Shown here: positions 1 to 64,000 of the stretch, one piece after another
Position numbering within the stretch: the first letter of the stretch is position 1
Layout: each line of letters begins with the position of its first letter
Assembly: GCF_001632775.1 (NCBI RefSeq)
Contig: NZ_CP015249.1
Location: forward strand, 1,034,686-1,098,685
DNA: 64,000 nucleotides
Source of the DNA: Dokdonella koreensis DS-123
GTDB taxonomy: Bacteria; Pseudomonadota; Gammaproteobacteria; Xanthomonadales; Rhodanobacteraceae
Direction of reading: 5' to 3'
The notes under the pieces: model-generated
Told to the model about the DNA's origin: nothing
Seen by the model: the letters and a program-made list of their open reading frames with translations, nothing else
Database searches by the model: none
Position numbers and translations under genes: made by a program

Positions 1-168
1 ACCGGAGTACGGCGAGGGGACTTCGACGACCGCCTTGGCGGTCTCCATCGAGACCAGGGGTGCATCGAGGCGGACGGTATCGCCTTCCTTGACGAACCAC
101 TCGACGATGGTCGCATCGGGCAGGCCTTCGCCGAGGTCGGGGAGGTGAAAGGTCTTGGTTTCGCTCAT
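1..168 (-). CDS. bkdB: Branched-chain 2-oxo acid dehydrogenase E2 (dihydrolipoyl acyltransferase), 5' part only
   Basis: Only the first 56 codons lie in the window; the gene runs off the left edge. ATG at 168 opens an N-terminal lipoyl domain: a DLGEG motif at residues 11-15 and the lipoylation site METAKA with the modified lysine at about residue 45. E2 carries the acyl group on the lipoyl arm and transfers it to CoA. It lies 17 bp downstream of the E1beta gene on the same strand, so E1alpha-E1beta-E2 form one operon. The flanking E1 genes favour a branched-chain rather than a pyruvate complex. The catalytic domain is not visible, so substrate specificity rests on context. Confidence 0.85.
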   Translation of the reverse strand, partial: MSETKTFHLPDLGEGLPDATIVEWFVKEGDTVRLDAPLVSMETAKAVVEVPSPYSG

Positions 169-185
169 GGTCGTCTTTCCGTCGA

Positions 186-1166
186 TCAGCTGGCGGCGAG
201 CGTGCGCTTGGCGGCGGCGACGATCTTGTCGGCACCGGGCAGGTACTTCATCTCGAGCCGGAACAGCGGGATGTGGGTGTCGTAGCCGGTCACGCGCTCC
301 ACCGGCGCGAGCAGGTCGTACATCGAATGCTCGGCCAGTCGTGCGGCGATCTCGGCGCCGAAGCCGGCGGTGCGCGGCGCTTCGTGGACGATCACGCAGC
401 GGCCGGTCTTGGCGACCGATTCGGCGATCGTGTCGAAGTCCAGCGGCTTGAGCGTGGCGACGTCGATCACCTCGGCGCTGATGCCTTCCTTCGCGAGCGC
501 GTCGGCCGCCTCCAACGTTTCCTTGACCTGGGCGCCCCAGGTGACGAGCGTGACGTCGCTGCCGTCGCGCAGGACGAAGCAGACGTCGAGCGGCAGGGCC
601 TCGCCGTCGTCGGGCACTTCTTCCTTGTACTGGCGATAGATGCGCTTGGGCTCGAAGAAGATCACCGGATCGGGGTCGCGGATCGCCGCCAGCAGCAGGC
701 CGTAGGCACGCGCCGGCGAGGAAGGCAGGACCACGCGCAGGCCGGGCACGTTGGTGAACAGGGCTTCGTTGGCCTCGGAATGGTGCTCGGGCGCGCGGAT
801 GCCGCCGCCCCACGGGGCGCGGAACACGGCCGGAATGCTCATCCGGCCGCGCGTGCGGTTCCGCAGCCGTGCGGCGTGGCAGATGATCTGTTCGAGCATC
901 GCGTAGATGAAACCCTCGAACTGCGCCTCGGCGATGGGCCTCATGCCCTGCGCGGCCAGGCCGACCGTCAGGCCGGCGATCGTGGTCTCGTCGAGCGGCG
1001 TGTCGATGACGCGTCCTTCGCCGAACTGCTGCAGCAGTCCCTGGGTCGCGCGGAACACGCCGCCGTTGATGCCGACGTCCTCGCCGAGGACGACGACGCT
1101 GCTGTCGTGCTTCATCTCCCAGGCCAGCGCCTGGGTGACGGCTTCAATCAAGGTGATCTGTGCCAT
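186..1166 (-). CDS. bkdA2: Branched-chain 2-oxo acid dehydrogenase E1 subunit beta
   Basis: 326 aa, the usual length for E1beta. The N-terminal pyrimidine-binding transketolase domain has GEDVG at about 28-32 and the segment around PLDETTIAG. The C-terminal transketolase domain begins near residue 200 (DVTLVTWGAQV) and includes VIVHEAPRTAGFGAEI. Together with E1alpha it performs thiamine-diphosphate-dependent oxidative decarboxylation of 2-oxo acids from Val, Leu and Ile, which also supplies branched-chain acyl-CoA primers in this group of bacteria. It follows E1alpha by 45 bp and precedes E2 by 17 bp. Nothing looks damaged. Confidence 0.93.
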   Translation of the reverse strand: MAQITLIEAVTQALAWEMKHDSSVVVLGEDVGINGGVFRATQGLLQQFGEGRVIDTPLDETTIAGLTVGLAAQGMRPIAEAQFEGFIYAMLEQIICHAARLRNRTRGRMSIPAVFRAPWGGGIRAPEHHSEANEALFTNVPGLRVVLPSSPARAYGLLLAAIRDPDPVIFFEPKRIYRQYKEEVPDDGEALPLDVCFVLRDGSDVTLVTWGAQVKETLEAADALAKEGISAEVIDVATLKPLDFDTIAESVAKTGRCVIVHEAPRTAGFGAEIAARLAEHSMYDLLAPVERVTGYDTHIPLFRLEMKYLPGADKIVAAAKRTLAAS

Positions 1167-1211
1167 GGGAAAAGGTAGTCGTGAAGGCGGAGACGGGCGG
1201 GGCCGGGGAGG

Positions 1212-2288
1212 TCAGGCCCCGCGCTCGCGGGCGAGGGCTTCGGCGCGCTGCGCGACCAGGTCGGGCGGCAGCTCGGCGTAGGTGTAGTCGAACATCGCCT
1301 CGACCGGCTGCGACTTGGTCTCCAGGTAGGCGTTGACCTCGGTATCGACCAGGTCGGCGCATTGCGCCTTCCAGGCGTTCTCCTCGTCCTCGGTCCAGGC
1401 GTTGAGCGAGGCCAGGTAGTTGCGCATGCGCTTGAGCGGCTCGCGCTCCCAGGCGTCCTTGACCTCGGCGTCGGGCCGGTAGCGCCGCGCATCGTCGGCG
1501 GTGGTGTGGTCGGACAGGCGGTAGGTCACCGCCTCGATCACCGTGCCGCCGTGGCCGTGGCGTGCGCGCTTGATCGCCTGGTCCATGGCGGCCCGCATCG
1601 CGATCAGGTCGTTGCCGTCGACCTGGATGCAGTCCAGGCCCGCGGCGATGCCCTTCTGTGCCAGCGTCTTGGCGCCGGTCTGGGCGCTGCGCGGCACCGA
1701 GATCGCCCATTGGTTGTTGACGATGACGGCCACCAGCGGCAGCTGCATCGCCCCGGCGACGTTGATCGCGCTGTTGAAGTCGGCCTTGGACGAGCCGCCG
1801 TCACCGACCGTGCAGACCGCCACGCGTGGCTCCTTGCGCAGCTTGAACGCGAGCGCGGCCCCGGCGGCGTGCAGGCACTGGGTGGCGATCGGCACGCACC
1901 ACGGAAAGTCGTGTGCCGGGCCGGAGAAGTCGCTGCCGCGCTCGTCGCCGCCCCAGTACATGAGGACGTCACGGGCGTGCACGCCGCGGTAGAACTGCGC
2001 GCCGTACTCGCGGTAGCTGATCGCCAGGCAGTCGTCTTCCTGCATCGCGCTGCCGATCGCGACGTGCGCCGCTTCGTGGCCGAGGCAGGATGCGTAGGTG
2101 CCGAGCTTGCCCGTGCGCTGCAGGGCGACCGCCTTGCCGTCGAAGACGCGCAGGTAGGTCATCAGCTTGTAGATGTCCACGAGCTGCTTGATGTCGCGCG
2201 CGAGCGCGGGCAGGTCTTCGCGGATCAGGCGTCCCTCGGTGTCGAGGTACTGGAGGTATTCGATTTCGAAAGTGGCGACGACGCTCAC
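1212..2288 (-). CDS. bkdA1: Branched-chain 2-oxo acid dehydrogenase E1 subunit alpha
   Basis: About 358 aa. It carries the thiamine-diphosphate motif of E1alpha, GDG followed by an NN pair about 25 residues later (VGDGGSSKADFN to VIVNN), and the R-D-H-T loop region (YRLSDHTTADD). The frame is open to a TTG at 2312, but I choose the GTG at 2288 because the sequence from there (VSVVATFEIEYLQYL) reads as the real N-terminus; the eight extra residues would need a TTG start. It is first gene of the bkd operon. A good sigma-70-type promoter lies about 160 nt upstream (2454-2482). Confidence 0.92.
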   Translation of the reverse strand: MSVVATFEIEYLQYLDTEGRLIREDLPALARDIKQLVDIYKLMTYLRVFDGKAVALQRTGKLGTYASCLGHEAAHVAIGSAMQEDDCLAISYREYGAQFYRGVHARDVLMYWGGDERGSDFSGPAHDFPWCVPIATQCLHAAGAALAFKLRKEPRVAVCTVGDGGSSKADFNSAINVAGAMQLPLVAVIVNNQWAISVPRSAQTGAKTLAQKGIAAGLDCIQVDGNDLIAMRAAMDQAIKRARHGHGGTVIEAVTYRLSDHTTADDARRYRPDAEVKDAWEREPLKRMRNYLASLNAWTEDEENAWKAQCADLVDTEVNAYLETKSQPVEAMFDYTYAELPPDLVAQRAEALARERGA

Positions 2289-2763
2289 GATGGTCCCGAG
2301 TCGGTTCGACAAATACGGAGTGGATGCCCGTCGATCTCAAGGCTGGCAGGAAGCTTGCGGGCTGCCGCGGGGCGCCGCGCGGAATCCGGATCCAGTGCCG
2401 GCGTGCGCAGCGCTGCGGACGGGTGGGAGCCCGGGTCGACGGCGTTGGCCCGCTAGATAGCAAGCCTGCGGAGAGGGTGCAAGGATCGGTGCAGCACGTG
2501 GCGGCGTTCCGTACGGGCGCGTCCGGGGGGCGGGCGCGTCGCCGGGGCGGCGGCGTTTGGCCGTCCATCGGGCGTCGGCGGCGGCCGGCGCGCTGCCGCC
2601 TTGGCGGCGATGAAGCCAAGGCTGCTTCCGCTGCCGCGTCGCCGGCCCGCGGGCGTGGCGTGTCGGTGAAGTTTTTCTCGATGCCGGTGCGCGCACGCCG
2701 GTACACTCCATGCCCCGGCCGGTGCCCAGGGCGGCGGCGCGGGCTCTTTTCCTTGGAACCGCA
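2289..2763. other. Intergenic region between divergent bkdA1 and kynA (475 bp)
   Basis: No credible gene lies here; the open frames across it are GC-rich shadows. It holds the bkd promoter (2454-2482) on the minus strand. For kynA there is only a -10-like TACACT at 2702-2707 without a convincing -35. The leader before bkdA1 has no recognisable riboswitch or attenuator. Confidence 0.6.
2454..2482 (-). promoter_or_regulatory. Candidate sigma-70 promoter of the bkd operon
   Basis: On the minus strand, TTGCAC (2482-2477) and TATCTA (2459-2454) are separated by exactly 17 bp. Transcription would begin near 2447, giving an untranslated leader of about 160 nt before the E1alpha start. Seen by eye; no start-site data. 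Confidence 0.5.
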
Positions 2764-3621
2764 ATGACATCCAGCGACATCAAGCGTGACCTCGAGGCCG
2801 GTATCGAAATCGACCTGGCCGACCGCCTGACCTATGGCGGCTACCTGCAGCTGGACACCCTGCTGTCGGCGCAGCAACCGCTGTCGAATCCGCCGCACCA
2901 CGACGAGATGCTGTTCATCATCCAGCATCACGTATCGGAGCTGTGGATGAAGCTGGTCATCCACGAGCTGCGCGCCGCGGTGGCCAATCTTTCCCGTGAC
3001 GAAATCGATTCGTGCCTGAAAATCCTCGCCCGGGTCAAGCAGATCCAGCGCCAGCTGTTCGAGCAATGGGCGGTTCTGGAAACGCTTACGCCCTCGGAGT
3101 ACCTGGAGTTTCGCGACGTACTGGGGCCGGCCTCCGGATTCCAGTCCTACCAGTACCGCACGATCGAGTTCCTGCTCGGCAACAAGAACGCACAGATGAT
3201 CGCCGTGTTCGACCACGACCCGCCGCGGCGCGATGCCCTGCGCCAGGTGCTGGAGGCCCCCAGCCTGTACGACGAGTTCCTGCGTCACCTGGCCCGCCAC
3301 GGCCACGAGGTGCCGCTGGCCTGCACCGAGCGGGACTGGTCGCAGCCGTACCAGCGCCATCCGGAGCTGATTCCGGTCTTTCGTCGCATCTACGAGCAGT
3401 CGGACGCCCATTGGCGTGCCTACAACCTCTGCGAGAAGCTGGTCGACGTCGAGGAGAGTTTCCAGTTGTGGCGTTTCCGCCACATGAAGACGGTCGAGCG
3501 CATCATCGGCTTCCGCCGGGGGACCGGCGGCTCGTCCGGGGTCGGCTTCCTGCGCAAGGCCCTGGACCTGACGTTCTTCCCGGAGCTGTTCGAGGTGCGG
3601 ACCGTCATCGGTACCGCGTGA
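2764..3621 (+). CDS. kynA: Tryptophan 2,3-dioxygenase
   Basis: 285 aa, typical of bacterial TDO. It is a cytoplasmic haem enzyme that opens the indole ring of L-tryptophan to N-formylkynurenine, the first step of the kynurenine route. Diagnostic segments are HHDEMLFI with the following [10 protein letters not shown] (substrate-site histidine), FQSYQYR, and the C-terminal haem-histidine region [22 protein letters not shown] take the ATG at 2764; the frame extends to an ATG at 2710, but that 18-residue leader is arginine/alanine-rich and atypical. No other kynurenine genes are adjacent; the neighbours degrade other amino acids. Confidence 0.95.
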
Positions 3622-3652
3622 CGGCGGCGGCCGGTTTTTGCCGCAGCGCGAT

Positions 3653-3680
3653 TTGACGCGGCATTCATCACCGGTTAAAC
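3653..3680 (+). promoter_or_regulatory. Candidate promoter of the peptide transporter gene
   Basis: TTGACG (3653-3658) and TTAAAC (3675-3680) are separated by 16 bp, about 80 bp upstream of the transporter start and just after kynA. This suggests the transporter has its own promoter. Confidence 0.45.
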
Positions 3681-3758
3681 CTGTCGGCCGGGGCCGGTTC
3701 CGATCGTCCGCTCGCGAACCTTCGCTTTCATCACTCTTTCCAGCAGGAGAATCCGCGC

Positions 3759-5264
3759 ATGAGCGGTACCGCCACGTCGCCTGCGGGCGACACGCTTCCC
3801 CAGTTCCCGCAGACGCTGGGCCATCCGCGCCCATTGTGGATGCTGTTCATGACGGAGTTCTGGGAACGCTTCGCGTTCTACGGCATGCGCTGGGCACTGG
3901 CCCTGTACATCGTCGCCCAGTTCTACGCGGGCGACAGCGCCGGCGAGGCACCGGCCAGCCGGCTCTACGGCGCCTACCTGGCACTGGTCTACGCGGCAGC
4001 GCTGTTCGGCGGCTACGTCGCGGATCGGGTCATCGGCTACCAGCGCTCGATCCTGCTCGGCGCGGTGATCATGGCCGCCGGCCTGTTCCTGATCATGATG
4101 CCCAATGAGGCGCTGTTCAAACTCGGCCTGGCGACGGTGATCGTCGGCAACGGCCTGTTCAAGCCGAACATCTCGACGATGGTCGGCAAGCTCTACGTCA
4201 CCGGCGACGAGCGCCGCGATTCGGGTTTCACGCTCTTCTACATGGGCATCAACCTCGGCGCGATGCTGGCGCCGTGGCTGACCGGCATCCTGGCCGAGCG
4301 CATCATGGGCGGCACCCCGCAGATGCCCGCCTACAAGGTGGTGTTCCTGGTTTCGGGCATCGGCATGCTGATCAGCCTGGTGTGGTTCTGGTTCGGCCGC
4401 AAGCAGCTGCTCGGTATCGGCCGGCCGCCGGAAGGCGCCGAAGGCAGCGGGCGCGTATTGGTGACGGCGATCTGCGCGATCGTCGCCATTCCGGCCTTCT
4501 ACTTCCTGCTCTCGATCGGTGCCGGTGCGCTGCAGTGGATCCTGACGGCGCTGTTCATCGGACTGTGCGTGCTGATCCTGAAGGAAGGCTTCAAGGACGG
4601 TGCGATCCGGCGGGACATGGCCGTGGCCATGCTGATCATCTTCGTCTTCAACGTGCTGTTCTGGTGCTTCTTCGAGCAGGCCGGCAGCTCGTTCAACTTC
4701 CTCGCCCAGAACATCGTCAACCGTGACTTCAGCGGTTGGATCTTCCCGGTCGGCTGGTTCCAGTCGGTCAACTCGCTGGCGATCATCACGCTGGCGCCGG
4801 TACTGGCCTGGCTGTGGGTGAAGATGGGCCGCCACAACCCGTCGATCCCGCGCAAGTTCGGCCTCGGCCTCATCTTCAACGGCCTGGCCTTCCTGCTGCT
4901 GATATTCGCGCTGTCCGGCCTGGTCGATCCGCAGACGCTGAAGATCCCGTTCTGGACGCTGTTCATGGTCTACGTCATCCAGTCGGTCGGCGAGCTGTGC
5001 CTGTCGCCGATCGGCCTGTCGATGGTGACCAAGCTCGCGCCGGTGCGCCTCGTCGGCTTCGGCATGGGCGGCTGGTTCCTGTCGACCGCGATCGGCAACA
5101 ACCTGTCGGGCATCTTCGCCAGCCACGTCAGTGGCGAGAGCGGCATGAACCTGGAGTCCGCGCTGAGCGGCTACACCTTCGGCTTCTGGGCGCTGGTGAT
5201 CCCGGGTGCGCTGCTGTTCCTGATCGCGCCGCTGATCCAGCGCCTCATGCACGGCGTCAAGTAG
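3759..5264 (+). CDS. POT/PTR2-family proton-coupled di/tripeptide transporter
   Basis: 501 aa, inner membrane, with 12-14 predicted hydrophobic helices. It has the POT proton-coupling motif ExxERF(Y) near the N-terminus (EFWERFAFYGMRWAL) and the PTR2 signature around FYMGINLGAMLAPWLTG. The family imports short peptides with protons. Next to tryptophan and tyrosine catabolism it may feed peptide-derived aromatic amino acids, but that is inference. ATG at 3759 follows a GCAGGAG ribosome site. A strong terminator follows the stop. Confidence 0.93.
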   Translation: MSGTATSPAGDTLPQFPQTLGHPRPLWMLFMTEFWERFAFYGMRWALALYIVAQFYAGDSAGEAPASRLYGAYLALVYAAALFGGYVADRVIGYQRSILLGAVIMAAGLFLIMMPNEALFKLGLATVIVGNGLFKPNISTMVGKLYVTGDERRDSGFTLFYMGINLGAMLAPWLTGILAERIMGGTPQMPAYKVVFLVSGIGMLISLVWFWFGRKQLLGIGRPPEGAEGSGRVLVTAICAIVAIPAFYFLLSIGAGALQWILTALFIGLCVLILKEGFKDGAIRRDMAVAMLIIFVFNVLFWCFFEQAGSSFNFLAQNIVNRDFSGWIFPVGWFQSVNSLAIITLAPVLAWLWVKMGRHNPSIPRKFGLGLIFNGLAFLLLIFALSGLVDPQTLKIPFWTLFMVYVIQSVGELCLSPIGLSMVTKLAPVRLVGFGMGGWFLSTAIGNNLSGIFASHVSGESGMNLESALSGYTFGFWALVIPGALLFLIAPLIQRLMHGVK

Positions 5265-5282
5265 GTCCTCGCAGCATCCTTG

Positions 5283-5322
5283 CCGCGCCGGCACCCGCAA
5301 GGGGCCGGCGCGGTTCGTTTTT
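5283..5322 (+). terminator. Rho-independent terminator after the POT transporter
   Basis: A perfect 10 bp stem (CCGCGCCGGC at 5283-5292, GCCGGCGCGG at 5304-5313) with an 11-nt loop is followed by TTCGTTTTT. It closes the plus-strand transporter and abuts the convergent marR stop codon at 5322-5324. Confidence 0.85.
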
Positions 5323-5777
5323 CAGGACTCCAGTGCGCTGCGCTCGACCTGCCAGAGCTTGTCGAGGATGCGTGCCAGCCAGCGCTTCTCGTCGGCATCC
5401 AGGTGCGCCAGCAGCCGCTGCTCGTGCTCGAGGGCGAGCGGCGCGACCTGGTCGTAGATCGCCCAGCCGTCCGAGGAGAGCTGCAGCACCGACTGGCGCC
5501 GGTCGTGCTCCGCGGTGTCCCGCTCGATCAGGCCCTTCTCCATCAGCCGGGCGACGGCGCGGCTGACCGCGACCTTGTCCATCGCCGTGCGCATCGCCAC
5601 CTCGCGCGCCGAGATGCCGCTGTAGCGGCCCAGGACCGCCATTGCGCGCCACTCGGTGACCGACAGCCCGAACCGTTCCTCGTAGATCTGGGCGATCGCC
5701 TGGCTGACGGTATTGGACAGGACGGACAGCCGGTACGGCAGGAAGGTCTCCAGTTCCAGCACGGCGCGGTCGGGCAT
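5322..5777 (-). CDS. MarR-family regulator, probable repressor of the homogentisate pathway
   Basis: 151 aa, one MarR winged-helix domain: recognition region around [21 protein letters not shown] and the wing motif [13 protein letters not shown]. It is divergent from hppD with only 89 bp between the two starts. That gap contains a palindrome filling the hppD promoter spacer, so repression of hppD (and autoregulation) is the straightforward inference. The inducer would be a pathway phenolic acid such as homogentisate or hydroxyphenylpyruvate, which the sequence cannot decide. ATG at 5777; AGAGG about 12 nt upstream. Confidence 0.9.
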
Positions 5778-5790
5778 GGTGCACTGCCTC

Positions 5791-5819
5791 TTGCAATTGG
5801 TTTCAGTTGAAACTATAAC
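5791..5819 (+). promoter_or_regulatory. hppD promoter with MarR operator palindrome
   Basis: TTGCAA (-35, 5791-5796) and TATAAC (-10, 5814-5819) are 17 bp apart. The perfect dyad GTTTCA-GT-TGAAAC at 5800-5813 occupies most of the spacer and abuts the -10 box. A protein bound there would exclude RNA polymerase. The same DNA is the upstream region of marR, so one operator may control both genes. Confidence 0.7.
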
Positions 5820-5866
5820 ACGCGGATTCCGCCGCCAGCACGGCGCATCGCCCCTACGGAGCCGCC

Positions 5867-6970
5867 ATGAATGCCCAGCCCCATCCGACCGTACCCAATA
5901 CCGGCATGCAGGTCACGACGTTCGAGAACCCGATGGGTGTCGACGGCTTCGAGTTCGTCGAGTTCGCCGCACCCGACCCGCAGCTCCTGCACACGCTGTT
6001 CGCCAATCTGGGCTTCGCCGCCGTCGCCCGCCACCGCACGCGCAAGGTGACGCTGTACCGGCAGGGCGACTGCAATTTCCTCGTCAACGAGGAGCCCGAC
6101 TCGTTCGCCGCCGACTTCGTCAAGGCGCACGGCCCGAGTGCATGCGGGTTCGCGATCCGGTTCCGCAAGCCCGCGGCCGAAGTGCTGGCGGCAACGCTCG
6201 CCAATGGCGGCGAGGAGATCACCCACAAGGCCGATACCCGCGCGGTCGACGTGCCGGTCATCAAGGGCATCGGCGACTGCATGCTGTACCTGGTCGACCG
6301 CTACGGCGCCGAAGGCTCGGTCTACGACGCCGAGTACGAATGGCTGCCGGGCGTGGAGCGTCATCCGAAGGGTTTCGGCCTGACCTTCATCGACCACCTC
6401 ACGCACAACCTCTACTTCGGCAACATGGCGCGCTGGGCCGACTACTACGAGCGCCTGTTCAACTTCCGCGAGATCCGCTACTTCGACATCAAGGGCGCCA
6501 AGACCGGCCTGGTCTCCAAGGCGATGACCGCGCCGGACGGCATGGTGCGCATCCCGCTCAACGAGTCGGCCGACGCCAAGTCGCAGATCAACGAATACCT
6601 CGACGAGTACAAGGGCGAGGGTATCCAGCACATCGCCTGCTTCACCGACAGCATCTACGAGACGGTCGAGGCGATGCGCGCGCGGGGCGTGGCCTTCCTC
6701 GATACGCCGGAGACCTACTACGAGGTCATCGACCAGCGCATCCCCGACCACGGCGAGGACGTGCCGCGCATGCAGCGCAACAAGCTGCTGATCGACGCGG
6801 ATCCGGAAACCCAGAAGAAGCTGCTGCTGCAGATCTTCACGCAGAACTGCATCGGTCCGATCTTCTTCGAGATCATCCAGCGCAAGGGCAACGAGGGCTT
6901 CGGCAACGGCAATTTCCAGGCGCTGTTCGAAAGCATCGAGCGCGACCAGATGCGTCGCGGCGTGCTCTAG
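5867..6970 (+). CDS. hppD: 4-hydroxyphenylpyruvate dioxygenase
   Basis: 367 aa, vicinal-oxygen-chelate fold. It converts 4-hydroxyphenylpyruvate to homogentisate with one non-haem Fe(II). The iron ligands can be assigned as His177 (FIDHLTHN), His255 (IQHIACFTD) and Glu335 ([15 protein letters not shown]). First gene of a tyrosine/phenylalanine degradation run hppD-hmgA-fah-maiA, driven by the operator-containing promoter just upstream. ATG at 5867 is preceded by CGGAG. A homogentisate-accumulating (pyomelanin) phenotype would be expected if hmgA failed while this gene worked. Confidence 0.96.
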
Positions 6971-7086
6971 GCGCGGCCGAGAAACAGCCCGCCGGCTCCC
7001 GCGTCCGCCGCTGCGGCCGATCGGGACCGGCGCAACAGGTCTCCAGGGTCATCGCTCCGCCGTCGCGGGGCATCGAGGGTGGCGGC

Positions 7087-8394
7087 ATGACTTCATCCAG
7101 TTCCGGCAACTACCAGTCCGGTTTCGGCAACGAGTTCGCGACCGAGGCGCTGGCGGGCGCGCTGCCCGAAGGGCGCAACTCGCCGCAGCGCGCCGCCTAC
7201 GGGCTCTATGCCGAACAGATCTCCGGCACGGCCTTCACGGCACCGCGGCACGCCAACCGGCGCAGCTGGCTGTACCGCATCCGGCCGGCGGCGATGCACC
7301 GGCCGTTCGAGCCGCTCGCCCACGCCACCTGGCACAACCGCTTCGACGAGGCGCCGGCCACGCCGAACCAGCTGCGCTGGGACCCGTTGCCGCTGCCGGC
7401 AGCGCCGACCGACTTCATCGACGGCCTGCTCACGGTCGCCGGCAACGGCGGTCCGGCCGCGCAGGCCGGCATCGGCATCTACCTCTACGCGGCCAACCGG
7501 TCGATGCAGGGCCGCTTCCTCTACAGCGCCGACGGCGAATTCCTGATCGTCCCCGAGCACGGCCGGCTGCGGATCGCCACCGAGCTCGGCCTGATCGAGG
7601 TCGAGCCGCAGCAGGTCGCCCTGATTCCGCGCGGCATCCGCTTCCGGGTCGAGTTGCCCGACGGCGCGGCGCGCGGCTATGTCGCCGAGAACTTCGGCGC
7701 GAGCCTGCGCCTGCCGGACCTGGGTCCGATCGGCTCCAACGGGCTGGCCAATCCGCGTGATTTCCAGGCGCCGGTGGCGGCCTACGAGGACGTCGAGGGC
7801 GACTTCGAGCTGATCGCCAAGTTCCAGGGCAGCCTGTGGCGGGCCTCGATCGGCCACTCCCCGCTCGACGTGGTGGCCTGGCACGGCAACCACGTGCCGT
7901 ACCGCTACGACCTGCGCCGCTTCAACACGATCGGCTCGATCAGCTACGACCACCCGGATCCGTCGATCTTCACGGTGCTGACCTCGCCGAGCGACACGCC
8001 CGGCACGGCGAACCTGGACTTCGTGATCTTCCCGCCGCGCTGGCTGTGCGCCGAGGACACGTTCCGGCCGCCGTGGTTCCACCGCAACATCGCCAGCGAA
8101 TTCATGGGGCTGGTGCACGGCGCCTACGACGCCAAGGCGGGCGGTTTCGTGCCGGGCGGCAGCAGCCTGCACAATTGCATGAGCGGGCACGGGCCGGACG
8201 CGGCCAGTTTCGAGAAGGCCTCGGCCGCCGACACGTCGAAGCCGGATCACGTCGTCGATACGATGGCCTTCATGTTCGAGACCCGCGCCGTGATCCGCCC
8301 GACCCGGCAGGCGCTGGAATCGCCGCTGCTGCAGCGCGACTACTACGCCTGCTGGCAGGGCCTGCGCAAACACTTCGATGCCGCGCGCCGCTGA
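7087..8394 (+). CDS. hmgA: Homogentisate 1,2-dioxygenase
   Basis: 435 aa, the normal length. Opens the ring of homogentisate to 4-maleylacetoacetate using Fe(II). Recognisable from the N-terminal [19 protein letters not shown], the PPRW segment, and the iron-site region [18 protein letters not shown] followed by the [12 protein letters not shown] loop. The frame is open far upstream, but ATG 7087 after GAGGGTGG is the natural start. It lies 116 bp after hppD and 33 bp before fah, so it is probably cotranscribed. Confidence 0.96.
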
Positions 8395-8427
8395 GCGCCG
8401 CCCGGCGAACCGGATGGAGAATCACCG

Positions 8428-9429
8428 ATGAAGCTTGCAAGTCTCAAGGAAGGCGGCCGTGACGGCACGCTGATCGTCGTCGACCGCGCCCTGCGCCGGG
8501 CCGTGGCCGCCACCGGCATCGCCGCCACGCTGCAGGCCGCGCTGGATGCCTGGGAAGCGGTCGCGCCGCGCCTCAACGCGCTGTACGAGGACCTGCAGGC
8601 CGGCCGCGCCGCGGACGCCTTCGACCTGGATGTCGGCCAGCTGGCAGCGCCGCTGCCGCGCGCCTACGAGTTCGTGGACGGCAGCGCCTACCTGCCGCAC
8701 GTCGAGCGGGTGCGGCGTGCCCGCGGTGCCGAGGTACCGGCCAGCTTCTACACCGACCCGCTGATGTACCAGGCGACCAGCGCCGGCTTCCTCGGTCCGC
8801 GCGATCCGGTGCTGGCCGCCAGCGAGGACTGGGGTATCGACCTGGAGGCCGAGGTCGTCGTCGTCACCGACGACGTGCCGATGGGCCTCACGCCGGCCGC
8901 GGCGGCCGACCGCATCCAGCTGGTCGGCCTGGTCAACGACGTATCGCTGCGCGGGCTGATCCCGCCGGAGCTCGCCAAGGGCTTCGGCTTCCTGCAATCC
9001 AAGCCGCGTTCGGCGCTGTCGCCGGTGCTGGTGACGCCGGACGAGCTCGGCGATGCGTGGCGCGACAGCAAGCTGCACCTGCCGATGCGTACCTGGATCA
9101 ACGGGCACTGGTTCGGCGAGGCCGAGGCCGGCGTGGACATGCAGTTCAGCTTCGCCGACCTGATCGCCCATGCCGCCAAGACCCGGCCGCTGACGGCCGG
9201 CACGATCGTCGGCTCCGGCACGATCGCCAACGAGGACACCGCCAAGGGCGCCTCTTGCCTCGCCGAGCAGCGGACGGTGGAAACCCTGCGCGACGGCCAG
9301 CCGGCCACGCCGTTCCTGAAGTTCGGCGACGTCGTCCGCATCGAGATCACCGACGGGCAGGGCGCCAGCCTGTTCGGCGCCATCGAGCAGCGCATCGAGC
9401 GCTATTCGCCGCCCGTTCGCGAGTCCTGA
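8428..9429 (+). CDS. Fumarylacetoacetate hydrolase (fumarylacetoacetase)
   Basis: 333 aa, shorter than animal fumarylacetoacetase but of the length seen in the bacterial pathway enzyme. The catalytic FAH fold spans roughly residues 100-330, with the metal-ligand run of acidic residues at DWGIDLEAEVVVVTDD and a GSGTIANED turn near the end. It splits fumarylacetoacetate into fumarate and acetoacetate, the last step of tyrosine degradation. A good GGAG ribosome site precedes ATG 8428. Position between hmgA and maiA supports the assignment over generic FAH-family decarboxylases or isomerases. Confidence 0.9.
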   Translation: MKLASLKEGGRDGTLIVVDRALRRAVAATGIAATLQAALDAWEAVAPRLNALYEDLQAGRAADAFDLDVGQLAAPLPRAYEFVDGSAYLPHVERVRRARGAEVPASFYTDPLMYQATSAGFLGPRDPVLAASEDWGIDLEAEVVVVTDDVPMGLTPAAAADRIQLVGLVNDVSLRGLIPPELAKGFGFLQSKPRSALSPVLVTPDELGDAWRDSKLHLPMRTWINGHWFGEAEAGVDMQFSFADLIAHAAKTRPLTAGTIVGSGTIANEDTAKGASCLAEQRTVETLRDGQPATPFLKFGDVVRIEITDGQGASLFGAIEQRIERYSPPVRES

Positions 9430-9483
9430 GATAATCGCCGGGCGTCGATTCCGGCGATGCACGTGACGGGGGAGGCCCGGGCG

Positions 9484-10152
9484 ATGAGCGAACGCTTGAC
9501 GCTGTACAGCTACTGGCGATCCAGCGCGGCCTATCGCGTCCGCATCGCCCTCAACCTCAAGATGCTGCCGTACGACCAGGTGCCCGTGCACCTGGTCAAC
9601 AACGGCGGCGAGCAGCACGATCCGGTGTTCCACGAGCTCAATCCGCAGGAGCTGGTGCCGGTGCTGATCGACGGGCGCCGCGTCGTGCGCCAGTCGCTGG
9701 CGATCGTCGAGTACCTGGACGAAGCCTACGACGGCGCGATGAAGCTGCTGCCGCCGATGATCCGCGACCGCGCACGCGTACGCGCGCTGGCCCAGCTGAT
9801 CGCCTGCGACGTCCATCCGCTCAACAACCTGCGCGTGATGCAGTACCTGGAGCGCGAGCTGGCCGCCGACGCCGAGCAGCGCCAGCGCTGGACGCAACAC
9901 TGGATCCGCGAAGGACTGCGCGCGTTCGAGGAGATGCTGGTCGAGCATCCGTCCACCGGCCGCTACTGCGAGGGTGACTCGCCGGGGCTGGCGGACATCT
10001 GCCTGATACCCCAGGTCTACAACGCGCACCGTTTCCGCGTGGACCTGACGCCGTACCCGACGATCGCGCGCATCGAGCAGGCCTGCCTGGAACTGCCGGC
10101 CTTCGATACGGCGCGTCCCGAGAACCAGCCCGACGTGCCGGGAACGGCCTGA
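9484..10152 (+). CDS. maiA: Maleylacetoacetate isomerase (zeta-class GST)
   Basis: 222 aa from ATG 9484. I prefer this start over ATG 9457 because a strong GGGGGAGG ribosome site lies just before it and MSERLTLYSYWRSSAAYRV is the usual N-terminus. The zeta-class glutathione motif SSxxYRVRIAL is at about residues 11-21; the C-terminal all-helical GST domain follows. It isomerises 4-maleylacetoacetate to 4-fumarylacetoacetate with glutathione. Fourth gene of the pathway run, 54 bp after fah; the gap contains a GATAAT element that might be a weak internal promoter. Confidence 0.94.
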   Translation: MSERLTLYSYWRSSAAYRVRIALNLKMLPYDQVPVHLVNNGGEQHDPVFHELNPQELVPVLIDGRRVVRQSLAIVEYLDEAYDGAMKLLPPMIRDRARVRALAQLIACDVHPLNNLRVMQYLERELAADAEQRQRWTQHWIREGLRAFEEMLVEHPSTGRYCEGDSPGLADICLIPQVYNAHRFRVDLTPYPTIARIEQACLELPAFDTARPENQPDVPGTA

Positions 10153-10215
10153 GCGGGCGGCCGCGCGTCCGGACGGACGTGCGGCATGCTGGGCGGGCCA
10201 GCGCGCGCCCGGCCC

Positions 10216-11040
10216 TCAGGCGGCGGTGCGGCGGCTCTGCATGCGCTGCTGCAGCAGCAACTGCTCGGCCAGGCCTTCCGGATCCAGCGTCTCCGCTTCG
10301 CTGCTGCTCCAGTGGATCAGTTCGAGACGGCCGTCGTGGTGCTCGACGATGGCCGTGCAGCTGTCGACCCAGTCGCCGCAGTTGACGTAGCGGATCCCCT
10401 CGATGTCGCGCAGCGCCGCCACGTGGATGTGGCCACAGATCACGCCGTCCAGGCCGCGCTCGCGGACGGCGCGTGCCACCGAACCCTCGAAGTCGCCGAC
10501 GAAGCTGACCGCCGCCTTGACCTTGCGCTTGGCGTAGCCGGCCAGCGACCAGTAGCCGGCGATGCCGAGCTTGCGGCGCAGCCACGAGAGCCAGCCGTTG
10601 GCGTGCACCAGCCAGGTGTAGCCGACGTCGCCGAGCACGGCCAGCCAGCGGTGGTAGCGGGTGACCTGGTCGAACTCGTCGCCGTGCAGGACCAGATAGC
10701 GCTTGCCCTCGGCCGTGGTGTGCACCCATTCGCGCTCCAGGCGGATGTCGCCGAAGCGGATGCCGGTGTATTCGCGCAGCGCCTCGTCGTGGTTGCCCGG
10801 GATGAAGATGACCTGCTCGCCGTGGCGGGCGCGGCGCAGGATCTTCTGCACGACGGTGTTCTGCGCGGCGGTCCAGCGCACGTCGCGGCGCATCGCCCAG
10901 AAGTCCACGATGTCGCCGACCAGGTACAGGTACTCGGCCGGGTAGGCGCGCAGGAAGCCGAGCAGGCGCTCGGCCTGGCAGGCCCGGGTTCCCAGGTGGA
11001 CGTCGGAGATGAAGACCGAGCGGACCCGATGGATGTTCAT
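10216..11040 (-). CDS. COG2908-type metallophosphoesterase, candidate phospholipase C (PlcP-like)
   Basis: 274 aa, calcineurin-like phosphoesterase with a complete metal set: D13/H15 (SDVHLG), D43 (VGDIVDF), N83-H84-D85 (GNHDE), H119 (LHGDE), H204/H206 (CGHIHV). Automatic annotation would say UDP-2,3-diacylglucosamine diphosphatase (LpxH). Context argues otherwise: it overlaps btaB by the ATGA junction at 11037-11040, so it is translationally coupled to betaine-lipid genes. The same family includes PlcP, which frees diacylglycerol from phospholipids under phosphate starvation, and diacylglycerol is the lipid substrate of BtaA. PlcP is therefore my preferred reading; an LpxH role is not excluded. 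Confidence 0.75.
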   Translation of the reverse strand: MNIHRVRSVFISDVHLGTRACQAERLLGFLRAYPAEYLYLVGDIVDFWAMRRDVRWTAAQNTVVQKILRRARHGEQVIFIPGNHDEALREYTGIRFGDIRLEREWVHTTAEGKRYLVLHGDEFDQVTRYHRWLAVLGDVGYTWLVHANGWLSWLRRKLGIAGYWSLAGYAKRKVKAAVSFVGDFEGSVARAVRERGLDGVICGHIHVAALRDIEGIRYVNCGDWVDSCTAIVEHHDGRLELIHWSSSEAETLDPEGLAEQLLLQQRMQSRRTAA

Positions 11041-11768
11041 GGCTTGGTCCCCACGAAGCGGTAGTAGGGCACGCGCAGCAGCGGGAGATACGGCAGCCGC
11101 CCCCGCGCCTCGACCAGCGCATGCGTGGGCAGCGTGCCGCACAGCGTCGGCAGCTGCTCCGGATCGAGCCGTACGCCGTCGTGGCCGAACCAGGCCGGCC
11201 AGAAGCGGCGGGTCGGCCAGGCGTGACGCCGGCAGCCGGCCGCGGGGCGCTCGGCCGAGACGTAGAAATCGACCACGGCCAGCGTGCCGCCGGGCTTGAG
11301 CATCGCGATGGCCGAATGCAGTGCCGCGCGCCAGTTGGGAATCATCGTCAGCGCATAGGACAGGATCACCGCATCGACCGGCTGCGCCGGCTGCCAGCGC
11401 GTGGCGTCCGCCTCGATCGCGTGCAGCTGCGGGAAGTGCCGCGCACGGATCCGCGCACGCTCGAGCATCGGCGCGCACAGGTCGACCACCTCGTAGCGGG
11501 CGATGCCGGCGGTGCGCGGGCCGAAGAACTCCAGGTTGCGGCCGGTGCCGCCGCCCAGGTCGACGACGTGGGCGGCGGCGGGCAGCGGGATGGTGGCGAT
11601 CAACGCCTCGCGCCCGTGCAGCAGGCGCTCGCGGAACGCGTCGTAGTGGTCCGCCTGCGGGGCATAGAACGCGGCCAGTCGCGCCGCCAGCGTATCGCCG
11701 GCCGGCATGCCGCGCGTCATCGCGCGCAGCACGGCCAGGTCGGCGCGCAGGGCGTCAAGCCGGCGCAT
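11037..11768 (-). CDS. btaB: BtaB-like SAM N-methyltransferase (diacylglyceryl-homoserine to DGTS)
   Basis: 243 aa, class I SAM methyltransferase. Motif I is VVDLGGGTGRN at 68-78. The motif IV/post region ILSYALTMIPNWRAAL closely resembles what I recall of Rhodobacter BtaB (ISYALSMIPDWRAAI). BtaB methylates the amino group of diacylglyceryl-homoserine three times to give the betaine lipid DGTS. The start overlaps the end of btaA by 14 bp and its stop overlaps the metallophosphoesterase start (ATGA), giving a tight three-gene operon. Function is from family resemblance plus partner; it is not proven that this organism makes DGTS. Confidence 0.82.
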   Translation of the reverse strand: MRRLDALRADLAVLRAMTRGMPAGDTLAARLAAFYAPQADHYDAFRERLLHGREALIATIPLPAAAHVVDLGGGTGRNLEFFGPRTAGIARYEVVDLCAPMLERARIRARHFPQLHAIEADATRWQPAQPVDAVILSYALTMIPNWRAALHSAIAMLKPGGTLAVVDFYVSAERPAAGCRRHAWPTRRFWPAWFGHDGVRLDPEQLPTLCGTLPTHALVEARGRLPYLPLLRVPYYRFVGTKP

Positions 11769-13011
11769 CGGCGATCACGAAGCCGGGGTAGGTATGGACG
11801 CGGTCGTGCGGCTGCAGCGCGGCGGCCCGGGCCTCGTCGAACGCCAGCCGTTCGCGCAGCGTCCCGCCCGCGCCGACGCGGACCTGGTCCAGCCAGGCCG
11901 GCCGGGACTGTGCGCTGCGCAGCAGGACGCGCGCGCCTGGCGCGGCCCGCGCCAGGATCGCTTCCCATTCCTCGTCCAGCGCCGCCGGATGGTAGGAGGC
12001 CATCCAGTCCATGTGGTCGAGCAGGACGAACCGCGAGATCGGCGCGTCGCCGCCCTGCAGGAAGGACGTGACGGTGGCGGTGTGCAGGTGGATGCGATCG
12101 GCCAGCCCGGCCTTGAGGCGCTCGAAGTTGGCGCGCTTGAGGTATTCGGGGCAGCAGTCCGGCGCATAGCGTCCGGTCAGGTAGACGCGCCAGAAGTAGT
12201 TGTCGGCCAGCGGCAGCTCGCGGAAGACGTACTGCACGGCCTCGCGGATGAAGCCGGAGACGCCGTCGGCGTGCTCGGCCTCGACCAGGCGCCGCTGCGG
12301 ATGGGGCACCCCGAGCAGGTTCATGACCAGCTGGCGCGAAATCGTCCAGTTGACCGCGCGGTTCCACAGCAGCGGCGCGACGTGCTGGTCGTAGATCCGG
12401 CGCTGGGTGTCCAGGTCGCGCGCGGCGAGCAGGTCGAACATCGCCACGCGCAGGCGCGGCTGCGCGCGGAACCAGGCGCGCACGCCGCGGGCGACCAGGC
12501 CCGACAGGCCGTGGAAGTAGAAGCTGCCGCGCGTGCTGGCGAACCAGTGCGTATGGCGATCCCACCAGTCGCGCGCGAACGGCGTCAGGTGCGCGCGCAG
12601 GCGCGTGCGATAGAGGCGCTCGAAGTCGCCGTGGTGGCCGTCGCCGAAGATCGCGTAGAAGTCCTCGAACGACAGCGCGCGGATGCCGGCGAGCTTGAGC
12701 TCCAGCAGCGCGTTCTGGCGCGGGTTGGCGTCGACGCAGTCGATGCGGCGCGGGCCCTGCAGGGCGTAGTCCAGGGCGTTGCAGCCGGCGCTGGTGATGA
12801 CCAGCACGTGGTCGTCGGCGCCGAGGCCGAGCGCGACGCGATCGACTGCCGGGTCTTCCCAGCAGGTGTTGTAGACGAGGCTGCGCGACCAGATCGCGTT
12901 GAAGATCTTCTGGTCGACGCGGTCGCGCAGGCTGGGCCGCGTCGCGGCCGGTCGACTGGCTGACTGAATTGCGGGCATTCCGGGCGGTCCGTCCGATCGG
13001 TTCGCCGCCAT
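11755..13011 (-). CDS. btaA: BtaA-like (DUF3419) SAM:diacylglycerol 3-amino-3-carboxypropyltransferase
   Basis: 418 aa from ATG 13011. The DUF3419/BtaA hallmarks are present: YNTCWEDPAVD at about residues 47-57 (the Y..WEDP.VD signature), TSAGCNALDYAL at about 73-84 for SAM binding, and DANPRQNALLELKL. BtaA moves the aminocarboxypropyl group of SAM onto diacylglycerol to make diacylglyceryl-homoserine, the first step to DGTS. Alternative starts are ATG 12978 and GTG 13053; none has a strong ribosome site, so the first ~15 residues are uncertain. It is divergent from the OlsF-like gene with about 98 bp between starts. Confidence 0.85.
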   Translation of the reverse strand: MAANRSDGPPGMPAIQSASRPAATRPSLRDRVDQKIFNAIWSRSLVYNTCWEDPAVDRVALGLGADDHVLVITSAGCNALDYALQGPRRIDCVDANPRQNALLELKLAGIRALSFEDFYAIFGDGHHGDFERLYRTRLRAHLTPFARDWWDRHTHWFASTRGSFYFHGLSGLVARGVRAWFRAQPRLRVAMFDLLAARDLDTQRRIYDQHVAPLLWNRAVNWTISRQLVMNLLGVPHPQRRLVEAEHADGVSGFIREAVQYVFRELPLADNYFWRVYLTGRYAPDCCPEYLKRANFERLKAGLADRIHLHTATVTSFLQGGDAPISRFVLLDHMDWMASYHPAALDEEWEAILARAAPGARVLLRSAQSRPAWLDQVRVGAGGTLRERLAFDEARAAALQPHDRVHTYPGFVIADAPA

Positions 13012-13025
13012 CGTGGTCGGCGCAG

Positions 13026-13043
13026 ATGACAGTGGCGTGATCG
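13026..13043 (-). promoter_or_regulatory. Possible Pho-box-like direct repeat between btaA and the OlsF-like gene
   Basis: On the minus strand CGATCAC-gcca-CTGTCAT resembles the Pho box (two CTGTCAT repeats, 4-nt spacing); one half is perfect and the other matches 4 of 7. An 8 bp palindrome TCACGTGA (13050-13057) lies beside it. The position is close to the chosen btaA start, which would fit better if btaA began at 12978. Weak on its own; supported mainly by the phosphate-stress logic of the genes. Confidence 0.3.
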
Positions 13044-13109
13044 TTGCCGTCACGTGAATGCAATGCGCCGGTCCTAGCGTGCGGTGACTCCGACGACGAT
13101 GAGGCAGGC

Positions 13110-14849
13110 ATGCTCGATCTGGAAGGCAGGATCGAAGCACGGTTCCCGCAATGGTTCACCGGGCGGCGCGCGCCGTTCTCGCGGCAGCTGGTGCGCTCGC
13201 TGGCGCGCATCGCGCGCATCGACACGATCGATGCCTTCGTTCGCGACCATGCGCACCTGCGTGGCTTTGCGTTCGTCGAGGCGGCGCTGGAGCGGCTCGA
13301 TTGCCGCTTCCTGGTCGACCAGGTCGAGCGCGAGCGGATTCCCGAGAGCGGCCGCGTGGTCATCGTCGCCAACCATCCGATGGGTGCGATCGACGCGCTC
13401 GCGCTGCTGGCCTTCGTCGGCAGCGTGCGGCGCGACGTGCGCATCGTCGCCAACGATTTCCTCGCCGCGTTCGAGGGCCTGTCCGACCTGCTGATCCCGC
13501 TGCGCGTCTTCGGCGGCCGGGCCGGCGCCGACAGCCTGCGCCAGGTCGACCAGGCCTTGCGCAGCGAGCAGGCGGTGATCGTGTTCCCGGCCGGCGAGGT
13601 CTCGCGGCTGACGCCGCTGGGCGTGCGCGACGCCGCCTGGCGGCACGGTTTCCTGCGGTTCGCCGAGCAGGCGGCCGCGCCGGTGGTGCCGGTGCGCATC
13701 GAAGGGCGCAATTCGGCCTTGTTCTACGGCATGTCGGCCTTGTTCAAGCCGCTCGGCACCGGCCTGCTGCCGCGCGAGATCTTCGCGCGGCAGCAGAGCC
13801 GGCTGGTGATCCGGGTCGGCGCGCCGCGGCCGATCGGCGACGTGATGAGCGGCATCGCCGACCGGCGCCGGATCTCGCGCGAGGTGCGGCGGGCGGTCTA
13901 TGCCATCGGCCGGCGCGGCGATCGCTGGTCGGCGCTGCAGGCGCCGCTGGCGCACCGGCCCGCACCGGCGGCGATTCGCGCGGACGTGGAGCGCCTGCCG
14001 CTGCTCGGCGAGAACAGCGACGGCCTGCGCATCCACGCCGGGCGCCTGGCCACCGACTCGCCGCTGCTGCGCGAGATCGCGCGGCTGCGCGAGCTGACCT
14101 TCCGCAGCGTCGGCGAAGGCACCGGGCGCAGGCTCGACACCGACGTCTACGACAGCTGGTACGACCACATCGTCCTGTGGGATGCCGCGGCCGGCGAGGT
14201 GGCTGGTGCCTACCGCATCGCCGATTGCGCACGCGTGCTGGGCGAGCGCGGCCTGGACGGTCTCTATACGCGCAGCCTGTTCGAGATCGACGGACGCCTG
14301 CTGCCGGCGATCGAGCGCAGCGCCGAGCTGGGACGCAGCTTCGTCCAGCCGCGCTACCGCAACACACGCAGCCTCGACTGGCTCTGGCAGGGCATCGGCG
14401 CCTGGCTGCGCATCCACCCGCAGGTGCGCCACCTGTACGGGCCGGTCTCGATCAGCGCCGAGCTGCCGCTGGCGGCGCGCGAGCAGATCGTGGGCTACTA
14501 CGACCGCTACTTCGGCGGCGATCGCGGGCTGGCGCGGCCGTACCATCCGTTCCGCTACGCCGGCACGGCGCCGGACTTCGGGTCGCTCGACGCCGACCAG
14601 GCGATGGCCGCGCTGCGCGAGCGGCTGGAACCCAGCGGTGCCCGCGTGCCGATCCTGTATCGGCAGTACACCGAGCTGTGCGAGCCGGGCGGTGCCCGCT
14701 TCCTCGCGTTCGGCGTCGACCCGGCCTTCCGCAACAGCATCGACGGCCTGATCCTGATCGACCTGGACCGGCTGCGGCCGCGCAAGCGCGCACGCTACCT
14801 GCCGGCGCTGCCGGGACAGCGCCTCGCCGGCGAGACCGCCGACGCCTAG
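13110..14849 (+). CDS. OlsF-like two-domain acyltransferase (PlsC domain fused to OlsB-type GNAT domain)
   Basis: 579 aa. The N-terminal half is a PlsC-type acyltransferase: ANHPMGAIDALAL at 87-99, followed by RIVANDF, VFPAGEVSRL and PVVPVRIEGRNS. The catalytic spacing is His89-x5-Asp95, not the usual HX4D. The C-terminal half from about residue 300 is a haemolysin/OlsB-type N-acyltransferase (LRELTFRSVGEGTGRRLDTD, ELGRSFVQPRYRN). That domain order matches OlsF, which makes ornithine lipid with the C-terminal domain doing the first N-acylation and the N-terminal domain the second. The ATG at 13110 after GAGGC is chosen over 13044. Divergent from btaA; N-acyl amino acid lipids other than ornithine lipid are possible. 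Confidence 0.75.
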   Translation: MLDLEGRIEARFPQWFTGRRAPFSRQLVRSLARIARIDTIDAFVRDHAHLRGFAFVEAALERLDCRFLVDQVERERIPESGRVVIVANHPMGAIDALALLAFVGSVRRDVRIVANDFLAAFEGLSDLLIPLRVFGGRAGADSLRQVDQALRSEQAVIVFPAGEVSRLTPLGVRDAAWRHGFLRFAEQAAAPVVPVRIEGRNSALFYGMSALFKPLGTGLLPREIFARQQSRLVIRVGAPRPIGDVMSGIADRRRISREVRRAVYAIGRRGDRWSALQAPLAHRPAPAAIRADVERLPLLGENSDGLRIHAGRLATDSPLLREIARLRELTFRSVGEGTGRRLDTDVYDSWYDHIVLWDAAAGEVAGAYRIADCARVLGERGLDGLYTRSLFEIDGRLLPAIERSAELGRSFVQPRYRNTRSLDWLWQGIGAWLRIHPQVRHLYGPVSISAELPLAAREQIVGYYDRYFGGDRGLARPYHPFRYAGTAPDFGSLDADQAMAALRERLEPSGARVPILYRQYTELCEPGGARFLAFGVDPAFRNSIDGLILIDLDRLRPRKRARYLPALPGQRLAGETADA

Positions 14850-14906
14850 GCGCCGCCCGCCGGGTGCGCTCCGGGGCGAGGACGCCTGCCGGCGTCCGGG
14901 TGGCCG

Positions 14907-15641
14907 TCAATCGCGATGGCCGTCGCCGCCGGGCTGGCGCTCGCGCGCGGGCCGCGGCATCGCGTTGAGGCGCACGCCGACGAAATCGATGTGGCTGCCG
15001 GCGCACCGGCGTGCGCGTTCCGGATCGCGCGCGAGGATCGCCTCGGCCAGCGCGCGGTGTTGGAGGCGCAGCTGCCGCGCCGTGTCCGAGTGCGGCGCCA
15101 GGCCGGCCAGGCTCAGCTGGACGTGCTCGTGCAGCAGGCGCAGCAGCGAGGTCATCAGGTAGGCGAACAGCGGGTTGTGTGTCGCTTCGGCGATCGCGCG
15201 GTGGAAGGCGACGTCGCTGCGGATCTGCGCGGCCCGGTCCTCGCCGTCGTAGGCGGCGTCGACGGCGGCCAGCGTGGCGAGGAGGCGTTCGCGGTCGCGC
15301 GCGTCGTGGCGTGTCGCGGCCAGCGCGGCGGCGCGGCTTTCGAGCATCTCGCGGAACTCGATCAGGTCGCCCTGCAAGGCCGGATGGCGCTCGGCCATGT
15401 CGGCCCAGACCTCGGCCATCTGCCGGTCGGCCTGGTCGTTGACATAGGTGCCGTCGCCCTGCCGGCGCTGCAGCAGGCCGCGGCTGACGAGGGCGGCCAG
15501 CGCATCGCGCACGGTGGCGCGCGAGACGCCGAGCGCGACCCCGAGGACGCGCTCGGCCGGCAGCCGCGTGCCGGACGCGTAGCGGCCCTGGGCGATCGCG
15601 GCTTCGAGATGGGCGACGACGGCTTCGACCCGACGGGACAT
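14907..15641 (-). CDS. FadR/LldR-type GntR-family regulator, probable repressor of the lld operon
   Basis: 244 aa from ATG 15641 (the frame runs on to 15716, across the operator, which is unlikely). N-terminal winged helix with TRLPAERVLGVALGVSRATVRDALAALVSRGLL; C-terminal FCD ligand domain (EFREMLESRAAALAA, DVAFHRAIAEATHNPLFAYL) with its metal-binding histidines. It is divergent from lldE-lldG-lldF, and the short gap has a perfect palindrome of the FadR-subfamily type. Lactate is the expected effector, as with LldR/LutR. Confidence 0.85.
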   Translation of the reverse strand: MSRRVEAVVAHLEAAIAQGRYASGTRLPAERVLGVALGVSRATVRDALAALVSRGLLQRRQGDGTYVNDQADRQMAEVWADMAERHPALQGDLIEFREMLESRAAALAATRHDARDRERLLATLAAVDAAYDGEDRAAQIRSDVAFHRAIAEATHNPLFAYLMTSLLRLLHEHVQLSLAGLAPHSDTARQLRLQHRALAEAILARDPERARRCAGSHIDFVGVRLNAMPRPARERQPGGDGHRD

Positions 15642-15662
15642 CGCTGGCACCGGAGCGGCTGG

Positions 15663-15677
15663 ATTGGTCTGACCAAT
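15663..15677. promoter_or_regulatory. FadR/LldR-type operator
   Basis: Perfect 15-bp palindrome ATTGGTC-T-GACCAAT. It contains TGGTCTGACCA, an exact fit to the FadR-subfamily consensus TNGTNNNACNA. It lies between the divergent regulator and lldE, and the TATA-like bases at 15677-15680 directly abut it. Confidence 0.75.
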
Positions 15678-15736
15678 ATACCGGCCGGCGAGGGCACGCG
15701 CACACTCGGCCGCCACAGCATGGCTGACGGACCCCG

Positions 15737-16519
15737 ATGACCCCCACTCCCGCTTCAGACGCCGCGGTGCCGGCCGACGTCTACTTCTTCGCCACCTGCC
15801 TGCTCGACCTCTTCGTCCCGCAGGCGGGCCTCGACGCGATCGAGGTGATCGAGCGGCTCGGCGTGCGCGTGAGCTTTCCCGCCGGGCAGACCTGTTGCGG
15901 CCAGCCCGCCTATACCAGCGGCTTCCCGGAGGAGGCGCGCCCGGTCGCCGCGGCGCAGCTGGACCTGTTTCCCGAGCCGTGGCCGATCGTCGTGCCGTCC
16001 GGCTCCTGCGGCGGCATGATCCGCCACCACTGGCCGCGCCTGTTCGCCGACGATCCGCGCCGGTCGACCCAGGCCGCGGCGATCGCCGCGCGCACGGTCG
16101 AGTTCACCGATTTCGTCGCCGGCCTGCTCGGCCCGGACTGGCAGGCCCCGGCCGACGCCGAGGAAACGGTCTGCCTGCACACGTCCTGCAGTGCGCGCCG
16201 CGAGATGGGCACGCACCACGTCGGCCGGGCGCTGCTGGCCCGGCTGCCGGGCGTGCGGCTGGCGGTGCACGACCACGAAGCGGAATGCTGCGGCTTCGGC
16301 GGCACGTTCGCGGTCAAGCATCCGGAGATCTCGGCGGCGATGGCGGCCGACAAGATCGAGGCGATCCTGGCGACCGGCTGCAACCGCTTCGTCAGCGCCG
16401 ATTGCGGCTGCCTGATGAACCTCAACCTGGCGCTGGAAAAGCGCGGCGAGCCGGTGCGTGGCGAGCACATCGCCAGCTTCCTGCGCGGCCGGCTGGCCGC
16501 CGACGGGGGTGCGCCGTGA
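15737..16519 (+). CDS. lldE: L-lactate utilisation protein LldE/LutA (Fe-S oxidoreductase)
   Basis: 260 aa with two CCG cysteine-rich domains: QTCCGQP near residue 52 and ECCGFGGTF near residue 180, plus supporting cysteines (CSARREM, SADCGCLMN). With LldF and LldG it forms the flavin-free iron-sulfur L-lactate dehydrogenase that oxidises lactate to pyruvate. First gene of the operon; its stop overlaps the lldG start (GTGA at 16516-16519). Controlled from the operator at 15663-15677. Confidence 0.92.
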   Translation: MTPTPASDAAVPADVYFFATCLLDLFVPQAGLDAIEVIERLGVRVSFPAGQTCCGQPAYTSGFPEEARPVAAAQLDLFPEPWPIVVPSGSCGGMIRHHWPRLFADDPRRSTQAAAIAARTVEFTDFVAGLLGPDWQAPADAEETVCLHTSCSARREMGTHHVGRALLARLPGVRLAVHDHEAECCGFGGTFAVKHPEISAAMAADKIEAILATGCNRFVSADCGCLMNLNLALEKRGEPVRGEHIASFLRGRLAADGGAP

Positions 16520-17199
16520 CCGGCACGACGGCGAACGCCCGGTCGGCGATCCTCGCCCGGCTGCGCCAGGCCGGCGCCGGGCCGGCGCGGCTGCTGCCGG
16601 ACGTGGCGGCGCACTTCCGCCCGCAGGCGCCGGCGGACGATCCGGCCATCCGGGCGGCGATGTTCGCCGAGCGCGCGCGCGGCTGGCGCGCCGAAGTCGT
16701 CGAGGCCGGCCCGGACGACTGGCCCGCGGCGGTCGCCGCCGTGGTGCGCGACAAGCGCCTCGGCCGCGTGCTGGCCGGGCGCGGCACCGCGCTGGCGGCG
16801 GCACTGGCCGCGCAGCTGCCGGCCGGAACGCTGCGCTGGTACGAGCAGGACATCGAGGCATTTCGCGGCGAGCTGTTCGACGCGATCGACGCCGGCATCA
16901 CGACGACCCGCGGCGGCATCGCCGAGACCGGGTCGCTGATCGTCTGGCCGGACCGCGACGAGCCGCGCACGCTGTCACTGGTGCCGCCGGTGCACATCGC
17001 CGTGCTGCGCGCCAGCACGGTGTTTCCCGACCTGTACGCGGCGATGACCGCGCAAGGCTGGGCCGGGCAGCTGCCGACCAACGCGCTGCTCGTCACCGGC
17101 CCGTCCAAGACCGCCGACATCCAGCGCCTGCTGGTCTACGGTGCGCACGGCCCGAAGGAACTGGTCATCGTGCTGGTCCGCGACGAGGCCGCGGCATGA
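16516..17199 (+). CDS. lldG: L-lactate utilisation protein LldG/LutC (LUD domain)
   Basis: 227 aa, beginning at GTG 16516 within the lldE stop codon overlap; no downstream start would keep the normal length. The LUD domain occupies the second half: AGITTTRGGIAETGSLIVWPD, LSLVPPVHIAVL, and the C-terminal TGPSKTADIQRLLVYGAHGPKEL. It ends with an ATGA overlap onto lldF (17196-17199). It is in the middle of the operon, whereas the usual order is E-F-G. Confidence 0.92.
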   Translation: MTGTTANARSAILARLRQAGAGPARLLPDVAAHFRPQAPADDPAIRAAMFAERARGWRAEVVEAGPDDWPAAVAAVVRDKRLGRVLAGRGTALAAALAAQLPAGTLRWYEQDIEAFRGELFDAIDAGITTTRGGIAETGSLIVWPDRDEPRTLSLVPPVHIAVLRASTVFPDLYAAMTAQGWAGQLPTNALLVTGPSKTADIQRLLVYGAHGPKELVIVLVRDEAAA

Positions 17200-18653
17200 G
17201 CGGCAGCGTGCGCCCGGTCGCCGATCCCGCCGCGTTCAAGGACAACGCCCGCATCGTGCTGGCCGACCCGGTGCTGCGCCGCAGCTTCCGCGGTGCGATG
17301 GATTTCCTGATGGACAAGCGCGCCGCGCAGTTTCCCGATGCCGCCGGCTTCGCCCGGCTGCGCCGGCTCGGGGAAACGGTGCGCCAGCACGCGCTGGCGC
17401 ACCTGCCGGACCTGCTCGAACGGCTGGAGGCCAACCTGACCGCCAACGGCATCCACGTGCATTGGGCCGAGAACGCCGAGGACGCCAACCGGATCTTCCT
17501 GTCGATCGCCCGGCGCCACGAGGCCACGCGCATGGTCAAGGGCAAGTCGATGGTCAGCGAGGAAATCGAGCTCAACCATCGCATGGCCGAGGCCGGCGTC
17601 GAGTGCGTCGAGACCGACATGGGCGAGTACATCCTGCAGCTCGACGACGACCGTCCCAGCCACATCATCATGCCGGCGATCCACAAGACCAAGGAGGACG
17701 TCGCGCGCATCTTCGCCGACCGCATCGACGGCGCGCCCTACACCGAGGACGTCGACGCGCTGATCGCGATCGGCCGCCAGGCGCTGCGCAACCTGTTCCG
17801 CGATACGCGCATCGGCGTCTCCGGCGTCAACTTCCTGGTCGCCGAGACCGGTTCGCTGGTGCTGGTCGAGAACGAGGGCAACGGCCGCATGAGCACGACG
17901 GTGCCGGACGTGCACATCGCGGTCACCGGCCTGGAGAAGGTGGTCGAGAAGCTCGAGCACGTCGTGCCGCTGTTCGCGCTGCTGACGCGCTCGGCGACCG
18001 GTCAGGCGGTGACCACCTATCTCAACGTCATTTCCAGCCCGCGCCGGAGTGGCGAAAGAGACGGTCCGCGCGAGGTGCACCTGATCCTGCTCGACAACGG
18101 GCGTACCCAGGCCTACCGCGACGAGCGCTTCCGCGCGACGCTGCAGTGCATCCGCTGCGGCGCCTGCATGAACCACTGCCCGGTCTATGCGCGGGTCGGC
18201 GGCTTGAGCTACGGCACGACCTATCCGGGGCCGATCGGTGCGATCATCGAGCCGCACCTGCTGGGCCTGGCCTCCACGCGCGACCTGCCGACCGCATCGA
18301 GCCTTTGCGGCGCCTGTGGCGAGGTGTGCCCGGTGGGCATCCCGATCCCCGACCTGCTGATGCGCCTGCGCGAGGCGGCACGGCACACGGTGCCGGAGGT
18401 GCCGGCGCCTGCGTTGAAGGGGCAGGGCGCTGCGCGTACGATCGGTGAGGCGCTGGCGTGGAAGGGATGGCGGCTGCTGTTCGCCCACGGTGCGCTGTAC
18501 CGTCTTTTTGCATGGATCGCGCCCCGTCTGCGCGGTCTGACCCCCCGGACTCAGGCAGGATGGACACGGACGCGGGCGCCGCTGCGGCTGGCGCCGCGCT
18601 CGCTGCGCGAGCAGCTGGCGCGGCGGCGGACCGGCGGCGACCGGCGCGATTAG
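17196..18653 (+). CDS. lldF: L-lactate utilisation iron-sulfur protein LldF/LutB
   Basis: 485 aa. N-terminal LUD domain (MVKGKSMVSEEIELNHRM, GVNFLVAETGSLVLVENEGNGR, PDVHIAVTGLEKVV). Two [4Fe-4S] ferredoxin-type clusters follow: CIRCGACMNHCPVY at about 318-331 and CGACGEVCPVGIPIP at about 371-385. The C-terminal tail is basic. It passes electrons from lactate oxidation onwards. Translationally coupled to lldG; no lactate permease follows in this operon. Confidence 0.94.
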   Translation: MSGSVRPVADPAAFKDNARIVLADPVLRRSFRGAMDFLMDKRAAQFPDAAGFARLRRLGETVRQHALAHLPDLLERLEANLTANGIHVHWAENAEDANRIFLSIARRHEATRMVKGKSMVSEEIELNHRMAEAGVECVETDMGEYILQLDDDRPSHIIMPAIHKTKEDVARIFADRIDGAPYTEDVDALIAIGRQALRNLFRDTRIGVSGVNFLVAETGSLVLVENEGNGRMSTTVPDVHIAVTGLEKVVEKLEHVVPLFALLTRSATGQAVTTYLNVISSPRRSGERDGPREVHLILLDNGRTQAYRDERFRATLQCIRCGACMNHCPVYARVGGLSYGTTYPGPIGAIIEPHLLGLASTRDLPTASSLCGACGEVCPVGIPIPDLLMRLREAARHTVPEVPAPALKGQGAARTIGEALAWKGWRLLFAHGALYRLFAWIAPRLRGLTPRTQAGWTRTRAPLRLAPRSLREQLARRRTGGDRRD

Positions 18654-18793
18654 CGGCGGCCGGAAGGCCCGGGCCGCGGATCGCAAGCAGTGCCGGTGGA
18701 TGCCGGTTTGCACGCGGCGCTTGCGCCGCAGGCCCGGGATATCCCGGCGACCTACAACGAATTCCGTCGCATGCTGAAGGCGCGCGGATACGC

Positions 18794-18800
18794 AGGAGGT
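18794..18800 (+). promoter_or_regulatory. Strong ribosome binding site of the sigma-54 activator
   Basis: AGGAGGT, a near-perfect Shine-Dalgarno, five bases before ATG 18806. It settles the start of the regulator against the longer open frames around it. Confidence 0.8.
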
Positions 18801-18805
18801 AAGCG

Positions 18806-20797
18806 ATGGCCCTGTCGCAGCATCATGTCGATACCGTTCTGGGTGTCGTCGCCGGCCGGTTGCCGGTCGACGACGGAGCCTCGGTCATCCAGCGCTCGTG
18901 GCTGCGCTGCGTCGAGCACTACGGCCTGGACCCCGCGCGACGGCCGGACATCCGCATCGAGAACGCCAGCCGCGTGCGCGAGTGCATCCAGCAGAACGAG
19001 GAGCACCTGCGCGTGGCCCGCGCCGGCATGGAGCAGCTCTACAAGCACGTGTCGGACCTGGGCTACGTGCTGCTGCTGACCGACGCCGAGGGCATCGGCG
19101 TCGACTACATCGGCAACGACACCTGGGACATCGCGCTGCGCCGTGCCGGGTTGACCCTCGGCGCCAACTGGAGCGAGCTGTATGCCGGCACCAACGGCAT
19201 CGGCACCTGCCTGGCCGAGCGCACGACGCTGACCTGCCATCGCGACGACCATTTCTACATCGGCAACGTGGGCCTGAGCTGCACGACGACACCGCTCTAC
19301 GACCCGCAGGGCAACCTGATGGGGGCGCTCGACGTGTCGGCGCTGTCCTCGCCGGCCGAGCGCGAGAGCCAGCACCTGGTGCGCCACCTGACCACGCTCT
19401 ACGGCCGGATGATCGAGGACGCGAACTTCATGCAGCAGTTCCGCGACCGCTGGATCCTGCGGCTCGGCACGGCCGGCCCGCTGGTCGACGTCTGCGGCGA
19501 GCTGATGCTGGCCTTCGATCGCGACGGTGTCATCGTCGGTGCCAACGCGGGCGCGCGCCGCCAGCTGCGGCTGCTCGAGTGCGCCCGCCTGGACGAGGCG
19601 CAGCGCGCGCAACTGGTCGGCAGCCACCTCAGCGGCGTGTTCGGCACCCGCATCGACGACATCTGGCGGCTGACGCGCGGCAGCGGCCGGGACGATCCGG
19701 CCATCGTGACGACCTGGGACGGCCACGGCTACCACGCCTCGCTGACCGCTCCGCGCATCGTGCCGGCCGCGCGCACCGGCACCGAACGCGAGCGGCCGCT
19801 GCCGGCGCGCGGCGAGACCCTCTCGCAGCTGTCCGGGGGCGATCCGCGCATGAACCAGTTGGTCGAGCGCGCGCTCCGCCTGGCCGACAAGCCGGTCAGC
19901 ATCCTGATCCAGGGCGAGACGGGCACCGGCAAGGAGGTGCTCGCCCGCGCCCTGCACGAATCGAGCAGCCGCGCCGAGCGTCCGTTCGTCGCGGTCAATT
20001 GCGCCTCCATTCCCGAGTCGCTGATCGAGAGCGAGCTGTTCGGCTACATGCCGGGCACGTTCACCGGCGCGCGCAGCAAGGGCATGAAGGGGCTGATCCA
20101 GCGCTCCGACGGCGGCACGCTGTTCCTGGACGAGATCGGCGACATGCCGCTGGCGCTGCAGACCCGGCTGCTGCGGGTGCTGTCCGAGCGCGAGATCCTG
20201 CCGCTCGGCGCCGACCGGCCGATCCGCGTCGACCTCAACGTCATCGCCGCCTCGCACCGCGACCTGCGCAAGCAGATCGTCACCGGCACGTTTCGCGAGG
20301 ACCTGTACTACCGCCTGTGCGGCGCGACGCTGCTGCTGCCGCCGCTGCGCGAGCGGCAGGACCAGGGCTACCTGATCGAGCGCATCCTGCGCGAGGAAGC
20401 GGCGGCGCAGGGCGCCGACGCGGCGATCGGCGCACCGGCGCTGGCGCTGCTGATGCGGCACGACTGGCCGGGCAACGTGCGCGAGCTTCGCAATGCGCTG
20501 CGCTTCGCGCTGTCGATCGCCGACGGCGAGGCCATCGACGTCCACCACCTGCCGCCGGACCTGGCCGAGGCGGCCGGTACCGGCGAGCGGGTTCCGGACG
20601 TCGCGCCAGCGGCCGTGCCGAGGGCGACCGTGGTGCCGATCAGCGCCGCCCGTGGCGATGCCGGCGTGTTGCTCGAGGCCTTGCGCCGCCATCGCTGGAA
20701 CATCTCCGACGCGGCGCGCAACCTGGGGTTGTGCCGGGCCACGATCTACCGGCGCATGAAGCGCTACGGCATCGTCTCGCCGCTCGACCAGGCCTGA
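18806..20797 (+). CDS. AcoR-like sigma-54-dependent Fis-family activator
   Basis: 663 aa: GAF-type sensory region at about 60-200 (NWSELYAGTNGIGTCLAE, LYDPQGNLMGALDVS), AAA+ domain at about 340-575 with Walker A GETGTGKE (about 370-377) and Walker B GGTLFLDEIGDMPL, and a C-terminal Fis helix-turn-helix (RRHRWNISDAARNLGLCRATIYRRMKRYGI). The sigma-54 contact loop reads GTFTGA instead of GAFTGA. Regulators of this kind control alcohol, acetoin and aldehyde oxidation genes. The obvious target is the convergent PQQ-dehydrogenase operon, whose promoter region at 27.4-27.6 kb has a -24/-12 element and paired enhancer-like sites. The effector is unknown. Confidence 0.9.
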   Translation: MALSQHHVDTVLGVVAGRLPVDDGASVIQRSWLRCVEHYGLDPARRPDIRIENASRVRECIQQNEEHLRVARAGMEQLYKHVSDLGYVLLLTDAEGIGVDYIGNDTWDIALRRAGLTLGANWSELYAGTNGIGTCLAERTTLTCHRDDHFYIGNVGLSCTTTPLYDPQGNLMGALDVSALSSPAERESQHLVRHLTTLYGRMIEDANFMQQFRDRWILRLGTAGPLVDVCGELMLAFDRDGVIVGANAGARRQLRLLECARLDEAQRAQLVGSHLSGVFGTRIDDIWRLTRGSGRDDPAIVTTWDGHGYHASLTAPRIVPAARTGTERERPLPARGETLSQLSGGDPRMNQLVERALRLADKPVSILIQGETGTGKEVLARALHESSSRAERPFVAVNCASIPESLIESELFGYMPGTFTGARSKGMKGLIQRSDGGTLFLDEIGDMPLALQTRLLRVLSEREILPLGADRPIRVDLNVIAASHRDLRKQIVTGTFREDLYYRLCGATLLLPPLRERQDQGYLIERILREEAAAQGADAAIGAPALALLMRHDWPGNVRELRNALRFALSIADGEAIDVHHLPPDLAEAAGTGERVPDVAPAAVPRATVVPISAARGDAGVLLEALRRHRWNISDAARNLGLCRATIYRRMKRYGIVSPLDQA

Positions 20798-21183
20798 ACC
20801 TCGCCCGCCTGCATCGGCCGTTCTTCGCGGCTGGACGTGCGGAGCCACCGGGGCCGGCGCTGCGTCGCCGGACGACCGGCCCGCCGTCGGACAGGCCGGG
20901 ACACAGCGCCTCCGATGCCGCCCTCATCGCGCCAGGGGCCGCCTCACCGGTGTCTCGCCACCGGTCGCGCGGCGCCCTTCCGCATCGTCTTGCCGTGCGC
21001 GTCCGGGCCAGTGCCAGCGAACCGCTGCGGCCGCGGCGCACCGTTGCTCGCCCCGGGCCATCACGAGGTGGCCGGGAAACCGGCCGGCACGTCGCCGCCT
21101 CACCGGTGGGCGGGCTTCGCCGCCATGCAAAAAAAGGTTCTTCACCCATTCGCGGGAATCCAACAACGGCCGCATTCGTCACT
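20798..21183. other. Intergenic stretch between the activator and the inverted repeat
   Basis: About 390 bp without a credible gene on either strand. No terminator hairpin with a T-run was found for the activator. I see nothing else here beyond short GC-rich repeats such as GCCGCCTCACCGGTG occurring twice. Confidence 0.5.
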
Positions 21184-21843
21184 GTTGCTCTTGCTGTTGC
21201 TGTTGCTGTTGGCGCCTAAAGCGAGCCGAGCATCGCAGGTCGGCCAGGCCGCAGAGCTGCCCCGTGTCTGGGCGAAGCGCGTTGGGGCAGCGTGCCTGGC
21301 TGGCCGAGAAGCGCAGGGGACCGGCGCGGCGCAGCCGTGCCGGCTCGCGCCCGCGACGACGGTTTTGGTGACTTTTGCCAAGACAAAGAATTTCCTGGAG
21401 AAATTCTTGACGTCGCGCAGCGACGGCCCGGAGGGCGGCGGCCAGGGATGGCGGGCCGCAAAAGTGACCCGCGCGCGCAGCGTGCGGAAGCTTTTGCTCT
21501 CAGCTTGCGCCGTGGCTTTTTCGATGAGATCACAGGCGAGAAAAGAGCAACATCAAGAGCTTTCGTCCGCTGCGCGGCCGAGTCCCTTGTGTGGCGGTCC
21601 ATCCCTGGCCGCGACCCGTGCGGGCCATCGCTGACGCGATGTCAAAGATGTCTCCCGGACATTTCTTGACGGGCCAAAAGGAACCAAAAGCCTTCTCGTC
21701 CGGCGTCCCCTGTGCTTCTCGGACGACGAGGCACGGCGCCCCAACGCGCTTCGCTCAGACACGGGGCGCGCCGCCCTGCGATGCTCGGCTTGCTTTAGGG
21801 CGAAAAAAGCCAAGGGCCAAAGCCAAAGCACGAGCCAAAGCCG
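21184..21843. repeat. Large imperfect inverted repeat: two ~320 bp intergenic repeat units facing each other
   Basis: The left half (21184 to about 21510) and the reverse complement of the right half (about 21530-21843) share the same ordered blocks: hexamer-repeat tail, CTAAAGC.AGCCGAGCATCGCAGG, CCCCGTGTCTG, GCGAAGCGCGTTGGGGC, CCGAGAAGC.CAGGGGAC, a small hairpin near the middle, CAGCGA.GGCCCG, GGCCAGGGATGG, and an inner GCTCTTG/GCTTTTGCTCT region. The outer ends are hexanucleotide repeats (GTTGCT on the left, GCTTTG-like on the right). No frame is convincingly coding. It sits between the convergent activator gene and PQQ operon. Units like this resemble multicopy intergenic repeats of Xanthomonadales genomes. 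Confidence 0.75.
21386..21408. repeat. Small perfect hairpin inside the left repeat unit
   Basis: AAGAATTTC (21386-21394) and GAAATTCTT (21400-21408) pair perfectly around the loop CTGGA. A degraded counterpart is in the right unit near 21643-21666 (AAGATGTC...GACATTTCTT). It is the AT-rich landmark of each unit. Confidence 0.8.
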
Positions 21844-21870
21844 AATGACCCCGCCGCTGGGCGAAGAACC

Positions 21871-21903
21871 AAAAAAAAACCGCGCCTCGGGTCGACGGCG
21901 CGG
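21871..21903 (-). terminator. Rho-independent terminator of the PQQ-dehydrogenase operon
   Basis: Read on the minus strand, a 7 bp stem CCGCGCC/GGCGCGG (21903-21897 with 21886-21880) and a 10-nt loop are followed by nine T residues. It lies 45 bp after the quinoprotein stop and marks the end of the minus-strand operon. Confidence 0.85.
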
Positions 21904-21947
21904 AGGAAGGGATGCCGCGCGCGAGCGCGCGCGGCGGGTACAAACCG

Positions 21948-23675
21948 TCAGTCGCCGAGCGCGAAGACCCAGACCGAGCCGCCTTCCGGCACCTTCTCGT
22001 CCCAGCCGGCCAGGGTGTGCATCTTGCCCTGGATCCACTGCGCGTCGACGCCGTAGCCGGAGACCACGGCGATGTACTGCTTGCCGTCGATCGAGAAGCT
22101 CGACGGCGGCGAGATGATGCCCGACGGGGTCGGGAACTCCCACAGCAGCTTGCCCGTCTTGGCGTCGTAGGCGCGGAACATCTTGTCGTTGGTACCACCG
22201 GCGAACAGCACGCCGCCGGCCGTGGTCAGGATCGAACCCCAGTTCCACGAATGTGGATACTTCTCGCGCCAGACTTCCTTGCCGGTGTTGATGTCCCAGG
22301 CCTGGATGCCGCCGATGTGGTCGAAGCCTTCCTTGACCGACAGGTCGAGGCGGTTGATGTCCACGCCCGCCGACCACTGGCCCGGGATGCGCTCCTGGAT
22401 CATGCCGGTCAGGGTCAGGCAGTGGTTGTCGTTGTACGGGATGTAGAGCATCCCGGTCTGCGGGTTGTAGGCCTCGTACGGCCAGTCCTTGCCGCCCCAC
22501 AGGCTCGGGCAGTACGTACGCGTCTTGCCGGTGGCCGGCTTGGCGTCCTCGTTGTAGGTCGGACGGCCGGTCTTCGGGTCGATGCTCGTGAACACCGTAT
22601 TGGTCACGTACGGCTCGGACTTCTTGTAGCTGATCTTGCCCTTGGCGTCGCGGTCGAGCCAGTACAGGCGGCCGTTGCGCTGCGCGCTGATCAGGCCGGA
22701 GACCTTCTTGCCGCCGCGGTCGAAGTCGACCAGGGTCGGGGCGTTCATGCCGGCCCAGTCCCACGAATCGTTCCAGTGGTACTGGAAGTGGCCGACGATG
22801 TTGCCGTTGGCGGGATTGAGCGAGAGCACGGAGGCGAGGTACAGGTTGTCGCCCGGACGCTGGTCGCCGAGCCACGGCGCACCGTTGCCGACGCCCCAGT
22901 AGATCACGTCGTTCTTGACGTCGTAGTTGCCGGGCATCCACATCGTGCCGCCGCCGTTCTTCCAGGCGTCCTTCCATTCGCCTTCCTGCGGCCAGGTCTC
23001 CGAACCCGGTTCGCCCGGCGCCGGCACGCTGTAGCGCGTCCATGCGAGCTTGCCGGTCTCGGCGTCGAACGCCTTGAGGAAGCCGCGCACGCCGAACTCG
23101 CCGCCCGACGGGCCGATCAGGACCTTGCCCTTGACCACCAGCGGCGCGGACGTGATGTAGGCGCTCTCGGTCTCCCAGTCGCAGACCTGCGCGTCCCAGA
23201 GCAGCTTGCCGGTCTTGGCGTCGAGCGCGCTCAGCATGCAGTCGACGCTGCCGACGTAGACCTTGTCGTTCCACAGCGCCACGCCGCGGTTGGTGCGGTG
23301 GAGTGCACCGATGCCCTCGGGCACTTCACGCTGGAAGTGCCACAGCGGCTTGCCGGTCTTGGCGTTGTAGGCGAACACGTGGTTGTGCGGCGTGGCGACG
23401 AACATGTACTCGCCGTTGACGATGGCAGGCGCCTCGTGGCCCGAATTGACGCCGGTGGCGGCCGACCACACCGGTCGCAGCTTGGCGACGTTGGCGGTGG
23501 TGATCTGGTTCAGCGCGGTGTAGCTCCAGCCGGCATAGTTGCCCTTGGTCAGCAGCCAGTTCTCCGGCTCCGGATTGGCCAGTCGTGCGTCCGTGACCGG
23601 CTTGTAGTCCGCCGCGATGCCCGCGCCTGATGCCAGTGTCGCGGCGAGCGCGACGACGATCGTTTGCAACTTCAT
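21948..23675 (-). CDS. Periplasmic PQQ-dependent alcohol dehydrogenase (type I quinoprotein)
   Basis: 575 aa with a Sec signal (cleavage about residue 22, GIAA-DYKP) and an eight-bladed propeller with repeated AxDAKTGKLLW tryptophan-docking motifs. No C-terminal cytochrome c. Ca ligand Glu193 (SGGEFGVRG) and catalytic Asp306 (SWDWAGMN) are assignable. The residue two after the catalytic Asp is Ala308, as in calcium MxaF enzymes, not the Asp of lanthanide XoxF/PedH types. The adjacent cysteine pair normally just before the NRG motif is missing (residues 124-131 read ALHRTNRG). Last gene of the operon; the substrate is probably a short alcohol or diol, with AldA taking the aldehyde. Confidence 0.9.
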   Translation of the reverse strand: MKLQTIVVALAATLASGAGIAADYKPVTDARLANPEPENWLLTKGNYAGWSYTALNQITTANVAKLRPVWSAATGVNSGHEAPAIVNGEYMFVATPHNHVFAYNAKTGKPLWHFQREVPEGIGALHRTNRGVALWNDKVYVGSVDCMLSALDAKTGKLLWDAQVCDWETESAYITSAPLVVKGKVLIGPSGGEFGVRGFLKAFDAETGKLAWTRYSVPAPGEPGSETWPQEGEWKDAWKNGGGTMWMPGNYDVKNDVIYWGVGNGAPWLGDQRPGDNLYLASVLSLNPANGNIVGHFQYHWNDSWDWAGMNAPTLVDFDRGGKKVSGLISAQRNGRLYWLDRDAKGKISYKKSEPYVTNTVFTSIDPKTGRPTYNEDAKPATGKTRTYCPSLWGGKDWPYEAYNPQTGMLYIPYNDNHCLTLTGMIQERIPGQWSAGVDINRLDLSVKEGFDHIGGIQAWDINTGKEVWREKYPHSWNWGSILTTAGGVLFAGGTNDKMFRAYDAKTGKLLWEFPTPSGIISPPSSFSIDGKQYIAVVSGYGVDAQWIQGKMHTLAGWDEKVPEGGSVWVFALGD

Positions 23676-23742
23676 GGATGTCTCCTCCCGGTGTTTCGTT
23701 GGTTTCTTGTGGTATGCGGCGGCAGGGCCGAGGCCCCGCCGG

Positions 23743-24336
23743 TCATGTCGGAGGCCCGAGCGGGCCGTCGAACTTGCCGGCCACCACGAGCGCGCCGTCC
23801 TTGATCGCCAGTGGCAGCATCGCGAGCCGCCGCGTGGCCGGCCCGGTGGTCACGACTCCCCTGTCCGCGGCGTTGAACACCGACCCGTGGCAGTTGCAGA
23901 CGATCTGGCTCTGGCTCGGATGCAGCGTCGTGATCGGGCAGCCGTAGTGCGTGCAGATCGCCGAGAACGCGACGATGCCGTCGGCGGCGTTCTTCTGGCT
24001 CGACGGCTGGATGTCCTCGGCCTTGAGCTTGACCACGGTCAGCAGGTTGACCCGTGACACCAGCACCTTGCCGGTGGCCGGGTCGAGCGGATAGGCCAGT
24101 GTCGGAACGGCACCGACGAGGAGATCCGCAGGCGTGATCTCCTGGTCCTTCTTGTCGCCCACCATGAAGGCGAGGCGGTCGCCCGGCTCGGGCTTCTGGC
24201 TGCGGCCCGCGGTCTGTGCGAACGCGGAGGCGCCGAGCGGAGCGAGCGCGAAGCCGAGCACGCCGGTCAGCATGTTGCGACGGGCCGGATCGTGGGATTC
24301 GCATGCGCAGGCGCACGGGGGTTTCTTGTCGGTCAT
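23743..24336 (-). CDS. Rieske [2Fe-2S] protein with twin-arginine-like signal
   Basis: 197 aa. Cluster ligands are C128-x-H130 and C147-x-x-H150, with the extra disulfide cysteines C133 and C149 as in bc1-type Rieske proteins (CTHYGCP, CNCHGS). The N-terminus holds RRNMLTGVLGFALAP, a Tat-like signal/anchor, preceded by an odd cysteine cluster CACAC at residues 8-12. It resembles the bc1 Rieske subunit, but no cytochrome b or c1 gene is present. Between aldA and the quinoprotein gene it is likely a dedicated electron carrier; that is inference. Confidence 0.88.
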   Translation of the reverse strand: MTDKKPPCACACESHDPARRNMLTGVLGFALAPLGASAFAQTAGRSQKPEPGDRLAFMVGDKKDQEITPADLLVGAVPTLAYPLDPATGKVLVSRVNLLTVVKLKAEDIQPSSQKNAADGIVAFSAICTHYGCPITTLHPSQSQIVCNCHGSVFNAADRGVVTTGPATRRLAMLPLAIKDGALVVAGKFDGPLGPPT

Positions 24337-24427
24337 GCAGTTTCTCCGGGTGCCGCGCGTCCGTGGTTCATGGTGCAGCGGACGTGGGGCCGGTGGTTCG
24401 TGGATGCCATGGCGCTACCCGCGGATC

Positions 24428-25864
24428 TCAAGGGGTCTGCAGGTAGACGACATGCGTTTCGGTAAACTCGTACAAGCCGTGCTTGCCGTCGGCGCCGCCG
24501 ATGCCGGACTTCTTGCGCCCGGCATGGAAGCCCTGCATGGCCTCGAAATGCTCGCGGTTGACGTAGGTCTCGCCGAAGCGCAGCTCGCGCACGGCCTTCA
24601 TCGCCGAGTTGATGTTGCGCGTGAAGATCGAGGAGGTCAGGCCGTAGTCCGAATCGTTGGCCAGGGCGATCGCCTCGTCCAGGCTGTCCACGGCCTGGAT
24701 CGGCAGCACCGGCCCGAAGATCTCCTTGCGCATGATCTCCATGTCGGCACGGGTGCCGGTGATCAGCGTCGGTTCGTAGTGGAAGCCCTGCCCGAGGTCG
24801 GCCCGCTTGCCGCCGGTGACGATGGTGGCGCCGTCGCGGCGGGCCTGTTCGACCATGGCCTCGACCTTCTCCAGGCCCACCTGGTTGACCAGCGGCCCCA
24901 TGTGCAGGTCGGCGTCGACGGACGGGTCGCCGTAGCGGGTCGCCGCGAACAGCGTGGCCAGGCGCTCGACCAGGGCATCGTGCACGCTGCGCTCGACATA
25001 GACGCGTTCGGCACAGTTGCAGACCTGTCCGGTGTTGATGACGCGCGAGTCGTAGATCGCCTTGGCGGCGAGGTCGAGGTCGGCATCGGCCAGGACGATC
25101 GCCGGCGCCTTGCCGCCGAGCTCCAGGTTGACGCGGGTCAGGTTCTTGCCGGCGGTCTGCATGATGCGGCTGCCGGTGGCCACGCTGCCGGTGAACGTGA
25201 TGAGGTCGACGTCGCGATGCGACACCAGCGCATCGCCGGCCGTCGCGCCGCGTCCGCCGATCAGGTTGAACACGCCCGGCGGAAGATCGGTTTCGGCCAC
25301 CAGCCGGGCGAACTCGAAGGCGTTGATCGGTGTTTCCTCGCTCGGCTTGATGACGATCGTGTTGCCCGTGACGAGGGCCGGCGCGAGCTTGCGTGCGATC
25401 AGGAAGAACGGGAAGTTCCACGGCAGGATGCCGGCGACGACGCCGACCGGCTTGCGCAGCAGGAAGATGCTCTCGTTCGGGCGGTCGCTGGTCAGGACCT
25501 CGCCTTCCAGGCGTCGCGCCCACTCGGCCATGTAGTCGATGTAGTCGGCGGTGAAGTCGACCTCGACCTGCGCCAGGCCCTGGACCTTGCCTTGCTCGCG
25601 CACGATGATACGCGCCAGCTCGGTGCGGTGCTCGCGCAGCTTGGCCGAGATCGCCCGCAGGTGGCCGGCGCGCTGGACCGCCGGCAGCTTTTCCCAGGCC
25701 GGCTGGGCGCGCTTGGCGGCCGCGACCGCGGCGTCGACCGCGGCGGCGTCGCTGTCGGGAATCCGCGCCAGCAATGCGCCGGTGGCCGGGTTGGTCACTT
25801 CGAGCGAATTCTGGCTGCGTGCCGTGAACACGCCATCGATGTAGTTGGTGTACTCAGTGCTCAT
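24428..25864 (-). CDS. aldA: Lactaldehyde/glycolaldehyde dehydrogenase (AldA type)
   Basis: 478 aa, cytoplasmic NAD-dependent aldehyde dehydrogenase. Catalytic Cys lies in NTGQVCNCAERV and the general-base Glu in NLELGGKAP. Long segments read almost the same as E. coli AldA (FTADYIDYMAEWARR, GILPWNFPFFLIARK, NREHFEAMQGFHAG, KSGIGGADGKHGL), so lactaldehyde is the best substrate guess; glycolaldehyde and other hydroxyaldehydes are also used by that enzyme. ATG at 25864. It follows the DUF1097 gene by 28 bp. Confidence 0.93.
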   Translation of the reverse strand: MSTEYTNYIDGVFTARSQNSLEVTNPATGALLARIPDSDAAAVDAAVAAAKRAQPAWEKLPAVQRAGHLRAISAKLREHRTELARIIVREQGKVQGLAQVEVDFTADYIDYMAEWARRLEGEVLTSDRPNESIFLLRKPVGVVAGILPWNFPFFLIARKLAPALVTGNTIVIKPSEETPINAFEFARLVAETDLPPGVFNLIGGRGATAGDALVSHRDVDLITFTGSVATGSRIMQTAGKNLTRVNLELGGKAPAIVLADADLDLAAKAIYDSRVINTGQVCNCAERVYVERSVHDALVERLATLFAATRYGDPSVDADLHMGPLVNQVGLEKVEAMVEQARRDGATIVTGGKRADLGQGFHYEPTLITGTRADMEIMRKEIFGPVLPIQAVDSLDEAIALANDSDYGLTSSIFTRNINSAMKAVRELRFGETYVNREHFEAMQGFHAGRKKSGIGGADGKHGLYEFTETHVVYLQTP

Positions 25865-25892
25865 TGCGTTTCCTCGATGACTTGTTTTTCAT

Positions 25893-26372
25893 TCATCCGT
25901 TCGCGGCAGCCGGCTTCGTCAACCGGGCTCCGAACCGCTCCGATACGTAGCCGAACCCCACGCCGGCGATCCACGACACGATGACGTACACGATGCTTTC
26001 GTCGACCTTGCCGCCGCTGCCGAAGTAGGTCGCCGCGCCCAGGAACGCGGCCGGCGTGTACGCCAGGAAGCGGTGGCTGGCCATGAACACCAGCACGAAG
26101 GCCAGCACCGCGACCAGGACGATCAGTGCGGCCAGGCCGCCGCCGGCGTGGCCGACCGCCAGCATCGTCAGTGCGGTGAGCAGCACGCCGGCGATCGCCG
26201 GCGGCAGCGAGCGTCCGATCGCGGCCTTGCCGCCGCCGGCGGCGAAGAAGGTCGCCCAGGCGACGAAGCCGATCCACGGAATCAGCTGGAGCGCAGGCAG
26301 GCCGATACTCAGATAGACCCAGACCGCGACCAGCGCGGCGATGGACAGAGCCAGAGCAATCAATGGTTTCAT
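25893..26372 (-). CDS. DUF1097-family inner membrane protein
   Basis: 159 aa, with about five hydrophobic helices: residues 4-22, 27-45, 58-74, 78-98, 127-142. The ATG at 26372 follows an AAAGAGG ribosome site. I recognise the fold family (DUF1097) but not a function. Its place between the outer-membrane channel and aldA suggests a role in uptake or export of the operon's substrate. Confidence 0.75.
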   Translation of the reverse strand: MKPLIALALSIAALVAVWVYLSIGLPALQLIPWIGFVAWATFFAAGGGKAAIGRSLPPAIAGVLLTALTMLAVGHAGGGLAALIVLVAVLAFVLVFMASHRFLAYTPAAFLGAATYFGSGGKVDESIVYVIVSWIAGVGFGYVSERFGARLTKPAAANG

Positions 26373-26413
26373 GACAGCCTCTTTCGATGGGTGTGCCATG
26401 AGCCGCTGCGGGA

Positions 26414-26431
26414 GCCTGCGGTGGCGCAGGC
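26414..26431 (-). other. Intercistronic hairpin between channel and DUF1097 genes
   Basis: GCCTGCG-gtgg-CGCAGGC forms a 7 bp stem with a tetraloop in the 77-bp gap. There is no T-run, so it is more likely an mRNA stability or processing element than a terminator. Confidence 0.4.
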
Positions 26432-26449
26432 CCCCGGCCGGCTCGCCGA

Positions 26450-27325
26450 TTACCAGACGTAGGCGTACTTGATGTTGAAGCTGTCGTTGACGCTGTGGTT
26501 GCGGCCATCGACCGAGGTCGAGTAGCGCAGGCTGATCGACTGGTTGGCGAAGGTGTGGATCATCAGGCCGGGGCCGGCGTCGATGACGTGCGCACTGGGT
26601 GCGCCATCGCGGGCCTCCAGGTATTCCGCATCGACCGCCAGGAACGGCTCCAGATGCTGGGAAGCCCGCCACCCGAAGCGGTGGTTGGTGTGCCAGCTCA
26701 GGCCCGGCCGGATGCCGTTGTCGCGCCGGGTCTGCCAGACGATGCCGGCGTCGCCGGTCCAGCCGAGCTTGTCGGTGATGCGCCAGTCCCAGAAGAAGCT
26801 CGACAGGTTCTTCCAGTTGGTGTCGCTGACCTTCTCGGTACCGACCGGGATCTGCACGAACGACTGGAAGCCGAGGGTGGCGTTGGCGGCCGGCTTGTAC
26901 CAGATCGCGAAGCCGGTCAGCGGGTCGCCTATGCCGCTGACGTGGCGGTCGTCGGCGTCGGCGAGGCTGCGGTTGCGGATCGCCACTTCCGGCACGATCA
27001 CTTCCCAGGCCACGCCGATGTTGCGGTTGGACTCGGGTGACCAGAAGCGCACGTACTTGGACATGCCCACGATGCGCTGGGCGCCGGAGCCGTCGGTGCG
27101 GTCGCCGTTGCGGTTGAACAGGCGATCGTCCTCCTGGACCATGCCGTACTGCACGAAGACGTTGAACGGGTCGAAGTCGACCGGCAGCTCGTATTCGTGG
27201 GGGCCGATCACGTCGAAGGTGATCTGGGCGGCGGCGCTGCCGCCATGGCCTAGCGCGAGTGCGCAGGCGACGCGGACGGCCAGTCCGCAGCGGGACGCGC
27301 GCAGCGTCCCTTGGGTCGATCTCAT
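26450..27325 (-). CDS. Outer-membrane transporter, phenol-degradation MetA/SphA-like
   Basis: 291 aa with a signal peptide ending near AAAQ (about residue 34) and a beta-barrel-like body rich in alternating aromatic strands, ending in a terminal aromatic-containing strand (NIKYAYVW). It resembles the MetA-pathway-of-phenol-degradation family (transporters of aromatic or hydrophobic compounds). First gene of the sigma-54-controlled operon, so it probably lets the alcohol substrate reach the periplasmic dehydrogenase. Confidence 0.72.
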   Translation of the reverse strand: MRSTQGTLRASRCGLAVRVACALALGHGGSAAAQITFDVIGPHEYELPVDFDPFNVFVQYGMVQEDDRLFNRNGDRTDGSGAQRIVGMSKYVRFWSPESNRNIGVAWEVIVPEVAIRNRSLADADDRHVSGIGDPLTGFAIWYKPAANATLGFQSFVQIPVGTEKVSDTNWKNLSSFFWDWRITDKLGWTGDAGIVWQTRRDNGIRPGLSWHTNHRFGWRASQHLEPFLAVDAEYLEARDGAPSAHVIDAGPGLMIHTFANQSISLRYSTSVDGRNHSVNDSFNIKYAYVW

Positions 27326-27448
27326 GTTGTCCTCCCGGTTTGCGTGGTCCGGCGGCCTCGTCCACGTACTGCAGCGGATCCGGCGCCGGCTTGTCGTGGC
27401 CGGCGGCAGGGCTCTTCATTGGTCCTGTCCGCCGGCACCGCTCCTTGG

Positions 27449-27465
27449 TGCAAGTCCCGTTCCAG
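27449..27465 (-). promoter_or_regulatory. Sigma-54 (-24/-12) promoter of the alcohol oxidation operon
   Basis: Minus strand CTGGAACGGGACTTGCA matches the consensus YTGGCACGNNNNTTGCW with one mismatch (A for C at the fourth base of TGGC). The GG and GC elements have the required 10-base separation. Transcription would start near 27438, 113 nt before the channel gene. Confidence 0.82.
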
Positions 27466-27503
27466 GCCGGGCCAGCCGATGCCGGGAGGTGGAAAAGTGC
27501 ATT

Positions 27504-27516
27504 CAATCCATTGATG
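27504..27516 (-). promoter_or_regulatory. Candidate IHF site between enhancer and sigma-54 promoter
   Basis: Minus strand CATCAATGGATTG fits the IHF consensus WATCAANNNNTTR at every position except the first. It lies about 65-78 bp upstream of the predicted start, in an AT-rich patch, where a bend would bring the enhancer to the promoter. Confidence 0.6.
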
Positions 27517-27586
27517 TGGAATGAATTTCCCAGGAATTCCGGCGCGCCGCGACGGCTGTGGATTTCTGCGACACCCGCCACAGAAG

Positions 27587-27623
27587 CGACAGGTGTCGAG
27601 GCGTGTATGCGACAGGTGTCGCA
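27587..27623. promoter_or_regulatory. Two enhancer-like palindromes (UAS) for the sigma-54 activator
   Basis: CGACAGGTGTCG (27587-27598) and TGCGACAGGTGTCGCA (27608-27623) share the same dyad; their centres are 23 bp apart, about two helical turns. They lie about 154 and 177 bp upstream of the predicted start. A lone half-site TGCGACA is at 27568-27574. Confidence 0.72.
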
Positions 27624-27772
27624 GCGACCGCCGATGCGTCGCGGGCACGCTCGGCGGCGGGGGAACGGCCGTCGTCCTGCCGCCGATGCCCGTTCCCGTG
27701 CGCCGCGCTTGGGGTAAAGTGCGGCGCGCGCCGGGGGGCTGGCGCCCGCGGCGAGTCAGGGGAGGAACCGCG

Positions 27773-28990
27773 ATCAAGACGTTTCTGTTGTTTCCGTATG
27801 CCAACCATCTCGGCGGCACGCAGCCGTTGATCGCCATTGGCGACGCCCTGCGCGCGGCCGGCCACCGGGTCGTGTTCGCCGCGCGTGGGAAGTGCGTGAG
27901 TTTCGTCGCCGAGGCGGGCTTCGAGGTCGAGGACGTGGTCGAGCTCGATCCGCGCCATGCGGTCGAGCACTTCAACCGCTCCAACCTGGACTACCACACG
28001 AGTGCGAGCATCGCCGCGTTCGTCGCCGAGGAGACCGCGCTGATCCGGCGCCATCGCCCCACCGCGGTGGTCGACCTGCATCGGCCGACGCTGGGGCTTT
28101 CGGCGCGGCTCACGCGCACGCCGCGCGCGGTGCTCTGCAACACCGTGCTGACGCGGTACTACACCGGCGAGCGCCTGTTGCCCGAGTCGCATCCGCTCGG
28201 CACGCTGGCGCGGCCGGTGCCCAAGCGCTGGCTGCGGCCGCTCAGCCACTGGGCCGAGAAGCAGCTGTTCCGGGCCTGGGCAAGGCCCTACAACGCGTTT
28301 CTGCGCCAGGCCGGCGAGGCACCGCTCGATTCGCTGCAGGACCTCTTCGAGGGCGATGCGACGATCCTGATGGACGCGCGCGAGCTGATGCCGACCGGCG
28401 ACCTGCCGCCGCACGTGCACGCGGTCGGCCCGCTGCTGCGCGAAGCCGCGGCGCCCGCACCGGCGCTCCTGGCCGGCGTCGGGCCCGGGCAGCGGACGAT
28501 CTTCGTCTACCTCGGCTCCTACGGCGAGCAGTTCGCGCGCGTCGTCGGCTACCTGGCCCGCCTGCTCGGCGACTCGGACGAGTACCGCGTGATCGCGGCG
28601 ACCGGCGGGCTGTACGGGTATTCCGGGCCGCCATTGCCCTCCAATGTCGTCGTCACCGACTACGTGCCCGCCAGTGCGGTGCTGTCGCGAAACTGCGCGG
28701 CGATGATCAGCCACGGCGGGCGCGGCTCGATCTACTCGGCGCTCGGCCACGGCGTTCCGCTGGTGGGGCTGCCCAACCAGGGCGAGCAGGAGTGGAACCT
28801 CGATGCGATCGAGCGGCTGGGCCTGGGTCGCAAGCTGTCCAGCCGGCGCTGCAGCTTCGAGGCGTTCGCCCAGGCGCTGGGCGGCGTGCTGGACGATCCG
28901 GCCTACCGCGAGCGGGCCGGGCGCTTCGGTGACATGCTGCGCAGCTACGACGGTGCCGGCACCGCGGCACGGATCATCGCCGCGCTGTAG
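27773..28990 (+). CDS. GT-B glycosyltransferase (UDP-glycosyltransferase/MGT-like)
   Basis: About 405 aa. N-terminal acceptor domain begins IKTFLLFPYANHLGGTQP; the C-terminal donor domain has VVVTDYVPASAVLSRNCAAMISHGGRGSIYSALGHGVPLVGLPNQGEQEWN, the GT1-type sugar-nucleotide motif. It probably glycosylates a lipid or small molecule; the acceptor is unknown. The start is odd: a strong GGGGAGG (27759-27765) precedes an ATC codon at 27773 by 7 nt. The only in-frame conventional start nearby is a GTG at 27719, inside a TAAAGT -10-like element and without a good ribosome site. Confidence 0.82.
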   Translation: MKTFLLFPYANHLGGTQPLIAIGDALRAAGHRVVFAARGKCVSFVAEAGFEVEDVVELDPRHAVEHFNRSNLDYHTSASIAAFVAEETALIRRHRPTAVVDLHRPTLGLSARLTRTPRAVLCNTVLTRYYTGERLLPESHPLGTLARPVPKRWLRPLSHWAEKQLFRAWARPYNAFLRQAGEAPLDSLQDLFEGDATILMDARELMPTGDLPPHVHAVGPLLREAAAPAPALLAGVGPGQRTIFVYLGSYGEQFARVVGYLARLLGDSDEYRVIAATGGLYGYSGPPLPSNVVVTDYVPASAVLSRNCAAMISHGGRGSIYSALGHGVPLVGLPNQGEQEWNLDAIERLGLGRKLSSRRCSFEAFAQALGGVLDDPAYRERAGRFGDMLRSYDGAGTAARIIAAL

Positions 28991-29155
28991 GCGGGTCTGC
29001 CGGCCGGGGCGGCCTGTGCGGCCCCGGCCATCGGGGCCGGTCGGGCTGGCGTGGACGCGATGGCGGCTTCACACGCGGCGACGGGCGAATGCGCTACCTT
29101 GTAGGGATGCCTGTCGCCCCATCGCCGGGGCGCCGTTTCCTCGCCCGGAGTGGTC

Positions 29156-30058
29156 GTGATCAAGTGGATCCTCATTGCCGCGTTCGTCGCGTCGGCGCTG
29201 TACGTGCATTTCCGTGGACGCGTGCGTCACCGGTTCTCGCGCCAGATCACCGACCACTCGACCTTCATGGCGCCGATCAACGTGCTGATGTACGCGTTCT
29301 CGCGCGTACCGACCACGCCGTTCGTCGATCCGGACCTGTTCCCGGAGCTGGCCCCGCTGCGCGCGCGCTGGCGCGAGGTCCGCGACGAGGCCCTGCGCCT
29401 GCGCGAGCTGGAGAAGATCAAGGCTTCGGAAGGCTACAACGACGTCGGCTTCAATTCGTTCTTCCGGCGTGGCTGGAAGCGCTTCTACCTGAAGTGGTAC
29501 GACGAGGCGCATCCGTCGGCGAGCACCCTGTGTCCGGTCACCACGGCGCTGCTGCGGGAGATTCCCACCGTGAAGGCGGCGATGTTCGCCGAGCTGCCGC
29601 CGGGCGGCCATCTGCATCCGCACCGCGATCCGTTCGCCGGCTCGCTGCGGCTGCACATCGGCCTGCAGACGCCGAACGACGACGGCTGCTGGATCGACGT
29701 CGACGGGACGCGCTACAGCTGGCGCGACGGCGAAAGCGTCATGTTCGACGAGACCTATATCCACACCGCCAGAAACGACACCCAGGAACAGCGCGTCATC
29801 CTGTTCTGCGACGTCGAGCGGCCGCTGCGCTACCGCTGGACGCAGGCGGTCAACCGCTGGGTGGGACGGCACTTCGTCGCCGCCGCCGCCTCGCCGAACG
29901 AGACCGGCGACCGCACCGGTGCGCTCAATCGCGCCTTCGGCCGCTTCTATGCGCTGCGCCTGCGCGCCAAGGAGCTGCGCAAGCGCAACAAGGCGCTCTA
30001 CTACGTGCTGAAGTGGGCCCTGTTGCTGGCGCTGGTGGTGCTGATCATCCGCTTGTAG
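29156..30058 (+). CDS. LpxO-like lipid A hydroxylase (aspartyl/asparaginyl beta-hydroxylase family)
   Basis: 300 aa from GTG 29156, chosen because GGAG lies six bases upstream; GTG 29150 overlaps that site. An N-terminal membrane helix (IKWILIAAFVASALYV) and a C-terminal hydrophobic anchor (LKWALLLALVVLIIRL) flank the Fe(II)/2-oxoglutarate domain. The metal site is HxD in HLHPHRDPF with the distal His in ETYIHTARN, and the arginine for 2-oxoglutarate follows (QRVILFCDVERPLR). LpxO adds a 2-hydroxyl to a lipid A acyl chain, affecting outer membrane stability. Single gene, not in the lpx cluster. Confidence 0.85.
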   Translation: MIKWILIAAFVASALYVHFRGRVRHRFSRQITDHSTFMAPINVLMYAFSRVPTTPFVDPDLFPELAPLRARWREVRDEALRLRELEKIKASEGYNDVGFNSFFRRGWKRFYLKWYDEAHPSASTLCPVTTALLREIPTVKAAMFAELPPGGHLHPHRDPFAGSLRLHIGLQTPNDDGCWIDVDGTRYSWRDGESVMFDETYIHTARNDTQEQRVILFCDVERPLRYRWTQAVNRWVGRHFVAAAASPNETGDRTGALNRAFGRFYALRLRAKELRKRNKALYYVLKWALLLALVVLIIRL

Positions 30059-30067
30059 CGGATGATC
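30043..30067 (+). other. Hairpin straddling the LpxO-like stop codon
   Basis: GATCATCCGC (30043-30052) and GCGGATGATC (30058-30067) form a perfect 10 bp stem with the loop TTGTA; the stop codon TAG lies across loop and stem. No T-run follows. It could slow termination or stabilise the mRNA end. Confidence 0.5.
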
Positions 30068-30248
30068 GACGGCCGATCGCGACGCGCCGGCGCGCCGTGA
30101 CGGGGCGGCGAATCGCATCGCTGCCGGCGCCGGTCCGCCGGTGGCGCGTGTCGATGGCGCGCTGCAGCGGCCCGCGAGCGCGCCGTTCCGGAATCGCGTT
30201 CACCGGCCGCTTCGTCGGCAGCCTGCCCGCCAGGGCGGCACTTTCGGG

Positions 30249-30533
30249 TCAGTGGTGCGCCGGCGCATGCGACGCGCCCGCTTCGCACCGCGCGTATTCC
30301 TCGCGCGTCAGCCGGTGGTCGCCGTTGCGGTCGCAGGCTTTCAGGCGTTCGGCCAGGTGAGGCGCATGGACCACCACTTCCGGCAAGGTGACGATGCCGT
30401 CGTGGTCGGTGTCGAGGGTTTCGTAGGGAGGCAGCGGCTCGTTCGGGTGTGCGGCGGGAGCGGCAGCTTGGGCGGCGGCACAGCCGAGCAGGGTCGCCGC
30501 GAGGGCGAGCATGCGTAACGGTCGGGTGAACAT
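30249..30533 (-). CDS. Small exported EF-hand protein
   Basis: 94 aa. N-terminal signal (MFTRPLRMLALAATLLGCAAA) with a weak lipobox-like LLGC, so either a Sec-cleaved or a lipid-anchored protein. Two canonical EF-hand loops follow: DTDHDGIVTLPE and DRNGDHRLTREE, with Ca ligands at every expected position. The ATG at 30533 is chosen because it opens directly into the signal. A calcium-binding periplasmic protein; its partner is unknown. Divergent from the phospholipase D-like gene. Confidence 0.78.
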   Translation of the reverse strand: MFTRPLRMLALAATLLGCAAAQAAAPAAHPNEPLPPYETLDTDHDGIVTLPEVVVHAPHLAERLKACDRNGDHRLTREEYARCEAGASHAPAHH

Positions 30534-30753
30534 GGCGGACCTGTCCGAAGGACCTGTGAGGGCCGCGGGATGCGGCGCCTTGGATAGACGCGCCGCCCAC
30601 CCGGAAATTCCGCATTGCCGCACGCGGTCTTCAGCTCGCGTCCATCCGGCGCAGCGTGTTCGCGCTGCCCGGCGCGCGTCTTGACCGATGTCCCCGAGGC
30701 TGGAACGCTGATATCCGCCGGCCGCCGCCGGTGCGAGGGAGCCGGGAATCGAC

Positions 30754-32109
30754 GTGACGACGCTCTGGGTGTCCTGGCACGCGCTGGCGGTCATCGGCGG
30801 CCTGCTGATCTATGCGGTCGTGACGCGCCTGCGCCGCGATCGGCGTCCGCCGGTCGCCGCGATCGCCTGGGTGCTCGCGCTGGTGCTGGCGCCGTATCTC
30901 GCGCTGCCGCTCTATCTGGTCTTCGGGGGCCGCAAGCATCGGCCGGGGGCGCAGGTGCCGGCGCCGGCCGCGGCCGGCCATGAGCACTGGACCGCCGCCT
31001 ATGCGCGCGGCTTCGGCTTGGCCGGGCCGGTCGCCGGCGAGGTGGATTTCCACGCCGACGGCGCGGCGTCCCTGCGCGGCCTGATCGACCTGGTCGGCGC
31101 GGCAGGTTCGGCATTGGACGTGGCGACCTTCGTATTCGCGGCGGATGCCGACGGCGAGCGCGTCGCCGCGGCGCTGATCGACCGGCAGCGTGCCGGCGTG
31201 CGCGTACGCGTGCTGATCGACGGGGCCGGCCTGCTGCTCGCCCGGCGCGGCATCGTCACGCGGCTGCGGCGCGCCGGTGTCGCGGTGCGCCTGTTCCAGC
31301 CGCCGTGGGGCTTGCGCCTGGGGCAGGCGCGCAACCTGCGCAACCATCGCAAATGGACGATCGCCGACGGACGGCGTGTCTGGATGGGCGGGCGCAACCT
31401 GGCGGCGGAGTATTTCTCGGCCGATCGCGGCGGCCCGCCGTGGACCGACCTGACGTTCGAGCTGGACGGGCCGATCGGTGCGGTCGTGGCACGCCAGTTC
31501 GAGGCCGACTGGCGGCGCGCCGATCCGCAGGCGGCAGCGGTGGCGAGCGCGGTGCCGTCCGGCGCCGGAACGGGCGGCGATCTGCTGTTCGTGCCGAGCG
31601 GTCCCGACCAGGCCGAGGACACCGTGCTGGCCCTGCTGATCGCGGCCTGCTCGCGCGCCGAGCGGCGCATCGTCGCGGTGACGCCGTACTTCGTTCCCGA
31701 TCCGGGCCTGCTGCAGGCGCTGCGGCTGGCCGCGCTGCGCGGCGTGGCGGTCGACCTGCTGGTGCCGGAGCGGTCCAATCACCGCATCGCCGACCTCGCG
31801 CGCAGCCGTGCCTTGCGCAGCCTGGCCGGTGCCGGCGCGCGCATCCACCTGGCGCCGGGCATGGTGCACGCCAAGGCGATCGTCTTCGACGACGCGCTCG
31901 CATTGGCCGGCTCGGTCAATCTCGACACGCGCAGTCTGCTGATCAACTACGAGTCGATGGTCGCCTTCCGCGCGGCGGCGCCGATCGCCTGGCTGTCCGG
32001 ATGGATCGCCGCGCAGACGGTCGCCGCGCGACGCTATGTCGCGGTCGAGCCGTCGTTCGCGCGCGACGTCGGCGAAGGCCTGCTGCTGGCATTGACGTTC
32101 GAGGTCTGA
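30754..32109 (+). CDS. Cardiolipin synthase-like phospholipase D family protein
   Basis: 451 aa starting at GTG 30754. Two N-terminal membrane helices (about 6-22 and 34-57) precede two HKD motifs: NHRKWTIADGRRVWMGGRNLA and HAKAIVFDDALALAGSVNLD. This is the architecture of bacterial cardiolipin synthases, which transfer phosphatidyl groups between phospholipids at the inner membrane. The protein is slightly shorter than ClsA, so ClsB/C-like or other phosphatidyltransferase functions are possible. Confidence 0.82.
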   Translation: MTTLWVSWHALAVIGGLLIYAVVTRLRRDRRPPVAAIAWVLALVLAPYLALPLYLVFGGRKHRPGAQVPAPAAAGHEHWTAAYARGFGLAGPVAGEVDFHADGAASLRGLIDLVGAAGSALDVATFVFAADADGERVAAALIDRQRAGVRVRVLIDGAGLLLARRGIVTRLRRAGVAVRLFQPPWGLRLGQARNLRNHRKWTIADGRRVWMGGRNLAAEYFSADRGGPPWTDLTFELDGPIGAVVARQFEADWRRADPQAAAVASAVPSGAGTGGDLLFVPSGPDQAEDTVLALLIAACSRAERRIVAVTPYFVPDPGLLQALRLAALRGVAVDLLVPERSNHRIADLARSRALRSLAGAGARIHLAPGMVHAKAIVFDDALALAGSVNLDTRSLLINYESMVAFRAAAPIAWLSGWIAAQTVAARRYVAVEPSFARDVGEGLLLALTFEV

Positions 32110-32479
32110 GCGACGCGCCCGGCCCGGCAGGCGAGGCCGGGCCTGCGGCCGGGCGATGCCGGCATCGTTCGCGCTATGGGTAAGAAGATCAATCGCTTGT
32201 GAGCAGGGTGGACGGGCCGGTGCCGCGGTGGCCCAGTCTGCGTGAGGGTGCTCCGGTGGCATCGCCCATCGCCCGCTGCAGCCCGGATCGGCCATGCGTC
32301 CGCGATCGTGGCACAGCCGCTGCGCCGATCGCCTGCCGAGCCGATCCGGGCCCTGGCGGCGGGCACCTCGCGCGGTTTGCAAAGGCGCTGGCCAGCCGCT
32401 GTAATGGCGCGCTCGGACCGGTCCCGAAGGCCGTCGTCCCTTTCGCTGGTTCCCCGGAAATTCCCCGCAGGAGTGTTGC
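32110..32479. other. Intergenic region upstream of pgk (370 bp)
   Basis: Contains the pgk promoter at 32377-32405 and, at 32176-32202, an eight-codon ATG...TGA frame (MGKKINRL) in a locally AT-richer patch that I do not count as a gene. No riboswitch or terminator with T-run recognised. Confidence 0.5.
32377..32405 (+). promoter_or_regulatory. Candidate pgk promoter
   Basis: TTGCAA (32377-32382) and TGTAAT (32400-32405) separated by exactly 17 bp. The start would be about 32412, leaving a leader of ~68 nt with AGGAG just before the pgk ATG. Confidence 0.55.
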
Positions 32480-33655
32480 ATGTCCATCGTCCGCATGAGC
32501 GATCTCGATCTGTCCGGCAAGCGCGTGCTGATCCGCCAGGATCTGAACGTGCCGGTCGAGAACGGCCGCATCACCTCCGAGCAGCGCATCGTGGCCTCGC
32601 TGCCGACGCTGCGCCTGGCGCTGGAGCGCGGTGCGGCGGTGCTGGTGATGTCGCATCTGGGGCGCCCGAAGGAGGGCGAGTGGACAGCCGAGGACTCGCT
32701 GGCACCGGTCGCCGCGCGCCTGGGCGAGCTGCTCGGCCGCGAGGTGCCGCTGGTGCGCGACTGGGTCGACGGCGTCGCCGTCGCCCCGGGCGACCTGGTG
32801 CTGCTCGAGAACTGCCGCATGAACGTCGGCGAGGCCAAGGACGACGAGGCGCTGGCGAAGAAGTACGCCGCGCTGTGCGACGTGTTCGTGATGGATGCCT
32901 TCGGTACCGCCCACCGGGCGCAGGCCTCCACCCACGGCGTGATCCGCCAGGCGACGGTCGCCGCAGGCGGCCCGCTGCTGATGGCCGAACTCGATGCGCT
33001 GGCCAAGGCGCTGGAGCAGCCGGCGCGCCCGCTGCTGGCGATCGTCGCCGGCTCCAAGGTCTCCACCAAGCTGACCCTGCTGGAGAACCTGCTCGGCAAG
33101 GTCGACCAGCTGATCGTCGGCGGCGGCATCGCCAATACCTTCATCGCCGCGGCCGGCCATCCGGTCGGCACCTCGCTGGTGGAGCCGGACCTGATCGAGA
33201 CCGCCAACCGCATCGTCGCCGCGGCGCGTGCGCGCGGCACCGAGATTCCGCTGCCGGTCGACGTCGTGGTGGCGCCGGCGTTCAAGGCCGATGCACCGGC
33301 GACGGTGAAGCCGGTCGACGCGATCGGTGCGGACGAGATGGTGCTCGACATCGGGCCGCAGACCGCCGCGCACTACGCGCAGCTGATCGCCGCCGCCGGT
33401 ACGGTGGTCTGGAACGGCCCGGTCGGCGTGTTCGAGTTCGACGCGTTCGGCAAGGGCACGCAAGCGGTGGCGCAGGCGATCGCCGGTTCGCCGGCGTTCT
33501 CGATCGCCGGGGGCGGCGATACGCTGGCGGCGGTCGAGAAGTACGGCATCGCCGAGCGGGTTTCCTACATTTCCACCGGCGGCGGGGCGTTCCTCGAGTT
33601 CCTCGAAGGCAAGACGCTGCCGGCGGTCGCCGCGCTGCTCGACCGCGGTGGCTGA
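32480..33655 (+). CDS. pgk: Phosphoglycerate kinase
   Basis: 391 aa, full length. N-terminal [17 protein letters not shown] is the family signature; the substrate loop [16 protein letters not shown], nucleotide-binding [17 protein letters not shown], and C-terminal [19 protein letters not shown] follow. Transfers phosphate between 1,3-bisphosphoglycerate and ADP in glycolysis. Here it heads a small operon with a HAD phosphatase and an ArnT-like transferase instead of pyk/fba. The start is preceded by GCAGGAG. Confidence 0.97.
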
Positions 33656-34331
33656 TCGGCACGCCGGGTCGCTGCGGCCGGCCGTGGTGCTGTTCGACCT
33701 GGACGGCACCCTGGTCGATTCGGAGCCGGGCATCGCCGCCTGCGTCGCCTATGCGCTGGAGCGCCTGGGCGTGCCGCTGCCGTCGCGCGAGGCCCTGCGC
33801 GACTGGATCGGTCCGCCGCTGCGGCAGAGCTTCGCCGGCGTGCTCGACGCCGACGAGGCGCGCATCGAGCAGACGGTGGCCGCCTACCGCGAGCGCTACG
33901 TCGAGAGCGGCTGGCGCGAGCTGACGGTCTACCCGGGCATCGCCGAGGTCGTGGCCGGCCTGCAGGCGGCCGGCAGCCGGCTGGCGGTGGTCACGACGAA
34001 GATCGAGGACCAGGCCCGCCGCATCGTCGCGCACCTGCCGTTCGGTGCGGCGTTCGCGGCCGTCTACGGCGCGCCGCCCGGGACCACCAGTGGCGACAAG
34101 ACGGCGCGCATCGCCCGTGCGGCGGCGGAGCTGGGTGCTGCCCCGGCGGATTGCGCGATGATCGGCGATCGCCATTTCGACGTGGCCGGCGCCCGCGCCA
34201 ACCGGATGACGGCGATCGGTGCGGCCTGGGGGTTCGGCACGGTCGAGGAACTGCGCGCGGCCGGCGCCGATGCGATCGCGCACGCGCCGGCCGAGCTGCC
34301 GGCCCTGCTGACGCGAAGCCCGTCCGCATGA
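33648..34331 (+). CDS. HAD-family phosphatase (phosphoglycolate phosphatase-like)
   Basis: 227 aa starting at GTG 33648, overlapping the pgk stop by 8 bp. HAD motif I is [16 protein letters not shown], motif II VVTTK, motif [15 protein letters not shown], with an alpha-helical cap at about 25-95. This is the Gph/PgmB-like subfamily; substrates could be phosphoglycolate or another sugar phosphate. Coupling to pgk hints at removal of a damaged or side-product phosphate of glycolysis, which is inference. It ends with an ATGA overlap onto the next gene. Confidence 0.85.
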
Positions 34332-35947
34332 GCCCCGGCTGGCGCGCATGGCTGGCCGATCCGCTGGTTCCGATCGCGCTGCTGCTACTGCCGGTGGTGT
34401 TCGTGCTGGCGCCGCTGCCGGTCGACGAGACGCGCTACCTGGCGGTGGCCTGGGAGATGCGCCAGAGCGGCGAGTTCCTGGTCCCGCACCTCAACGGCGC
34501 GCTCTACTCGCAGAAGCCGCCGCTGCTGTTCTGGCTCATCAACGCGGGCTGGCTGCTGACCGGCGTGGAAGGCTGGACCGGGCGCCTGCTGGCGCTGGGG
34601 TATTCGCTGGCGAGCCTGTGGCTGGTGCGGCGCATCGTGCTGCGCCTGGGGGAATCGGAGGCGGCCGCGTGCGCCGCCGTCTGGGTCATGGCCGGCATCG
34701 CCTGGTTCGCGGTCTTCGCCACCGCGATCATGTTCGACGTGCTGCTGGCCACCTGTGTGCTGGTCGCGCTGCTCGGGGTGCTCGACCTCGCCGAGGGGCG
34801 CAGCGGACGCGGCATCCTGGTGACGGGGCTGGGCATCGGCATCGGCGTGCTCGCCAAGGGGCCGGTGGTGGTGCTCGACATCGCCTTCGCCGGCCTGACC
34901 GCGCCCTGGTGGAGCGACGCCGTGCGGCGCCGGCCCGGGCGCTACTTCGCGGGGCTGGGAGCGGCCGTCCTGCTCGGCGCGGCGATCGGCCTGGCCTGGG
35001 CCCTGCCGGCCGCCCTGCGCGGCGGGGACGCCTACGCCCACGCGATCTTCTTCAAGCAGACGCTGGGCCGGGTCAGCGAGAGCTTCGCCCACCGGCGGCC
35101 GTGGTGGTGGTATGCGCTGATCCTGCCGCCGTTGCTGCTGCCGTGGCCGCTGGTGCTGCGCGGGCGGATCGCCGGCCTGCGCGCGGCGCTGGCACGTCCG
35201 GCGGTGCGCCTGGGCCTGCTGTGGACGGTGCCGACGGTGGTCGCGTTCTCGTTCGTCAGCGGCAAGCAGGGGCATTACCTGCTGCCGGTCCTGCCCGGCA
35301 TCGCGATCGCGCTCGGCGTGGCGATCGCGCGCGGCCATCTGCGCATTCGCGTCGGCCTGCTCGCGGTCGCCGTCGTGGCGGCCGGGCTGCTGTTCGCCCT
35401 GCTGCCGTGGTTGGCGCCGTCGCGCGCGCACCTGGTGTGGCTGGGATCGGTCTGGCCGCTGTGGGGCATCCTCGCCGTGGTCCTGGGCGGCGCGCTGTGG
35501 TGGGCGCGCTCGCGGCTGGAGCAGCCGATGACGCCGGCGGTGGTGATGCTCGGCCTGGTGCTGCTGCTGAAGCTGGCGATCGTGCAGGGAACCGGCAGCC
35601 ACTACGACCCGCGTGCGATCGCGAGCCAGATCCGGGCGATCCAGGACAGCGGCCGGCCGCTGATGCACATCGGCTGGCACCACGGCGTCTACGGGTTCGC
35701 CGGCCGGCTGGCGGCGCCGGTGCCGTTCGTGCTGCAGGCCGACCAGCTCCGCGCCTGGGCTGCCGCGCATCCGGACGGGCTGGTGGTCGGCCTGGAGCAG
35801 CGGTTCCGCGTCGGCGCCCCGCCGGTGTACCGTATCCCCTTCCGGGGCGGCCATGCGGCCATCTGGAACGCGAGCGACGTCGCCGCGGGCGGCATCGTGC
35901 CGGACGACGACGGCGGGGAGGTCGCGCTTCCGGATGACGAGGATTGA
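34328..35947 (+). CDS. ArnT-like GT83-type membrane glycosyltransferase
   Basis: 539 aa, about 12 hydrophobic helices. The first periplasmic loop has PLPVDETRYLAVAWEM, the DE(T)R motif typical of ArnT/PMT-type undecaprenyl-phosphate-sugar transferases, and the following QKPPLLFWLINAGW segment matches the family. It probably moves a sugar from a polyprenyl phosphate carrier to lipid A or another envelope acceptor. No arn operon is nearby, so aminoarabinose is not established. ATGA overlap with the HAD gene (34328-34331). The C-terminus is acidic (DDDGGEVALPDDED). Confidence 0.8.
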   Translation: MSPGWRAWLADPLVPIALLLLPVVFVLAPLPVDETRYLAVAWEMRQSGEFLVPHLNGALYSQKPPLLFWLINAGWLLTGVEGWTGRLLALGYSLASLWLVRRIVLRLGESEAAACAAVWVMAGIAWFAVFATAIMFDVLLATCVLVALLGVLDLAEGRSGRGILVTGLGIGIGVLAKGPVVVLDIAFAGLTAPWWSDAVRRRPGRYFAGLGAAVLLGAAIGLAWALPAALRGGDAYAHAIFFKQTLGRVSESFAHRRPWWWYALILPPLLLPWPLVLRGRIAGLRAALARPAVRLGLLWTVPTVVAFSFVSGKQGHYLLPVLPGIAIALGVAIARGHLRIRVGLLAVAVVAAGLLFALLPWLAPSRAHLVWLGSVWPLWGILAVVLGGALWWARSRLEQPMTPAVVMLGLVLLLKLAIVQGTGSHYDPRAIASQIRAIQDSGRPLMHIGWHHGVYGFAGRLAAPVPFVLQADQLRAWAAAHPDGLVVGLEQRFRVGAPPVYRIPFRGGHAAIWNASDVAAGGIVPDDDGGEVALPDDED

Positions 35948-36055
35948 TCGCGGGCCGCTGCCGGCGGGATCGCCGGTGCGGCCGGCTGCGGCGATCGATG
36001 GCGGAACGCCGGGCACCACGCGTCTTTCACGTCCAACTACATCCGGGGTGTTGCG

Positions 36056-37216
36056 ATGATCGTCCGATCCTTGTGCCTGCTGCTGGCCTGCGTCGCACTC
36101 GCCGTCGACGCTGCACCGGCGCGGCGCGCCGACCCGGGCTATCTCGCGACGATCCCCGACGAAGACACCGATCCGCTGCCGCGCGGGCTCGCCCCGCGCG
36201 AGCGCGCCACCTGGCAGCTGCCGCAGTGGCCGCTGGCACCGTTGGCGCCGCCGCCGGGCCGGGTGCGCGCGCAGGCCGAGTACGAGCCCAGTCACGGCCT
36301 GATGATCCGCTGGGGCGCCTACAATGCCCTGCATACGTCGATGGTCGTGCCGATCACGACCGCCAGCCCGCCGTCCGACGTCTGGATCGTCGTCTCCGGC
36401 GCCAGCCAGGAGCAATCGGCCCGCGGCGTGCTGGCCGGCGGTGGCGCCGACATGGACCACGTGCATTTCATCACCACCCCGTCGGACAGCGTCTGGATCC
36501 GCGACTACGGTCCGCGCTTCATCGACGACGACGGCCGGCGCGCGATCTCCGACCACACCTACAACCGGCCCCGGCCGAACGACGACGTGGTACCGGCCGC
36601 CGTCGCCACGCAGTGGAACGAGGCGATCTACGCGCTGCCGCTGCGGCACGGTGGCGGCAACTTCCATCTGTTCCGCAACCGCGAGGCGTTCATGACGCGG
36701 CTGATCGCCAACGAGAATCCCGCCGTCAGCGAGCAGCAGATCATCGACTACTACCGGGACTACCAGGGCCTGACGCTGACCCTGACCGACCCGTTCCCGC
36801 AGAGCTACGACACCACCCAGCACATCGACATGTGGCTGCTGCCGCTGGCCGACGGCAAGGTGCTGATCGGCCAGTACGCGGCCGGCGAAGGCGGCGGCGT
36901 ACCCAAGACGGTGACCGACGCCACCGCCGCGCTGATGCAGGAGCGCGGCTACACGGTCTACCGCACGCCGGGCTGGCAGTCCGGAAGCACGCACTACACC
37001 TACGCCAACTCGGTCATCCTGAACCGGGTGGTGCTGGTCTGCCAGTTCAACGGCTACCCGACGCAGAACGCCCAGGCCGTGGCCACCTACACGGCGGCGC
37101 TGCCCGACCATGAGATCGTCCCGGTGGATTGCAGCTCGATCATCGGCCTGTCGGGTGCGATCCACTGCATCGTCATGCACGTGCCGGACCTGCTGTTCCG
37201 CAGCGACTACGACTGA
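36056..37216 (+). CDS. Secreted peptidylarginine deiminase-like protein (PPAD-like), copy 1
   Basis: 386 aa with a Sec signal (cleavage about residue 19-20). Guanidine-modifying-enzyme fold of the Porph_PAD/agmatine deiminase family. Catalytic residues: D150 (SVWIRDYGPRF), H256 and D258 (TQHIDMWLLP), C371 (AIHCIVMHVP). The spacing 150/256/258/371 equals the Porphyromonas gingivalis PPAD set D130/H236/D238/C351, as I recall it, shifted by exactly 20. An R-P-R pair at 171-173 lies close to where PPAD has R152/R154, which read the C-terminal carboxylate. Agmatine deiminases are cytosolic; the signal peptide argues for extracellular citrullination of peptides. A close paralogue follows. Confidence 0.8.
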   Translation: MIVRSLCLLLACVALAVDAAPARRADPGYLATIPDEDTDPLPRGLAPRERATWQLPQWPLAPLAPPPGRVRAQAEYEPSHGLMIRWGAYNALHTSMVVPITTASPPSDVWIVVSGASQEQSARGVLAGGGADMDHVHFITTPSDSVWIRDYGPRFIDDDGRRAISDHTYNRPRPNDDVVPAAVATQWNEAIYALPLRHGGGNFHLFRNREAFMTRLIANENPAVSEQQIIDYYRDYQGLTLTLTDPFPQSYDTTQHIDMWLLPLADGKVLIGQYAAGEGGGVPKTVTDATAALMQERGYTVYRTPGWQSGSTHYTYANSVILNRVVLVCQFNGYPTQNAQAVATYTAALPDHEIVPVDCSSIIGLSGAIHCIVMHVPDLLFRSDYD

Positions 37217-37472
37217 AGCACTGCGGCGCCGGCCGCAGGGCCGGGACGGCAGCCCCTGGCCGGCGCGCCGTCAGCCCTGGACAGGGCGGCTCGGGGGGCG
37301 GGATCCCCGCAGGTGTCCGCGACGGAGGCCGCGCCGCCGACCAGCCGGTGCCCCGGCGGCGGGTGCGGTGCCCGATGGGAAACACGCGCCTTCCGTGCTG
37401 CGCGCGTGCGCGGGTAGGGGTATCGTCACCGGCCGGCGTTTCACTCCCGCACATCCCCCAGGGTTCGCGCTG
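37217..37472. other. Spacer between the two deiminase-like genes
   Basis: 256 bp with no gene. It has GC-rich inverted segments (CGGCGCCGGCC...GGCCGGCGCG near 37223-37267) but no T-run, so no clear terminator; the second gene could be transcribed by read-through or from its own promoter. Confidence 0.4.
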
Positions 37473-38651
37473 ATGACCGTTCGCTCCTCGTGGCTGCTTC
37501 TGGTGGGTCTTGCCGTCGCGACGGCGGTCCACGCCGCCCCGGCGCGCCGCGCCGATCCGGCCTACCTGGCGACGATCGTCGACGACGAGGCCGATCCGCT
37601 GCCGCGCGTGCGCGCGGCCCACGAACCCGCGTCCCACCGGTCGCCGGCACCGCCGTGGTCGACGACGATGGCGGCCGCGCCTCCGGGGCCGGTTCGCGCA
37701 CAGACCGAGTACGAGGCCAACCACGGCCTGATGATCCGCTGGGGCGCCTTCAATGCGCTGCACACGGCGATGATCGTGCCGATCACGACGGCCGACCCGC
37801 CCTCGGACGTCTGGATCGTGGTCTCCGGCGCCGGCCAGGCGCAGTCGGCCCGCGACGTGCTGGCCGGCGGCGGTGCCGACCTGGACCGCGTGCACTTCAT
37901 CACCGCGGTCTCCGACAGCGTCTGGATCCGCGACTACGGTCCGCGCTTCATCGACGATGCCGGCCGGCGCGCGATCTCGGACCACATCTACAACTACGCG
38001 TCCGGGCGCCCGAACGACGATCGCGTGCCGCAGGCGGTGGCGGTGCAGCTGGGCGAGGCGATCTACGATTTCCCGCTCCATCACGGCGGCGGCAACTTTC
38101 ATCTGTTCCGCAACCGCGAGGCGTACATGACGCGGCTGATCGTCAACGACAACCCCGGCGTCAGCGAGCAGCAGATCAAGGACTACTACGCCGCCCACCA
38201 GGGCCTGGACGTCACCCTGACCGACCCGTTCCCGCAGAGCTACGACGGCACCCAGCACATCGACATGTGGATGCTGCCGCTGGCCGACGACAAGGTGCTG
38301 ATCGGCGACTATGCGGCCGGCGAGGGTGGCGGCGTGCCCAAGACGGTCACCGACGCCACCGCCGCGCTGATGCAGGAGCGCGGCTACACGGTCTACCGCA
38401 CGCCCGGCTGGCACGCGGCCGGTGCGCACTACACCTACACCAATTCGGTGATCCTCAACCGCCTGGCGCTGGTGTGCCAGTTCAGCGGCTACGCCGCGCA
38501 GAACGCCCAGGTGGTCGCCACCTACCAGACGGCGTTGCCCGGGCACGAGATCGTTCCGATCGACTGCAGCTCGATCATCGGCCTGGCGGGCGCGATCCAC
38601 TGCATCGTCATGCACGTGCCGGACCTGCTGTTCCGCAACGACTACGACTGA
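37473..38651 (+). CDS. Secreted peptidylarginine deiminase-like protein (PPAD-like), copy 2
   Basis: 392 aa; signal peptide to about residue 21. It is a clear tandem paralogue of the upstream gene: the catalytic halves are nearly the same while the linker after the signal (about 45-75) has diverged. Catalytic set D154, H262, D264, C377 is complete, and the His-Cys distance (115) is kept. The loop that in copy 1 reads YNRPRPNDD is YNYASGRPNDD here: two residues longer and without the R-x-R pair. If that pair reads the peptide C-terminus, this copy should differ in specificity. ATG 37473 is the natural start; the frame is open further upstream by chance. Confidence 0.8.
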   Translation: MTVRSSWLLLVGLAVATAVHAAPARRADPAYLATIVDDEADPLPRVRAAHEPASHRSPAPPWSTTMAAAPPGPVRAQTEYEANHGLMIRWGAFNALHTAMIVPITTADPPSDVWIVVSGAGQAQSARDVLAGGGADLDRVHFITAVSDSVWIRDYGPRFIDDAGRRAISDHIYNYASGRPNDDRVPQAVAVQLGEAIYDFPLHHGGGNFHLFRNREAYMTRLIVNDNPGVSEQQIKDYYAAHQGLDVTLTDPFPQSYDGTQHIDMWMLPLADDKVLIGDYAAGEGGGVPKTVTDATAALMQERGYTVYRTPGWHAAGAHYTYTNSVILNRLALVCQFSGYAAQNAQVVATYQTALPGHEIVPIDCSSIIGLAGAIHCIVMHVPDLLFRNDYD

Positions 38652-38727
38652 GACCGCCACGCGCGGCATCGGCCGGCGGGCCGGCCGCCACGGAGCGGGA
38701 GGCGTCGCGCGGCGAGGCCGGCCGGAG

Positions 38728-40158
38728 CTAGTCCAGCGGCGCCGGCTCGCTGGTGTCGACATGGCGTGGCGAGCCCGGCCAGCGCACGAACAGCGCCAGG
38801 TTCCAGCCTCGCTCGGCCAGGCCGCGCCGCAGGCGCGAGGTGGCCTGGCCGGCGACCAGCGCGGTCTTGTCGCGGACGCGGAAGTCGGGCCGGTCGAAGA
38901 AGGCCTCGACTTCGGGTGTCCAGCTCAGGTAGTCGACCGGCAGCGGCACCACCAGCGCGCCATCGGCACGCTGCCAGACCAGTCCGGCGCCGACGGTACG
39001 CAAGCGGCCGGTACCGGCGTCGACGCCGGGATCCACCGCCAGCATGCGTAGGGCGTTGACGATGAAGCGCGCCTCCAGCTCCGAGCGGGCGGTCATCGCC
39101 AGTTCCAGCAGGGCATCGCCGCCCGCGGCCGGCCGCAGCGCGTCGAGCGCGTCGAGCATGCGACCGTGGAAGGTCGGCGTGAACGTGCCGCGGCGCAGGA
39201 ACTGGCGTACCAGCAGGTCGTCCGCGCACCACGTGCCGAAGCGTTCCTGGTTGCGCGCCCGCAGCGCGTCGCCGTCCAGCGCCCAGACCGCACTGTCGAT
39301 CTGCAGCGTCGTCGCCATCGGCCCGGCGCCGGTGACGCCGGCCAGCAGGCCGGTCGCCGACAGGCGCCCGCCGGCACCGGCCCAGGCGAGCCGGTCGAGC
39401 TGGTCGTGCAGGTAGGGATTGGAGGTGTACGGGTCGAGGCCGAGCTGGCGCGCCAGCTCGCGCTTGACCTGGCCGTACTCGACCTGGCGCTTGAGTTCCC
39501 GGCCGGCTTCCGCGCCGGCCTTGCCGTACCAGCTGTTGCCGGCGCGGTCGCGCCGGTTCTCGCGCGCATCGGTCATCGGTCCTTCCGCGGCCGGATAGGG
39601 ATTGCCGGCGGTGCCGAATTCACGGGCGACCCGGTCGGACAGCGACTGCGCCTGCCGTCCCAGCTTGACGAACGGTGCGGCGAAGAAGCGGGCGACGCCG
39701 GCCGGCAGGCCGCGCAGCGTGGCGACCGGGTGCATGACCACGTTGCCGACCGCACGCGCCGTGCCGCCGAGCGTGCCGCCGGCCGAGCGCGCGAACGCTT
39801 CCGAATGCGTCACCTGCTCCAGCGCGGCCAAGGCCGGCAGTTCGGCTTCGCGCTCGGCGAGGATCTCGATGCTCTCGGCGCGCACCGGCCCGGCATCGGT
39901 GTCGAGCGTGAAATGGGCCATGTAGCCGCGGATCTCGACGTGCGGGTCGACGCTGAAACCGGGGCCGGCCAGCAGGTCCGGCGGCACCAGCGTGGCGGCC
40001 TCCAGCACCGGCTCCTCGTCGTGCGGGGCGTCGTCCGGCACGGCCGCGGCTGCCACGGGCAGCAGCAGGAGCCAGAGGGCCGGCGCGAGCGGCGGCCGGG
40101 AGCGGGCGGTGGAGCGAAGCGGGCGCATGACGGACGGCATCGGGGAACGAGGCATCAT
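38728..40158 (-). CDS. Uncharacterised exported protein
   Basis: Up to 476 aa; I do not recognise the family. A signal peptide is visible (PPLAPALWLLLLPVAAAAV), after which come a charged region (DDAPHDEEPVLEAATLVPPDLL), a strand-rich segment (residues about 62-105), a glycine/alanine-rich region (RSAGGTLGGTARAVGNVVMHPVATLRGLPAG), and a mostly helical C-terminal half. Starts at 40158, 40140 and 40128 are all possible and none has a good ribosome site; the signal favours 40140 or 40128. It follows accA by 87 bp on the same strand. Intact frame and a normal codon pattern suggest a real gene. Confidence 0.65.
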   Translation of the reverse strand: MMPRSPMPSVMRPLRSTARSRPPLAPALWLLLLPVAAAAVPDDAPHDEEPVLEAATLVPPDLLAGPGFSVDPHVEIRGYMAHFTLDTDAGPVRAESIEILAEREAELPALAALEQVTHSEAFARSAGGTLGGTARAVGNVVMHPVATLRGLPAGVARFFAAPFVKLGRQAQSLSDRVAREFGTAGNPYPAAEGPMTDARENRRDRAGNSWYGKAGAEAGRELKRQVEYGQVKRELARQLGLDPYTSNPYLHDQLDRLAWAGAGGRLSATGLLAGVTGAGPMATTLQIDSAVWALDGDALRARNQERFGTWCADDLLVRQFLRRGTFTPTFHGRMLDALDALRPAAGGDALLELAMTARSELEARFIVNALRMLAVDPGVDAGTGRLRTVGAGLVWQRADGALVVPLPVDYLSWTPEVEAFFDRPDFRVRDKTALVAGQATSRLRRGLAERGWNLALFVRWPGSPRHVDTSEPAPLD

Positions 40159-40245
40159 GACAGCCGGCCGGCGACGCCGGCTGACTGCCCGGGGTATCGG
40201 TCCCCCGGCAGGCCGCGCCGGCCAGGGACCGGCGCGCCGTCGCTA

Positions 40246-41202
40246 CTACTCGGTGAACGCGCCGTAGCGGCGCAGGCGCTGGTAGCGGTTGCCGAGCAGG
40301 GTATCGGCGTCGATGTCCGCCAGCGCGTCCAGTTCGTTGAGCAGGACCGCCTTGAGGCGCACGGCCATCGCGTGCGGGTTGCGGTGGGCGCCGCCGAGCG
40401 GCTCGCGCACGACCTTGTCGATCAGGCCCAGCTCGAGCAGGCGCGGGGCGGTGAGTCCCAGCGCCTCGGCCGCGTCGCGGGCCTTGTCGGCGCTCTTCCA
40501 GAGAATCGAGGCACAGCCTTCGGGCGAGATGACCGAATAGGTGGAGTACTGCAGCATCAGCGTGCGGTCGCCGACGCCGATCGCCAGCGCACCGCCCGAG
40601 CCGCCCTCGCCGATCACCGTGCAGATGATCGGCACGCGCAGCTCGGCCATCTCCAGCAGGTTGCGCGCGATCGCCTCGCTCTGGCCGCGCTCCTCGGCGC
40701 CGACGCCGGGGTAGGCACCGGGCGTGTCGATGAAGGTCAGGACCGGCAGCCTGAACCGTTCGGCCATCTTCATCAGGCGCAGTGCCTTGCGGTAGCCCTC
40801 CGGGCGCGGCATGCCGAAGTTGCGGCGGACCTTGGTCTTGGTGTCGCGGCCCTTCTGGTGGCCGATCACCACCACGCCGCGGCCGTCGATCCGGCCGAGG
40901 CCGCCGACGATCGCCGCGTCGTCGGCATAGGCGCGGTCGCCGGCCAGCTCGTGGAACTCCTCGCAGATCACGCCGACGTAGTCGAGCGTATAGGGCCGGG
41001 CCGGATGGCGGGCGAGCTGGGCGACCTGCCAGGAGGTGAGACCCTTGAAGATCTCATGGGTCTTGAGCTTGAGCTTGTCCTGCAGGCGCCGGATTTCCTC
41101 GTCGATATTGAACGCCTGTCCCTGGCTGGCGTGGCGAAGCTCGTGGATCTTCGCATCCAGCTCGGCAATGGGTTGTTCGAAATCGAGGAAATTCGGGTTC
41201 AT
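40246..41202 (-). CDS. accA: Acetyl-CoA carboxylase carboxyltransferase subunit alpha
   Basis: 318 aa, standard length. Carboxyltransferase motifs include [31 protein letters not shown] and the oxyanion-hole glycine pair in [16 protein letters not shown]. With AccD it transfers carboxyl from biotin to acetyl-CoA to make malonyl-CoA for fatty acid synthesis. It follows dnaE by 78 bp, the conserved gammaproteobacterial arrangement dnaE-accA. Confidence 0.97.
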
Positions 41203-41280
41203 TCGACGCTGTTCGAGCGAAAAGGTCGGCAGTATAGCCGGATCGGATCGGTGGGGCGCCGGCCGTTGGTACCGCGGTGC

Positions 41281-44200
41281 TCAGCCGAGCAGCAGCTGGG
41301 CCGCCAGCACGCCGTCGATGCCGAGCAGCGCGCGCTGCAGCTCGGGGCCGGCGCGCACGCGCCATTGCGCGCCCAGCTCGATGTCGGCCTGGCCGCCGGC
41401 ATTGCTGACGGTCAGGCGCACCGGGGTGGTGCCCCCGCGGTACGGGTCCAGCGCCGAACGCAGCCGCGGCACGAAATCCCGGCCGATGCCGTTCAGGCGC
41501 ACCTGCACGACGCGCACCTGGGCCTCGCAGGCCGAGGCGATCGTCGTGACCCGCTGCACGCGGATCTGGTAGCCGCCGCTGAAGTCGTCGACCGACAGCC
41601 CGCCTTCGAAGACCAGGATCGCGTCACGCGTCAGCAGGGCGCCGTACTGGACCAGCACCTCGCTCCAGAGGCTGGCGGTGAACCGGCCCGAATGGTCCTC
41701 GACCTCGACGAAGGCGCGGCTGTCGCCGGCCTTGCGGATGCCGGCCACCGCGCCGGCCAGCACGAACGGCTGGTCGTTGAAGCGCCCGCGCCGCTCGCCG
41801 GGGGCGGGCGGCTTGTAGTGCGCGGCGATCTCGCCGATCGGGCAGGTCGTGATCTTGGCCAGCAGGTCGCGCCAGGCATCGGTGGGATGGCCGGACAGGT
41901 AGTGGCCGAGGGTCTCGCGCTCGCCGGACAGCTTCTGTTCGAGCGACCAGTCGTCGACCTCGGTCTGCTCGACCGGTGCCGCGGCGGCCGGGCCGGCAGC
42001 GCCGAAGATGTCGCCCTGTCCGCGCTCCAGGTCGTGCGCATGCTGCTCGGCGGCCTTGATCGCCGCCGGCAGCTGCGCCATCAGGCTGGCCCGGTTGGTC
42101 GCCAGCGCGTCCATCGAGCCGGACAGGATCAGGGCCTCGAAGACGCGCTTGTTGATCTTCTGCGGATCCACCCGCAGGCAGAAATCGGCCAGGTCGCGGT
42201 ACGGGCCGCCGCGCCCGCGCGCCTCGACGATGTTCTCGACCGCGCCGCGGCCGACGCCCTTCACCGCGCCGAGGCCGTAGCGGATCGTCTTCTCGTCGGC
42301 CGCCTCGAACATGTAGGCCGAGGCGTTGACGTCCGGCGGCTGCACGGTCAGGCCGATCGCGCGGGCCTCGTCGAGGAAGGTGACGACCTTGTCGGTGTTG
42401 TCCATGTCCGAGGACAGCACCGCGGCCATGAACTCGGCGGCATAGTGCGTCTTGAGCCAGGCGGTCTGGTACGAGACCAGCGCATAGGCCGCCGCGTGCG
42501 ACTTGTTGAAGCCGTAGCCGGCGAACTTCTCCATCAGGTCGAAGATCGCGTCGGCCTTGGCCTCGCCGATGCCGTCGCGGGCCGCACCCTCGCGGAAGAT
42601 CGCGCGGTGCTTGGCCATTTCCTCGGCCTTCTTCTTGCCCATCGCGCGGCGCAGCAGGTCGGCGCCGCCGAGCGAGTAGTGGCCCACGATCTGGGCCATC
42701 TGCATCACCTGCTCCTGGTAGACCATGATCCCGTAGGTCTCCCGCAGGATCGGCTCCACCCGCTGGTCGGGGTAGTCGATGGTCTCGCGGCCGTGCTTGC
42801 GCGCGCAGAAGCTCGGGATCAGCTCCATCGGCCCCGGCCGGTAGAGCGAAACCAGGGCGATCAGGTCCTCGAACCGGTCGGGCTTGGCGTCCTTGAGCAG
42901 GCTCTGCATGCCGCGCGACTCGAACTGGAACACGGCCACGGTGTCGCCGCGTGCGAACAGCGTGTAGCTGGCCGGGTCGTCCAGCGGCACGGACATGATG
43001 TCCAGCGCCGGCTCGCCGGCGGCGGCGCGGCGCCGGTTGATCGCCTTGACGGTCCAGTCGATGATCGTCAGCGTGCGCAGGCCGAGGAAGTCGAACTTGA
43101 CCAGGCCGATCGCCTCGACGTCGTCCTTGTCGAACTGGGTCACCACGCCGGCGCCGCCGTCTTCGCTGTAGAGCGGGGCGAAATCGGTCAGCGGTCCCGG
43201 CGCGATCACGACGCCGCCGGCGTGCTTGCCGGCGTTGCGGGTCAGGTCCTCGAGCTTGAGCGCGAGGTCCACCAGCTCGCGGACCTCCTCGTCCTCGGCG
43301 TACTGCGTGCAGAAGTCGCCGACCACGCGCTCCGGTTCGCTGCGCGACTTCTCGGTGCGGCCCAGCGCGTCCTCCAGCGAGAGGTCCAGCGGCCGCGGCG
43401 GGATCAGCTTGGCGATGCGGTCGACCTGGCCGTAGGGCATGCCGAGCACGCGGCCGGTGTCGCGCAGCACCGCCTTGGCCGCCATCGTGCCGTAGGTGAT
43501 GATCTGGCTGACCCGGTCGCGGCCGTACTTGCGGGCCACGTAGTCGATCACCTCGTCGCGCCGGTCCATGCAGAAGTCGACGTCGAAGTCGGGCATCGAC
43601 ACGCGTTCGGGATTCAGGAAACGCTCGAACAGCAGGCCGTAGCGCAACGGGTCGAGGTCGGTGATGCCGAGCGCATAGGCCACCAGCGAGCCGGCACCCG
43701 AGCCGCGGCCCGGACCCACCGGGATGTCGTGGTCCTTGGCCCAGTTGATGAAGTCGGCGACGATCAGGAAGTAGCCGGGGAAGCCCATCTGCACGATGAC
43801 GTCGACTTCGCGCTCCAGCCGCTGCGCATAGTCGGCCTCGGCGAAGCCCGGCGCCGGCGGCTGCTTGGCCAGCCGGGCGGCCAGGCCGTCGCGGGCCTGC
43901 GACCGGATCCACGAGTCGAGCGTCTCGTCGGCCGGCACCGGGAACGCCGGCAGGTAGTAGGTGCCGAACGCGAGCTGCAGGTTGCAGCGCCGCGCCAGCT
44001 CCACGGTGTTCTCGACCGCGCCGGGCAGGTCGGCGAACAGCGCCGCCATCGCGTCGGGCGCCTTCAGGTACTGCTCGGCCGAGTAGTCGCGCGGGCGCTT
44101 GGGGTCGGCCAGCACGCGGCCGCCGTGGATGCACACGCGCGCCTCGTGCGCCTCGAAGTCCTCGTGCTCGAGGAAGCGCACGTCGTTGCTGGCGACCACC

Positions 44201-44778
44201 GGCAGGTCGAAGCGGCCGGCCAGTTCCAGCGCGCCGGCGATGAAATCGTCCTCGCCCGCACGCTGGGTGCGCGTGGCCTCCAGGTAGAGGCGCTCCGGGA
44301 AGGCGTGGCGCAGCTCGGCCAGCGCGTCGGTGGCAGCCTTGTCGTTGCCGGCCAGCAGCAGGCGGCCGACCGCGCTCTCGCGGCCGGCCAGGGCGAACAG
44401 GCCGGCACTCGCCTGTGCCAGCCAGGCCGGCTCGATCAGTGCCAGGTCGCCGTGCCGGCCTTCGGCCCAGGCCCGCGACACGAGGCGCGAGAGATTGAGA
44501 TAGCCGGTCCTGTCGCGGCAGAGCAGGGTGAGGCGCGTCGGCCGCGCGCGATCGGCCGGATCGGCGATCCACACGTCGCTGCCGGCGACCGGCTTGATGC
44601 CGGCGCGCTCGGCCGCCTGCTGGAACTTGACCAGTGCGAACAGGTTGACCTGGTCGGTGATCGCGATCGCCGGCATGCCCAGCGTCGCGCAGGCCTTGAC
44701 CAGGTCGCCGATGCGGACGGTCGAGTCGACCAGCGAGTACTCGCTGTGGACGTGCAGGTGGACGAATCGGGAGGACAT
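41281..44778 (-). CDS. dnaE: DNA polymerase III subunit alpha
   Basis: 1165 aa, full length replicative polymerase. N-terminal PHP domain (VHLHVHSEYSLVDS), then the polymerase palm with catalytic aspartates in PDFDVDFCMDRRDEVIDYV and GPGRGSGAGSLVAYALGIT, the YQEQVMQMAQ and GYGFNKSHAAAYA segments, helix-hairpin-helix (LGAVKGVGRGAVENI), and a C-terminal OB fold. A 1970-codon open frame on the opposite strand over this gene is a GC-rich shadow. Confidence 0.98.
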   Translation of the reverse strand: MSSRFVHLHVHSEYSLVDSTVRIGDLVKACATLGMPAIAITDQVNLFALVKFQQAAERAGIKPVAGSDVWIADPADRARPTRLTLLCRDRTGYLNLSRLVSRAWAEGRHGDLALIEPAWLAQASAGLFALAGRESAVGRLLLAGNDKAATDALAELRHAFPERLYLEATRTQRAGEDDFIAGALELAGRFDLPVVASNDVRFLEHEDFEAHEARVCIHGGRVLADPKRPRDYSAEQYLKAPDAMAALFADLPGAVENTVELARRCNLQLAFGTYYLPAFPVPADETLDSWIRSQARDGLAARLAKQPPAPGFAEADYAQRLEREVDVIVQMGFPGYFLIVADFINWAKDHDIPVGPGRGSGAGSLVAYALGITDLDPLRYGLLFERFLNPERVSMPDFDVDFCMDRRDEVIDYVARKYGRDRVSQIITYGTMAAKAVLRDTGRVLGMPYGQVDRIAKLIPPRPLDLSLEDALGRTEKSRSEPERVVGDFCTQYAEDEEVRELVDLALKLEDLTRNAGKHAGGVVIAPGPLTDFAPLYSEDGGAGVVTQFDKDDVEAIGLVKFDFLGLRTLTIIDWTVKAINRRRAAAGEPALDIMSVPLDDPASYTLFARGDTVAVFQFESRGMQSLLKDAKPDRFEDLIALVSLYRPGPMELIPSFCARKHGRETIDYPDQRVEPILRETYGIMVYQEQVMQMAQIVGHYSLGGADLLRRAMGKKKAEEMAKHRAIFREGAARDGIGEAKADAIFDLMEKFAGYGFNKSHAAAYALVSYQTAWLKTHYAAEFMAAVLSSDMDNTDKVVTFLDEARAIGLTVQPPDVNASAYMFEAADEKTIRYGLGAVKGVGRGAVENIVEARGRGGPYRDLADFCLRVDPQKINKRVFEALILSGSMDALATNRASLMAQLPAAIKAAEQHAHDLERGQGDIFGAAGPAAAAPVEQTEVDDWSLEQKLSGERETLGHYLSGHPTDAWRDLLAKITTCPIGEIAAHYKPPAPGERRGRFNDQPFVLAGAVAGIRKAGDSRAFVEVEDHSGRFTASLWSEVLVQYGALLTRDAILVFEGGLSVDDFSGGYQIRVQRVTTIASACEAQVRVVQVRLNGIGRDFVPRLRSALDPYRGGTTPVRLTVSNAGGQADIELGAQWRVRAGPELQRALLGIDGVLAAQLLLG

Positions 44779-44872
44779 GCGGCTGGCCGGGATCGATCCG
44801 TCAGGGTAGCGATCCGGACAGGGGGCAACAAGCTTGAAATTCGGCCGCCGGCGGCCCGCCGCGGCCGCGGGG

Positions 44873-45466
44873 CTACAGCAGCGCCGGCGCGATCAGCCGG
44901 CGGACCGGCGCGAAGCTGGTGCGATGGATCGCGCACGGCCCCAGGCGCTCCAGGGCCTGGAGGTGCTCCGGCGTGGAGTATCCCTTGTGGCGCGCGAAGC
45001 CGTAGCCGGGGTGTACCGCGTCCCAGGCGCGCATCAGGCGGTCGCGCTCGGTCTTGGCCAGGATCGAGGCCGCGCTGATCGCCGGCTCCAGGGCGTCGCC
45101 GCCGACGATCGCGCGTCCCGGGCAAGGCAGGTCGGCCGGCAGCTGGTTGCCGTCGATCAGCGCCAGGACCGGCCCCGGCGCCAGGGCCGCCAGCGCGCGC
45201 GACATGCCGGCCAGGGTGGCGCGCAGGATGTTGATGCGGTCGATCTCGGCCGTGTCCACGACGCAGACGGCATAGCCGAGCGCGCGCTCGCGAATCAGGA
45301 GCGCGAGGGCCTCGCGCACCGGCTCGGCCAGCGCCTTGGAATCGTCCAGGCCGTCGATCGGGCGATCCGGGTCGAGGATCACCGCGGCGACCACCACCGG
45401 TCCGGCCAGCGGGCCGCGCCCGGCCTCGTCGACACCGGCCGTCAGCAGGAGGGCATTGCGGTTCAT
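44873..45466 (-). CDS. rnhB: Ribonuclease HII
   Basis: 197 aa. N-terminal [15 protein letters not shown] carries the first two acidic catalytic residues; DGN and the [15 protein letters not shown] region follow, and the C-terminal segment [18 protein letters not shown] is typical. Removes misincorporated ribonucleotides and primers. Its start overlaps the stop of the preceding LtaS-like gene (ATGA, 45463-45466), so the two are translationally coupled. In most relatives rnhB follows lpxB directly. Confidence 0.96.
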
Positions 45467-47232
45467 TCGTCGCGCAGCACGTTAAGGCGGTTGAAGAGGT
45501 GATCGTGATAGGAGGCCAGAATGCGCGTGTCGGCGCAATCCAGGTAGCGTCCCTTACAGCGCTCGCGCAGCAGCGTATTGGCCTGGTAGAACGGGTTGCG
45601 CGGGATGCCGGCGCTCTCCAGCAGCAGCGAGCCGAGGTAGACGATGTCGGTGATCGGGTAGTCGGCGCGCAGCGGCATCGGGTAGTTGGTCTTGAGCATG
45701 AAGTAGGTGACCAGGCTGCTGTTGGGACCCACGCCCTTGGGCAGCTTCTTCGGGATCACCTGGATCGCGCCGTCGAACGAGGGCTGGTGGTCGCCGAAAT
45801 GCAGCAGCACCGTCGGCTGCTTGCGGCCGAGCAGGTAGCGCTCGAGCTCGGCGAGCATCGCGTCGGACTGGCGCAGCCGTTCCAGGTAGTTGCCGAGGTT
45901 GAGGTTCAGCCATTCGTCGAGCTTGCGCGGCGCGAACCGACCCTCGAACAGCGGCGTGTCGAACGGTGCCGGCAGCAGCGCCAGCGGCGTCATGTGCGGG
46001 CCGTGCTGGTGCAGCGTCAGCATGAACACGAACAGCGGCCGGTCCGGATGGTCGAGCCGCTCCTGCGCGTAGATCTGGCGGAACACCGCCAGCAGGTCGG
46101 CATCGGTGCTCTCCCAGCCCAGGCCATAGTCGCTGCCGTCGTGGAAGGCGTCGAAGCCGTACAGCGCATAGGCGTTGCGGGCGTTGAGGAAATCGCCGGT
46201 GACCGGGTAGATCGCCACCGTCCGGTAGCCGGCGGCCTCGAATGCGCGCGGCAGCGTGAAGGCGACGCGCGGCGCCAGGTTGTACGGCGCATAGAGGCCG
46301 GCGTTGCCGAACAGCTTGTCGGCCAGGCCGGTCAGGAACGCGAATTCGCTGGTCCAGGTGCCGCCGCCGAAGGTGTGCACGTTGAGCAGGCCGCCGGCGC
46401 GGGTCTGCCGGTCGCGCTCGAACATCGGGTAGCGGCAGACCGGCAGCGAGCACATGCGCAGCAGGCGCGGGTCGAAGGTGCTTTCCTCCAGGATCGCGAC
46501 GACGTCGGGCTTCTGCGGCGGCGCGCGCAGCGGGCGGTCGAGCCGCCAGTCGATGCTGCGGTCGACCCCGGCCGGGATCGCCGGCTCGGCGATCTGGGTG
46601 TCGTTGAACGAGGTGAAGAAGTTGGTGATGAAGCTGCGATCGTTGATCGTCACCCACATCGGCTTGTTGAAGGCCGGCCGGAACGGCCCGGTCGGCGCGA
46701 GGCAGGCCGCGAACAGCACCAGGGCGGCCAGCGTGCCGGCGCCGCGCGCCGTCCGGCGCACGCCCGGTGCGCGGTCGGGCATCAGGCCGTCGCGCTCGGC
46801 GAAAAACGCCAGCAGCGGCAGGATCGGCAGCGCCAGCGCCGCGGCGACCGCTGCGGTCAGCAGCAGCGGATAGCGGCTGACGACCTCGATCGTCTCGCGG
46901 TTGACGAAGTACTTGAGATCCGGCGCCAGCAGCGGCGTCGTCAGGTAGGCGAACTTCAGCGTGCCGGCCAGCGCGATCGCGCCGAACACCAGGCCGGCCA
47001 GCAGCAGCGAGAACGCCACGCGTCCGGTCGCCAGCAGCAGGGCGGCCGTGGTCGTCAGCAGCAGGCACGACGCGAAGACCTTGTCGGCGAGGCCGTTCTC
47101 GGTGAGGGGACCGAAGATCAGCGCGGCGCCGAACACCGACAGGGCGAGGAAGCGCCATATCCACGGTCGGCGCCGGCCCGGCGCGGTTGGCAGCATGCCT
47201 GTCTTGAAAGGGTAACGAAGACCGGCGCGCAT
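45463..47232 (-). CDS. LTA synthase-like membrane sulfatase-fold phosphotransferase
   Basis: About 589 aa from ATG 47232 (ATG 47196 is equally possible; neither has a strong ribosome site). Roughly five N-terminal helices are followed by a periplasmic sulfatase/LtaS-type domain: nucleophile threonine in [16 protein letters not shown], metal region HQHGPHMTP, and [10 protein letters not shown]. In Gram-negatives such proteins are phosphoglycerol or phosphoethanolamine transferases acting on glucans or lipid A-type acceptors. It is inserted between lpxB and rnhB, so a lipid A or envelope role is plausible. No partner enzyme is nearby. Confidence 0.8.
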
Positions 47233-47326
47233 CCTGCGGCGGCGGCGGTGCGCCGTCAATGCGCATTGCGGCAGTCGCGGCGGGCGCCGCGGCAGCGGGC
47301 GGCGGGGATCGCCGCGAAGAACGGCC

Positions 47327-47597
47327 CTAGGGCGTGTCATCAATCCCCCGGCAGGTCGCGTTGGCCCTGGAAAGTCGTCAGGGGGTGTTGTGTGGCGCCG
47401 CGCCTGACTGGCCGTCAGGTCAAGCCGCGCAACGCACGCTGGCGGCTTTCCAGGGCCAACCCGTAGGGCCGCTCTTGCGTGCGCCCGGGACTGCGTCATC
47501 GCTCGGGCGTGGACCGACGTCCACTTCCTCCCTCTTCCTTGTCACGGACGCACGCAAGAACGGCGCGGCCTACCGAGGGATTGATGAAACGCCCTAG
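47327..47597. mobile_element. MITE-like element with terminal inverted repeats, abutting lpxB
   Basis: 271 bp, no coding capacity. The ends are 20-bp inverted repeats with one mismatch: CTAGGGCGTGTCATCAATCC at 47327-47346 and, inverted, CTAGGGCGTTTCATCAATCC at 47578-47597. Inside are three more dyads: GTTGGCCCTGGAAAG (47360-47374 with 47446-47460), TCTTGCGTGCG (47473-47483 with 47549-47559), and GTGGAC-cgac-GTCCAC (47509-47524). CTAG at both edges may be the target duplication. The right end supplies the TAG stop of lpxB. No transposase, so non-autonomous or decayed. Confidence 0.72.
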
Positions 47598-48766
47598 CCG
47601 GGTAGCAGCTCCGCGATCGCCGCCGCCGCATCCTGCCCCGGCTCGCCGGCCAGCGAGCGGTGGATGCGCCGGTACTCGTCCAGCAGTCCGGCCGGCAGGC
47701 CGGGCTGCTTCAGCCACGGCAGCAGCGAGGCCGCCAGGGCCTCGGGCGTGCAGTCCTCCTGCATCAGCTCCGGGACGAGGTCGCGGCCGGCCAGGTGGTT
47801 CGGCAGCGAATAGCGGTCCACCTTGAGCAGGCCCAGGCCCTTGACGAGGCGGTACGTCCACGGCGACAGGCGGTAGGCCACCGTCATCGGCCGCTTGGCC
47901 AGCAGCGCTTCCAGGGCCGCCGTGCCGGACGCGAGCAGGACCGCGTCGCCGGCGATCATCGCCGCATGCGCCTGGCCGTCGACCACGGTCAGCGCCGCCC
48001 CGCCGGGCGGCCGGGCCGCCGCGATCGTTTCGAACAGGGCGCGGCAGGCCGCATTGGCCATCGGCGCGACGACCTGCAGGCGCGGCAGCTGGCGTGCCAG
48101 CAGGTCCGCGGCGGCGAGGAAGTCGGCGCCGAGCCGGCGGATCTCGCCGAGCCGGCTGCCCGGCAGCAGGGCCAGCACCGGCACGTCGGGCGCAAGGCCC
48201 AGGTCGCGCCGTGCGGCAGCCTGGTCCGGCACCAGCGGGAACGCCGCCGCCAGCGGGTGGCCGACGAACCGCGCCTCCACGCCGTGCCGGGCATAGATCG
48301 CCGGTTCCATCGGGAACAGGCACAACACGCGATCGGCGCTGCGGCCGATACGCTCGGCGCGCTTCTCGCGCCAGGCCCAGATCGACGGGCTGACATAGTG
48401 GACGGTGCGGATGCCGGCCTGCTTGAGCCGGCGTTCCAGGCCGAGATTGAAGTCCGGCGCATCGATGCCGATGAAGACGTCCGGGCGCAGGTCCAGCGTG
48501 CGCCGCAGGGTATCCCGGCGAACCGCCAGCAGCTCGGGAAGATGGCGCAGCACCTCGAACAGGCCCATCACCGCCAGCGTCTCGGCGGCGTGCCAGGCGT
48601 CCAGGCCGGCGGCGACCATGCGGGGGCCGCCGATGCCGGCGAAGCGGGCGTCGGGATAGCGCCGGCGCAGGCCGGCGATCAGGTCGGCACCGAGCAGGTC
48701 GCCGGACGCCTCGCCGGCGACGAGGACGAAGCGAGGAGGCGCGATCGAGGCGGCGGCCTGCTGCAC
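47594..48766 (-). CDS. lpxB: Lipid-A-disaccharide synthase
   Basis: 390 aa. GT19 signatures: GEASGDLLGADLIAGL near the N-terminus, FIGIDAPDFNLGLERRLK, HYVSPSIWAWREKRAERI, LLPGSRLGEIRRL. Joins UDP-2,3-diacylglucosamine and lipid X to the lipid A disaccharide. Fourteen bp after lpxA. Its stop codon (revcomp of 47594-47596) lies inside the terminal repeat of the MITE-like element, so the last residues or stop may have been altered by insertion; the length is still normal. Confidence 0.96.
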   Translation of the reverse strand: MQQAAASIAPPRFVLVAGEASGDLLGADLIAGLRRRYPDARFAGIGGPRMVAAGLDAWHAAETLAVMGLFEVLRHLPELLAVRRDTLRRTLDLRPDVFIGIDAPDFNLGLERRLKQAGIRTVHYVSPSIWAWREKRAERIGRSADRVLCLFPMEPAIYARHGVEARFVGHPLAAAFPLVPDQAAARRDLGLAPDVPVLALLPGSRLGEIRRLGADFLAAADLLARQLPRLQVVAPMANAACRALFETIAAARPPGGAALTVVDGQAHAAMIAGDAVLLASGTAALEALLAKRPMTVAYRLSPWTYRLVKGLGLLKVDRYSLPNHLAGRDLVPELMQEDCTPEALAASLLPWLKQPGLPAGLLDEYRRIHRSLAGEPGQDAAAAIAELLPG

Positions 48767-48780
48767 GGCGAGCGATCCGC

Positions 48781-49551
48781 TCAGCGCGCCAGGCCGCGCT
48801 CGCTGGCGTCGATGAAGGCCAGCAGCGCGGCCACGTCCTCGCTGTCGCGCGCCTGCTCGGCCAGCTGCGTGCGCGCCTCGGCCAGCGGCGTGCCGGCGAC
48901 GTAGAGCGTGCGGTAGGCGCGCTTGATCCGGCTGATGCGGTCGGCGGTGAAGCCGCGCCGCTTGAGGCCCTCGGCGTTGATGCCGCGCGGACGCCCGTAG
49001 TCGTCGGCCATCATGACGAACGGCGGGACGTCGCCGTTGACGAGGCAGCCCATGCCGACGAATGCGTGGGCGCCGATCCGGCAGAACTGGTGGACGCCGG
49101 CGAAGCCCGACAGGATCACGTGGTCGCCGATCGTCACGTGGCCGGCCAGCGTGGCGTTGTTGGAGAACACCACGTGGTTGCCGATCGTGCAGTCGTGCGC
49201 GATGTGCGAATAGGCCAGGATCCAGTTGTCGTTGCCCAGCCGCGTCGTGCCGCCGCCCTCGCCGGTGCCCCGGTTGATCGTGACGAACTCGCGGATGTGG
49301 TTGCGGTCGCCGATCTCGAGCCAGGTCGTCTCGCCGTGGAACTTCTTGTCCTGCGGATCGGCGCCGACCGAGGCGAACTGGTAGAAGCGGTTGTCGCGGC
49401 CGATCCGCGTGCCGGCGTCGATCACCACGTGCGGACCGACCCAGGTGCCGTCCCCGATGACGACACCGCTGCCGATGACACTGAAGGCGCCGATGCTGAC
49501 GCCTTCGCCGAGCACCGCGGTCGGGTCGATCTGCGCGGTGGGATGGATCAT
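48781..49551 (-). CDS. lpxA: UDP-N-acetylglucosamine acyltransferase
   Basis: 256 aa from ATG 49551. Left-handed beta-helix built from hexapeptide repeats ([20 protein letters not shown] onwards) with the catalytic histidine region [25 protein letters not shown]. First acylation step of lipid A. The start overlaps the fabZ stop (ATGA, 49548-49551). The longer frame to 49620 lies inside fabZ and is not used. Confidence 0.97.
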
Positions 49552-50030
49552 CGGCTGGTACGCTCGGCGCAGAGCAGTTCGGCCTCGGCCACGAGCTTGC
49601 CGTCGACCAGCGCCTCGCACCAGTACTTGCCCATGCCGCGCATCAGGCGCTTCTGCTCGACCTGGAAGATCAACTGGTCGCCCGGGCCGACGATGCGGCT
49701 GAACCGCGCCTGGTCCACGCGCACCAGGTAGAACAGCTTCGGCTGGGTCGGGTCGTGCTTGATCGACAGGTGCACCAGCAGGCCCGAGGTCTGGGCCATG
49801 GCCTCGATCATCAGCACGCCCGGCATGACCGGATGGCCCGGGAAGTGGCCCTGGAAGAACGGCTCGTTGATCGTGACGTTCTTCATCGCCGTGATCTTCT
49901 TGCTCGGCGTGTAGTCGAGGATCCGGTCGACCAGCAGGAACGGGTAGCGGTGCGGCAGGATCTCGGCGATCCGTTCCACGCCGATCGGCAGGGGTTCCAG
50001 TTCCACGGCCGTGTCAACAGCATGATTCAT
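49548..50030 (-). CDS. fabZ: 3-hydroxyacyl-ACP dehydratase FabZ
   Basis: 160 aa hot-dog-fold dehydratase. Active-site motifs [11 protein letters not shown] and [19 protein letters not shown]. It draws 3-hydroxyacyl-ACP towards fatty acids, competing with LpxA/LpxD for the same substrate, hence the conserved lpxD-fabZ-lpxA order. ATGA overlaps on both sides (50027-50030 and 49548-49551). The ATG at 50030 is preceded by a GGGGGAG run reading out of lpxD. Confidence 0.97.
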
Positions 50031-51052
50031 CGGGGGGAGTCCTTGTTTGCGAGCTGGGCGACGCGCCTTGCGAGCTCGTCCAGGTGTTTGAAGCGGGCCG
50101 CGTTGCGGCGCCACAGGCGGTTTTCCTGGATCGGCGTGCCGGACGAGTACTCGCCGGGCTCGCGGATCGAATGGGTGACCAGGCTGCGGGCGGTGATCGT
50201 GACCTTGTCGGCGACTTCGAGGTGGCCGAGTATGCCAGCGCCGCCTCCGATGAGGCAGTAGCGGCCGATCCGCGCGCTGCCGGCGACGGCCGCGCAGCCG
50301 GCCAGCGCGCTGTGCGCGCCGATGTGGACGTTGTGGGCGACCTGGATCTGGTTGTCCAGGCGCACGTCCTCTTCCAGCACCGTGTCCTCGATCGCGCCGC
50401 GATCGATCGTGGTGTTGGCGCCGATCTCGCAGTCGTCGCCGATGCGCACGCCGCCGAGCTGGGGCACCTTGAGCCAATGGTCGCGCTCGAAGGCGAGGCC
50501 GAAGCCGTCCGCGCCGATGACCGCGCCGGGATGGACCAGCACGCGCCGGCCCAGCGTGACGCGCAGCACCAGCGTGACCCGCGCCACCAGGTGCGACCCG
50601 GCGCCGACCCGGCAGTCCGGGCCGATCACGCAATGCGGTCCCACGACCGCGCCTTCGTCGATCACCGCGCCGGCCTGGACGACGCAGAACGGGCCCACCG
50701 AGGCTCCGTTTGCGACGACGGCATCGGGCGAGACCACCGCGCTCGGATGCACGCCGGGCTCGGCCGCGGGAACGTGGTCGAACAGCGCCGCGATCCGGGC
50801 ATAGGCCACGTACGGATCGGCCGCGATCAGCGCGGCGGTCGGGCAGTCGGCCGCATCGGCGGCGCGCAGGATCACCGCCGTCGCGGCGGTGGTCGCCAGC
50901 TGGCCCTTGTACTGGGCGGAGGCGAGGAAGCTCAGCTGCCCCGGGGTGGCCGAGCCAAGCGTGCCGACGCCGCGGACGACCGCCTCGCCACTGCCCTGCA
51001 GAACCAGCCCGAACCGTTCCGCCAGCTCGCCGAGCGATACCGCCGGGCTCAT
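50027..51052 (-). CDS. lpxD: UDP-3-O-(3-hydroxyacyl)glucosamine N-acyltransferase
   Basis: 341 aa from ATG 51052. N-terminal uridine-binding domain ([21 protein letters not shown]), then hexapeptide-repeat beta-helix including [40 protein letters not shown] and the catalytic His region QVAHNVHIG. Third acylation step of lipid A. Overlaps the skp stop and the fabZ start by 4 bp each. Confidence 0.97.
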
Positions 51053-51600
51053 CGCCCGCCCTCGCGGGTCTGGTATTGGCGCCGCAGGCGTTCGAGCACG
51101 CGATCGGTCACGTCGATGCGCGGGCTGGCGTACACGACCGGGCTGCTGACGATCAGGTCGTAGCCCTCGCTGCGCGCGAACTCGACGATCGTGTTCTCGA
51201 TCTCGCGCCAGTTGCGGTCGGTTTCCTGGTCGGTACGGGTCTTGAGCTCGTTGCGCAGGTTGTCGCGGCTGCGGCGGATCAGCCGCTCGAGCGCGTCGAT
51301 CTCGCGCTGCAGGGTCTCGGCCGCATCGAGGGTGAGGATCGGTGCATCGCGGTTCTGGCGCGATCGCAGCTCCTCGAGGCGCGTCTCGTCGGTGCGCAGC
51401 GCGGTATCGCGCTGGGCGAACTCGCGCTCGAGCTTCTCGCGCGCGGCCAGGGTCTGGGGCATGTTGTCGATCAGTCGCTTCGTGTCCAGGTAGCCGATCC
51501 GCGTCGGGGCCGGCACCTGGGCGTGGACGGTGGCGGCCCACAGCGCGAGGGCGGCCAGCAGCGCATGCACCGGAAGGTACCGTTTCGCGCGCTGCCTCAC
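51049..51600 (-). CDS. skp: Periplasmic chaperone Skp/OmpH
   Basis: 183 aa starting at GTG 51600, after a GGGGGGAA ribosome site. Signal peptide ([14 protein letters not shown], cleaved near residue 27), then [15 protein letters not shown] and a long charged coiled coil (residues about 50-140), ending in the [18 protein letters not shown] strand-helix. Holds unfolded outer membrane proteins for BamA, its upstream neighbour. Confidence 0.93.
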
Positions 51601-51656
51601 TGCCGTTCCCCCCGGTCAAGTCATTGCAGGACGGGCACTCCCGCGCCCGGCGTAGA

Positions 51657-54050
51657 TCAGAACATGGTACCGAAGGTGAACTGGATGGTCTCGGTCTGGT
51701 CGCCGTCCTTCTTGCGCAGGGGCCGCGCGAGATTGATGACGATCGGGCCGACCGGCGCCTGCCAGCGGAACGACAGGCCGGTCGAGGCGCGCATTTCGCT
51801 GGCCGAGAACGCGTCGTAGTTCTGGAACACGTTGCCGACATCGAGGAACCAGGAAAGACGGGTGGTCTCGCTGCTCTCCTTCATGAAGGGCGTCGGGAAG
51901 ATGATCTCGACCGAGCCGACGGTCTTGAACGCGCCACCGATCGGCTGGCGGCAGTACCGGCTCGGCCGCGACGTCCCGCCGACCGGGCCGATCTGGTTGC
52001 CGGTACAGCCGGGGTAGAGCTCCCACGGGCCGAGCGTGTTGTCGCGGAAGCCGCGCACGTCGGCCACGCCGCCGGCGTAGAAGTTCTCGTAGAACGGCAG
52101 GCCGCCGATGTCCATGTAGCGCGGATCGTCGATCGGCAGCACGCTCTTGGGGTCGCGGTAGGTGTCGCCGTAGCCCAGGCTCAGGTTGCCGAAGAACGTC
52201 AGCTTGTCGGTGATCGGGAAGTACTGGCCGTACTTGTAGAACAGCTTGTAGTACTCGACCGTGGAGCCGGGCAGGACGATGTTCAGCGACACCTGGTGGA
52301 TCGAGCCGCGGGTCGGGTTCCAGTAGCGGTTGCGCGTGTCGTGCACCCACGACAGCTGCGTGTCCCAGTTGTGCAGCGTACGGTTGCCGAGGTTGTGCAG
52401 GTAGTTGACGATGCGGTCCGGCGTGATGCCGCCGTAGGTCGTGATGCTGGTCTTGCTGAGGCCGATCTGCGCGTTGATCGTGTCGGTCTCGCTGATCGGG
52501 ATGCCCAGGTAGGTGCTGAACGCGTCGCGGTTGGTCAGGTACGAGGCGAGGTTGGCCTCGCCCTGGTCCATTTCGCTGTGCGAGACGTTGTAGCCCAGGC
52601 CCAGGCCGTCGTCGTTGAGGTACGGCTCGAAGTAGGACACCTCGTAGCGCTTGTAGTACGAGCTCTGCTGCGCGGTCACGCCGATCCGGTTGCCGGTGCC
52701 GAACAGGTTGTTCTCCGACACCGACACGCTGCCGATGATGCCCTGCAGCTGCGAGTAGCCCAGGCCGAAGTTCAGCGAGCCGGAGGACATTTCCTCCACC
52801 GCGACCTGCACGTCGATCTGGTCCTCGCTGCCGGGGACGCTCGGCGTCTCGATCGTGACCGCCTTGAAGAAGCCCAGCCGCTGCAGGCGGATCTTCGAGC
52901 GGTCGATCGCCGCCTGCGAGTACCACGAACCTTCCAGCTGGCGCATTTCGCGGCGCAGCACCGGGTCCTCGGTGCGGGTGTTGCCCTTGAACGTGATGCG
53001 GCGCACGTAGACGCGCTTGCCGGGATTGATCAGGAACGTCAGGCCCACCTCGCGGCTGTCCTTGTGGACGTCCGGCAGCGGGACGACCTCGGCGAAGGCG
53101 TAGCCGATGTTGGCGAGCACCGCGGTCATCGCGTCGGAGGACTGCTCGACCTTGCGGCGCGAGAACGTCTCGCCGACGCTGATCGCCAGCAGCTTGCGCA
53201 GGTCCTCCTCGTTGAGCACGAGGTTGCCGGTGATCTTGATGTCGTTGACGGTGTAGATCTCGCCCTCGCGGATGTTCGCCGTGACGTACATGCGGCGCTT
53301 GTCGGGGCTGATCGAGACCTGGGTGGAGTCCACGTTGAAATCGACGTAGCCGCGGTCCAGGTAGTAGGACGCGAGCTTCTCCAGGTCGCCGGACATCTTC
53401 TCGCGGGAGTACTGGTCGTTGCGCGAGTACCACGAGGTCCAGTTGGTCGTGTTCGACTCGAACTCGTCCTTGATGGTCCGGTCGGGGAAGGTCTTGTTGC
53501 CGACGATGTTGATGTGCTTGATCTTGGCCGGCTTGCCTTCGGCGATGTTGATCGCGATCTCGATGCGGTTGCGGTCGAGATTGACCGTGGCGGTCTTGAT
53601 CGAGACGTTGTACTTGCCGCGGTTGTAGTACTGGCGGGTCAGCTCCGCCTGGACTTCGTCGAGCTTGAGCCGGTCGAAGGTCTCGCCCTCGACCAGGCCG
53701 ATGCCCTTCAGGCCGGTGCGCAGGTCGTCTTCCTTGAGGTCCTTGTTGCCGCGGATCGCGATCTTGGAGATCTGCGGGCGCTCGCGGACCGCCACGACCA
53801 GGATGTCACCCTGGCGTGAGAGCTGGACGTCGTTGAAGAAGCCGGTCTTGTAGAGCGCCCGGATCGCCTGCTCGGCGCGCTCGGCGGTCATCGAGTCGCC
53901 TTTCTCGACCGGCAGGTAGGTGAAGACCGTACCGGCGGCGATGCGCGACAGGCCGTCGATACGGATGTCGGACACCGTGAACGCGTCGAAGGCCAGTGCG
54001 TCCTGACTGGACAGCCAGGCAAACAGGATCAGGGCAGCTATACGCTTCAT
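51657..54050 (-). CDS. bamA: Outer membrane assembly factor BamA
   Basis: 797 aa from ATG 54050, after GGAAGTGACG. Signal peptide to about residue 20 (DALA-FDAF), five POTRA domains (about 22-420), and a 16-strand barrel. The conserved loop-6 motif is [11 protein letters not shown]; the loop then has a cysteine pair (PGCTGNQIG...SRYCRQ) that could form a disulfide. Terminal strand ends in QFTFGTMF with the C-terminal aromatic recognition residue. Essential. Confidence 0.97.
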
Positions 54051-54129
54051 CGTCACTTCCGTAGAGGCACGCTCGGACCCGTGGCGGGCGCGAGCCACGG
54101 GCTTGTCGTTATCGGGCAACTCCCCCGGC

Positions 54130-55476
54130 TCAGGACGCGAGCCGCAGGATGTCGTTGTAGAACGCCAGTCCCATCATGGCGACCAGCAGGACCAGGCCGA
54201 CATACTGGCCTGCAATCTGGGCTCGTTCGCTGACCGGGCTGCCTTTTACCAGCTCGATAAGGTAATACAGCAGGTGTCCGCCATCCAAGACGGGTACCGG
54301 CAACAGGTTGAGGATGGCCAGGTTCAGCGAGATCACCGCCAGGAACGACAGGAACCAGGCCATGCCCATCTGGGCGGAGGAATTGGCGACCTGGGCGATG
54401 GTGATGACGCCCGACAGGTTCTTGGCCGACACCTCGCCGGTAATCATGCGCTTGAGCACCGAAACGGTGGTCTTGGTCGATTTCCAGGCCTCGGCCAGCG
54501 CCGCCGGCACCGCGGCCAGCGGCCCGTGGCTGAGGACGGCGTCGTGCGCGTCGGGCGCCTCGATGCCGAGCACCCAGCGCGTGGTGCCGTCCCCGGCGGG
54601 GACCTGGCGGACCGTGGCCGGGAGCGAGAGCGTGGCCCCGTCGCGCTCGATGCGCAGGGCCAGGGTCGGGCTGGTCGCCGCCTGCTCCTGGATCAGCGGA
54701 CTGATCTCGGCATAGCCGCCGACCGGCTGGTCGTTGATCGCCAGGATCCGGTCGCCGGCCTGCACGCCGGCCGCCGCCGCCGCCCCGTCCGCGGCCAGGC
54801 CGCCGACCGTCGCCGGGATTTGAAGGGGCCGCAATGAGAGACCCACCGCATCGAGCGCCTGTCCCCCCTCGACGCCTGCGGGCAGGCGGCTCAGGTGCAG
54901 GGTGCGTGTCTCGGTGTCGCCGTCGGCGGCACGCACCGCGACCTGCAGGTCACGGCGGGCCAGCGCCGAATGGGCGATCGTCATGATCGCCTCGCTCCAG
55001 GTCTCGACCGGGGCGGCGTCCAGCGCCAGCAGGCGGTCGCCGGCCTGGAAGCCCGATGCGGCGGCGATACCGGTCGGTGCGCCGATGACCGGCTGGTAGT
55101 CCGGCCGGCCGACCATGAACATCAGCCACAGCGCCGCGATCGCGAAGATCAGGTTGAAGGCCGGGCCGGCGGCGGCGATCGCCATGCGCTGCAGCACCGG
55201 CTTGCGGTTGTGGGCGCCGGCCAGGTCGGCCGGAGCGACGTCGCTCTCGCGCTCGTCGAGCATCTTCACGTAGCCGCCCAGCGGGATCGCCGCGACCACG
55301 AACTCGGTGCCGTGACGGTCGCGGCGCGACCACAGGGGACGGCCGAAGCCGATCGAGAACCGCAGCACCTTCACGCCGAAATGGCGTGCGACGACGTAAT
55401 GGCCGTATTCATGGAAGGTGATCAACAACCCGAGGGTGACGATCAACCACCAGACCGAGCCGAAAAAGGTTTGCAT
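54130..55476 (-). CDS. rseP: Site-2 zinc metalloprotease RseP
   Basis: 448 aa from ATG 55476. Zinc motif HExxH (ITFHEYGHYVVARHFG) in the first membrane helix; two PDZ domains at about 115-200 and 210-295; the LDG motif (NLLPVPVLDGGHLLYYLIE) near the C-terminus supplies the third ligand. Cleaves the anti-sigma factor RseA in the envelope stress response. Ten bp after dxr and 79 bp before bamA. Confidence 0.96.
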   Translation of the reverse strand: MQTFFGSVWWLIVTLGLLITFHEYGHYVVARHFGVKVLRFSIGFGRPLWSRRDRHGTEFVVAAIPLGGYVKMLDERESDVAPADLAGAHNRKPVLQRMAIAAAGPAFNLIFAIAALWLMFMVGRPDYQPVIGAPTGIAAASGFQAGDRLLALDAAPVETWSEAIMTIAHSALARRDLQVAVRAADGDTETRTLHLSRLPAGVEGGQALDAVGLSLRPLQIPATVGGLAADGAAAAAGVQAGDRILAINDQPVGGYAEISPLIQEQAATSPTLALRIERDGATLSLPATVRQVPAGDGTTRWVLGIEAPDAHDAVLSHGPLAAVPAALAEAWKSTKTTVSVLKRMITGEVSAKNLSGVITIAQVANSSAQMGMAWFLSFLAVISLNLAILNLLPVPVLDGGHLLYYLIELVKGSPVSERAQIAGQYVGLVLLVAMMGLAFYNDILRLAS

Positions 55477-55486
55477 GCAGGGGCAA

Positions 55487-56665
55487 TCAGCTGAACCGGG
55501 CGGCAATGATACGTTGCGCTTGCCGACGCGCAGTTAAATCGTCGTCAAACAGCGCATCCAGGGCGTCGACCGCCCGATGGGACACTTTTTGCAGCGTTTC
55601 CTCGATGATGGACGGGATATCCGGGAATTTGACCCTTCCGTCGAGGAAGGCGGCGACCGCCTCCTCATTGGCCGCGTTGAGGATCGCCGGCGCGTTGCCG
55701 CCGGCCCGCAGCGCCGCGTACGCCAGCGGCAGACACCGGAACGTGGCGCCGTCGGCCGCCTCGAAATCCAGCCGGGCCAGCTGGACCAGGTCCAGCGGCT
55801 TGACCCCGGCCTCGATCCGCTCCGGCCAGGCCAGGCCGTAGGCGATCGCGGTGCGCATGTCCGGCTGGCCCAGCTGGGCCAGGACCGAGCCGTCCAGGTA
55901 CTCGACCAGCGAATGGACGATGCTCTGGCGGTGGACGACGACCTCGATGGCATCGGCCGGCGCGCCGAACAGCACATGCGCCTCGATGACCTCCAACCCC
56001 TTGTTCATCAAGGTGGCCGAGTCGACCGAGATCTTGCGGCCCATGCGCCAGTTGGGGTGGGCACAGGCCATGTCCGGCGTGACGGCGGCCAGGCGCTCGG
56101 CCTGCCAGCCGCGGAACGGGCCGCCCGAGGCGGTCAGCAGCAGGCGCCGTACGCCGGCACCGGCGATGCCGGCCGATCCGTTCGGCAGGCATTGGTAGAT
56201 CGCGTTGTGTTCCGAATCGATCGGCAGCAGCGGCCCCCCGCCGGCCGCCAGGGCTGCCAGCAGCAGCGGCCCGGCCATGACCACGGCCTCCTTGTTGGCC
56301 AGCAGCAGCCGCTTGCCGGCGCGGGCGGCGGCCAGGGTCGAGGGCAGGCCGGCTGCACCGACGATCGCGGCGACCACGGTGTCGGCGTGGTCGCCGGCCG
56401 CGGCCTCGACCAGGGCATCCGGCCCGGCCAGCACGCGTGTCGCCACGCCGGCGGCGACCAGGCGCGCACGCAGTTCGGGTTCGCCGTCCGGGTCGGCGAT
56501 GACCGCCAGCTCGGGCCGGAACCGTTCGCACAGGGCGGCGAGCGCCTCGACGCTGCGGTGCGCGGCCAGCGCGGTCGCGCGGAACCGGTCGGGGTGGCGT
56601 GCGACGACGTCCAGCGTGCTGGTGCCGATCGAGCCGGTGGCGCCCAGGATCGCGATCCGCTTCAC
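55487..56665 (-). CDS. dxr: 1-deoxy-D-xylulose 5-phosphate reductoisomerase
   Basis: 392 aa starting at GTG 56665, overlapping the cdsA stop (GTGA, 56662-56665). NADPH-binding [16 protein letters not shown], metal/substrate residues in [15 protein letters not shown], and the [23 protein letters not shown] motif. Second step of the MEP isoprenoid pathway, feeding UppS nearby. Confidence 0.97.
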
Positions 56666-57498
56666 GGAGCGGTCATCAGGTCGAGCAGGGCCTTGCCGAT
56701 CGCGAACACCGGCAGGGCGGCGAACACGCTGTCCAGGCGATCGAACAGGCCGCCGTGCCCCGGGAACAGGCTGCCCGAATCCTTGGTATTGCCCTGCCGC
56801 TTGATCAGGCTCTCGAACAGGTCGCCGACGATCGAGAACGCCGTCACGACCCACGCCAGGACCACCACGAACGCCAGCGCGGCGCCGCGCTCGCCGAGCA
56901 GCCAGCCGCCGACGACGGCGACCAGGCCGGCGCCGGCCAGCGCGCCCCAGGCGCCGGCGCGGGTCTTGCCCGGGCTGATGCGCGGCGCGAGCTTGGTCCG
57001 GCCCCAGCGGCTGCCGACGAAGTAGGCGAAGGTATCGGCGGCCCAGACCAGGATCAGCGCGAACAGGGTCCACAGGTGGCCGTTGTCGGCGTCCTCGTGG
57101 ATCCGCAGCAGGGCGACCCAGGCCGGTGCCACGGCCAGCACGCCGGCAGCCAGCTTGAGCGCCGCGTTCTCCGGCGTCGGTGCCGCGCCGAACGCGAAGT
57201 TCCGCAGCCAGGCCAGCGCCAGCAGCCACCACAGGGCGCCGGCGACGACGATGCCCCAGCCGATCGCGGTGTCGTGCAGCCACCACAGCAGCGCGAACAG
57301 CGCGGCGCACCCGGCCACGGCCGCAATCCGCACGGGCGCGGCGGCGATGCCGATCATGCGCGTCCATTCCCACAGCGCGATCAGGAAGGCGACGGCCGCC
57401 ACCGCGGCGATCGCCACCGTGGGCAGCAGCACGATCGCGGCCACCGCGAGCGGGGCCAGCACCAGGGCGGTCAGGACCCGCTGGCGAAGGGCGCTCAT
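56662..57498 (-). CDS. cdsA: Phosphatidate cytidylyltransferase
   Basis: 278 aa, about eight membrane helices. The CTP-transferase signature is complete near the C-terminus: [20 protein letters not shown] followed by LFDRLD. Makes CDP-diacylglycerol for all phospholipids. ATG 57498 overlaps the uppS stop (57495-57498). Confidence 0.96.
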
Positions 57499-58241
57499 CC
57501 GGCCTGCCGCCGCGTCTGGGCCGGGGTCTGGCCGAACCGGCGCTCGCGCCGCGCGAAATCGGCGACGGCCAGTCCCAACACCTCGGCATCGACATCCGGC
57601 CAGAGTGCGTCGGTGAAGTAGAACTCGCTGTAGGCGGCCTGCCACAGCAGGAAATTGCTGATGCGCTGCTCGCCGCCGGTGCGGATGAACAGGTCCACCG
57701 CCGGCAGGTCCGACAGGCAGAAGAACGGCGCCAGGCCTGCTTCGTCGAGCGTCTGCGGGTCGAGCTCGCCGGCCGCCGCGGCCGCCGCGGCACGGCGGGC
57801 CGCCTGGACGATGTCCCAGCGGCCGCCGTAGTTGATGGCGATGTTGAGGTGCAGCGCCGTGTTGGCGGCGGTCTTCGCCGTCGCCTGGGTCATGCGGGCC
57901 TGCAGTTCCGGCGCGAACGCGGACAGGTCGCCGATGAAGGCGATGCGCACGCCGTGCTCGTGGAGCTGGCCGACCTCCTTCTCCAGCGCCTTCATGAACA
58001 GCTGCATCAGCGCGCCGACCTCCTCGGCCGGCCGCTTCCAGTTCTCGCTGGAGAACGCGAACAGCGTCAATGCGCCGATGCCCTGGCGCAGGCAGAACTC
58101 GATCGCCGCGCGCACGGCCTTCTGCCCGGCGCGATGGCCGAAGCTGCGCGGGCGATGGCGGCGCCCGGCCCAGCGGCCGTTGCCGTCCATCACGATGGCG
58201 ATGTGGCGCGGCGACGCCGGCGCCGGGTCGGAGACTGTCAT
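57495..58241 (-). CDS. uppS: Undecaprenyl diphosphate synthase
   Basis: 248 aa cis-prenyltransferase. Catalytic [11 protein letters not shown] at the N-terminus, [11 protein letters not shown], and the C-terminal [20 protein letters not shown] with the magnesium and diphosphate residues. Makes the C55 carrier for cell wall and envelope glycans. 20 bp after frr. Confidence 0.97.
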
Positions 58242-58261
58242 CGGGCGGTCGCGAAGGCCGC

Positions 58262-58819
58262 TCAGACGGCCATCAGCTCGTCTTCCTTGGCCTTGACCAC
58301 GGTGTCGACATCCTTGACGAAGCGGTCGGTCAGCTTCTGGATGTCCTCTTCGGCACGGCGCTCGTCGTCCTCGGCGATCAGCTTCTCCTTGAGAAGCTCC
58401 TTGATCTGCTGGATCGCGTCGCGGCGCACGTTGCGGATCGCCACCTTGGCGTTCTCGCCCTCGTGGGCGACGTGCTTGGACAGTTCCTTGCGGCGCTGTT
58501 CGGTCAAGGCGGGCAGGTTGATGCGGATCACGTTGCCGACCGTGGTCGGCGTGAGGCCCAGGTCGGAGGCGAGGATCGCCTTCTCGATCGGGCCGATCAT
58601 GACCTTCTCCCACGGCGTGACGGTCAGCGAGCGGGCATCGGCGACGGCGAGATTGGCGACCTGGCTGAGCGGCGTCTCGTTGCCGTAGTAGACCACCTTG
58701 AGCGGCTCCAGCAGCGAGGTGCTGGCGCGCCCGGTACGCAGGCGGGTGAGGTCGTGGCGCAGTGATTCGACGCTCTTGTTCATGCGCGTCTGCGCGTCGT
58801 TCTTGATTTCGTTGAGCAT
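58262..58819 (-). CDS. frr: Ribosome recycling factor
   Basis: 185 aa, exactly the family length. LRTGRASTSLLEPLKVVYYGNETPLSQVANLAVAD and the C-terminal NVRRDAIQQIKELLKEKLIAEDDERRAEEDIQKLTD helices are diagnostic. Splits post-termination ribosomes with EF-G. In most proteobacteria pyrH-tsf-rpsB precede frr; here they are absent and an SLC13-type permease gene is upstream instead. Confidence 0.97.
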   Translation of the reverse strand: MLNEIKNDAQTRMNKSVESLRHDLTRLRTGRASTSLLEPLKVVYYGNETPLSQVANLAVADARSLTVTPWEKVMIGPIEKAILASDLGLTPTTVGNVIRINLPALTEQRRKELSKHVAHEGENAKVAIRNVRRDAIQQIKELLKEKLIAEDDERRAEEDIQKLTDRFVKDVDTVVKAKEDELMAV

Positions 58820-58911
58820 GGTGCGGTCACCCCGTGTCCTTGAGCCTTAGCCGCGGAAGTATAGCAACGCCGCCGCCGGCGGGAATGGCGCGGCGCGGGA
58901 GCCGGCGGGCG

Positions 58912-60759
58912 CTAGCGGCCGAACATCAGGTTCACGGCGACCAGCGTCGTGACCAGCATCAGCACGGTCAACGGGATGCCGACCCGCAGGAAGTCGCCGT
59001 TGCGGTAGCCGCCGGGACCGGCGACGACCAGCAGCACCGGGTTGGCGCTCGGCAGGAAGAAGGTGTTGGACGTGGAGATCGCCACGATCAGCGCATAGGC
59101 CGCCGGGTTCCCGCCCGAGGCCAGCGCGATGTTGATCGCCATCGGCACCATCATCACCGCCGCGCCCACGTTCGAGATGATCTGCGCGAACAGCAGCGTC
59201 AGGATCGCCACGCAGGCCTGGATCAGCCATTGCGGCATGCCGTCCATGTAGATCATCACCTCCTGGGCGATCCAGGCGGCCGTGCCGGTGGAGTCCATCG
59301 CCCAGCCCAGCGGGATCAGGCAGGCGAGGATGAAGATCGTCTTCCAGTTGATCGCCTTGTAGGCCTCTTCCATGCTGAGCACGCCCGCCAGCAGCATGCC
59401 GACGGCGCCGGTCATCATCGCCACCGAGAGCCGCAGGTCGGTGAAGAGCCCCAGGCCGAGCGCCAGGCCGAAGAACGCGACGGCGTACCAGATGCGGCTG
59501 GGGCGCTGCTCCTCCTTGGGGTAGTCGGTCACGACGACGAAGTCGCGCGACTCGGCCGCCAGGGCCAGGTCGCGCCAGAGGCTGTGCAGCACCAGCGTGT
59601 CGCCCGGCTTGAGCATCATGTGGCGCACGTCCTCGCGGAACACCGTGCCGCCGCGGGTCACCGCCAGCACGCTGATGCCGAAGCGCTTGCGGATGCGCAG
59701 GTCCTCGATCTTCTGGTTGATCCAGTGCGACGTCGGCGGGATCACCGCCTCGGAGATGCCGGCGCGCGTCGGGTTGAACATGTCGCCGAAGTTGCGCAGC
59801 CGCGCCTGCATCAGGCACAGGTGGTTGTCGGCGAAGTCGCTGACCGCTTCGCGGCGCCCGAGCACGCCGATGACGCTGCCGACCCAGATCATCTGGTCGG
59901 CAGGGGGCGCCAGCCGGCCTTCGTTGCCGGTCTTGAGCGCGAGGATCAGCGGGGCGTCGTGCAGCTGCTCGGTTTCGCCGACGCTCATGCCGACCAGCGG
60001 GCTTTCCGCCGTGACGGTCAGCTCGAACACGTCGCCTTCGATGCCGTAGGTGTCGGCGAAGTAGCTCTCGGTGCGTCCCGGGGTGACGTTCTGCCTTTCC
60101 TCGTCGTCCGGCAGGAGGCGCTTGCCGAGCACGGCGAAGAACGCGATGCCGACGATCAGCAGCGGCACGCCCACCGGCGCGATCGCGAACAGCCGGAACG
60201 GCTCGATGCTCTGCGCGCCCGGCGGCAGGTTGCGGTTGGCGCTGGCGATCAGGTCGTTGAGCAGGATCAGCGGCGAGTTGGAGATCATCGTGATGTTGGT
60301 GCCGCACAGGATGCAGCACGCCATCGGCAGCAGCAGGCGGCGCAGCGGCACGCCGGTGCGCGCGCTGACCCGGCTGACGACCGGCAGGAACAGCGACGAC
60401 AGGGCCTGGCTCTGCACGACCGCCGACAGGCTGCCGACGATGCTGTTGATGACCACGGCCAGGCGCTGCTCGACGCCGCCGGCGAGGCGGATGATGAACG
60501 AGGCGGCCTTGCCGAGTACGCCGGTGCGGTCCAGGCCCGCGCCCATGATCATCACGGCGATCAGCGAGATGACCGCGTTGCCGGCGAAGCCGTCGAACAA
60601 CTGGTCGACCGGCATCAGCCGCGTGATGCCGATGACCACGATGACCAGCAGGGCGACCAGGTCGGCCCGGATCCATTCAAGGATCAGCATCAGGACGGTG
60701 AAGACCACCAGCCCGAGCACGAGCATCATCTCGGTGGTCAGCGTCAGGCCGGCATCCAT
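58912..60759 (-). CDS. SLC13/DASS-type permease with two RCK_C (TrkA-C) domains
   Basis: 615 aa. About five membrane helices at the N-terminus, two regulatory TrkA-C domains at about 210-400 (FELTVTAESPLVGMSVGE, GISEAVIPPTSHWINQKIEDLRIRKRFGISVLAVTRGG), then more helices with the transport motif SNTFFLPSANPVLLVVAGPGG. This domain layout is seen in sulfate/sulfur-compound or other anion permeases; the substrate is not determinable here. 91 bp before frr on the same strand. Confidence 0.82.
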   Translation of the reverse strand: MDAGLTLTTEMMLVLGLVVFTVLMLILEWIRADLVALLVIVVIGITRLMPVDQLFDGFAGNAVISLIAVMIMGAGLDRTGVLGKAASFIIRLAGGVEQRLAVVINSIVGSLSAVVQSQALSSLFLPVVSRVSARTGVPLRRLLLPMACCILCGTNITMISNSPLILLNDLIASANRNLPPGAQSIEPFRLFAIAPVGVPLLIVGIAFFAVLGKRLLPDDEERQNVTPGRTESYFADTYGIEGDVFELTVTAESPLVGMSVGETEQLHDAPLILALKTGNEGRLAPPADQMIWVGSVIGVLGRREAVSDFADNHLCLMQARLRNFGDMFNPTRAGISEAVIPPTSHWINQKIEDLRIRKRFGISVLAVTRGGTVFREDVRHMMLKPGDTLVLHSLWRDLALAAESRDFVVVTDYPKEEQRPSRIWYAVAFFGLALGLGLFTDLRLSVAMMTGAVGMLLAGVLSMEEAYKAINWKTIFILACLIPLGWAMDSTGTAAWIAQEVMIYMDGMPQWLIQACVAILTLLFAQIISNVGAAVMMVPMAINIALASGGNPAAYALIVAISTSNTFFLPSANPVLLVVAGPGGYRNGDFLRVGIPLTVLMLVTTLVAVNLMFGR

Positions 60760-60886
60760 CAGGGCATCGGGGTCTTGTTCCGGCCGTCTGCAGCGGCCTG
60801 GGCGTCAGGGCAGCCGCGAAAGAATAGCGCTCATCCGCCACAAAGTCCGGTTCGGCGGCACGATCCGGCGCATTCGTCGTGACCGG

Positions 60887-61597
60887 TCAGGTCCCGGTGC
60901 GCTCGTGGACCAGGTCCCAGACACCGTGGCCCAGCCGCGTCCCGCGACGTTCGAAATGGGTCTCCACGCGCCAGGCAGGGCAGGCGGCGAACCCGCCGGT
61001 GCCGGCGCGATTGCGCCAGTGCGGCGAGGCGTCGACCGTGGCCAGCATCTGCTCGGCGTACTCGGCCCAGTCGGTGGCCAGGTGCAACAGCCCGCCGGGC
61101 CGGACGCGGGTGGCGAGGAAGTCCACGAAGGCCGGCTGGATCAGCCGGCGCTTGTGGTGGCGCTTCTTCGGCCACGGGTCCGGGAAGTAGATGCGCACCT
61201 CCGCCAGCGAGGCCGGCGCGATCTCCTGTGCCAGTACCTCGACGGCGTCGTGGTTGTAGAGGCGGACATTGGCGAGGTCGCCGGCGGCCAGGCCGTTCAT
61301 CAGCCGGCCGACGCCGGGGCGGTGCACTTCGATGCCGATGAAGTCCTTGTCCGGCTCGTGCGCGGCGGCGTGCAGGAGCTGCTCGCCATTGCCGAACCCG
61401 ATCTCGACCACGCGCGGGGCGGACCGTCCGAAGACCGCATCGAGATCGCGCGGCACGCCCTGGAAGGCCAGTCCGTAGCGGGCCCAGTGGGCTTCGAAGG
61501 CGCGCGCCTGGGCCGGCGTGATGCGGCCCTGCCGCAGCACGAAACTGCGTGGTGGGCGGTGACGGGCCGGTGCCGCGGATTCGTCCGCGTCGCTCAT
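60887..61597 (-). CDS. trmB: tRNA (guanine-N7-)-methyltransferase
   Basis: 236 aa from ATG 61597. SAM motif [13 protein letters not shown] and the family signature [19 protein letters not shown]. Forms m7G46 in tRNA variable loops. The start overlaps the thiG stop (ATGA, 61594-61597), so thiS-thiG-trmB is one operon. Confidence 0.96.
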
Positions 61598-62397
61598 CCG
61601 ACGGTTCCGTCGATCGGGCTGGAGGCCGAGGCGTAGCGCTTGCGCGGGATGCGGCCGGCGCGGAATGCACTGCGGCCGGCCTCGACCGCGAGCTTCATCG
61701 CATGGGCCATCAGCACCGGATCGCGCGCACCGGCGATCGCGGTATTCATCAGCACGCCGTCGCAACCCAGCTCCATCGCGATGGCGGCATCGGAGGCGGT
61801 GCCGACACCCGCGTCGACCAGTACCGGCACCTTGGCGTTCTCGACGATCTCCAGCAGGTTGTAGCGGTTCTGGATGCCGAGCCCGGAGCCGATCGGCGCC
61901 GCCAGCGGCATGATCGCCGCACAGCCGATCGCTTCCAGCCGCCGGGCCAGCAGGGGATCGTCCGAGGTGTAGACCATGACGTCGAAGCCCTCGCGGACCA
62001 GGCTCTCGGCGGCCTCCAGCGTCTGCACGACGTCCGGGAACAGCGTGCGCTGGTCGCCGAGCACCTCGAGCTTGACCAGGGTGTGGCCGTCGAGCAGTTC
62101 CCGCGCCAGCAGGCAGGTACGCACCGCCTCCTCGGCGGTATAGCACCCGGCCGTGTTCGGCAGGATCGTGAAGCGGGACGGCGGCAGGACGTCGAGCAGG
62201 TTCGGCTGGTCCGGGTCCTGCCCGATATTGGTGCGGCGGATCGCCACGGTGACGATCTCGGCACCGGCGGCCTCGGTCGCGCGGCGCGTCTCGTCGAGAT
62301 CGCGGTACTTGCCGGTGCCGGTCAGGAGGCGGGAGCGGAAGCTGCGGCCCGCGATGACGAGCGGGTCGTCGGCCGTGCCGGCGGGGAAGGAGGACAT
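61594..62397 (-). CDS. thiG: Thiazole synthase
   Basis: 267 aa TIM barrel from ATG 62397. [25 protein letters not shown]-type segment, catalytic Schiff-base lysine in LVKLEVLGD, and [34 protein letters not shown]. Condenses deoxyxylulose phosphate, dehydroglycine and ThiS-thiocarboxylate to the thiazole of thiamine. 49 bp after thiS. Confidence 0.96.
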
Positions 62398-62446
62398 AGG
62401 ACGAACCTGGATCGATGAGTCGGAAAAAGCGGTTGCCGCCGGTGCC

Positions 62447-62647
62447 TCAGCCACCGCCGATGGCATGCACGATCTCGACCCGGTCGTCCGGTTCCAGGTT
62501 CTGCATGGCGTGGCGGCTGCGCGGGACGATCCGTCGATTGACCTCGACGGCGACGCGCCGCTGGGCGAAGCCGGTGGCTTCGAGCAGCTCGGCGACCGTC
62601 GTGCGCGCAGGGCACTCGTGGGATTTGCCGTTGAGCACGATGAGCAT
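62447..62647 (-). CDS. thiS: Sulfur carrier protein ThiS
   Basis: 66 aa ubiquitin-like protein ending in Gly-Gly, which becomes the thiocarboxylate. [21 protein letters not shown] is the usual opening. The ATG at 62647 is chosen; the frame runs on to 62767 through the terminator of the next gene. No ThiF is in the window. Confidence 0.92.
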
Positions 62648-62693
62648 CGCGCCATTGTAGCCAGCTCCGCCGGCGCCTGCCCGCCCGCCCGCG

Positions 62694-62727
62694 AAAAAAA
62701 GGCCGCCGCGTCGTGAACGCGGCGGCC
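62694..62727 (-). terminator. Rho-independent terminator of the proline-rich protein gene
   Basis: Perfect 10-bp stem GGCCGCCGCG (62701-62710) with CGCGGCGGCC (62718-62727), 7-nt loop, followed on the minus strand by seven T residues. It separates the proline-rich gene from thiS. Confidence 0.88.
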
Positions 62728-62770
62728 CGATGGTCTGAAGGTCAGCCCGTGCTTTTCGTCGGCGCAACCG

Positions 62771-64000
62771 TCAGCGATCGTCCTTGTCGCGCTTGCGTTC
62801 GACCCGCTCGCCCTTCTGTCCCTGCTCGCGAGGCGGACTTTGCTGCACGGACCGCGGCGCCGCCTGCGGCTGGTTGCGCTCCATGCGCTGCGGCGCCGCC
62901 TGCGGCTGGCTGCGTTCCATGCGCTGCGGCGCCGCCTGTGGCTGGCTGCGCTCCATGCGCTGCGGTGCCGCCTGCGGCCGGCTGGGCTCGATGCGCTGCG
63001 GTGCGGCCTGCGGCTGGCTGCGCTCCATGCGCTGCGGTGCTGCACGGGGCTCGGGCCGGTTCGCCGGCGCTTCGTATTTGCGCGGCTCGACCGCGGGCGC
63101 CCGGTAGCTGCGTGCCGGGGCGGCTTCGCGGGCGGCCGGCTCGACGACGCGGCTCGGCGCGGTGCGGTTCGGCGCCTGCACCGACCGCTGCGGCGTCGGC
63201 TCGCGCGACTGCATCACCCGTGCCGGCCGATCCGGCACGTTCTGGCCGCCCCGGCTTTCGATCACGCGGGACGACGGACTCGGTGCCTGGCCGGCCTTCG
63301 GCGCCTGCCCCGGCACGACCGCGCGTTCACGACGCGGTGCATATCCGGAGGACGGCAGTGCGCGTTCGCTGATCTCCGTGCGGGGTGCCGGTCGCGGCGT
63401 GGCGGTTTCCCGTCCCAGCGTGCTCGGCGCGCGCTCCGGCGCCTTCACCGCATCCGGGCGTTCGATGCCCCGTGCCGGGGCGTTCCCGGCGGACGCGCGG
63501 TCGATGCGGGTCGGGGACTCGCCCCGCGGCGGCAGTGCCTGCGGTGCCCGTTGGCCGGCGGTCCCGACCACCTTGACCCGCTCCGTCGACACCGGCGCGC
63601 TGCGCGTGGCGAGCTGGCGCAGCTCCTGCGTCTGCAGCGGCTGCCCGCCGTTGCGATCGATCGCGGCCTTGCGCTGTGCGAACGGCGCCGGCGCCGGGGG
63701 CGGCGTATTGCGTGCGATCACCTGGCGATCGAAGGAGGCCGCGCGTTGCGGAGCCGCGCGGGACCCGTCGTTCGGCGCCAGGCTGGCCTGGACCGGCAGC
63801 ACCGGCACGCGGTTGACGATCTCCGCCCGCGCCAGGCTGTTCCGGTCGAGATTCAGGCGCGCGTTGCCGACCCGGCCCGAGCTGTTGAAGACGTTGTCCG
63901 GCACCGCCGTCACCGCGTTCACGTCGCGCCGGTAGGCGTAGTCGAGGTTGCCGACACGCCCGGCGGCGTAGTTGTTGTAGACGTTGGTGATGTAGGTGTT
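62771..64000 (-). CDS. Proline/arginine-rich secreted-type protein, 3' part (DUF6600-like)
   Basis: The frame is open to the right edge, so the N-terminus lies outside. The visible start is Tyr/Asn-rich ([21 protein letters not shown]), then [24 protein letters not shown], which reminds me of DUF6600-type proteins. The rest is low-complexity Pro/Arg/Gln/Ala with no predicted fold. Near the C-terminus a 12-residue unit ([12 protein letters not shown]) repeats five times or more, and the end is highly charged ([14 protein letters not shown]). Probably an envelope or cell-surface protein; function unknown. A terminator follows at 62694-62727. Confidence 0.7.
62855..63034. repeat. 36-bp tandem repeat in the proline-rich gene (five units)
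   Basis: Five consecutive 36-bp units (62855, 62891, 62927, 62963, 62999), each starting CGG(C/T)GC and ending CCATGCGCTG or near it; a partial sixth follows. Units 1-3 and 5 are almost identical and unit 4 is the most divergent. The period is a multiple of three, so copy-number change would keep the frame. Confidence 0.9.

What the first reader, a model, noticed from the sequence alone, without database searches (positions are those of the whole stretch)
10216..14849. Compact phosphorus-free membrane lipid locus: btaA-btaB-plcP-like plus a divergent OlsF-like fusion
BtaA (Y..CWEDP.VD and SAGCNALDY motifs) and BtaB make the betaine lipid DGTS from diacylglycerol. The third gene, translationally coupled to btaB, is a COG2908 metallophosphoesterase, the family of PlcP, which releases diacylglycerol from phospholipids. 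The divergent neighbour looks like OlsF, which makes ornithine lipid. One 4.6-kb block could therefore strip phosphate from phospholipids, reuse the diacylglycerol for DGTS, and make ornithine lipid as well. Betaine-lipid remodelling is best known in alphaproteobacteria; finding all pieces together in a Xanthomonadales-type chromosome would be notable. The gene assignments rest on motifs; the pathway joining is inference.
Basis: partly seen in the sequence, partly recalled or inferred. Interest (0 to 1): 0.82.

Follow-up and report, generated by a model that had tools for sequence, protein, structure and literature searches.

The report
Phosphate-starvation membrane lipid swap cassette
A soil bacterium (probably Dokdonella koreensis) carries four genes packed into one block that very likely let it strip phosphorus out of its own membrane and replace it with two phosphorus-free fats when phosphate runs short; the enzymes are known kinds, but their grouping around one shared two-way control region is a new arrangement.

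Summary
10216-14849 encodes btaA, btaB and a PlcP-type phosphoesterase as an overlapping minus-strand operon, with a divergent olsF on the plus strand. OlsF passes the curated equivalog cut-off, 664 v 620 bits. The third protein is 51% identical to what is, by its neighbours, S. meliloti PlcP; it fails the LpxH models, and the genome has a true LpxH elsewhere. New here: (1) two divergent Pho-box-like sites between btaA and olsF, scored with a matrix trained on phoB promoters and raised in 9 of 9 Dokdonella-type loci, 8 distinct; the btaA-facing one is weaker. (2) All-or-none: 7 of 10 Dokdonella genomes have BtaA, OlsF and PlcP, the same 3 lack all; at least three flanking contexts. (3) Mosaic: BtaA is of the family type, PlcP is not (p-AU 0.004), nor is OlsF. 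(4) In 43 of 111 genomes PlcP sits directly behind OlsF, 39 of them without BtaA. plcP-btaA-btaB clusters are published (PMC4796936), so this is a new variant of a known kind. No lipid was measured.

The parts
10216..11040 (-). plcP: intracellular phospholipase C-type metallophosphoesterase (274 aa)
   Evidence: Pfam Metallophos; 51% identity over 250 aa to the S. meliloti protein beside acyl-homoserine-lactone synthase and LuxR genes; fails the LpxH cut-offs, 52 v 190 and 52 v 134 bits; trees
11037..11768 (-). btaB: SAM-dependent N-methyltransferase, last step to DGTS (243 aa)
   Evidence: Methyltransf_23/25/11; 35% identity over 186 aa to the methyltransferase next to the btaA stretch in S. 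meliloti; a BtaB at over 200 bits in 80 of 80 BtaA loci
11755..13011 (-). btaA: SAM:diacylglycerol 3-amino-3-carboxypropyltransferase (418 aa from 13011; start at 12978 also possible)
   Evidence: DUF3419, 387 bits; 31.8% identity to an S. meliloti stretch; conserved motifs in A1; tree
13010..13015 (-). candidate -10 element of btaA (CACGAT), 10 nt after the box; inferred
   Evidence: read from sequence; same box-to--10 spacing as in the genome's phoB promoter
13026..13043 (-). candidate Pho box facing btaA: CGATCAC-GCCA-CTGTCAT
   Evidence: rank 25 of 127,966 window positions with the phoB-trained matrix; half-site columns invariant in A2; best minus-strand hit at the same distance from the olsF box in 5 of 9 loci
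13047..13064 (+). candidate Pho box facing olsF: CCGTCAC-GTGA-ATGCAAT
   Evidence: rank 3 of 127,966 window positions; above the control 95th percentile in 9 of 9 loci, 8 distinct
13075..13080 (+). candidate -10 element of olsF (TAGCGT), 10 nt after the box; inferred
   Evidence: read from sequence; its A (13076) is an invariant column of A2
13110..14849 (+). olsF: bifunctional ornithine lipid synthase, O-acyltransferase plus GNAT N-acyltransferase (579 aa)
   Evidence: NCBIfam NF052615 equivalog, 664 bits v cut-off 620; Acyltransf_2 and Acetyltransf_5

Best explanation
This is a self-contained, very likely PhoB-controlled cassette for phosphorus-sparing membrane remodelling. When phosphate is short, PhoB binds the two divergent boxes between btaA and olsF and switches on both sides. 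PlcP cleaves membrane phospholipids (in Dokdonella mostly phosphatidylethanolamine and phosphatidylglycerol) to diacylglycerol plus a phosphoalcohol, freeing phosphate. BtaA moves the 3-amino-3-carboxypropyl group of SAM onto that diacylglycerol, and BtaB methylates it three times to the zwitterionic betaine lipid DGTS. OlsF independently builds ornithine lipid from ornithine and acyl-ACPs. Shown here by computation: gene identities, overlaps, conservation of the unit, and conserved Pho-box-like sites. Inferred: enzyme products, PhoB binding, and the flow of diacylglycerol from PlcP to BtaA.
For: Profiles and cut-offs. PlcP is 51% identical to the S. meliloti protein next to acyl-homoserine-lactone synthase and LuxR genes, which fits SMc00171 (tag recalled). 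A separate LpxH exists in the genome at 292 v 190 bits. btaA-btaB-plcP runs occur in 17 of 80 loci, and PlcP lies within 3 kb in 27 of 80. BtaA, OlsF and PlcP are present together in 7 and absent together in 3 of 10 Dokdonella genomes. Pho-box-like sites: 9 of 9 Dokdonella-type loci (8 distinct) exceed the control 95th percentile in both directions, p 1.5e-7 (olsF side) and 3.8e-7 (btaA side); rows are related and the 1316 control tiles include the region itself. Precedent: in S. meliloti PhoB controls DGTS, ornithine lipid and PlcP genes (PMC3972451, passages), and a Phaeobacter plcP mutant loses DGTS (PMC4796936, passages).
Against: No lipid or transcript data exist here. The generic E. coli Pho pattern is not enriched genome-wide (174 and 184 hits v 200 and 187 for the control). 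The btaA-facing box is weak (rank 25). Its best hit stands at the fixed distance from the olsF box in only 5 of 9 loci (4 of 8 distinct); it is 1 nt off in L081, 3 nt off in L270, and begins at the next half-site in the window (-11) and in L272 (-10). btaA upstream regions outside Dokdonella give little signal (3 of 12 above control, p 0.03). Polar lipids reported for D. [quoted passage not shown] Those cells were grown in R2A broth without stated starvation, and that genome was not checked for the cassette.
Confidence: 0.8

Rival explanations
1. The third gene is a lipid A enzyme (LpxH-like UDP-diacylglucosamine pyrophosphatase), as public annotation of such proteins says, and has no part in phospholipid turnover.
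For: The 4 PDB sequences matched are all named UDP-2,3-diacylglucosamine hydrolase; most annotated plasmid homologues listed are called UDP-2,3-diacylglucosamine diphosphatase.
Against: It fails both LpxH equivalog cut-offs (52 v 190 and 52 v 134 bits); the genome has a real LpxH with GNRDF where this protein has GNHDE; 51% identity to the S. meliloti protein; linkage to btaAB and olsF.
Confidence: 0.05
2. The genes are functional but not phosphate-controlled: DGTS and ornithine lipid serve another stress (salt, temperature, cationic peptides) or are constitutive.
For: The btaA-facing site is weak and its register varies; one of two V. cholerae OlsF proteins answers to low to medium salinity rather than phosphate (PMC12186959, passages).
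Against: Conserved phoB-like boxes, on the olsF side with the phoB-like 10-nt spacing to a candidate -10; co-linkage with PlcP, whose known role is phosphate salvage.
Confidence: 0.13
3. The neighbourhood is accidental: lipid genes that happen to lie together in one strain.
For: Of 19 BtaA-positive genomes of the order outside Dokdonella, only 2 (G091, G073) show all four genes in the stretch read; 4 of 80 genome-contig loci hold an OlsF in the stretch.
Against: The same 4.5-kb block in three different flanking contexts; all-or-none in the genus; four-gene loci in other arrangements in Chiayiivirga (L036/L102) and in G073 (L040).
Confidence: 0.02

Closest known systems
Type 1 plcP-btaA-btaB cluster of Phaeobacter sp. 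MED193 (PMC4796936, passages)
   Same: PlcP plus BtaA and BtaB in one cluster; putative Pho boxes reported in plcP clusters; DGTS shown to depend on plcP
   Different: There btaA and btaB are downstream of plcP and no olsF is mentioned in the passages seen; here plcP is the last gene and olsF is divergent across a shared control region
Sinorhizobium meliloti PhoB-controlled lipid remodelling (PlcP, BtaA/BtaB, OlsBA)
   Same: The same lipid logic: phospholipid to DAG to DGTS, plus ornithine lipid, under PhoB (PMC3972451, passages)
   Different: The S. meliloti genes are apart (btaA stretch and plcP about 390 kb apart in CP090106.1); ornithine lipid there is made by OlsB/OlsA, not fused OlsF (PMC12186959, passages)
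OlsF of Serratia proteamaculans and Vibrio cholerae VC0489
   Same: Bifunctional O- and N-acyltransferase; VC0489 is PhoB-controlled (PMC12186959, passages)
   Different: No btaAB or plcP neighbour is mentioned in the passages seen
btaA-btaB-plcP runs in beta- and gammaproteobacterial genomes (this work)
   Same: Gene order; most of their PlcPs form one clade with the Dokdonella PlcP
   Different: 14 of the 17 show no OlsF in the stretch held, some of which are short; L078 and L081 are Dokdonella-type; L106 has an OlsF about 5.6 kb away

Membership tests
BtaA (DGTS synthesis, step 1) | DUF3419 domain over nearly the full length | tested here: met
   387.5 bits, residues 37-414
BtaA (DGTS synthesis, step 1) | Similarity to a BtaA in a known DGTS maker and adjacency to a BtaB | tested here: met
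   31.8% identity, 90% coverage to an S. meliloti stretch that matches in two pieces; BtaB adjacent in both
BtaA (DGTS synthesis, step 1) | Clade with biochemically proven BtaA | tested here: inconclusive
   No R. sphaeroides BtaA was fetched and the S. meliloti stretch was not put in the tree; window BtaA falls in a 90-row clade of BtaB-linked proteins (quick tree)
BtaA (DGTS synthesis, step 1) | Makes DGTS with BtaB | not testable with these tools
   needs expression and lipid analysis
BtaB (DGTS synthesis, step 2) | SAM methyltransferase fold and pairing with BtaA | tested here: met
   no NCBIfam equivalog cut-off was reached by it
PlcP | Metallophosphoesterase motifs DxH, GDxxD, GNHD, HGD, GHxH (list recalled) | tested here: met
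   read in the sequence; my pattern for GNHD was mis-set and returned nothing
PlcP | Close similarity to the studied S. meliloti PlcP | tested here: met
   51% identity over 250 aa; identity of that gene inferred from its neighbours
PlcP | Phospholipase C activity releasing DAG | not testable with these tools
   needs enzyme assay
LpxH | Curated equivalog score | tested here: not met
   52.3 v 190.35 and 51.6 v 134 bits
OlsF | Curated equivalog score | tested here: met
   664 v 620 bits; 663.8 in the genome search
OlsF | Both domains: acyltransferase and GNAT | tested here: met
   PF19576 25-265 and PF13444 326-427
Pho regulon | Direct repeat of 7-mers with 11-nt period, olsF-facing | tested here: met
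   rank 3 in the window, 9 of 9 loci above control
Pho regulon | Direct repeat of 7-mers with 11-nt period, btaA-facing | tested here: inconclusive
   half-sites invariant in A2 and scores above control, but rank 25 and register differs in 4 of 9 loci
Pho regulon | PhoB-dependent induction | not testable with these tools
   needs transcription data

The most novel reading that the evidence does not exclude
A mobile, mosaic phosphate-saving membrane cassette: PlcP is a promiscuous partner that has been joined repeatedly and independently to whichever phosphorus-free lipid synthase is at hand (btaAB, olsF, or both), and Dokdonella carries the most complete form, in which one bidirectional PhoB promoter fires degradation of phospholipid and synthesis of two replacement lipids together. 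A corollary is that in the genomes with an olsF-plcP pair and no BtaA, PlcP releases diacylglycerol that ornithine lipid cannot use, so these bacteria should have a diacylglycerol sink that is not yet recognised (glycosyltransferases of the Agt kind were not searched for).
Probability: 0.4. Interest if true: 0.62.

Novelty: new variant of a known kind. Interest (0 to 1): 0.47.

Why it matters
Phosphorus limits growth in many waters and soils, and lipid remodelling is best known from marine and plant-associated alphaproteobacteria and from algae. A compact cassette in what is probably a type strain in culture makes DGTS and ornithine lipid production in Lysobacterales directly testable. The olsF-plcP pairs, seen in 43 of 111 genomes of the order in which both proteins were listed, pose a concrete question: where does the diacylglycerol go when no betaine lipid pathway is present? 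It also warns that genes annotated as UDP-2,3-diacylglucosamine diphosphatase beside btaAB or olsF are probably PlcP.

Tried and rejected
LpxH reading of the third gene: rejected. Accidental neighbourhood: rejected. The E. coli Pho consensus as evidence on its own: rejected, because it is not enriched in the genome; a matrix seeded with that consensus and trained on phoB promoters replaced it. A conserved stretch at window 4128-4286 that matched near the cassette in four other loci lies in a transporter reading frame, 3759-5264, that looks like an MFS/POT peptide transporter by eye. Rfam gave no match in the window at gathering scores, ARAGORN no tRNA. PDB sequence search gave only LpxH-named chains for PlcP and nothing for BtaA or OlsF; no fold was predicted. 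A clustering of other neighbours of btaAB gave mostly shadow reading frames; a glycosyltransferase-like family in 10 of 80 loci is named by eye only. NCBIfam gave no family for BtaA.

Choices and dropped rows. L247 was dropped from the matrix training because its upstream stretch was not a promoter region, leaving 22 of 23. In one search the L081 region was mis-cut and scored negative; re-cut it. The 2 of 983 tiles that reach both best scores may be the region itself. L082, L084 and L102 were dropped from the BtaA tree as duplicates of L031, L032 and L036, and that tree holds one duplicate by oversight, L198 = L029. The PlcP subset tree used 62 of the 104 PlcP rows, chosen after the larger tree was seen, so its p-AU is not from a blind choice. 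Of the btaAB-linked PlcP rows, L146 and L155 (tandem), L107, L110, L122 and L129 (plcP first), and the native-type divergent ones fall outside the Dokdonella clade. The large PlcP tree is the quick tree, its careful search did not finish; the BtaA and OlsF trees are quick trees; each PlcP tree carried a long-branch warning.
Full report
WHAT IS THERE. The block 10216-14849 holds four genes. On the minus strand, btaA (11755-13011), btaB (11037-11768) and a plcP-like gene (10216-11040) overlap by 14 and 4 nt, the latter as ATGA, so the operon is tightly packed and the last two genes look translationally coupled. On the plus strand olsF (13110-14849) diverges from btaA across 98 or 131 bp, depending on which ATG starts btaA. 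Pfam gives DUF3419 for BtaA (387 bits), class I methyltransferase for BtaB, Metallophos for PlcP, and Acyltransf_2 plus Acetyltransf_5 for OlsF. OlsF exceeds the curated equivalog cut-off for bifunctional ornithine lipid synthase, 664 v 620 bits. NCBIfam gave no family for BtaA and only sub-threshold methyltransferases for BtaB.

WHOSE GENOME. The window lies in a genome of 4,446,619 bases held as one contig. D. koreensis DS-123 has one contig of 4446 kb and 70.5% G+C (PMC13178995, Table 1, passages); the window has 70.2%, and the nearest named BtaA is from a Dokdonella MAG at 85%. The genome is therefore very probably D. koreensis DS-123 or close kin. This is an inference; the genome itself is unnamed.

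THE THIRD GENE IS PlcP, NOT LpxH. It scores 52.3 bits on one LpxH model (cut-off 190.35) and 51.6 on the other (cut-off 134). The same genome has a true LpxH at 292 bits, 1031424-1032116, about 2.6 kb before the window starts. Its sequence shows GNRDF where the cassette protein has GNHDE. The cassette protein is 51% identical over 250 aa to the S. meliloti protein that lies beside acyl-homoserine-lactone synthase and LuxR genes, the place of SMc00171 (locus tag recalled). According to PMC3972451 (passages), S. meliloti PlcP cleaves PE, MMPE and PC to phosphoalcohol and diacylglycerol, and PhoB controls it together with the DGTS and ornithine lipid genes.

THE UNIT IS REAL. In Dokdonella, BtaA, OlsF and PlcP are each found in 7 of the 10 genomes held, the same 7; G210, G300 and G301 lack all three. 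The divergent olsF-btaA layout is seen in 7 of 7, and btaB and plcP directly after btaA in 6; in G304 a contig end cuts btaA, and the rest lies on another contig. Outside the cassette the flanks differ: the window and its nearest relative share tyrosine-degradation and GntR/Lut genes on either side, four loci (L027, L028, L270, L271) share other flanks, and L081 aligned by blastn to the window and to those four only over the cassette. The glutathione S-transferase gene next to the cassette here exists in 10 of 10 genomes, but the GntR neighbour in only 2 of 10. The G+C of the cassette (71.7%) does not stand out much from the window (70.2%). No empty site was compared.

CONTROL REGION. Five Dokdonella-type intergenic regions were aligned: of 26 invariant columns, 17 fall into four short half-sites (my count), two per strand, each pair 11 nt apart, as in Pho boxes. 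The half-sites were noticed in this alignment first, so a matrix was then trained without it, seeded with the E. coli consensus and fitted to 22 phoB upstream regions from the genus and order; the genome's own phoB site is CTGTCAT-CGCG-CCGTAAC. With it the olsF-facing site 13047-13064 ranks 3 of 127,966 positions in the window and the btaA-facing site 13026-13043 ranks 25. Across 9 Dokdonella-type loci (8 distinct; L078 and L269 give identical sites), 9 of 9 exceed the control 95th percentile in both directions, and 8 of 9 the 99th on the olsF side, p 1.5e-7 and 3.8e-7 against 1316 tiles. The rows are related and the tiles include the region itself, so these p-values are rough. The olsF-facing box starts 59-70 bp before the olsF start in all nine. 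In the window a TAGCGT follows it after 10 nt, the same spacing as from the own phoB box to TGCAAT. The btaA-facing box is weaker: its best hit stands at a fixed distance from the olsF box in 5 of 9 loci (4 of 8 distinct), is 1 nt off in L081 and 3 nt off in L270, and begins at the next half-site in the window and in L272. The generic E. coli pattern is not enriched in the genome, so the sites rest on conservation and on the trained matrix. Upstream of olsF elsewhere in the order the signal is also raised: 9 of 20 tandem olsF-plcP loci above the control 95th percentile, p 2.6e-11; 5 of 20 other olsF loci, p 2.9e-7. Upstream of non-Dokdonella btaA it is weak: 3 of 12, p 0.03.

SPREAD AND PARTNERS. 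BtaA occurs in 22 of 299 sampled genomes of the order, own included. A PlcP-like protein at E <= 1e-25 occurs in 170 of 299, including 21 of the 22 with BtaA (my reading of both lists; G052, 84% complete, is the exception). OlsF at E <= 1e-60 occurs in 153 of 299, including 19 of the 22 (not G019, G052, G059). So PlcP and OlsF are common here and BtaA is not. Among 111 genomes in which both PlcP and OlsF places were listed, 43 have plcP directly behind olsF on the same strand, gaps 30-348 nt, and only 4 of those 43 have BtaA. In 80 of 80 a BtaB is found; 27 have PlcP within 3 kb: 17 as btaA-btaB-plcP, 6 divergent, 4 with plcP first; 1 more lies further off and 52 have none in the stretch held, some of which are short. 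OlsF is in the stretch in 4 of 80 (L078, L081, L102, L106).

MOSAIC ORIGIN. The BtaA tree (quick) puts Dokdonella BtaA with those of its own family and order (19 rows, support 89, one a duplicate), next to a group with divergent plcP, including genus g12, whose PlcP is of the native family kind. The PlcP trees disagree with that. In the large quick tree Dokdonella PlcP lies in a 19-row clade (93; inner 17 rows 99) whose other 14 rows are all btaAB-linked PlcPs of beta- and gammaproteobacterial or unspecified records. In the careful 62-row tree the Dokdonella rows and 13 such PlcPs are one clade (99/93), and holding Dokdonella with the native family PlcPs is rejected (p-AU 0.004; the subset was chosen after seeing the first tree). 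Not all btaAB-linked PlcPs belong there: L146, L155, L107, L110, L122, L129 and the native-type divergent ones fall elsewhere. Dokdonella OlsF groups with the Chiayiivirga OlsF that also lies beside btaAB (99, quick tree) and outside the 16-row clade of the family's usual OlsF; four OlsF rows of the same family (genus g9) also fall outside that clade. PlcP was thus probably exchanged, or joined to the same BtaAB lineage more than once. Four-gene loci in other arrangements (Chiayiivirga L036/L102; G073 L040) point the same way.

WHAT IS KNOWN. PMC4796936 (passages) describes plcP-btaA-btaB clusters (type 1), putative Pho boxes in plcP clusters, and loss of DGTS in a plcP mutant of Phaeobacter. 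PMC12186959 (passages) reports PhoB control of VC0489 OlsF. My search of the held open-access library for plcP with olsF gave 4 papers. I searched passages of one, PMC9239053, and saw no statement of olsF beside plcP; the other three I saw only in listings. Dokdonella with betaine lipid gave no paper; Dokdonella with polar lipid gave 3, of which I read passages of one, PMC13178995. Betaine lipid with Gammaproteobacteria, DGTS and phosphate gave 8, of which I read passages of two, PMC10667739 and PMC4796936; the former says betaine lipids have been reported in Gammaproteobacteria among others. A wider search with the order's genera listed 8 of 507 papers and settles nothing. Most subscription papers are not held, so this is not proof of absence.

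VERDICT. Gene assignments are secure at the level of sequence; the pathway is the best reading at about 0.8. The arrangement is a new variant of a known kind. What would lift its interest is lipid data and an answer to where diacylglycerol goes in olsF-plcP genomes without BtaA.

Noticed in passing
   Followed up: partly
L170:4001-4040 (G000:C1:2006781-2006820): Four Pho-like half-sites in tandem before a gene for a probably secreted protein, some 3 kb from a PstS-like gene, in the window's own genome; probably a true Pho promoter. The gene names are by eye.
   Followed up: partly
window 47199-47216 (+) and 58235-58252 (+): The two top-scoring Pho-box-like sites of the whole window (15.0 and 12.8) lie outside the cassette; which genes they precede was not examined.
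   Followed up: no
L095, L120, L122, L127, L136, L140, L142, L146, L148, L155: A family that looks like glycosyltransferases (by eye) lies near btaAB in 10 of 80 loci; could be glycolipid synthases of the Agt kind.
   Followed up: no
window 5867-10152: A homogentisate/tyrosine degradation run (HppD-like and HmgA-like by eye; FAA hydrolase and GST by Pfam) ends just before the cassette; ordinary.
   Followed up: no
L177:3001-4139 (S. meliloti CP090106.1): The btaA stretch of this S. meliloti record matches in two pieces and has no listed gene, so it may be broken in that record; described only. The record is labelled pSymB at 3.7 Mb, which suggests a mislabelled chromosome.
   Followed up: no
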